A stretch of 26,224 nt of DNA, taken from IMG/VR virus record IMGVR_UViG_3300049810_000550, positions 1-26,224 of that record; one strand, written 5' to 3'. This DNA is from a virus. Made by a program: the position numbers and the translations under genes. Positions 1 through 26,224 of this stretch are shown here, piece after piece. How positions within the stretch are numbered: the stretch's first letter is position 1; each line of letters starts with the position of its first letter. The notes beneath the pieces are model-generated. The model made no database searches. It was not told the DNA's origin and worked only from the letters and a program-made list of their open reading frames with translations.

Positions 1-162
1 TTCGTCAATATCAATAAGGACAATCTGTTCAGATTGTTTTGATTCCTGTCCTCTTTGCATCGAGTCAAAGAAAGACAGTCTCGCACTTTCAAGGAGAAAG
101 GGGTCGAGCAGTCTCAGGGTTATCATCAACCCCAGTGTAATAAGGACATGCCATGTTTTCAT
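1..162 (-). CDS. CHASE2-domain protein, N-terminal fragment (runs off the window)
   Basis: Only the first 54 codons are in the window. They encode an N-terminal hydrophobic segment (residues 4-16) followed by LRLLDPFLLES, LSFFDSMQRG and a run ending VLIDIDE. That succession (LR..DP, then a FD..Q element, then V.I.DIDE) is the start of a CHASE2 domain, an extracytoplasmic sensory domain usually found on adenylate cyclases, kinases and other signalling proteins. The output domain lies outside the window and is unknown. The ATG overlaps the TGA stop of the FecR-domain gene (ATGA), so the two are probably translationally coupled. In bacteria, FecR-domain and CHASE2 proteins are often neighbours. 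The family call is by motif recognition from a short fragment. Confidence 0.7.
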   Translation of the reverse strand, partial: MKTWHVLITLGLMITLRLLDPFLLESARLSFFDSMQRGQESKQSEQIVLIDIDE

Positions 163-1265
163 TGTTTAATACTTATAGTGGTATTACCGCCACCATTGAC
201 CGTAATGGGGTCAAGTTCCTTTCCATCAACATCTAGATTTATAGATGTCTCTTCGCTGTTCGAAACAGATATCTCCACGATAGATTGAACATTACGAATC
301 ATCGTAATCTTATCGCCCTCAACAACGGTGCTGATTTGAGTCACCGTGTCAAAGCCCTCACTCGTCCCTTCTACGACAGTATCACTCTTATCCTCTTTCT
401 CTTTCAACAATTCTGCATCTAGGTCAGAGTAACTATCTAATAGGTTTTCGAGGAGTTCCACATCAAGGAAATTGATATCAAGTTCAGTAAATTCCAGATA
501 GTCACGTTCAAACTCCTCGTTATCTAATAGTTGTTCATCGAGAAAGTCAATATCAAGAGGATTGATATTCTTACGACTGTCCACAGACGTATAGAACTCT
601 TGTTCTGTCATTCTCTCTTTGGGTGGATTGATAATCAAGATATTATCCAACATATCTAGAGTCAAGTCTAGAATGGCAGGATTGCTGGGAGGCGCCTCAG
701 TCACAGAGGTTGTGGTGGATTGAAACGGTTTGTTCAACACTACCTCACCAGTCATTGTCGAAACAATAATCTCACCCGATGATATACCATTCACATCAGG
801 TAATAATACTACAAGTGTGCGACCAAACTCGTCTACGGTCACAGTAAAGTCTGTGCCGCGAATACCGATTGAGGCAGTCGGTGTTCTCAATCTAATATTC
901 TCTTTCTCAATCGTCCCAAGTTTACCCGTAATGAAACGAGCAGTTCCCTGCGCGAATGTCATTGCAAGGTCAGACTTACTTGGGTCATCATCAAACACCA
1001 CATTGTCAATCACAATGCGTGTGTGTTCGGTCATGCGAAGTTTCGAATCATCAACGAACTTCACTTGCATACGCCCCTCGCCTGTGCGAAGGTCGTCTTT
1101 TGCTATTATATCAAACCCCTTTTCAGGTTCGATTTCATTTGTGTCTCTAACTACTTGTCTCCAGCCGACTGCACGGTCTATGAGACCGACATCCTTACTG
1201 ACAGCCGGTAGCGGTGCCAGAATCAGACTGAGAAACACATAAGGTATTATCTGTAGTCGTGTCAC
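159..1265 (-). CDS. FecR-domain exported protein
   Basis: About 368 residues. The N-terminus is a signal peptide (MTRLQIIPYVFLSLILAPLP, then AVS before KDVG). Residues about 25-200 form a FecR-like beta domain: an opening VGWRQVVR segment, then LRTGEGRMQVKFVDDSKLRM, then TPTASIGIRGTDFTV, which is the characteristic FecR TP.A..GIRGT element. The C-terminal half is Asp/Glu-rich and low in complexity (LDIDFLDEQLLDNEEFERDY and similar). The start chosen is GTG at 1265, preceded by GAGG; a TTG at 1283 is the alternative. The gene overlaps the end of the curlin-like gene by about 70 bases and its stop overlaps the start of the CHASE2 gene. FecR domains normally sense or relay signals at the periplasm; here the protein is probably secreted or periplasmic. 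Its specific role is unknown. Confidence 0.8.
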   Translation of the reverse strand: MTRLQIIPYVFLSLILAPLPAVSKDVGLIDRAVGWRQVVRDTNEIEPEKGFDIIAKDDLRTGEGRMQVKFVDDSKLRMTEHTRIVIDNVVFDDDPSKSDLAMTFAQGTARFITGKLGTIEKENIRLRTPTASIGIRGTDFTVTVDEFGRTLVVLLPDVNGISSGEIIVSTMTGEVVLNKPFQSTTTSVTEAPPSNPAILDLTLDMLDNILIINPPKERMTEQEFYTSVDSRKNINPLDIDFLDEQLLDNEEFERDYLEFTELDINFLDVELLENLLDSYSDLDAELLKEKEDKSDTVVEGTSEGFDTVTQISTVVEGDKITMIRNVQSIVEISVSNSEETSINLDVDGKELDPITVNGGGNTTISIKQ

Positions 1266-1932
1266 CTGAACCCTCGATTTCAATGCTCAATGTATCAGAC
1301 TGTAACGTTGACTGTTGGTCTATTTGAATATCCCAGTAGTTTGTTGTTCCAACGCCATCGATTGTTACAGAGTGACCATCATATCCGTCACCATCATAAT
1401 CGATTGTTACATTGTCTCCAGCGAAGTCAATGCTATTTGTTGCGTTGTTGATGTCAATATCAGCAGTTACACTGTTATAGTCACCGTCAACAATCCAGTC
1501 AACATCTGCGCCCGTTGCTTGGTCGTTGTTACCAATGCTCAAGTCCAGTGTGTTATTACCGCCGTCCAAATCGATTACCACATTGCCGTTACCAGCACCA
1601 TAGGTGTCAGTTCCATCAATGTCGATTGTGACTGTATTGGTGTCGCCATCGATGTCTAAATCAACATCACTGTTGTCACCTATAATAGCACCAAGAACTT
1701 TGTTGGTATCACCAACGGTATCGATACTCAAATTGATGTCATCGCCATCAACCTTCATTTTGGTTGTGTCATTAGCATTGTTACTAATTGTGTTTCCACT
1801 ACCGTCTTGAGTAACATCGATATCTACACCTGACCCTACTTGGTCAATGTAGACCGCATTATCAGCCCATACGGGCGATGTCCCTGCGTTTACTAGGAAC
1901 AACATCACAAAAATTCTTTGTAAAGTGTTCAT
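1195..1932 (-). CDS. Curlin-like Asp-rich repeat protein, probable curli substrate
   Basis: 245 residues with a signal peptide (FVMLFLVNAGTSPVWA, cleavage before DNA). The mature part starts with a curlin-like strand (AVYIDQVGSGVDIDVTQDG) and continues as irregular repeats of alternating hydrophobic and Asp/Asn residues, such as DVDLDIDGDTNTVTIDIDG and GNVVIDLDGGNNTLDLSIG. The I.Q.G..N-type spacing resembles CsgA/CsgB repeats, but Gln is largely replaced by Asp, giving a very acidic protein that could bind Ca2+ or form a beta-solenoid. Two cysteines lie near the C-terminus. It starts one base after the CsgG stop with a good Shine-Dalgarno (AAAGGAGAG). Position after csgF-csgG makes it the likely exported substrate. 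Homology to curlin is by repeat character and context, not proven. Confidence 0.7.
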   Translation of the reverse strand: MNTLQRIFVMLFLVNAGTSPVWADNAVYIDQVGSGVDIDVTQDGSGNTISNNANDTTKMKVDGDDINLSIDTVGDTNKVLGAIIGDNSDVDLDIDGDTNTVTIDIDGTDTYGAGNGNVVIDLDGGNNTLDLSIGNNDQATGADVDWIVDGDYNSVTADIDINNATNSIDFAGDNVTIDYDGDGYDGHSVTIDGVGTTNYWDIQIDQQSTLQSDTLSIEIEGSGDTTTDNTLCVSQSDSGTATGCQ

Positions 1933-1933
1933 C

Positions 1934-2737
1934 TTACTCTCCTTTGAATGTCCAGAACTTTTTTCTATTTCCGAGTTTTATAAGTTCTAAGACACCTGTT
2001 TCAATCGCTCGTTGAGTGGCAATCGAAACGCTTTCGTTTCGGGCAGTCCCAGACTCAATCTCAACGAGTCGAGTGCCCTGTTCCACATAACGAAATACGT
2101 CTCCGCCAAACGCGACAGATAGTATGGTCTTACTTGTTATGACATCAAGTAAAACCTCGCCAGTCGCAACACTTATCAACCTCATGTTGATTGTCACTGT
2201 GTCACGACTAAACTCTCTGGAAGAGCCGATGCCGAGATATCTCGCACCCGCACCTCCGCTTTCGGTAGAGTGGTCATATCCTACTATACCGCCTGCAATT
2301 ATCATACCAGCAAAGGTCAATGCCGGTAATTTTTTTGCACCATCACCTTCATAAGAACTTCGTGTCTGTCTTATGAGTTGTCTCTCTCTCGTTAACCAAT
2401 CTAGTGCAGACCTATCAACCACCTTAAAGAACTGACCGTTAGCCGCACGAGTCAAAGCACGAATCAGATAAACTTCTGGTGCTTGGGTAACCGCAGAACT
2501 AAATGATGTTCCGCCGTTTGCGTTTTGTTTCTTCTGTCCTGTTTGGTCGGTGAACGCATATAACGCCACCGTTGGTCTTCGTATCGGAGGTTCAATATTC
2601 TGTAATTCTTCTGTCAGAAGAGCCACTTGAACTTTTGCTGATTCTGGTTGCGAGGGGACATCCCATTTGTGTGAGGTGCAACTAGAAACCAAAATCGCCG
2701 ATAGGAATAACAATGACAGTCTGGCTACCATCTTCAT
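1934..2737 (-). CDS. csgG: CsgG-family curli secretion lipoprotein
   Basis: 267 residues, close to E. coli CsgG (277). The N-terminus is a lipoprotein signal peptide with a lipobox ending at Cys20 (AILVSSC). Recognisable CsgG segments are PPIRRPTVALYAFTDQTGQ (about 51-69), a variable Ser/Thr-rich stretch, FFKVVDRSALDWLTRERQLIR (about 103-123), LTFAGMIIAGGIVGYD (about 139-154), DTVTINMRLISVATGEVL (about 179-196) and a C-terminal helix. CsgG forms a nonameric outer-membrane channel that exports unfolded curli subunits. The start overlaps csgF by 56 bases. Both the fold and the order csgF-csgG-substrate support the role. A late promoter sits upstream of the operon. What the phage exports through it is unknown. 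Confidence 0.93.
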   Translation of the reverse strand: MKMVARLSLLFLSAILVSSCTSHKWDVPSQPESAKVQVALLTEELQNIEPPIRRPTVALYAFTDQTGQKKQNANGGTSFSSAVTQAPEVYLIRALTRAANGQFFKVVDRSALDWLTRERQLIRQTRSSYEGDGAKKLPALTFAGMIIAGGIVGYDHSTESGGAGARYLGIGSSREFSRDTVTINMRLISVATGEVLLDVITSKTILSVAFGGDVFRYVEQGTRLVEIESGTARNESVSIATQRAIETGVLELIKLGNRKKFWTFKGE

Positions 2738-3209
2738 CAGTTACCGTTAACTCCACTTCGTTTTCTAAATCATCTTTTACATATGAGATACCCGCGCCTT
2801 CAATCTCAAATTCACCTGAATCTGATGGGTTCTCACCGAACATCTCTTCCACAAGTTGTCTGGACAGTGTAGAGTAAATTCGACTTTCTACATTTCGTAT
2901 AAACTTAGCAAGTGTCGTATTCTTTGCGTCTCGTTCTAATTGTTTTTGTAAGTCTTCTAATTCTTGTTTTATTGCTTCTTTGCGTGATGTTTCTTGATTC
3001 TCAATCGTCAGATAGTGTGATGACTGATTGACACCATTGAATGATGGCGACTTGAAACTGTATTCGATTGGTGCGCCTATCGCATCTGTTGTCCAGAACA
3101 CTATTATACCAACCACTACGCCAACGATAAATGCTTTCCATAAATCTGCTCCTGACCAGATATTTGGCCCAATAGATTTACGAAACATATCTCTATTCTT
3201 TTGATTCAT
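2682..3209 (-). CDS. csgF: CsgF-like curli assembly factor with N-terminal membrane/signal segment
   Basis: 175 residues. A 25-residue n-region precedes a hydrophobic segment (about 26-45, AFIVGVVVGIIVFWTTDAIG), then a possible cleavage at AIGA/PIEY. The next part, YSFKSPSFNG (50-59), matches the CsgF start that plugs the CsgG pore (F.F.NP.FGG.P in E. coli), and is followed by a HYLTIENQETSRKEAI helix. The C-terminal half (FIRNVESRIYSTLSRQLVEE, then a beta-rich tail with VELTVTDEDGSQTVIVIP) corresponds to the CsgF helix and DRKTGQT-type strand region. CsgF binds CsgG at the cell surface and couples secretion to fibre nucleation. The long n-region is unusual and may make this an anchored rather than cleaved protein. 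Shine-Dalgarno AGAGAAGAG precedes the ATG. Confidence 0.85.
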   Translation of the reverse strand: MNQKNRDMFRKSIGPNIWSGADLWKAFIVGVVVGIIVFWTTDAIGAPIEYSFKSPSFNGVNQSSHYLTIENQETSRKEAIKQELEDLQKQLERDAKNTTLAKFIRNVESRIYSTLSRQLVEEMFGENPSDSGEFEIEGAGISYVKDDLENEVELTVTDEDGSQTVIVIPIGDFGF

Positions 3210-3441
3210 CTTCTCTTCTCTTTACTTCAATCGCTGTATCAAGTTTTTGTTGTAGACGAATGATATCATTGTCCAACATACGAACACGGTCAATCAAACC
3301 AACCAGTGTAGTTTGAGTTTCAGATAGAAAGACTTCAATCTTCTCTGTAATTGTTTTCCAGACGAAATAAATCATATACAACATACCAACCGCCGCTACA
3401 ATAGGAAAACCGAAATCTTTAATTGCGGTTATAACATCCAT
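3193..3441 (-). CDS. Small one-helix membrane protein, YvrJ/holin-like, paralogue 1
   Basis: 82 residues. One transmembrane helix (about 8-30, FGFPIVAAVGMLYMIYFVW) is followed by an amphipathic, probably coiled-coil tail (LVGLIDRVRMLDNDIIRLQQKL) and a charged end. The FGFPI.AA segment just inside the membrane resembles the YvrJ family of phage and plasmid small proteins. The upstream gene has the same design (ELGFPIAAA, then ALDNRVKTMNHDLIRLD), so the two are diverged tandem paralogues. The start codon overlaps the stop of the upstream gene (TGATG) behind GGAGAG. It could be a holin-like or membrane-scaffold partner of the curli genes that follow; function is unknown. Confidence 0.75.
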   Translation of the reverse strand: MDVITAIKDFGFPIVAAVGMLYMIYFVWKTITEKIEVFLSETQTTLVGLIDRVRMLDNDIIRLQQKLDTAIEVKRREDESKE

Positions 3442-3722
3442 CAGTCTCTCCTCGCATCGTTTTTACCGTCTGCGCGGGAGATACGATTCAGGTCTGGTCT
3501 TATTCCTAAAACGACACACATAGTTGTATCGAGACGAATCAGGTCATGATTCATCGTCTTTACTCGATTATCGAGTGCTGATACGATACCGTGTATTCCC
3601 TTCACCTGACCGATAACACCATCCATGATATATCGTAGGGTCAGAAACATAAAAAAACCACCAATTAAGGCGGCAGCAATAGGGAAACCCAGTTCAGCAA
3701 TGATTGTGAACACTTGTTCCAT
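3441..3722 (-). CDS. Small one-helix membrane protein, YvrJ/holin-like, paralogue 2
   Basis: 93 residues and the first gene of the late curli operon. It has a transmembrane helix (about 12-32, FPIAAALIGGFFMFLTLRYI), then a helical tail with ALDNRVKTMNHDLIRLD and a basic C-terminus. It shares the GFPI.AA and D.D.IRL landmarks with the next gene, pointing to tandem duplication. Translation starts 11 bases after the predicted late-promoter start site, with the Shine-Dalgarno GAGGTAA at the very 5' end of the message. Holin is a reasonable guess from size, topology and late timing, but nothing in the sequence proves it. Confidence 0.75.
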   Translation of the reverse strand: MEQVFTIIAELGFPIAAALIGGFFMFLTLRYIMDGVIGQVKGIHGIVSALDNRVKTMNHDLIRLDTTMCVVLGIRPDLNRISRADGKNDARRD

Positions 3723-3738
3723 TTACTTACCTCATGCC

Positions 3739-3746
3739 TATTTATA
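3739..3746 (-). promoter_or_regulatory. T4-type late promoter for the curli operon
   Basis: The minus strand reads exactly TATAAATA, the T4 late-promoter element recognised by gp55-containing RNA polymerase and activated by gp33 and the gp45 clamp. The predicted start near 3733 leaves an 11-base leader with GAGGTAA before the ATG at 3722. It lies between the terminator at 3768-3798 and the first gene of the run down to position 1. Confidence 0.8.
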
Positions 3747-3767
3747 CGCAAAGAGGTCTTAATGGAC

Positions 3768-3798
3768 AAAAAAATGAGACGCTAACCGTGGGCGTCTC
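3768..3798 (-). terminator. Rho-independent terminator
   Basis: On the minus strand a perfect 7-bp stem GAGACGC/GCGTCTC with a 9-base loop is followed by A and seven T residues. It closes the transcript carrying the two dioxygenase-like genes and insulates it from the late curli operon. Confidence 0.9.
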
Positions 3799-3825
3799 GC
3801 GGGTCTATTTCGCGACCAACCGTAT

Positions 3826-4287
3826 CTATTGAACTATATGAAGTATAACTCGTTCCTCGTCAGTAAAGTTATACCCCGCATATGTTCTACTTCCATCATA
3901 GGTGAGTGTTTCACCCATCTTCCACTTCTTGAGTTCATAATTATCTGAAAATATCATTCCAGTTTCACCTTCTGGAATAATCAAAGGTATATGATGAACC
4001 ACTGCATCATCATAGTATTTGATTTTTGTGTTGGCGGGAACAAACGATTTAGGATAGAGAGTTATAAAGTGCGCGGCTCGTATTCTCTCATCTAATAATA
4101 GTTCAAAAGTATTTGGTATCAGATAACTGATTTTAGAAGGTCTACCGTATTTTAGTATGACAGTATCCCATCCCTTACCAAACGAGTTCTGTTCTTTATT
4201 TGGTATTCTCTTTGATTTGTCTTTTACTACACGATAGTCTGTTAGAAGAGTATCGATGTTAGACAGCAATTTTTCTTCCAGACTCAT
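3826..4287 (-). CDS. Aspartyl/asparaginyl beta-hydroxylase-like protein, possibly inactive
   Basis: 153 residues from the ATG at 4287, which has GAAGAG at good spacing (an ATG at 4311 is further upstream). The middle and end (RAAHFITLYPKSFVPANTKI, VVHHIPLIIPEGETG, WKMGETLTYDGSRTYAGYN, then EERVILHI) follow the pattern of the Asp/Asn hydroxylase group of double-stranded beta-helix oxygenases: a substrate strand, H.PL, a GE...FD.S..H..N element and a closing R.IL. The usual iron ligand His after the D.S element is Tyr here, and no clean HxD is seen. It may be catalytically dead, or the alignment may be off. It overlaps the TauD-like gene by 29 bases and is the last gene before the terminator. 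Confidence 0.5.
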   Translation of the reverse strand: MSLEEKLLSNIDTLLTDYRVVKDKSKRIPNKEQNSFGKGWDTVILKYGRPSKISYLIPNTFELLLDERIRAAHFITLYPKSFVPANTKIKYYDDAVVHHIPLIIPEGETGMIFSDNYELKKWKMGETLTYDGSRTYAGYNFTDEERVILHIVQ

Positions 4288-5287
4288 ACTCTTCTCTTCG
4301 AATATCATCAACCAAAGTTAAGAATTCAGAACCGTCCATTACTTTACCGTCCACCGTATACTCATCTTTGTGGCCCTCGCCTGAATATAGTTTGTCCATA
4401 TATGAAATATTACGCCACAACTTACGCATATTACCATCTATGATATCGGTTGGACGGGCGTGTAGAGTGATGTTCTGTTCCATGTAGACAACCTGACCGT
4501 CCTTCCAGTCGTGAGTGTAGATGTATTCAGGCCGATTGATTTTCTCCCAGAGATATTCCTTGAACTTCAGACTTTCTTCTTCGGTCATACCATCGAACTT
4601 ATGGAAGAGAGTGCCAGGGAAGTGAATACCCTTCACACCAGACGGTGTTGACTGTTGTAGTTTACACATCATACCATCGACAGGGACTTGATTATATCTG
4701 ACCATCTGTTTCTGTTCGTCAATCAGATTACCCGTAAAGTTTTCTCTGTTCCAACGATACACACTCTGGAGTTCATCAACCATCGTTCTGTCTTCGTGAT
4801 TCAGTTTGTTATATGCTTCTTTGGTGCAAAGAAATGCAGTCTGTGACCCTTCGGTATGTTCAACCGAAACCAAACCAATGATACGGTCTCCATCATTGAG
4901 GGCAACTTGGTCACTGTGCCAACCCAATATGCCATTCGCAAAAACACCCTTCGGTCTACCTTTCTTATTTCTCTGATAGGTAACAACCGACATGGTGTTG
5001 CGATAGTCTGGTTCAATCTCTGATGAACCGTTAAGAATATTCAGTCGAAGACTATTCCAATGAACACCCTTCATTGTCCCTACCGATGTGGCAAGGTGAA
5101 CGATTGAGTGTGCGGGACTACCCCACTGCATCTGAACATCATAGGTTCTCTTCTGGTCTAGTTTCTGGTCTACCAGAACGACAGACTCATTCGCGACAAG
5201 TCTACCCAAGTCTGCGATATTCTCGTCAGAGTAGATATCAAAGTCATAAGCTTCGACTGCGTTGTTTTTTAGAGTTCTTACTTTCAT
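4259..5287 (-). CDS. TauD/TfdA-family 2-oxoglutarate/Fe(II) dioxygenase
   Basis: 342 residues. The iron site is visible as W-H-S-D (His124, Asp126) and a distal His276 in NITLHARPT, followed by Arg288/Arg292 in MRKLWR, which would bind 2-oxoglutarate. NRNTMSVV/YRNTM and [12 protein letters not shown] are typical TauD-fold surroundings. TauD-family enzymes hydroxylate small organic acids such as taurine; the substrate here cannot be read from sequence. Length is slightly above the family norm (about 280-300) because of a C-terminal extension (from about 300). The gene follows tRNA-Pro on the same strand, behind a distant AGGA, and overlaps the next gene. It is probably an auxiliary metabolic gene or a modifier of host metabolism or protein. 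Confidence 0.85.
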
Positions 5288-5308
5288 ACAACTATATATC
5301 CTATTTGT

Positions 5309-5385
5309 TGGTCGGGGTTGGAAGATTCGAACTTCCGACCTCTCGCTCCCAAAGCGAGCGCACTACCAGACTGTGCTAAACCCCG
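5309..5385 (-). tRNA. tRNA-Pro (anticodon UGG)
   Basis: The minus strand folds into a full cloverleaf: acceptor stem CGGGGTT/AACCCCG, D arm around GCACAGTCTGGTAGTGC, anticodon stem CTCGC/GCGAG with loop TTTGGGA (anticodon TGG), and T arm GGAAG-TTCGAAT-CTTCC. The discriminator is A and the CCA end is encoded. UGG can read all four proline codons by wobble. It sits between a membrane-protein gene and the TauD-like gene and should be processed out of their common transcript. Confidence 0.95.
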
Positions 5386-5391
5386 TTAGGA

Positions 5392-5709
5392 TTATTCGTG
5401 TTCTCCATCAACTCTTCTGCCTGGATTTGGTGAAGGATTGTAACCCCATTCCAAAAACGTATTTGGTCTTATTTCTGCAACCTTATATGTTGCTACTGTT
5501 ACTGTGATTGCGGTAAGCAGTGCAATGTGACCCAACATCGACCAAAGAAATCCAGACCAACTACCGATTGCAACACTAAATGCAATAACCCACATATAAG
5601 CGAGCACTTGTAAAACCATATGTCTTACATGGACATCAGGAATATTTTTCAAGGGGCTCATATTGTGGTCGAAGATTGTATTCCAACTATCATAAATAAA
5701 TTTTCTCAT
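5392..5709 (-). CDS. Two-helix membrane protein of unknown function
   Basis: 105 residues from the ATG at 5709, which has GGAG six bases upstream. Two hydrophobic helices are predicted (around MVLQVLAYMWVIAFSVAIGSW and LWSMLGHIALLTAITVTVAT), with charged ends and a Pro/Gly-rich C-terminus (WGYNPSPNPGRR). I do not recognise the family. The start overlaps the stop of the 31-aa gene upstream, and the stop lies 7 bases before the tRNA. Grouping with pseudoazurin suggests an envelope function, but this is only context. Confidence 0.7.
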   Translation of the reverse strand: MRKFIYDSWNTIFDHNMSPLKNIPDVHVRHMVLQVLAYMWVIAFSVAIGSWSGFLWSMLGHIALLTAITVTVATYKVAEIRPNTFLEWGYNPSPNPGRRVDGEHE

Positions 5710-5801
5710 TTTACACTCCAAAATAAAATACCAACATAGGCAAGTAATAGTAAAATAACTTTAACGCTTACTTTATCAATAATAAATCCAAACTTATCCA
5801 T
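5706..5801 (-). CDS. 31-residue membrane peptide
   Basis: A short open frame encodes a cationic start (MDKFGFIIDKVSVK) and one helix (VILLLLAYVGILFW). It has TAGGTAA as Shine-Dalgarno, begins one base after the pseudoazurin stop and ends by overlapping the next start (ATGA). Perfect fit between neighbours supports it as a real gene; function unknown. Confidence 0.6.
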   Translation of the reverse strand: MDKFGFIIDKVSVKVILLLLAYVGILFWSVK

Positions 5802-5802
5802 T

Positions 5803-6240
5803 TTATTTACCTAAAGATACTCCAGCAGCAAGAGTTTGTAACTTCTTCTTACTACCACCAAATACTTTAGTCGCCGCAACTTGTGCCAAATTCGATGTAT
5901 CATTACCAACAACAACAAGTGCAATCATACCCATACCCTTATGAGGTGTGCATTGATACAAATATACGCCCGGCACATCGAATGTCAATGAGACTTCTTT
6001 GTTGAACTTAGAACGTTTGGGTAATTCATAACCTTCTGGCCCTGCAATAAACTCAACATTGTGACCTTTATCAGTCGGCAACCATTTGATTGTGTCGCCT
6101 GCATTGATGTATGTAACATCTTCTGAATATACCATACGAGCGCCATCGTCTCGTTTATTCAACATTTCAACAATTGTTTCTTCTGCATATGCTGGCGTAG
6201 TGAATACTAACGCCACAAATAATGTAATAAATCTAATCAT
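5803..6240 (-). CDS. Pseudoazurin-like periplasmic blue copper protein
   Basis: 145 residues with a signal peptide (MIRFITLFVALVFTTPAYA, cut before EET). The mature part is a cupredoxin: GHNVEF supplies the first copper ligand His60, and the C-terminal loop YLYQCTPHKGMGM supplies Cys97, His100 and Met105, with the +3 and +8 spacing of pseudoazurin. All four type 1 copper ligands are present. A tail of about 30 residues (SNLAQVAATKVFGGSKKKL and on) matches the helical C-terminus of pseudoazurins. These proteins carry electrons from the cytochrome bc1 level to periplasmic reductases or oxidases. Marine cyanophages carry plastocyanin; a pseudoazurin would be the counterpart for a heterotrophic host. 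SD AGGAGAT precedes the ATG; the tmRNA gene is just upstream. Confidence 0.9.
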   Translation of the reverse strand: MIRFITLFVALVFTTPAYAEETIVEMLNKRDDGARMVYSEDVTYINAGDTIKWLPTDKGHNVEFIAGPEGYELPKRSKFNKEVSLTFDVPGVYLYQCTPHKGMGMIALVVVGNDTSNLAQVAATKVFGGSKKKLQTLAAGVSLGK

Positions 6241-6261
6241 GATATCTCCTAATATAAAAGT

Positions 6262-6553
6262 GGGGACTTCTGTTGCTAGGCGTCCCCTGACCCCGAAGAT
6301 TATGCCGCGAGGGCGTAATCCTCATGTGCGTAATTATCGTTTGCACTTACGAGTTTGTTGCGCTCTTGCGGATGGGATTGCCCGTCCGACTCACAGGTGG
6401 CTTCCGCACCTATTCTCCACATTCCTACTTGATACCTGTCGAACCTATTTCGCCCCCTCAGAGGGGGTTTGGTGGAGGCGGGGGGTATCGCACCCCCGTC
6501 CAGTCTATCTTTCAGTTTGCTTCAACGAATACGATAAAAATCTATGAATTAAC
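6262..6553 (-). ncRNA. ssrA: Permuted (two-piece) tmRNA
   Basis: The minus strand holds tmRNA parts in circularly permuted order. First comes the acceptor piece: a T arm (GGGGG-TGCGATA-CCCCC), the acceptor 3' strand GCCTCC and ACCA ending at 6470. A 12-base spacer follows, which with its flanks forms a CCCCC/GGGGG hairpin. Then the coding piece starts at 6457 with GGGGGCGAAATAGGTTCGACA, the typical tmRNA 5' end and D-loop. The acceptor stem GGGGGC/GCCUCC has a G-U at the third pair, the alanine identity element of tmRNA and tRNA-Ala. Pseudoknot-like stems follow, then the tag frame (6300-6344) and a GGGGAC/GTCCCC hairpin (6262-6287). Permuted tmRNAs are typical of Alphaproteobacteria and some other lineages. 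The 5' end is set from the late promoter and is approximate. Confidence 0.92.
6300..6344 (-). other. tmRNA tag-peptide reading frame
   Basis: Starting at the resume codon GCA after CGTAAGT, the frame reads ANDNYAHEDYALAA and a TAA stop. The ANDN start and ALAA end are the hallmarks of a proteolysis tag recognised by ClpXP and related proteases. ANDN-type tags are common in Alphaproteobacteria. Confidence 0.93.
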
Positions 6554-6558
6554 ACCAT

Positions 6559-6566
6559 TATTTATA
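6559..6566 (-). promoter_or_regulatory. T4-type late promoter for the tmRNA unit
   Basis: The minus strand reads exactly TATAAATA, overlapping the stop codon of the small gene upstream. The predicted start is near 6553, just ahead of the tmRNA acceptor piece. It would drive tmRNA and possibly, by readthrough of the 6262-6287 hairpin, the pseudoazurin to dioxygenase genes down to the terminator at 3768-3798. Confidence 0.72.
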
Positions 6567-6768
6567 CTCCAAGAATATTTCCCGCTTTGTTCTGGTCAAG
6601 AGTGCCACCATCTCGCATGTGCGTTTCTAACTGTTCAAAGTAGAATGCAGCATCATCATGACCATACTCTTCAAGAACTTCTTTACATGCCTTGAAGAAC
6701 AACATAGTCTTCATCAGGTTTCCGTCACCCATAGGTTTGGATTTTTTAGCGGCTCTTTGGTTCGACAT
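6562..6768 (-). CDS. Small hypothetical protein
   Basis: 68 residues from the ATG at 6768, preceded by AAGGAG with a 10-base gap. It has a basic start (MSNQRAAKKSKPMGDG) and a helical body (MKTMLFFKACKEVLEEYGHDDAAFYFEQLETHM). No signal peptide, membrane segment or known motif is seen. Its start overlaps the end of the gene upstream, and its stop contains the late promoter of the tmRNA. Confidence 0.65.
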   Translation of the reverse strand: MSNQRAAKKSKPMGDGNLMKTMLFFKACKEVLEEYGHDDAAFYFEQLETHMRDGGTLDQNKAGNILGV

Positions 6769-6952
6769 TTTCAACAAACTCCTTCATCAATCTAAACATC
6801 TTGACCATCTGGTCTTCTTCTTGTATCCCAGCAGGAACACAGATTGCCTCCTTGTAGAGTTCACGGAACTTTATTGCCGCCAAATCACACATCTCTTCTG
6901 ACGGATACAATATTTCCATATTCATTGAAGCGACAATCAGAAGAAACTTCAT
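6746..6952 (-). CDS. Small hypothetical protein
   Basis: 68 residues, starting in an ATGA overlap with the stop of the previous gene. It looks like a small helical cytoplasmic protein (EEMCDLAAIKFRELYKEAI, then EDQMVKMFRLMKEFVENV). An internal ATG (MNMEILYP) could be used instead. I do not recognise it. Confidence 0.6.
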   Translation of the reverse strand: MKFLLIVASMNMEILYPSEEMCDLAAIKFRELYKEAICVPAGIQEEDQMVKMFRLMKEFVENVEPKSR

Positions 6953-7227
6953 ATCACTTCATCCACAACATTCATAACAGCGGCATCTGAATAACCACCA
7001 ATGTGCCATTCACGAACCTCATACATTGACTTATCTTCTTTCCAGTCATAGACTGTGGCGAGAGTTCCATCATTGAACTTGATTGCCCATTCTGCTTGGA
7101 CTTTACCATCATCAGATGCAAACTCTGTGGGTTTACCAAACACATCAACCAAACGATTGTATGATGTGTTGATTGTTCCTTGTAGATGTGTTCCTACAAT
7201 ATCAAAATTACCAGTAACAAAATTCAT
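6949..7227 (-). CDS. Conserved small phage protein
   Basis: 92 residues from the ATG at 7227, behind AAAGGAA with six bases of spacing. The body reads GTHLQGTINTSYNRLVDVFG, then SDDGKVQAEWAIKFNDGTLA, then a Tyr/Trp-rich EWHIGGYSDAAV end. This layout, a Tyr/Leu helix with FG.P followed by a W.I.F.DGT.A strand pair and WHIGG, recurs in hypothetical proteins of marine T4-like phages as I remember them. Function is unknown. It is the first gene downstream of the strong promoter at 7352-7380, with a 118-base leader. Confidence 0.72.
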   Translation of the reverse strand: MNFVTGNFDIVGTHLQGTINTSYNRLVDVFGKPTEFASDDGKVQAEWAIKFNDGTLATVYDWKEDKSMYEVREWHIGGYSDAAVMNVVDEVI

Positions 7228-7351
7228 AACTTTTCCTTTCGTGAATTTCATATTCAAAACAACATTATAAAATATCATTGGAAACACGCACCCTACACCT
7301 CAATCGAGGAACTTTACTGTAGCCAACCATCCTTAATTCCGATGATAACTT

Positions 7352-7380
7352 ATAATATCATAACAAAAAGAAATTGTCAA
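7352..7380 (-). promoter_or_regulatory. Sigma70-type early promoter
   Basis: TTGACA, 17 bases, TATTAT on the minus strand, with TGA immediately before the -10 (extended -10). The TGA inside TTGACA is the stop codon of the upstream gene. Predicted start near 7345. Confidence 0.85.
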
Positions 7381-7607
7381 GCCATTTCTTGAATTTTTTG
7401 TTCGATTTCATTCAAAGGTTCGGGTGTAGTGTTTTCTTTTTCAACAGCAACTTTTCGAGCCTCAACCAGACGAGCGACTCTTCTTTTAACCGATTTAGGT
7501 ATTGCACCACCACCAGAATACTTGTCTGCCCACATATTCATTTCTGCGTCAATATACTTGACGCCCTTAATTGCAACATCTGTTGTGCGTTTTAATTTAC
7601 GATTCAT
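7377..7607 (-). CDS. Small basic hypothetical protein
   Basis: 76 residues from the ATG at 7607 with GGAG nine bases upstream. It is Lys/Arg-rich (MNRKLKRTTDVAIKGVKY, KSVKRRVARLVEARKVAVEK) with an acidic helical end (NEIEQKIQEMA). This is consistent with a nucleic-acid-binding or scaffolding role, but no family is recognised. Its TGA stop lies within the -35 box of the downstream promoter. Confidence 0.62.
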   Translation of the reverse strand: MNRKLKRTTDVAIKGVKYIDAEMNMWADKYSGGGAIPKSVKRRVARLVEARKVAVEKENTTPEPLNEIEQKIQEMA

Positions 7608-7884
7608 TGTCGTCTCTCCCATAAGCATCATGAACGTGAAGTTGAATGAGTGCATAGTGCAACACTTTCAACAGGTCTTTACGATTGTAACCATCTTTGT
7701 TACCATATCGTTGTGCATACTTTAGAATATTACCGATACAGAAACCGTCACCATGACCACCGTCAATAATAAATTCGGTTGCTTGATATTTGTTCTGTGA
7801 GTAGTGTTCGCCATATGTTGCATCGACATATGCAGTCAACTCGTCAAGATACATGTCTTCATCGTATTTGTATTGAATCATCAT
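7597..7884 (-). CDS. DUF3310-like small phage protein
   Basis: 95 residues from the ATG at 7884, preceded by TAGGTGG; a GTG at 7893 is possible. The core ATEFIIDGGHGDGFCIGNILKYAQRYGNKDGYN, followed by RKDLLKVLHYALIQL, resembles the DUF3310 (SaV-like) family found in many phages, with its F..GN..KY..R...K....DL.K...Y pattern. Function is unknown; a link to nucleotide metabolism has been suggested for such proteins. The start overlaps the stop of the hydrolase (TAATG). Confidence 0.75.
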   Translation of the reverse strand: MMIQYKYDEDMYLDELTAYVDATYGEHYSQNKYQATEFIIDGGHGDGFCIGNILKYAQRYGNKDGYNRKDLLKVLHYALIQLHVHDAYGRDDNES

Positions 7885-8480
7885 TACTTCCACCTATAAA
7901 ATATATGTTCACCAATCTGACCCACCATATGCATACCCTTTGCAGTTGCCCAACGAGGACTCACATAGGTTGCATGATAGTGTGTCGCACCTTCTGTTAT
8001 ACCACGAAACTCATCGTGTGTCAAGAACATTCTTGCAATGTATTTGGATTTTTCCCATGACCTACCTTGACGGGGTTCGTCATCACGACCATCACAATAC
8101 CAAGAGAATTGACACTGATTACGTTTAGGAAACTCTTTACCACTGACCCCAGTATACATTTGTGCCTCATACACAACATCACATATTGTATTAGGCCATC
8201 TAGGGTCTGCAACACGATTTTGTGTTACATCCGCAACTGCATATAGTCCCGCATCTAATTCGTTTCGAGCTTCATGATAAAGATTAAGTGCAAGACATTC
8301 CAAATCATCTTGTGTGTGAGGCAGTTCTTCAATGATTAGAGTTTTAGGTTCACTCATAACATGTTGAACCAAAACTTCTTTCTCAGTTAAAAATATATTA
8401 ACTGCAATGTTTATAACACTGAATACAGAAAACGCTAGTAGACCTACTAGGGCAATCCTTGTAATAGTTTCATTTTTCAT
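7884..8480 (-). CDS. SleB-like cell-wall hydrolase with N-terminal membrane anchor
   Basis: 198 residues from the ATG at 8480 (an ATG at 8486 is in frame). A transmembrane helix (about 9-31) is followed by a Hydrolase_2/SleB domain. LALNLYHEARNE holds the catalytic Glu of YHEAR (about residue 70). Then come VADVTQNRVADPRWPNTICDVVY, QCQFSWYCDGR, AT.YHATYVSPRW and MVGQIGEHIFYR, all in family order. SleB-type enzymes are lytic transglycosylases or glucosaminidases acting on peptidoglycan. A signal anchor would place it in the periplasm, making it a candidate endolysin or spanin-assisted lysis enzyme. No Shine-Dalgarno is seen: the promoter at 8487-8515 puts +1 on the A of this ATG. Confidence 0.88.
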   Translation of the reverse strand: MKNETITRIALVGLLAFSVFSVINIAVNIFLTEKEVLVQHVMSEPKTLIIEELPHTQDDLECLALNLYHEARNELDAGLYAVADVTQNRVADPRWPNTICDVVYEAQMYTGVSGKEFPKRNQCQFSWYCDGRDDEPRQGRSWEKSKYIARMFLTHDEFRGITEGATHYHATYVSPRWATAKGMHMVGQIGEHIFYRWK

Positions 8481-8486
8481 TTTCAT

Positions 8487-8515
8487 ATTATATCAAAACC
8501 AGACAGGTTTGTCAA
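8487..8515 (-). promoter_or_regulatory. Sigma70-type early promoter, leaderless for the hydrolase
   Basis: TTGACA, 17 bases, TATAAT on the minus strand, with TGA before the -10. The expected +1, seven bases past the -10, is position 8480, the A of an AUG. The TGA in TTGACA ends the upstream gene. Confidence 0.88.
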
Positions 8516-9174
8516 CCATTTTCTATATCATATATTAAGTCTTGGATTGCGTCATATGCTTGGTCGTGTTTCTCTGTGAGGTTTCCATAAGGAAACTTAA
8601 ACGCAAGAGTGAAACGGGGACATTCAGTCCATGCAGCGTGCCAACAGTGGTGTTCTTCTTCGTCCCAGCGACCAAATCGATACCACCGAGCCTGCCATCC
8701 TTTGACATCTTCGTGTTTGACAAACTCATCATTCTTCTTATCATAATAAGTAAAGTATCCATCACCACCCTCACTCCATGTGAGAATGAGTTGATATCCA
8801 AAGGCATTCCAGTTTGTGTGCCAACCGACAAACCCTTTGGGCGGATAGTATGATGTTAAAGAGTTATTGTTCGCACCGAAGATACGAACCAGTTCATTCT
8901 TTGTCCATAGTTTGAGTGGTTCAAATATTTCGGGAAGAACAGATGCACCATGCGACACCTGAAACCCATATCCCTCTTCAGGAAATCCAATGTGGTCTCG
9001 TTCCATAACTTCCCACAGATGGTCAGGTTTACAATACTGTTCACCCTCTCCGATTGGAGCAGGGCCGAGATGCGAACTAAGTTCTATCATCTTGTCGGTG
9101 TGTGGTAGAAATCTATCAAGTGTGTCATCCAGAGTTTTGAGAAACTCTTTATTACGGATTACAATCTCAGTCAT
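8512..9174 (-). CDS. 2OG-Fe(II) oxygenase-like protein with HxN in place of HxD
   Basis: 220 residues. The segment YYPPKGFVGWHTNWNAFGYQLILTWSEGGDGYFTYYD, followed later by HCWHAAWTECPRFTLAFKF, has the order of a 2OG/Fe(II) oxygenase barrel: proximal His119, distal His179 and Arg187. The acidic iron ligand is Asn121 (H-T-N), so it may be a halogenase-like or inactive variant, or bind iron differently. The N-terminal 100 residues are helical with no motif I know. The start overlaps the ThyX stop, and its own stop lies in the -35 box of the hydrolase promoter. Family call is by motif order. Confidence 0.6.
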   Translation of the reverse strand: MTEIVIRNKEFLKTLDDTLDRFLPHTDKMIELSSHLGPAPIGEGEQYCKPDHLWEVMERDHIGFPEEGYGFQVSHGASVLPEIFEPLKLWTKNELVRIFGANNNSLTSYYPPKGFVGWHTNWNAFGYQLILTWSEGGDGYFTYYDKKNDEFVKHEDVKGWQARWYRFGRWDEEEHHCWHAAWTECPRFTLAFKFPYGNLTEKHDQAYDAIQDLIYDIENG

Positions 9175-9820
9175 TGAGTGCTTCTATGATATCAGGGAAG
9201 TGGACACCGATAATGTCCCAACACATGTCTGCGATTTCGATATGTTCAAGTTGAGTTCCATGACCACGGCGAAGTTGACAATAGTGAATCCAACTACGCA
9301 AAGTTCCAGACATATAGAGAGTGGACATTGTATTACCTTCGGGTAGAACTGCTCTCGCTTGTTCCTTTGCAATCCCTCTTTCTAATGCCCATTTATATGC
9401 GTCTTCTGCATTCTTAATCAATTTTTCCTGAACTGTATCCCACATTTCGCGCAGTTCTTCATCATCTGTTGGCATAGAGTTCTGACGGTTCTTCAAGTCC
9501 TGAAGTCTTGCATCACGTTTCTGCCATTCAGTCGCCTCTGCATATCGTTGAGAAAACTCTTGAAACGAGAACGAGCGATGTCGTAACATTTGTCGTGCGA
9601 TATCACGAGTCGTTTTGATTTCAAGAGTCATATGCACCATCTCAAATGGTGACCAATGATTTTCCTTAATCAAATACCTCAACAGTTTTGGCGCAGTTGC
9701 GGTGTTGTTTTGATTTGTTGGATTACTTACTCGTGCGGTATACGCAATCAATTCAGCGGCAGTCTTACAGTCCGTTATTGCAGACGGTTTACTCAACGCT
9801 ATAAGATTAACTTCTGTCAT
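9167..9820 (-). CDS. thyX: Flavin-dependent thymidylate synthase ThyX
   Basis: 217 residues, the usual ThyX length. The signature RHRSFSFQEFSQRY (residues 80-93) fits the ThyX motif RHRxxSxxxxSQR, which holds FAD and dUMP. Flanking HWSPFEMVHMTLEI and the later ARAVLPEGNTMSTLYMSG, RSWIHYCQLRR and C-terminal helix are also typical. ThyX makes dTMP from dUMP using methylene-tetrahydrofolate and FAD. With the dCMP deaminase at 22692-23114 it completes a route from dCMP to dTMP for phage replication. The first seven codons share a 22-base exact repeat with the next gene upstream. Confidence 0.96.
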   Translation of the reverse strand: MTEVNLIALSKPSAITDCKTAAELIAYTARVSNPTNQNNTATAPKLLRYLIKENHWSPFEMVHMTLEIKTTRDIARQMLRHRSFSFQEFSQRYAEATEWQKRDARLQDLKNRQNSMPTDDEELREMWDTVQEKLIKNAEDAYKWALERGIAKEQARAVLPEGNTMSTLYMSGTLRSWIHYCQLRRGHGTQLEHIEIADMCWDIIGVHFPDIIEALND

Positions 9821-9822
9821 TT
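9801..9822. repeat. 22-base direct repeat, copy 1 (thyX start)
   Basis: The 22 bases covering the thyX start codon and first six codons are identical to 10341-10362, at the start of the oxygenase gene. Both encode MTEVNLI. A looser version (MTDINLL) starts the 27-aa gene at 20110-20193. Confidence 0.85.
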
Positions 9823-9823
9823 T

Positions 9824-10360
9824 TTAATATCTCCGACCACCTAGTTTTTGATTCTTCTCTTCTAGACAGATAATATTTATTGTCTTTCTAGATGAAAATT
9901 TTGATTTGTATGTATGAAAAGTATCATCTTTTATCTCAAATAATAGTCCAGAATTCTTTTTCCACTTTACTTCCGAATGAAAAGTCTTATCGGAATTATG
10001 AATGCGAGTGCCTTGATTATCCTCTGGGGAAACATATAATACCAAAGTAACAAATTTATCTGGGGAGTCAGTATGTATTGGGTAATCATAATCCTGACCT
10101 ACACTATTATACTCAACTTCAATCCTGTATGGTATTCTTGGAACAAAATTTATTTCTGATAATAAGTTTTCAAATCTTTCTTTTGCCTTAACAACCTTTG
10201 ATGAATCGGTAACCCATTCATTGTATCGGTCTTTAGGTTCGGCATTTGGAAGACTATCTACCCATTTTTCCAGTTCTTTGAAATCATCAACTTCTAGGAA
10301 ATTTTCAACTATGTAATGTTTCCAAGGCTCGTTAACTTCGATAAGATTAACTTCTGTCAT
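9824..10360 (-). CDS. 2OG-Fe(II) oxygenase, prolyl-hydroxylase-like
   Basis: 178 residues. A double-stranded beta-helix oxygenase core is visible: YPIHTDSPDKFVTLVLYVSP gives His96 and Asp98, DDTFHTYKS gives His149, and SSRKTINII gives Arg159 for 2-oxoglutarate. The N-terminal third (WKHYIVENFLEVDDFKELEKWV) matches the lead-in of phage P4H-like proteins. Substrate is unknown. Such enzymes are common in T4-like marine phages. The gene starts with the same 22-base sequence as thyX and overlaps the small membrane gene upstream by 14 bases. Confidence 0.82.
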   Translation of the reverse strand: MTEVNLIEVNEPWKHYIVENFLEVDDFKELEKWVDSLPNAEPKDRYNEWVTDSSKVVKAKERFENLLSEINFVPRIPYRIEVEYNSVGQDYDYPIHTDSPDKFVTLVLYVSPEDNQGTRIHNSDKTFHSEVKWKKNSGLLFEIKDDTFHTYKSKFSSRKTINIICLEEKNQKLGGRRY

Positions 10361-10362
10361 TT
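10341..10362. repeat. 22-base direct repeat, copy 2 (oxygenase start)
   Basis: Identical to 9801-9822; covers the start codon and first codons (MTEVNLI) of the oxygenase gene. Sequence diverges at both ends. Confidence 0.85.
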
Positions 10363-10571
10363 CTTATATACTCTGATGCCAATTTGATATCATAGTCCGT
10401 GATATGTATATCGTGTTTACTACGCATATATTCAAGCGTTTGTTTCAATGCGATTGCAGAACCCTCTGCGACTCCCTCGTCAAGTCCACGCATATAACCA
10501 CGAAAGAGACCAAACCAGAAGGAAAAGAATATTGTCAATAGGACAATGATTGTATGTAATAATGCGTCCAT
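10347..10571 (-). CDS. Small N-terminally anchored membrane protein
   Basis: 74 residues with one N-terminal helix (LLHTIIVLLTIFFSFWFGLF) followed by a soluble region (RGLDEGVAEGSAIALKQTLEYMRSKHDIHITDYDIKLASEY). SD GGAG precedes the ATG. Topology is probably N-out/C-in. It sits directly after gp41. I do not recognise the family. Confidence 0.7.
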   Translation of the reverse strand: MDALLHTIIVLLTIFFSFWFGLFRGYMRGLDEGVAEGSAIALKQTLEYMRSKHDIHITDYDIKLASEYIRNDRS

Positions 10572-10573
10572 GT

Positions 10574-11947
10574 TTACTCCAACTTAAAATTCTTGAATCG
10601 TTCTGCGGCTTCTGATTTATCGAATACTGGTCGAGCATCAATGACATTATTATCATCACCATCATCATCATCTGATAGACGCATCTTAGAACGGTCAACC
10701 TTCACAGTAAATCTATTATATTTGGTCGGGTCGTTGTATCTGTTCTTCAACTGTTTGACCAGTATCTTACCCAGATTATTTAGTTCATCGTTTGAGATGA
10801 GTGCGAACATGAGGTCTGCGGTAGCGGGTAGTCCAAAAGATTCGGATGTGTCTTCAAGCCCAACATCGTCATTAGAATAACCTGAACGAGTCGTCTGCGT
10901 TGCAGATACAATCGGAACGTTGAACTCGACTGCGAGTCCTCTAATTTCTTCTGCAATACTTTTAATGTATGAATATGAGTTGATAGCACCGCCCATTCCT
11001 TTCATTCGTGATGACGCACATATATTTAGATAATCAATAAATATAATCTCTGGAACAAAGTTCTTCTTGAGTTTCAGTTCGTTCAACAACGCACGGAAGT
11101 GCGATGTATTTGCCTGACCTGTAGGATATTCTTTGATAATAAGTTTACCCTGTGTCTTGGCAGCAATCTGTGATACCTTGTCAGTGAACATATCTTTCGA
11201 CAGGTTCTCCAACTGGTCAATCGGAACATTCAACAAGTTCGCGTCAATCCGTTCTGCGATGCGTTCCTCTGCCATCTCCATAGTAATATACAATACATTA
11301 CGTCCCTGTGAGAGACCCGATGCAGCGGCATGACACATGAACAATGACTTACCAACACCAGTCCCCGCAAGTGCGATGTTCAATGTCTTGTTAGGCAGAC
11401 CACCCTTAGTAATCATATTGAAATGTTCTAGGTCAAACGGAATACGTTCTTCCTGTTCATGATAGAAGTCATAACGACCATCTACATTCTCAAGATAGTC
11501 GTGACCGATATTGGTATCGAAGGTAACACCCAATGCTTTACTCAAGACATCAGGTATTGCATTCTTTTGTAGGGTTGCATGTTTACCATCGATGATAGAG
11601 ATACTCTCCATCACTGCGTTGAATACTGCACGGTCTTGACACCACTTCTCTGTGCGTTCAATCAACCACTCTAGGTTTTCGGGTTCGGGTGTGAAGATAT
11701 TTGGTAGGAGTTCAAGTGCGATGCGATAGTCATCTTCACCCAGACGATTGTTCTGGTCTATCTCAATCTTGAATGCTTCGAGAGTCGGAAGTTTATTGTA
11801 ATCCGCAACAAACTTTGCAATCTCCTTAAAGAGACCACGGTATACACCCTCGAAATAATCAGGCGCAATGAACGGAAGAACTTTACGCATATACTCTTCA
11901 TTAGTCAGTAAGTTCCTCAATACTGTCTGTTCCAGATTGATATTCAT
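10574..11947 (-). CDS. 41: Replicative DNA helicase, T4 gp41-like (DnaB family)
   Basis: 457 residues from the ATG at 11947; a TTG at 11953 with AAGGAA close by is the alternative. T4 gp41 is 475 aa. A DnaB-type N-terminal helical domain (1-about 150) is followed by a RecA-like motor: Walker A AGTGVGKS (about 194-201), H1a-like VLYITMEMAEE, Walker B EIIFIDYLN, and a C-terminal QLKNRYNDP segment with DRSKMRLSDDDD. It unwinds duplex DNA 5' to 3' as a hexameric ring and pairs with the primase. The order UvsX-hypothetical-gp41 is that of marine T4-like phages. The acidic tail may bind a partner. Confidence 0.95.
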   Translation of the reverse strand: MNINLEQTVLRNLLTNEEYMRKVLPFIAPDYFEGVYRGLFKEIAKFVADYNKLPTLEAFKIEIDQNNRLGEDDYRIALELLPNIFTPEPENLEWLIERTEKWCQDRAVFNAVMESISIIDGKHATLQKNAIPDVLSKALGVTFDTNIGHDYLENVDGRYDFYHEQEERIPFDLEHFNMITKGGLPNKTLNIALAGTGVGKSLFMCHAAASGLSQGRNVLYITMEMAEERIAERIDANLLNVPIDQLENLSKDMFTDKVSQIAAKTQGKLIIKEYPTGQANTSHFRALLNELKLKKNFVPEIIFIDYLNICASSRMKGMGGAINSYSYIKSIAEEIRGLAVEFNVPIVSATQTTRSGYSNDDVGLEDTSESFGLPATADLMFALISNDELNNLGKILVKQLKNRYNDPTKYNRFTVKVDRSKMRLSDDDDGDDNNVIDARPVFDKSEAAERFKNFKLE

Positions 11948-12320
11948 CTTCAATAAGTTCCTTTACTTGTTCGTGCATTTCATCAGCGGCATACATTTCA
12001 CCTGTTTTATCATCAGATGCAATCATAGACCCATCGTGGATGGACTGTTCGATTATTGAAGATAGTATTCTACCACAATATATCTGAAATGGCAAGTCTT
12101 CGTCTATATCTAAATCGGGGTCAGGTGTGAATACAATTTCCATATCATATTTGAGATATCCGTCATCACCTTCTTCAACAATCTTAACACTGCCATATCT
12201 AATTACTGTCTCAGGATATTCTTCAAGAAGACGAACATCCCAACCGTCAGCGGCGTCTGATTGAGGAATTATCTTATAGTGGACATCCTCACTTAATTTT
12301 TCTTCGATATCATTCGGCAT
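11901..12320 (-). CDS. Conserved acidic hypothetical protein between UvsX and gp41
   Basis: 139 residues, strongly acidic (pI clearly low by composition), with beta-rich segments (DGYLKYDMEIVFTPDPDLDIDEDLPFQIYCG) and a helical end (MHEQVKELIEDEYQSGTDSIEEL). No membrane segment or motif. It overlaps both neighbours (UvsX by 11 bases, gp41 by about 47), implying coupled translation with the recombination and replication genes. Function unknown; a single-strand or helicase accessory role would be a guess. Confidence 0.75.
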   Translation of the reverse strand: MPNDIEEKLSEDVHYKIIPQSDAADGWDVRLLEEYPETVIRYGSVKIVEEGDDGYLKYDMEIVFTPDPDLDIDEDLPFQIYCGRILSSIIEQSIHDGSMIASDDKTGEMYAADEMHEQVKELIEDEYQSGTDSIEELTD

Positions 12321-13341
12321 CTACAATCTCATCCATGTCTACTTTTTGTGCGAGTCCGATTGAGTATTGGGACTTGATGAACTCTGCGAAGTCTGTTCCT
12401 TCGAAGATTGGAGTCCAAAATTCCTTCGTGAGTGTTTCTGTCTGACGAACTTTCTTCTCATCACCAGCGACACTATACCATCCATTAGAAGGCTTAACAA
12501 CGTAACCACCAGCCAAAGCAACATCAAGGAGACCACTAAACTGCTGGACACCACCTTCCCAAGAAACAGAGATAGGGATTTTACTTTTCTCTTTAACATA
12601 ACGTGACTTCTCTACATTAATGATGAAGTGGTAACCTTTAATCTCTGTGCCTTGTTTGTCTTGTTGGCGACCAAGAATCCAAATGTTATCGGCACTATAG
12701 TAGATACCTGTGCCACCACCTACGATGTCTTTCGGGAAGAGACCAATCTCTTTATATGTATGGTTGACGGCAAGCATTGGAATGTTCTTCATGGTCAGGT
12801 AGGGAGTTACCATACGGAACAGACCTTTCAATGCTTTAGCACGAGACATATCTGCAACCGACTTTTCATTGATTGCATCTTCGAGTTCTTTCTTAGATGC
12901 AAGGTTACCAATGGAGTCGATGACAACGATGACATTATCTTCTCGTGTCAGTTCCTCAAGTTGACCAATCAAATCAAACTTGAGTTCCTCTACATTCGCA
13001 ATCGGCGTATGCAGAACTCGGCTAGTGTCAATCCCGAACTGCTCGAAGTAAGATTGGGGCGAACCAAACTCACTATCATAAAAGAGCAGAACTGCATCTT
13101 CTTTCTCTTTCAGGTATGCACCCGCCATCAGCAGGGCGAAAGAGGTCTTGAAGTGCTTGCTTGGGCCTGCGAGGACTGTAAGTCCTGGCGTGACACCACC
13201 GTCAATACTTCCGCTCAACGCAACGTTCACCATTGGAACATTGGTTGGCACCATATCTTGTTCAGTGAAGAACTTACTATTCGACAGAACCTCTGTCGTC
13301 TTGATTTTCGAGTTCTTCTTCAGTTTGTCCATAATCGACAT
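12310..13341 (-). CDS. uvsX: UvsX RecA-like recombinase
   Basis: 343 residues from the ATG at 13341, with GAGG nine bases upstream (T4 UvsX is 391). The core has Walker A GPSKHFKTS (about 59-67, compare GPSKSFKS in T4), FYDSEFGSP, Walker B VIVVIDSIG (Asp near 142), the loop NHTYKEIGLFPKDIVGGGTGIYYSADNIW and a C-terminal SWEGGVQQFSGLLDVA. It forms filaments on ssDNA for homologous recombination and recombination-dependent replication. The start lies inside the end of the UDP-glucose dehydrogenase gene, and the stop overlaps the acidic gene. Confidence 0.96.
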   Translation of the reverse strand: MSIMDKLKKNSKIKTTEVLSNSKFFTEQDMVPTNVPMVNVALSGSIDGGVTPGLTVLAGPSKHFKTSFALLMAGAYLKEKEDAVLLFYDSEFGSPQSYFEQFGIDTSRVLHTPIANVEELKFDLIGQLEELTREDNVIVVIDSIGNLASKKELEDAINEKSVADMSRAKALKGLFRMVTPYLTMKNIPMLAVNHTYKEIGLFPKDIVGGGTGIYYSADNIWILGRQQDKQGTEIKGYHFIINVEKSRYVKEKSKIPISVSWEGGVQQFSGLLDVALAGGYVVKPSNGWYSVAGDEKKVRQTETLTKEFWTPIFEGTDFAEFIKSQYSIGLAQKVDMDEIVDAE

Positions 13342-14176
13342 TGTTTGATTCCTCACGTTCATCTAATTCATACTGTTTACGATATTCATTGTTTATACTA
13401 ACACATTTGTCAACTAATGTCAAGTCTTTATCAAACATTGTAAATGCTTTTGTGTCTTTGGGAAAACATGCGCCGCCAAACCCACGCTTGCCATCATAAC
13501 CTGGCACGCGAGTGTGACCAACACCGATACGTTCATCTCTACCAATTGCATTCACAATAGTTGGGAAGTTGCATCCAAATCTTTGAATTGAATCATAGAG
13601 TTGATTAAAGAAAGTAACCTTCGTTGCAAGGAATGAGTTCACGCCATATTTAACAAATGAGGCCTCAGCAGCAGACATAAACAAAAACTCTTTCGCTGTG
13701 CAGAGACTATAGATGTCATACAGTTGTGCAAGACCTTTACATGCGTCAGGATGACCACCAATAATATGATAGTCTGCAAGAACAAATGCTTCTTTTGCAC
13801 TGGACTCTGTGAGGAATTCTGGATTAAAGGTCAATCGTTTGATATCATCTTCAAAGACAGACCCTACGATTCGGTCAACGACATCAGGCGGTATAGTTGA
13901 TTTTACAACAACACCACCTTCGGTATGTTCCAATAATTTCAAAACAGCATCTTCAACAATTGATGCATCTACGAACCCACTATCCGCCATTGGTGTCGGC
14001 GCACAAATAAAAGTTACATGTGGATTCCAATCTATCAATTGGTCAATTGTTGTATTATGTTTTGGGTCAACATAAAACTTTTCAATTTCATCATGGGTAA
14101 ATGCATAATCAACTGCACTGCCGACAAACCCATGTCCAACAACACCCATACGCATTTTTTTAACTTCTTCACTCAT
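13277..14176 (-). CDS. UDP-glucose 6-dehydrogenase-like, lacking the C-terminal domain
   Basis: 299 residues. The N-terminal Rossmann domain has GVVGHGFVGSA (11-21) and FICAPTP. NPEFLTESSA carries the catalytic Glu, SFVKYGVNSF the Lys/Asn pair (Lys176, Asn180) and GFGGACFPKDT the nucleophile Cys237. These are all catalytic landmarks of UDP-glucose/GDP-mannose dehydrogenases. The family is normally about 390-430 residues; here it stops after the central helical domain and has a short acidic tail instead of the C-terminal UDP-binding domain. It would oxidise UDP-glucose to UDP-glucuronate with NAD, if still active. Its start overlaps the epimerase stop (TAATG), so the two form a unit. Confidence 0.9.
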   Translation of the reverse strand: MSEEVKKMRMGVVGHGFVGSAVDYAFTHDEIEKFYVDPKHNTTIDQLIDWNPHVTFICAPTPMADSGFVDASIVEDAVLKLLEHTEGGVVVKSTIPPDVVDRIVGSVFEDDIKRLTFNPEFLTESSAKEAFVLADYHIIGGHPDACKGLAQLYDIYSLCTAKEFLFMSAAEASFVKYGVNSFLATKVTFFNQLYDSIQRFGCNFPTIVNAIGRDERIGVGHTRVPGYDGKRGFGGACFPKDTKAFTMFDKDLTLVDKCVSINNEYRKQYELDEREESNNVDYGQTEEELENQDDRGSVE

Positions 14177-15114
14177 TAATTTACTCCGTAATACTCTTTA
14201 TACCAACGAACAAATGCTTCAACGCCTTGTTCGATATTCACTTTGGGTTTGTAACCCAGTTCTCGGAGTTTCCCAGTGTTACTCCAAGTTTCCAACGTAT
14301 CCGCTGGATGACGGGGAGCGAGTTCAATGTCTGCTTCCCTACCTAACTCTTTACTTATACACTTAATAAAGTGCATCAGTTCTACTTGTTTACCTCGACC
14401 AATGTTGAAGATTTCATTGGATGGGACATCTTCAAACAATATCGTCTTGATACCATTGACAATATCACCGACATAGGTGAAGTCTCTTTTCATTTCACCA
14501 TAGTTGAATGCCTGAATTGGTTTACCCTTCACGATATTATCAGTGAATTGAAATAGTGCCATATCTGGTCTACCCCACGGGCCATATACGGTAAAGAACC
14601 GAAGACCCACATTGTTCAGACCAGAGATTTTGAATTGACATTCATTCACCCACTTGGTATATGCATATGCGTTCAACTGATGACCAGTCACTTGGTCTTC
14701 TACCCAACCTGTAGGCGGTATGGGCGTTCCCCCATAGACAGAACTGGTTGATGCATACACAATCTTCTGAACATTATACATCTTACATACTTCAATCAGG
14801 TTTTGTGTTGCATCAATATTATCCTGATGATAGATTTGTTCTTTACCAAACGAGTCACGCACATTTGCACGAGCGGCAAGATGGACAACCATATGCGGTT
14901 TGAGCGTATTGAACGCTTGGTCAAGGTCATCAAAATCCTTGAGGTCACACTCATAGACTTCATGTCCAAAGTATTCTACACGATTCTTTTTGAGTGCAGG
15001 GTCATAGAATGTATTGTAGTTGTCCAGACCGACAACATCAAACCCATCTTCCAAAAGCGAATCTGCAAGATGACTAGCGATGAAACCCGCAGCACCAGTT
15101 ATTAGTATTCGCAT
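14176..15114 (-). CDS. UDP-glucuronate 4-epimerase-like NAD-dependent epimerase
   Basis: 312 residues, an extended SDR. It shows the NAD motif GAAGFIASH (7-15), DNYNTFYDP, HLAARANVR, the STSSVYGG strand, catalytic Y150-A-Y-T-K154, and the RFFTVYGPWGRPDMALFQFT signature that is characteristic of UDP-glucuronate 4-epimerases (CapI/LspL type). It would interconvert UDP-glucuronate and UDP-galacturonate. With the dehydrogenase it makes a two-step route from UDP-glucose to UDP-galacturonate, probably for glycan or cell-surface modification or DNA/virion glycosylation. It overlaps the upstream 91-aa gene by 13 bases. Confidence 0.92.
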   Translation of the reverse strand: MRILITGAAGFIASHLADSLLEDGFDVVGLDNYNTFYDPALKKNRVEYFGHEVYECDLKDFDDLDQAFNTLKPHMVVHLAARANVRDSFGKEQIYHQDNIDATQNLIEVCKMYNVQKIVYASTSSVYGGTPIPPTGWVEDQVTGHQLNAYAYTKWVNECQFKISGLNNVGLRFFTVYGPWGRPDMALFQFTDNIVKGKPIQAFNYGEMKRDFTYVGDIVNGIKTILFEDVPSNEIFNIGRGKQVELMHFIKCISKELGREADIELAPRHPADTLETWSNTGKLRELGYKPKVNIEQGVEAFVRWYKEYYGVN

Positions 15115-15377
15115 ACTTTAACAACTCCATGATTTTTTCTTATTGCATATTTACTGTCTTTTGGAATACGTCTCGTCTCTAGAACTTCTTTGATATAATC
15201 TTTGAACATTTCTGCACCTTTGTAACCCCGCGATGGTGGATACAAATTATCTTCATTACCCATGAAAAAAATACACATCATGGCCACATCTTCAAATGCA
15301 ACTGCCTTGCCATTATACTTGAGTATCTTATCTTTTTCAGATTTTCTACCCTGAACTATTTCAAACTTCTTAACCAT
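15102..15377 (-). CDS. Small hypothetical protein
   Basis: 91 residues from the ATG at 15377. Basic at the start (MVKKFEIVQGRKSEKDKIL), with a central FEDVAMMCIFFMGNEDNLYPPSRGYKGAEMF and a basic end. The start overlaps the end of the primase-like gene by eight bases. No family recognised; no clear Shine-Dalgarno at a normal distance. Confidence 0.62.
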   Translation of the reverse strand: MVKKFEIVQGRKSEKDKILKYNGKAVAFEDVAMMCIFFMGNEDNLYPPSRGYKGAEMFKDYIKEVLETRRIPKDSKYAIRKNHGVVKVCEY

Positions 15378-16302
15378 TTCTGTAAATATACTCCAATGCT
15401 CTGTCTGCCTCTTTGTCAAGAGGACGGTTCTCATACCAGTTACCAGTCTCACGGTCTAACTCAGAACATAACTGTGATATCTGACTCGCACTGATTGGAT
15501 AACCTTTAGATACTGCGTTACCAGCAATCGCAATCATAATCTGATACATCTTGTGATACCAACCTGTTCCCGTGATTGCACGATACTCTTGTTCCAACCG
15601 TTTAGGAAAGAAAGGACAGTCACGATATGATGTCCAGTTTATGTCAATATTATCTAGGGAGTTTTTACGATGTTCGATTACCGCCTTCTGTAGTTCAGGA
15701 GGCAGTCTGTCCATGAAAGTCTTACCCTGTGTCTCCACATATGAGTGTTTGTTCATCAACATGTCAGGGTCAATCTTGACACCCTTGTTGGTGAAGATGA
15801 AGTTGTATGCACTAGGATACTGCGCGGGAACATAATACATGCGCGACAGGTCTTTGGTCTGTTCATCTCCCAACTCATCAAACTCTTTGTTCATCGCAAA
15901 CCAGAAGTGCGGTAGGTCTTTACTATGAACCTCACGGGTCAACGGAAAGACCAATCGAAACTTTGGTTGTTCTAATGTGGATGATGCAGTCGAATAACAG
16001 ATGTAGTAATACTCACCAAACTTCTCTTGCAATACAGACTCTAGGTCACCAACCACCACGAAATCGTCAACATCAAGAGCAGCCCAACCACCCCATACAT
16101 CAACATTCTTATTAGACCTCGTAGTATCGGAAATATAACGAGCAGGACTAATAAGAGGAGAAGAATTACTTCCACCTTTTTCACCTTTCTGTTTTGATAA
16201 CGAATATAACAAAGACTCAAGACCGTCCCAAGAGTCGAACTCTTGAACACGGTGAGTCTTGTTGTCAAACGTATTCTTGAATATTGTCAAAGAATAATTC
16301 AT
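15370..16302 (-). CDS. AEP-type primase-like protein
   Basis: 310 residues. WGGWAALDVDDFVVVGDLE has the DxD metal-binding strand of archaeo-eukaryotic primases. YYICYSTASSTLEQPKFRLVFPLTREV fits the following S-T-x-x and R-x-x-F elements, and TKDLSRMYYVPAQY the third motif of the VirE-N/PrimPol-like group. A C-terminal domain follows (MYQIMIAIAGNAVSKGYPIS, SELDRETGNWYENRPLDKEADRALEYIYRNG), resembling the helical PriCT-like module. It lacks the zinc ribbon and Toprim of T4 gp61, so it may replace that DnaG-type primase. Location next to gp43 and gp41 supports replication priming. The promoter at 16309-16337 puts +1 on the A of its AUG. Family call is motif-based. Confidence 0.72.
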   Translation of the reverse strand: MNYSLTIFKNTFDNKTHRVQEFDSWDGLESLLYSLSKQKGEKGGSNSSPLISPARYISDTTRSNKNVDVWGGWAALDVDDFVVVGDLESVLQEKFGEYYYICYSTASSTLEQPKFRLVFPLTREVHSKDLPHFWFAMNKEFDELGDEQTKDLSRMYYVPAQYPSAYNFIFTNKGVKIDPDMLMNKHSYVETQGKTFMDRLPPELQKAVIEHRKNSLDNIDINWTSYRDCPFFPKRLEQEYRAITGTGWYHKMYQIMIAIAGNAVSKGYPISASQISQLCSELDRETGNWYENRPLDKEADRALEYIYRNG

Positions 16303-16308
16303 TATGTA

Positions 16309-16337
16309 ACTATATCATACCCTTCATCATTTGTCAA
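16309..16337 (-). promoter_or_regulatory. Sigma70-type early promoter, leaderless for the primase-like gene
   Basis: TTGACA, 17 bases, TATAGT on the minus strand, with TGA before the -10. The expected +1 is 16302, the A of the AUG. The -35 lies in the last codons of the oxygenase gene (reading LDK). Confidence 0.85.
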
Positions 16338-16797
16338 GCATGAATACAACAATCACACAACGGTCTTGGTCAACCAGTTCGGGCATGTGTAACTCTTGTC
16401 CATTATACCAGACAAATCGATTCTTCTTAAATTCTACGAGTTCTCCGTTGTAGTATGTTCCCGTATTACCCCAGAGATAGATGACACCCGCCCACGGATA
16501 CCTATCTGTATGTGGTGTTAATGCTCTATCTGGATTACTCTGTAACCATTCTTTCTCTTTTCCGTCTATACGATAAAAGTGAAGTCGGTCAACTATCTTA
16601 CCCGTTGTCTCTTCAATCTTGCGAGTGACTTCAGGATATTTTGTTTTGATATCAAGCGTGCGGAGTCCTGTCCACCCTTCTTTTACATTCATCAAAAAGT
16701 TTGACGAACTTAATGTCTGATACTGAACCTTTTCTGCTTCTCTACGAATCTCCCAGAAGTCATCAAGAAAATCATCATGTATATTCAAATCATGCAA
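16327..16797 (-). CDS. 2OG-Fe(II) oxygenase-like protein
   Basis: 156 residues if a TTG at 16797 is used; a TTG at 16788 is also possible, and no ATG start before residue 36 gives a complete domain. The core is [19 protein letters not shown] (His96, Asp98), [23 protein letters not shown] (distal His137) and RCVIVVFML (Arg146), the full facial triad plus 2-oxoglutarate Arg. Substrate is unknown. It overlaps the polymerase stop by a few bases, so it is coupled to gp43. The start is the least certain part. Confidence 0.78.
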
Positions 16798-19261
16798 AGA
16801 ACATATCCAACTGTGCTTTAGGTTCTGCGCTCCAACCAACCGCATCAAGGATTGGTTCAAGCGGGTCAAGGAAAGTCTTCTCAAACATCTTGTCGTAGTC
16901 CACATATTTTGCGAGTGCAAGTTCGCGTGGTAGGTTGACAGGATAGGATATGACATTCTCCTTGATTGGGTTTGGTGTCTTCAAGTAGATGAACTTTACC
17001 TTCTCACCATTCTTGACTGTCTCATAACGAGGCATCTGTTTTGTATAATGATTATATAGTAATGCACCACGAACATGAATTGGTGTAGACTTTTTGTAAA
17101 TAGTCTTACGGTCAGACCACTTATCTATGTCTGACACCCCACGAGGAAATGAGATGTCCTCGGCGGGTAGACCAGTGAACTTATTTCGGAAGTCGCGAAT
17201 GAAAGATTGTGTTTCTGATTCTGAACCCTTGACCAATATACGAAACATTTCTTTCATCTTATCGCGCACGACTTGGGGAGTAGATGACTTGATTGCCTCG
17301 ATACCCATCATCTTGAGTTTAGGTTCTGCATACTGCACACCCTCAGAGTTATGAACATTGAGAATGTATCGTTTCTTTGCAACCCAGATACCACGGTCTG
17401 CAATCACCTCACGACCCATCTCCATACGATTGACGTATGCGTTGGTGTAGTCTGCAAGTTCCTGATAGGACTTTTCCAGAACAGTCTCGAAGTGGTCACG
17501 ACAAATCTTGTCAAGAAACTTCACAGGGTCTTTGGGGTTGAACTGATTAACAATCTTACTCATATTAATATAGAGCGAGTCAGTGTCAATCGCAATCACA
17601 TAGTCAGAGTCATCAGTCTTGAGAAGAGTATTCATCTCTTTATTGACTGCACGTTCTGCCCACTTGATTGACAACTGACCCGCAAGGGTGATGGACTCCG
17701 CAACTCTTTGGTCAAAGTAACGAAACCATCGGTTACCCAACGCACCATACAAACTGTTCATGAGGATTTTAATCGCCATCTGTTGATTGTCCATTGTTGC
17801 GATTTTGTTTGCAAGTGTTTTGGTGGGAGTTTGTTCATACTCTTGTTGCGCCTCTAACATCTGATTCTTGATGACACGGCGTTCAGAGTAATACTGTTTA
17901 ATGACACTAGGAATGATACCTTCTCTGTCTCGTCTGAAACGGACACCTGAAGGTGCGAGTGCATATTCGGGGTCTGTATCGGTAACCCCTCGCAACATAT
18001 GTTCAACCGAAGTGTGAGTGATACCGTCCACCACAGTTTCGGGAGACATATTGTATTGCACAATAATATTAGGATATAGAGAATTGAGGTCAAAGGAAGT
18101 AACCCAATCATGTGACCCGACTTGCGGTTCTTTTACATAACCACCCGCATAGTCGCCCTTTGGTTTTTCAACCTTTGCGGGAACTGTAATCTTCTGTTGA
18201 TTGAGAATCCGATAGATGATTGTGTCCCAGATAGTAGTCGTTCCAAGAACCTCTTCATAGTTCACCCCGCCTTTATATGCAAGGGTAAACGCAAGGTCAA
18301 GGAGACCCAACTTCTCATCCAGTTTGTCTACCAGTTCAACGTCTCGAATATTATAGTCGATGAACTTCTGATAGTCTTCCTTATAGAGAGTATACAGATT
18401 ACCATACTCTTCATAGGATAGTTTACGTTCACCCAGAACGACAAACGCAATGTGGTCAAGTCGATAGGACTCTTGTTGACCTAGAGTATTGTAAGTGAAC
18501 TTTTGAAATAGATTGTAGTAGTCCAACTGCGCGACACCCATGATGTCATAGGTATTTGTTTCTTTCATACCGAACTTGTTTGCGCGAGCAGTCTTCTTAT
18601 TGACCACACCCCACGGAGAGAACTTCTTGATAGACTCCTCACCGATTACTTTACGAGTGCGATTGATTAGATATGGAAGGTCAAAACCTTTACTGTTCCA
18701 ACCTGTCACCACATCAGGCATACCGTGTTGCGACCAGTAGTCAATGAAACGAGAGATGAGTTCCAACTCGTCTTCGCATTGAATGAAGTATACCCCATCA
18801 GGTGCTTGGTAGTCACCCAGACCCCAGACACGAAAGAAGTCTTCCTTACTAGATTTGATACAGATAGAGATAACAGGATAGTCTGCTTTGTCAGGTTCAG
18901 GGAAACCTTCATCTGACTGAACTTCAATATCAATAGTCGATACGATGATATCATCACGGACATATTTAATTTCGTTGGGGAATCGTTGTGCGATGAACTG
19001 TGATACGAAGTTGTTCATACCATAGGTCTTGAAGTTGTCAACGTGTTCATATCGTTTGGTGAAGTCGGTTGCATCTCGCATGGAGTCAAACTCGATGGGT
19101 TCAACCGAAGCGCCTTCTAGAGAAGACCACCCACTACCTGTGTCACCATTCACAAAGAGTGTGGGTTTGAAAGGGATTTTCTTTTTGACCGCTTGACCAC
19201 CAGAATATCCGCGATAGAATAACTGGTTACCGAAACGGTCTACAGATGTGTAAAAGTCCAT
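16790..19261 (-). CDS. 43: Family B DNA polymerase, T4 gp43-like
   Basis: 823 residues (T4 gp43 is 898; marine relatives are about this size). Proofreading motifs are Exo [10 protein letters not shown] (Asp111, Glu113), Exo [10 protein letters not shown] (187-194) and Exo III YNIRD (303-307). Polymerase motifs are [10 protein letters not shown] (389-397), [13 protein letters not shown] (497-508) and C AIDTDSLY (556-563). KKRYIL follows in the thumb region. The C-terminus AQLDMFFA looks like a clamp-binding peptide. This is the phage replicase. It has its own strong promoter 18 bases upstream of the ATG and a GAGGAAA Shine-Dalgarno. Its stop overlaps the oxygenase start. Confidence 0.98.
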
Positions 19262-19285
19262 AGTTTTTCCTCATGATACATTTAC

Positions 19286-19314
19286 ATTATACACGAGTGC
19301 GCGACATTTGTCAA
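19286..19314 (-). promoter_or_regulatory. Sigma70-type early promoter for DNA polymerase
   Basis: TTGACA, 17 bases, TATAAT on the minus strand. Predicted start near 19279 gives an 18-base leader with GAGGAAA. The TGA in TTGACA is the stop of the upstream gene. Confidence 0.9.
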
Positions 19315-20066
19315 TCAATAATTTTGTATCCATTTCTTGTGGTGTGGTTTCTCTCCCATGGCGCTTTTTTTACCCCAACATGCTCTTGAGTGATTCCTAT
19401 TGACTTAGATATAACCTGTGTCGATGCAAGTTTGAAAGGACTGGCCTTTGCATTATTGTTGTATGTGTTGTAAAGGTCAGACGCTGTTCTTCCCACATTT
19501 ACATGTGGTGGATTAGGATGATGACACATCCATGTATATCTGCCCCAGTCTTCACGATTGTTTGACAGATATGTTTTGACTAACCTCTCTACACATCCGT
19601 AAGGGCCACCATTCAAAGGGAATTCCTGTTTCAACAATAAGTCATTCATAAAAATAGCGGCGGGTCTTGAGAATGAATAACAGGACATGAATAGTCCGTG
19701 GTTCGCATACGATAATCCATTCTCCATTGTGAAGTCAAATTGTCTTTTGAATTCATCCGCATCAAGTAGATATGAATCGTGTTCCATGACATAGAATCTT
19801 GACCGACTCTCTGCCCGTTTCTTGATGAGTTGCCAGTGAGAAATATCTCCTGCTCTCTCAGATGGAGAACTGTTCTTACCCTTCTGCATTTCATGAAGCA
19901 GAGGTTTCCAGTTGTAAAGAGGTTCAAGGTCTGAAATCGTATCAGGTGTATAACACTGAATGACTTCAATGTCAAGTAAATCTTGTTTTGACCAAGACTC
20001 TAATGCAATCTCTGTGTATTTGACCGACACTGGATTGTTCAGGTCGGCAATCATATATGCTTTCAT
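19311..20066 (-). CDS. Probable glycosyltransferase (GT25-like)
   Basis: 251 residues, no signal peptide or membrane segment. ERAGDISHWQLIKKRAES followed by RFYVMEHDSYLLDADEF looks like the GT-A pattern of family 25 LPS transferases, in which a G.IG.. SH...... segment precedes a short acidic metal-binding motif (here HDS, compare DD/DxD). A later NGGPYGCVERLVKTYLS and WMCHHPNPPHVN are not recognised. It would transfer a sugar to a glycan or protein, and could use the UDP-sugars made by the pathway at 13277-15114. No Shine-Dalgarno is seen. The call is moderate; an unrelated nucleotide-sugar-fold protein is possible. Confidence 0.5.
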   Translation of the reverse strand: MKAYMIADLNNPVSVKYTEIALESWSKQDLLDIEVIQCYTPDTISDLEPLYNWKPLLHEMQKGKNSSPSERAGDISHWQLIKKRAESRSRFYVMEHDSYLLDADEFKRQFDFTMENGLSYANHGLFMSCYSFSRPAAIFMNDLLLKQEFPLNGGPYGCVERLVKTYLSNNREDWGRYTWMCHHPNPPHVNVGRTASDLYNTYNNNAKASPFKLASTQVISKSIGITQEHVGVKKAPWERNHTTRNGYKIID

Positions 20067-20072
20067 AATAAA

Positions 20073-20102
20073 ATATTTAGGGGGACAGTTACCCGTCCCC
20101 CC
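20073..20102 (-). terminator. Terminator-like hairpin after the Hsp20 unit
   Basis: GGGGGAC/GTCCCCC stem with an 8-base loop (GGGTAACT) on the minus strand, followed by an imperfect T-rich run (TAAATATTTTATT). It lies between the 27-aa gene and the glycosyltransferase-like gene. Confidence 0.72.
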
Positions 20103-20109
20103 TCATATA

Positions 20110-20193
20110 TCAACTAATAAGTGGTTGAATAATTGCTGCCATCATGGCAACAGTTGCAACACCTAGTGCTGACAAAAGATTAATATCGGTCAT
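20110..20193 (-). CDS. 27-residue hydrophobic peptide
   Basis: The frame reads MTDINLLSALGVATVAMMAA and then IIQPLIS with a TGA stop. It has a strong GAGGAAA Shine-Dalgarno and follows Hsp20 by 14 bases, ahead of the terminator. The hydrophobic body could form one membrane helix. The start resembles the MTEVNLI start of thyX and the oxygenase gene. Function unknown. Confidence 0.6.
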   Translation of the reverse strand: MTDINLLSALGVATVAMMAAIIQPLIS

Positions 20194-20207
20194 TTTATTT
20201 TCCTCGT

Positions 20208-20618
20208 TTAATCGATATTGATTTGACGAGGCTGCTTCTCTTCTGGGATTTCTAACTTCAGTGTTACTGCAAGTAGACCATCCTGAAAAGATGCTCCAGT
20301 TACTTGGACATACTCTGACAGACGGAATCTACGTTCAAAGTTACGAGTCGAGATACCACGGTGGATAACTTCACGACCCTTTGATTGGTAGGTGCCTGTA
20401 ATTTTCAGAGACCGCTCCTTCTGTGAAATCTTGATATCATCTTTACTGAAACCCGCAATAGCGAGTTCAATTAGATATTCGTTATCATTTTCTTTGATGA
20501 TATTGTGTGGAGGATAGTGGTCGTTTGCGTGTGACGCAGCGAACTGCATATCATCCAATAGTCTATCAAATCCAATGAAAGCGGATTTCGGGAATAAAGT
20601 TTTTTCTAAATTGGTCAT
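20208..20618 (-). CDS. hsp20: Small heat-shock protein Hsp20 (IbpA-like)
   Basis: 136 residues. An N-terminal FDRLLDDM segment is followed by the alpha-crystallin domain: YPPHNIIKENDNEYLIELAIAG, FSKDDIKISQKERSLKITG, RGISTRNFERRFRLSEYVQV, ASFQDGLLAVTLKLEIPEE. These are the class A IbpA-type landmarks including the A..DGLL.V element. It is an ATP-independent holdase. Hsp20 genes are a common feature of marine T4-like phages and probably protect proteins during infection. SD AGGAG precedes the ATG, and a promoter lies at 20679-20708. Confidence 0.95.
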   Translation of the reverse strand: MTNLEKTLFPKSAFIGFDRLLDDMQFAASHANDHYPPHNIIKENDNEYLIELAIAGFSKDDIKISQKERSLKITGTYQSKGREVIHRGISTRNFERRFRLSEYVQVTGASFQDGLLAVTLKLEIPEEKQPRQINID

Positions 20619-20678
20619 GTCTCTTCATCTCCTGTTAAGCAAGACAGTTTAAGAACCCGTTATCGGCATTCTCATTAC

Positions 20679-20708
20679 TATATATAATGTATAGATTTTG
20701 AATGTCAA
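20679..20708 (-). promoter_or_regulatory. Sigma70-type promoter for Hsp20, overlapping a divergent -10
   Basis: TTGACA at 20703-20708 with TATATA at 16 or 18 bases spacing on the minus strand. The same AT-rich block contains TATAAT on the plus strand (20683-20688), a possible -10 for the divergent plus-strand genes, whose -35 is weak. Confidence 0.65.
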
Positions 20709-20725
20709 GCCCTGAGAGAAAAAAA

Positions 20726-20866
20726 ATGGCACAAAAAATAAAAACTGCGACTCGAATTGAAGCAACAGTAAAAGGCACGAGTATTGGTCGTAAACCAATC
20801 TTCAGTTCAATGAATAAACATAAGAGACGCAATCATAAAGCATATCGTGGTCAAGGAAGACCTTAA
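20726..20866 (+). CDS. 46-residue basic protein
   Basis: The frame starts MAQKIKTATRIEATVKGTSI, continues GRKPIFSSMNKHKRRNHKAY and ends RGQGRP. It is very basic and Gly/Arg-rich near the C-terminus, like small nucleic-acid- or ribosome-binding proteins. GAGAGA lies upstream of the ATG and the TAA overlaps the next ATG (TAATG), so it is coupled to the SDR-like gene. It is one of two plus-strand genes in the window. No family recognised. Confidence 0.65.
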   Translation: MAQKIKTATRIEATVKGTSIGRKPIFSSMNKHKRRNHKAYRGQGRP

Positions 20867-21363
20867 TGAAAATTGTTATCACTGGTCATACTAACGGTAT
20901 TGGTCAGGCACTATATGATGAACTATCCAAAGAACACGAGGTTCAAGGTTTCTCAAAAACCAATGGGTATGATATTTCTAATCATACTCACCGACAGATA
21001 ATTGCATTTTCAGATTATGATGTATTCATCAACAATGCATATAATCATAGTCCAACGGGGTATGACTCTTCACAACTTGAGATGTTGAAAATGTTAGATT
21101 ATGAAAACAGGACTGTAATAAACATATCATCTAGACTAACTGATGTGGATTTTCAGATGGATGATATGTATAGACAGTATAGAAAAGCTAAAAAAGAACA
21201 AGATGACTATTGTGCATCACGACCTATAGTAAATATAAAACCTCAAGACATCGCGACTAGATTGCAAGACCATGTTGGTCAATCACCACAGGCAGTGGTT
21301 GATGTTGTCAAGTATGTTTTAGAACCCAGATATTTTCAAATACATTCAATAACTCTTTCTTAA
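20866..21363 (+). CDS. Short SDR-like protein
   Basis: 165 residues. TGHTNGIGQAL (7-17) matches the NAD(P)-binding TGxxxGIG of short-chain dehydrogenases; INNAYN recalls NNAG; VINISSR holds the Ser region and YRQYRKAKKEQ could hold the Tyr-xxx-Lys pair. SDRs are usually about 250 residues, so parts of the Rossmann core and the substrate loop are missing or compressed. It may be a reduced oxidoreductase or a repurposed NAD-binding protein. It ends convergently with the JmjC-like gene, with overlapping stop codons. Confidence 0.75.
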   Translation: MKIVITGHTNGIGQALYDELSKEHEVQGFSKTNGYDISNHTHRQIIAFSDYDVFINNAYNHSPTGYDSSQLEMLKMLDYENRTVINISSRLTDVDFQMDDMYRQYRKAKKEQDDYCASRPIVNIKPQDIATRLQDHVGQSPQAVVDVVKYVLEPRYFQIHSITLS

Positions 21364-21956
21364 ACAAAGAATGCGGGGTCACAGTCAGGGTCACTCTCAA
21401 ACCCAAATGAGAATGTGCATCTGGAAACTTTAGGTTCTAACTTATGCCAAGTTCCTCGTGGTATCCAGACTGCATCGCCTGGCGTCATAACACGAACCTC
21501 ATCCTTGTCGGTAGGTTTCTCATCATACCCGATTGTAATCTTACAGTTGTTGATAACCTGAACAAGAAAGACATCCATACTATCTTTGTGACGAGGATAT
21601 GACCCAGAGTATTGACCGAAACCAACAAATGCGATGTTGGTAATATGCGGTGCGCCTTTTTTATATTCGTGTGGTTTTTTCTTAGGCGCTTTGGGAATTA
21701 GAAAATCTACCAAATCTTTATGGATATCTTTTGCAAACTGTGGTGCAGAATCTCGATGATGAAATCTGTTCATACCCAAACGTTGTTTCTCACGATTCCA
21801 GTCGTAGAGTTCGTCTGGATGGGTATCGACTAGTTTCATTAGTCTTTCCCAATTATATCCTTCGGTATCTACTCTTGTCCACCAATGTTTTTTATTCCGA
21901 ACCTCGTCAATATGTGATTGAAAATCTATTTGTTTCCAATGTTGTATTTTGGACAT
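21360..21956 (-). CDS. JmjC/cupin-like 2OG-Fe(II) oxygenase
   Basis: 198 residues from the ATG at 21956 (a GTG at 21965 is possible). The C-terminal half is a JmjC-type cupin: SYPRHKDSMDVFLVQVINNCKITIGY gives His123 and Asp125, VMTPGDAVWIPRGTWHKLEP gives His171, and SRCTFSFGFES closes the barrel. This order (H.D, then Q..G.K-like, then PGD..YIP.G..H) is that of JmjC and RoxA-type ribosomal-protein hydroxylases. Target is unknown; a protein side chain would be expected. It overlaps RegA by about 30 bases. Confidence 0.82.
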   Translation of the reverse strand: MSKIQHWKQIDFQSHIDEVRNKKHWWTRVDTEGYNWERLMKLVDTHPDELYDWNREKQRLGMNRFHHRDSAPQFAKDIHKDLVDFLIPKAPKKKPHEYKKGAPHITNIAFVGFGQYSGSYPRHKDSMDVFLVQVINNCKITIGYDEKPTDKDEVRVMTPGDAVWIPRGTWHKLEPKVSRCTFSFGFESDPDCDPAFFV

Positions 21957-22297
21957 AGTTCCCACTGGTCTTTATCTTTGTAACCAATAATCTTGATTTG
22001 ACGAAGAGGCGCACAGTCTTGTGCAACTTCTTTATTTTGAATTTCTACTAAACCCCAATCTGACAATAACGTTGCGATAGTATTACGTCTCTCAACATCA
22101 GACTGTTCTAGGTTTGCTTTCTTACCATCAAGCATAAACAATTCTTTGAAGTGGACAATATAGTATCGTCCTTGTTTATGGAGTATATGACATGATTGAA
22201 ATAGTTTATTTTCTTTGCGTGATGCAACGCCGATGCGGGTCAGAGTTTCACGAACTTTGAGGAAGTCATCGGGTTCTGCCAGAGTAATCTCTAACAT
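21926..22297 (-). CDS. regA: RegA translational repressor
   Basis: 123 residues from the ATG at 22297, which has GGAG nine bases upstream; T4 RegA is 122. MLEITLAEPDDFLKVRETLTRIGVASRKENKLFQSCHILHKQGRYYIVHFKELFMLDG is clearly RegA. RegA binds AU-rich translation start regions of many early T4-type mRNAs, including those of the clamp-loader group. An upstream GTG at 22336 in frame is less likely, since the T4 protein starts at the equivalent of this ATG. It follows gp62 directly, as in T4. Confidence 0.96.
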   Translation of the reverse strand: MLEITLAEPDDFLKVRETLTRIGVASRKENKLFQSCHILHKQGRYYIVHFKELFMLDGKKANLEQSDVERRNTIATLLSDWGLVEIQNKEVAQDCAPLRQIKIIGYKDKDQWELCPKYNIGNK

Positions 22298-22322
22298 GTT
22301 CACAGGACTCCATGATGCTAAT

Positions 22323-22691
22323 TTACTTTCTTCCACCTTTATTCACCTTTTCTCTTATTGTTTGTAATTGAGAAGGTGATAGGAGTGACAAGACTTGTCT
22401 TGCTTTTTCATTACTATAGCCATAGTATTCCTTCACCAACTCAAGGTCATTTTCTAATTCAGGTTTTACCCATTTGGAAAAACGTTTCCGTTTCCTAACT
22501 ATATTTATAAGAAATTGATATTGTAGACGGTTGTCTAGGTGGTGATATTTGTTCATCTCATTTGCGAGAACAACAGTATCAGGAAAGTAAGAAAGACTGC
22601 GGTTGACCATAAACCCATTATAGGTCTTCTCGTCTTCCATCACATCTTTCTTTGTATAGTTTATCGAATTTACATAATCAAAGGGATTCAT
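22323..22691 (-). CDS. 62: Clamp loader small subunit, T4 gp62-like
   Basis: 122 residues (T4 gp62 is 187, so this is the shorter marine form). PFDYVNSINYTKKDVMEDEKTYNGFMVNRSLSYFPDTVVLANEMN and HLDNRLQYQFLINIVRKRKRFSKW are typical of marine T4-like gp62. With gp44 it loads the gp45 clamp. Here it is separated from gp44 by dCMP deaminase and five small genes, unlike T4 where gp44 and gp62 are adjacent. Its start follows the deaminase stop immediately. Confidence 0.92.
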   Translation of the reverse strand: MNPFDYVNSINYTKKDVMEDEKTYNGFMVNRSLSYFPDTVVLANEMNKYHHLDNRLQYQFLINIVRKRKRFSKWVKPELENDLELVKEYYGYSNEKARQVLSLLSPSQLQTIREKVNKGGRK

Positions 22692-23114
22692 CTAAATCTC
22701 CAGTTGTTCAAGTAGTATATCACATTGTTTGAGGAAAGTCAATCCTTTGTTGTCTCGATATCCGTGTCCGTATACAACTCTTGATATGCCGGCTTGGTAG
22801 ATGAGTTTTGCACAGTGGATACATGGGGCGCATGTTGTGTATAGAGTAGACGCCTTCGCTGATTCATTAGATTGCGCGACCTTTGCAATAGCATTCGTCT
22901 CTGCATGTAATACCTCTTCTTTCGTTTTTAGATTATTTCCATACTCATCTGTTGTTTCACAATTGTTAGTCCAACCCGAAGGCATACCATTATACCCAAT
23001 AGAAATAATTCGATTATCTTTTACAAGGATAGCACCAACTTGCATTCGTTGTGCTGATGACAGTTTTGCATAGACACTCGCTGTTGTCATATGCGCTTTA
23101 TCCCACTTATCCAA
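22692..23114 (-). CDS. cd: Deoxycytidylate (dCMP) deaminase
   Basis: 140 residues if the TTG at 23114 (GGAG seven bases upstream) is the start; an in-frame ATG at 23156 has no Shine-Dalgarno. The zinc site is HAE (His70, with catalytic Glu72) and CAPCIHC (Cys95, Cys98). QVGAILVKDNRIISIGYNGMPSG and GISRVVYGHGYRDNKG are family landmarks. It deaminates dCMP to dUMP, feeding ThyX. In T4 the enzyme is allosterically controlled by dCTP and dTTP. The gene overlaps a small gene upstream by eight bases. Confidence 0.93.
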   Translation of the reverse strand: MDKWDKAHMTTASVYAKLSSAQRMQVGAILVKDNRIISIGYNGMPSGWTNNCETTDEYGNNLKTKEEVLHAETNAIAKVAQSNESAKASTLYTTCAPCIHCAKLIYQAGISRVVYGHGYRDNKGLTFLKQCDILLEQLEI

Positions 23115-23316
23115 ACTCAAACTCCATTTGTTTAGGAATCCATTCTCCTTCGACATTGACAAGAACCATAGGGTCTCGTTCTATGTCGTTTTTTAGTGTA
23201 GGAACAAGAACCACAACTTGGTTAGTTTGTTTATCTAAACGATTACCGTGGTCATCGTAATACCAACTTCGTTCTTCTGGAATGTGGTCGTTATCGCCAA
23301 TTTTAACATATTTCAT
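23107..23316 (-). CDS. Small hypothetical protein
   Basis: 69 residues from the ATG at 23316 behind GGGGGTAA. Polar, beta-rich: MKYVKIGDNDHIPEERSWYY, DDHGNRLDKQTNQVVVLVPT, then EGEWIPKQMEFEFG. No known motif. It ends inside the dCMP deaminase start. Confidence 0.62.
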   Translation of the reverse strand: MKYVKIGDNDHIPEERSWYYDDHGNRLDKQTNQVVVLVPTLKNDIERDPMVLVNVEGEWIPKQMEFEFG

Positions 23317-23318
23317 GT

Positions 23319-23519
23319 TTACCCCCAATGTCTGATTACGCCCGCGATGATAAAGAAACAAGTCAACCAATTGACTAATTGAAGCACTATCTTTATATAT
23401 AATCCTCGCTTCGCCTGCCGCATTGTTAGGACAGGAACTTTTGGTTCATCCTCATCAGTTCTCCCGATATAGTAATCGAGAGACCGAGCCATTACTTTTT
23501 CCCAAGTTTTATATCTCAT
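23319..23519 (-). CDS. Small C-terminally anchored membrane protein
   Basis: 66 residues from the ATG at 23519, with GAGG nine bases upstream. A soluble start (MRYKTWEKVMARSLDYYIGR) is followed by a basic flank and a membrane helix near the end (IVLQLVNWLTCFFIIAGVI). Overlaps the gene upstream by 11 bases. Function unknown. Confidence 0.6.
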   Translation of the reverse strand: MRYKTWEKVMARSLDYYIGRTDEDEPKVPVLTMRQAKRGLYIKIVLQLVNWLTCFFIIAGVIRHWG

Positions 23520-23664
23520 TGATTGCATCCTCTTTGATAAAACCATACCCAGCGCCATCGTTGACGTAAGCGTATATATTATGTTCAGAGTAATATCTCA
23601 AGAGAAAAAGTTTCTTTCCTTGTCGGTCTATTACCCATCTTTGTTCTATCTCTTCAGCAACCAT
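23509..23664 (-). CDS. Small hypothetical protein
   Basis: 51 residues from the ATG at 23664, which follows the stop of the 24-aa gene by one base. MVAEEIEQRWVIDRQGKKLF, then LLRYYSEHNIYAYVNDGAGY, GFIKEDAINEI; looks like a small beta-rich domain. A TTG at 23700 could extend it by 12 residues. No family recognised. Confidence 0.55.
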   Translation of the reverse strand: MVAEEIEQRWVIDRQGKKLFLLRYYSEHNIYAYVNDGAGYGFIKEDAINEI

Positions 23665-23665
23665 C

Positions 23666-23740
23666 TCAATCTCTGTGATTGGAGTCCCAATATACGGCAA
23701 GATAGATACTAATAACTAGGAATAATACTAACCATTCCAT
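23666..23740 (-). CDS. 24-residue membrane peptide
   Basis: MEWLVLFLVISIYLAVYWDS, then NHRD and stop. One hydrophobic helix. It overlaps the end of the 23-aa gene and leads into the 51-aa gene. Accepted because it is tightly tiled between neighbours; function unknown. Confidence 0.45.
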   Translation of the reverse strand: MEWLVLFLVISIYLAVYWDSNHRD

Positions 23741-23799
23741 ATCGAAATGACTCCGAGACCGAAGAAGATTAACCAAAATATAATAAATTCTTTATTCAT
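23728..23799 (-). CDS. 23-residue membrane peptide
   Basis: MNKEFIIFWLIFFGLGVISI, then WNG and stop. Starts on the base after the gp44 stop with GGAG at nine bases (inside the gp44 end). Another single hydrophobic helix. Function unknown. Confidence 0.45.
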   Translation of the reverse strand: MNKEFIIFWLIFFGLGVISIWNG

Positions 23800-24738
23800 T
23801 TACACATACTCCACATTTGCCATACATTCTGTAAGACACGCTACTAAATTCAGTTCGTGGTCTGCAACAAACGCATTCTTGTATTGATAATCAGCAAGAA
23901 TAAGAATAAGTTGCGGCACACTCTCTGGTTTGACATTACCTTCCACACTGTCATATACACCACGGAAGATTGATGCGGGTTCAAGGTCGATATTATTCAC
24001 GACCCACTGACGCATTTTTTTGAAGTCTTTTTCCTTCAAGTTTTTATATAGGTCAGTATATTTACTGTTGTCCTCAACGATGATATCAGTAGTGATACTA
24101 CCACCGATACTACCCCGTTGCAGTTCGTTCAGACCCCTACGAAAATCAGGGAAGTGTTTCATTACCAGATTGGCAACGGTCTTACTATTGAACTCAATCT
24201 CTTCTTTACGAAGGATGTCACGACACCGTTGAAAGAACTGTTGTCCCAGAGTCGCACGGTCTTTGTTGGTCTTCACATTGAACTCATACACACCGCACCG
24301 TGAGTGTAGGGGTTCGATGACACGGTTCTTGAAGTTACATGTCAGAATGAACCGACAGTTCTGTGAGAACTCTTCGATGAACCCACGCAGGGCGGGTTGT
24401 GTAGATTGAGGATTGAGGTAGTCTGCCTCGTCAAGGATGACAACTTTGTATCCACCTGATAGAGAGACAGACGATGCGAACTGTTTAATCTTACCACGCA
24501 GGGTGTCGATGTTACCTTCTTCTGAACCATTGATTACAATATAGTCCAGACCCAGTTCGTTACAGATTGCACGAGCAACTGTGGTCTTACCCAGACCCGC
24601 AGTCCCCGTGAATAACATGTTGGGTATCTCACCAGAGTCAATAATCTTCTGAAAGGTTTCTTTCAGGTCATCTGGTAGGATTGTTTCTTGAATAGTTTGA
24701 GGTCGATACTTCTCAACCCACAGAAATTCATTACTCAT
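23800..24738 (-). CDS. 44: Clamp loader large subunit, T4 gp44-like AAA+ ATPase
   Basis: 312 residues (T4 gp44 is 319). The AAA+ core has LWVEKYRPQTI at the start, Walker A GTAGLGKT (45-52), Walker B VVILDEAD (99-106) and the SRC arginine-finger motif (146-148), as in clamp loaders of the RFC family. A C-terminal collar follows. Four copies with one gp62 open the gp45 ring and load it at primer ends. Own promoter at 24761-24789 with GGAGA 7 bases before the ATG. Confidence 0.97.
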   Translation of the reverse strand: MSNEFLWVEKYRPQTIQETILPDDLKETFQKIIDSGEIPNMLFTGTAGLGKTTVARAICNELGLDYIVINGSEEGNIDTLRGKIKQFASSVSLSGGYKVVILDEADYLNPQSTQPALRGFIEEFSQNCRFILTCNFKNRVIEPLHSRCGVYEFNVKTNKDRATLGQQFFQRCRDILRKEEIEFNSKTVANLVMKHFPDFRRGLNELQRGSIGGSITTDIIVEDNSKYTDLYKNLKEKDFKKMRQWVVNNIDLEPASIFRGVYDSVEGNVKPESVPQLILILADYQYKNAFVADHELNLVACLTECMANVEYV

Positions 24739-24760
24739 ACATTCTCCATAATAAAAAATA

Positions 24761-24789
24761 AGTATATCACATCAGAGGTGATATGTCAA
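24761..24789 (-). promoter_or_regulatory. Sigma70-type early promoter for gp44 with inverted repeat in the spacer
   Basis: TTGACA, 17 bases, TATACT on the minus strand, with TGA before the -10. The spacer contains TATCAC-N7-GTGATA, a perfect 6-bp inverted repeat overlapping the -10, which could be an operator. Predicted 16-base leader. Confidence 0.85.
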
Positions 24790-24830
24790 GAAAAAGGTGG
24801 GATGCGCGGAAAGGAGACGCACACCCCACC
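24790..24830 (-). terminator. Rho-independent terminator after the gp45 unit
   Basis: On the minus strand a 13-bp stem (GGTGGGGTGTGCG paired with CGCGCATCCCACC, with two G-U pairs) and a 9-base loop are followed by TTTTTC. It sits directly before the gp44 promoter. Confidence 0.92.
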
Positions 24831-24859
24831 CCAAGTCGGCGGAAAGGAGGACGCCAGAC

Positions 24860-25078
24860 TTACTCTTTGGTATCTTCTTCGACACCTTGTTCAGATTGAT
24901 ACTCTTCGCAGATTTGGATAATTTGAACTGCTTGGTCGCGAAGTTGACCAATGGTAGAGAGCTCCTCACCTTTGAAACCGCCTCGTTGAACTACTGTATC
25001 AATAACCGCAACGGTTGAACGAGAAACGCGATTGCCTAGTTCATAAATTGCAGTATTGTCTTTCTGTGCTTTTGCCAT
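24860..25078 (-). CDS. Small conserved hypothetical protein downstream of gp45
   Basis: 72 residues from the second of two adjacent ATGs (the first, at 25081, overlaps the gp45 stop). GGAG gives better spacing to the second. The body is helical (IYELGNRVSRSTVAVIDTVV, then EELSTIGQLRDQAVQIIQICEEYQSEQG) with an acidic tail. No motif recognised. It is the last gene before the terminator and shares the gp45 promoter. Confidence 0.72.
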   Translation of the reverse strand: MAKAQKDNTAIYELGNRVSRSTVAVIDTVVQRGGFKGEELSTIGQLRDQAVQIIQICEEYQSEQGVEEDTKE

Positions 25079-25080
25079 CA

Positions 25081-25758
25081 TTATGCTCCGTAAGTTGATG
25101 ATTTTTCAAGTGCAATAAAGTATTCAATCGCAGATTGTTTACTCGTAAATTGTGAGATTAATTTAGAGGAAATCCCAACCTCAAAGTCTTCGTTGACAAC
25201 TTTCACATTACCAACATTCAGAATAAAGTTGAAGTCAACCCCTTCTGGATAGTCACCCTCTACCTCGATAGAGAATGCATTAGATGTTGCATCCTTACTG
25301 TCTACAACAGACAAACGGATTGCACCAGTTGTTGGGGTAATAGAAATCTCTTCATGACCCAATGCAGCGGCCGCACGTTTGACTTTACCCAACGTATCAG
25401 TATCTAGGGTAAACTTAACCTCTGGTTCTGGCATATTGATATCCTTGCCAGGTGATGTCAACATCTCTGGGTCAGAGAAAAAATACTTCACAGAGGAACG
25501 ACCAGTAGAGTCACCGACTACAACATAGTCTTTTTCAAATGAAAGACGAGGAGAGTCAACCAATGATAGAACATTCAGAAACTCATTCAAGTCATAGATT
25601 CCAAAACCTTGCGGAAACTCTTCATTGAGTTGTGCAGTAGATAGAACATTACGAGCGACTGAAATAGTCTTGATAACGCTACCTTCTGTGATTACGATAT
25701 TAGGATTGATTGTTGCATAGTTCTTCAATACTTGCAACGTGGTATCTGTTAGTTCCAT
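25081..25758 (-). CDS. 45: Sliding clamp, T4 gp45-like
   Basis: 225 residues (T4 gp45 is 228). MELTDTTLQVLKNYATINPNIVITEGSVIKTIS is the typical N-terminus; LNEFLNVLSLVDSP, ISITPTTGAIRLSVVD and the C-terminal SKQSAIEYFIALEKSSTYGA also fit. It forms a trimeric ring that holds the polymerase on DNA and, in T4, activates late transcription at TATAAATA promoters, which ties this gene to the two late units in the window. AAAGGAA precedes the ATG. Confidence 0.96.
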   Translation of the reverse strand: MELTDTTLQVLKNYATINPNIVITEGSVIKTISVARNVLSTAQLNEEFPQGFGIYDLNEFLNVLSLVDSPRLSFEKDYVVVGDSTGRSSVKYFFSDPEMLTSPGKDINMPEPEVKFTLDTDTLGKVKRAAAALGHEEISITPTTGAIRLSVVDSKDATSNAFSIEVEGDYPEGVDFNFILNVGNVKVVNEDFEVGISSKLISQFTSKQSAIEYFIALEKSSTYGA

Positions 25759-25788
25759 AATAAATTCCTTTTCTAATTTATAAAGTGT

Positions 25789-25817
25789 ATTATACTACAT
25801 CCTGATAGGATTGTCAA
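25789..25817 (-). promoter_or_regulatory. Sigma70-type early promoter for gp45 with inverted repeat in the spacer
   Basis: TTGACA, 17 bases, TATAAT on the minus strand. The spacer starts with ATCCT-ATC-AGGAT, a 5-bp inverted repeat. The TGA in TTGACA is the stop of gp46. Predicted 24-base leader. Confidence 0.9.
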
Positions 25818-26224
25818 GCAGCTTTTAACTTGGAGAAGTTCTTTTCTTTCACGAACTCCAGTCTGCGTTGGAATGCTGCGTCTTCCAGTTCAGATTTGTG
25901 AGAGATGACAAACACATTTGTGTCCTCACCCAGACTTGCGATAATCTTCATCAGGTTCTCGATACCCTCTTCATCAAGGGATGAGTCAAAGGTCTCGTCA
26001 AGAATAAGAAGATTTGTTGCAACACTATTCTTCATCTTGGCAATCTGTCTCCAAGTAAATAGTAACGATAAGTCGATACGTTGTTTCTCTCCCTCACTGA
26101 ATGAGTCATAGGAGAATGCGTCACGATGTCGTGACCGAATTGTTTCGGTGAAACTTTCATCCAAATCAAAGTGAACGAAGAAGTCCAAAGTCTGTAGATA
26201 CTGATTGGTCAGATTATTGATGAC
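25814..26224 (-). CDS. 46: Recombination endonuclease subunit gp46 (Rad50/SbcC-like), C-terminal part
   Basis: The last 136 codons are in the window; the frame stays open to the edge. FSEGEKQRIDLSL is the ABC signature motif, NLLILDETFDSSLD the Walker B and D-loop, and VFVISHKSEL the switch His, in the order of the C-terminal ATPase half of Rad50-like proteins. YLQTLDFFVHFDLDESFTETIRSRHRD is typical of gp46. With gp47 it resects DNA ends for recombination-dependent replication. The N-terminal half (Walker A, coiled coil) is outside. Confidence 0.96.
   Translation of the reverse strand, partial: VINNLTNQYLQTLDFFVHFDLDESFTETIRSRHRDAFSYDSFSEGEKQRIDLSLLFTWRQIAKMKNSVATNLLILDETFDSSLDEEGIENLMKIIASLGEDTNVFVISHKSELEDAAFQRRLEFVKEKNFSKLKAA

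Follow-up and report, generated by a model that had tools for sequence, protein, structure and literature searches.

Two-piece (permuted) tmRNAs as such are already in print for phages. In a 2022 report, two-piece forms made up 53 of 133 unique phage tmRNA structures, 50 of them marine or aquatic (PMC9004378), and the tmRNA database paper gives 79 unique phage tmRNA sequences of all forms. Among the known carriers of a two-piece gene are the phages Melnitz and Mosig. For Melnitz, an early promoter was called with BPROM, only intergenic or nearly intergenic promoters being kept, and the published claim about timing (early production, sparing viral proteins) rests on this promoter prediction. 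The late promoter of T4 is described as a TATA box of 8 bp, placed about one helical turn upstream of the start (PMC2988020), with TATAAATA at the -10 site working with Gp45, Gp55 and Gp33 (PMC10132071). No description of a conserved geometry of late or composite promoters at viral two-piece tmRNA genes was found in print among open-licence papers.

The window analysed here is a stretch of 26,224 nt from an IMG/VR virus record, and a complete two-piece tmRNA of the alphaproteobacterial type was identified on its minus strand at 6531-6259. The first-pass annotation had proposed a phage-encoded permuted tmRNA of this type from the letters alone and had set a covariance-model search beforehand as the test that could refute it; the permuted model matched. 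In particular, RF04321 (permuted tmRNA) scored 110.9 bits (cut-off 47) and RF01849 (alphaproteobacterial tmRNA) 100.8 bits (cut-off 50), far above both cut-offs, each model being matched from its first to its last position, and the search on the window's own record gave an E-value of 8.9e−25. The acceptor piece (6470-6531, minus), delimited by the RF04321 match and by covariation, comprises the 5′ strand of the helices to the coding piece, the T arm, the acceptor 3′ strand and the ACCA end, with CCACCA at 6475-6470. It is followed by a 12-nt intervening spacer, AACCCCCTCTGA (6458-6469, minus), which would be removed from the mature RNA, and by the coding piece (6259-6457, minus), running from its GGGGGCG 5′ end to the CCTAGCAACAGAAGTCCCCACT 3′ domain, with a 3′ end predicted from the RF01849 match to the model end. 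The acceptor stem has 7 bp (6457-6451 with 6474-6480), the third pair being G6455-U6476 (G3-U70), and the tag reading frame ANDNYAHEDYALAA with its stop occupies 6300-6344 (minus). The ACCA end at 6470, the 12-base spacer, the GGGGGC start at 6457, the G-U third pair and the tag were thus all as originally described. No tmRNA was reported at this locus by ARAGORN, which missed 29 of 73 dereplicated viral loci, the window copy included. Single-strand folding, a method that shows neither pseudoknots nor separate pieces, gave the window tmRNA a stability no better than that of shuffles (z −1.03).

Regarding the gene setting, a 71-aa ORF (6562-6777, minus), examined by profile and sequence comparison, lies upstream of the tmRNA; it had no PHROG or Pfam match and was unlike the Melnitz late coactivator. 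Its stop codon (6564-6562) is overlapped by the T4-type late promoter box TATAAATA (6559-6566, minus). Downstream, a plastocyanin-like gene (PF00127; 5803-6240, minus) starts about 20 nt past the tmRNA 3′ domain, and the tRNA search placed a tRNA-Pro(UGG) at 5309-5385 (minus), the same sequence of which appears directly 3′ of the tmRNA in the relatives L191 and L192. Also downstream of the tmRNA, a TauD-family dioxygenase gene was observed at 4259-5287. A curli-type phage cluster like those of Melnitz and HTVC008M lies at 159-3209 and contains CsgF, CsgG, a FecR-domain protein and a 245-aa protein that matched no PHROG or Pfam family. The ThyX, CsgG, CsgF and FecR genes of the window recall these two phages, whose CsgG proteins are 39-42% identical to that of the window. 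The window has a T4-like gene set (UvsX, DnaB-type helicase, clamp, clamp loaders, RegA and DNA polymerase), and its gp45-like sliding clamp (phrog_223; 25081-25758, minus) belongs to the T4 late-transcription machinery; neither gp33 nor gp55 turned up in the part of the window ORFs whose proteins were scanned. The best isolate for the window DNA polymerase was Phage C48C1 (62%), the record of which has a late sigma annotated and gave no RF04321 match.

Relatives were gathered by CsgG (47 loci) and by the small upstream ORF (23 loci), 22 of the latter being searched together with C48C1 and the remaining one (L124) being covered with the CsgG records. RF04321 matched in 17 of the 47 CsgG records and in 14 of the 22 upstream-ORF records, amounting to 24 distinct records, and its absence elsewhere means little because many records are fragments. 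Moreover, a pattern scan of viral contigs returned at least 120 stretches, so viral two-piece tmRNAs are common, in agreement with the literature. A direct DNA search of the phage collection gave no match with the window tmRNA and none with a stretch of L107. An alignment (A1) was then considered, consisting of 30 distinct viral genes taken from 44 candidate references with the box and a spacer shorter than 35 nt; as a shorter-acceptor type is among the 14 excluded references, the figures on covariation and start sites apply to the longer type. For the T arm and the helices between the acceptor and coding pieces, 26 pairs were proposed by RNAalifold. The pair cells were standard in 98.4% of cases, changes on both sides occurred in 17 of the 26 pairs (131 cells), none of 500 shuffles reached any of the five measures and slid registers were 41.5-50.3% paired, figures that lean towards the structure because it was derived from the same alignment. 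The compensatory changes, found in helices 1-4 and 6, indicate base pairing between the acceptor and coding pieces, and G3-U70 was kept in 30/30 genes. A chance resemblance or a pseudogene was rejected by the Rfam scores and the covariation.

The tag frame, the conservation of which in related phages had been named in advance as a further test, was kept in close relatives with small changes (ANDNYAHEEYALAA in L045 and ANDNFAHEDIRLAA in L127). Among the 73 viral representatives, a search aimed at frames of the type Ala...AA found one in 69, while four gave none. The spacer sequence was common to the window and L045; that of L127 was AACTCTCTCTGA, and others were unrelated, with lengths from 8 nt upward. 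The idea that the spacer folds as CCCCC/GGGGG into a compact processing signal was therefore abandoned. Within the pseudoknot-1 region, comparison with relatives showed an additional hairpin of about 28 nt (6365-6393, minus), which was present in L113, L202 and L203 and absent from L045, L192, L193 and L208, in the manner of a swapped module. Unusually long tags, ANDNALSNVTFVDFSAPVTAVNEDFALAA and AKATINNGEFTFVNFGALNDFAVNEDFALAA, both ending in AVNEDFALAA, were observed in L034, L054, L028 and L061 (29 aa) and in L029, L083 and L097 (31 aa), with L034, L029 and L028 far above the Rfam cut-off. The shorter-acceptor group (L115, L118, L006, L032, L042, L047 and L103) has mostly short tags (APVALAA, APTGYALAA).

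The T4-type late box just upstream of the gene, also noticed at first pass, was found at 6566-6559 and holds a conserved place in relatives. In 50 of the 73 dereplicated viral tmRNAs, TATAAATA appeared 50-100 nt 5′ of CCACCA, most commonly at 68 nt, while 200 dinucleotide shuffles gave the box in a mean of 0.435 and a maximum of 3 of 73. This count covers loci that fitted a pattern and had 160 nt or more of upstream sequence (164 viral loci with duplicates, and 48 of 50 bacterial ones); L201 and L204-L207 fall outside the locus pattern, yet the box is present in them. The window is one of the 73 representatives (L001) and one of the 50 with the box; Melnitz and HTVC008M are also among the 73, with Mosig and the nine further isolates named below outside. 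Other dereplication cut-offs gave the box in 63/106, 33/48 and 21/34. No TATAAATA site occurred in the 11,096 bases lying 150-300 nt upstream of the same viral loci, and the late box was found in none of the 48 bacterial tmRNA loci, which are richer in G+C than the phages. Furthermore, all 24 tmRNA-positive records reached via neighbouring proteins, several of them near-copies, had the box, at 66-71 nt in 19 and at 91 nt in the five that share the window's own promoter stretch. Within the window, three TATAAATA sites were found against 1.3 expected; a single one is unremarkable there, and its conserved place in relatives is what is remarkable. The two further sites, both on the minus strand, lie at 3739-3746, just upstream of the ORF 3441-3722, and at 22502-22509, inside the clamp-loader gene.

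When transcription is assumed to begin exactly 13 nt downstream of the box's first base, the first acceptor base that pairs follows this start by 0-4 nt in 29 of the 30 aligned genes. The sole exception is the window, where the predicted start (+1 near 6553) lies 23 nt before the first paired base, in line with a box-to-gene spacing 23 nt longer than usual. Owing to this 23-nt insertion between the box and the acceptor piece, the window RNA would begin with a leader (6532-6553, minus); most of the leader is the insertion, which the window has in common with the five contigs that share its promoter stretch (L198, L199, L200, L209 and L212). In the shorter-acceptor group the distance between box and CCACCA is smaller (56-60 nt), and here too the box immediately precedes the helix, as predicted for L042 and L006 and by inspection in others.

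Against the late reading, the box was absent in 23 of the 73 viral representatives, 11 of these being one mismatch off. They include HTVC008M with six contigs, and a clade bearing TATATATA at the same place. This clade (L014, L046, L052, L068 and L090) is well supported, and the TATATATA that replaces TATAAATA in it is possibly a changed late box. The gene was present and the box absent in the T4-like isolates Mosig and HTVC008M and in nine others (Cp1R7A-A1, RcXuper, RcSimone-Hastad, RcRudolph, DSS3P8, DSS3_MAL1, Bajun, MD18 and EliS-L02) whose records do not place them in Kyanoviridae, Melnitz alone among the 12 isolates examined having the box. Matches to T4-like query proteins did not separate loci with the box (45/50) from those lacking it (18/23). 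Outside the tmRNAs, TATAAATA sites preceded an RBS and an ATG-started ORF in 35/206 cases and the reverse complement did so in 5/255; other AT-rich words reached 22/194 and 19/144, so this count adds little. As a separate observation, permuted tmRNAs scored above the Rfam cut-off in isolates whose records show none there (L277, L278, L279, L280, L312, L315, L316 and L218), a hypothetical protein being annotated at the place in L280, and a GOLLD RNA was seen within about 300 bases before the permuted tmRNA in L312, L313 and L315 (phages DSS3P8, DSS3_MAL1 and MD18).

Taken together, the locus is very likely a working viral two-piece tmRNA gene, transcribed late from TATAAATA and serving trans-translation with host SmpB. 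The anatomy, the helices, the tag, the promoter box and its conserved geometry are read from sequence, and processing, charging, SmpB use, timing and benefit are proposed on that basis as follows. A phage-modified RNA polymerase (late sigma, coactivator and sliding clamp) would start late in infection at the box 6566-6559 and produce a single precursor with the acceptor piece, the 12-nt spacer and the coding piece. Host enzymes would then excise the spacer, RNase P cutting before G6457 and 3′ trimming proceeding to the encoded CCA at 6470, and the acceptor stem with the further helices would hold the two pieces together. The tmRNA would be charged by host AlaRS through G3-U70. A search for SmpB (PF01668) gave no match in 12 phage records, which include fragments and records lacking a tmRNA, and was positive in 10 of 14 control genomes; therefore, host SmpB is the likely partner. 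With it, the tmRNA would enter ribosomes stalled on broken mRNA, add ANDNYAHEDYALAA and free the ribosome, and the tagged protein would be degraded. The benefit would consist of ribosomes being kept in use during mRNA destruction.

Instead of late transcription, the gene could be an early one under the host sigma-70 polymerase, as the Melnitz paper proposes on the strength of the BPROM call, with TATAAATA as a variant -10. Indeed, 26 of the 50 box-bearing viral tmRNAs, Melnitz included, have a TTGACA element (at least 5/6 letters) that precedes the box at a spacing of exactly 17 nt, while spacers of 15, 16, 18 and 19 nt accounted for 0, 1, 0 and 0 of the 50 loci, and spacers of 20-24 and 25-29 nt for 7 and 6. 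As a control, 209 TATAAATA sites located elsewhere in these viral loci were considered, and TTGACA stood at 17 nt in 3 and at 16-18 nt in 12. Several further loci presented TTTACA- or TTTACT-N17-TATAAT just before or overlapping the box. The sigma-70 explanation is nevertheless unlikely for several reasons. The window has no -35 (the best match at spacers 15-19 has 2/6 letters), and the sole sigma-70-like site in the vicinity on the same strand is no better than expected by chance. Moreover, distinct cases of TTGACA-N17-TATAAT numbered 101 in these loci against 23 of TTGACA-N17-TATAAATA, and TATAAT thus looks like the ordinary early form. Finally, in the shorter-acceptor group, where TATAAT precedes or overlaps the late box in the seven loci listed above, TATAAT lies further out while TATAAATA stays just before the helix (duplex prediction for L042 and L006; inspection for L115, L118, L032 and L047).

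What the -35 elements point to is a combination of both promoter types. In many cases the element resembles a sigma-70 promoter with a -10 that would have been converted into a late box, and TTGACA-N17-TATAAATA is probably a composite early/late promoter. A -10 turned into a late box could reconcile the early BPROM prediction for Melnitz with the late box found in the same phage. There is about an even chance that the composite works in full, being used early by host sigma-70 and late by the phage complex, with the RNA starting on or next to the first acceptor pair and needing no 5′ end processing, so that the tmRNA would be made throughout infection; the window lineage, without the early half, would then be late-only and carry a short leader. 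Accordingly worded, the late expression put forward in the first-pass annotation fits the window lineage and does not extend to the whole class, many relatives pairing the box with a sigma-70 promoter.

The purpose of the RNA could also be hostile to the host, the viral tmRNA competing with or poisoning host trans-translation, or redirecting tagging to host proteins. An RNA without its own SmpB could compete for that of the host, the Melnitz authors suggest that host proteins are selectively tagged, and in phage DS6A a form without a tag reportedly inhibits the tmRNA of the host (PMC11915505). Nevertheless, the tag frame, G3-U70 and the tRNA-like helices are all kept and would be needless for a poison, and this group of explanations is considered improbable.

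The position of the box and the host-type early promoter bear on when the RNA is produced. They suggest that the tmRNA is made late or throughout, while phage structural proteins are made. A conserved late box, often behind a -35, would thus favour ribosome recycling over the selective destruction of host proteins. In practice, the near-fixed distance between box and acceptor helps to locate such genes, many of which are missed by ARAGORN.

As for the origin of the gene, 385 alphaproteobacterial genomes drawn evenly from the class were searched, 42 of which had a match at E ≤0.001, the best being 83% over 71 nt. In a tree of 118 rows, one branch (support 99/85) set 67 of the 70 viral rows against 48 bacterial and three viral ones, a result weakened by differences in base composition, by nine long rows and by an unconverged bootstrap. 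Only bacterial loci containing GGTTCGAC entered the tree, so that donors from SAR11 and Rhodobacterales may be absent from it and no donor can be named. The capture of ssrA from an alphaproteobacterial host first suggested for this phage was not supported as a recent event, there being no close bacterial copy among the genomes searched and most viral copies grouping apart from the sampled bacteria. Within the sampling limits of the tree, this pattern suggests a long-standing viral lineage and not a new acquisition. A functionless passenger or integration relic taken up with host DNA is very improbable indeed: tmRNA genes are integration sites of which prophages carry fragments (PMC9004378), but the gene here is complete, with strong covariation, a conserved promoter geometry, a T4-like gene set around it and no close copy in those bacterial genomes.

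Compared with the known systems, the window shares with the alphaproteobacterial permuted tmRNA (RF01849) the gene order, the tRNA-like domain, G3-U70, the start of the tag and the CAACAGAA 3′ domain, and differs from it in the separation of most viral rows in the tree and in the late box, found in none of the 48 bacterial loci sampled. Closest to it are Melnitz (a Methylophilales phage) and Mosig (a Pelagibacter phage), Kyanoviridae in their records, which are T4-like and marine and carry an alpha-type permuted tmRNA with ThyX nearby, although their spacer and tag differ from those of the window. Melnitz has curli genes, like the window, and TATAAATA 71 nt before CCACC, as in the window's relatives; in contrast, it shows TTGACA-N17 before the box, which the window does not, and a glutamine riboswitch beside the tmRNA (RF01739, 52.8 bits), none being found in the window. 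Mosig, unlike the window, has no box. With respect to the T4 late promoter, the difference is that the box here would drive a structured non-coding RNA, with almost no leader in the relatives and, in many of them, with a -35 ahead.
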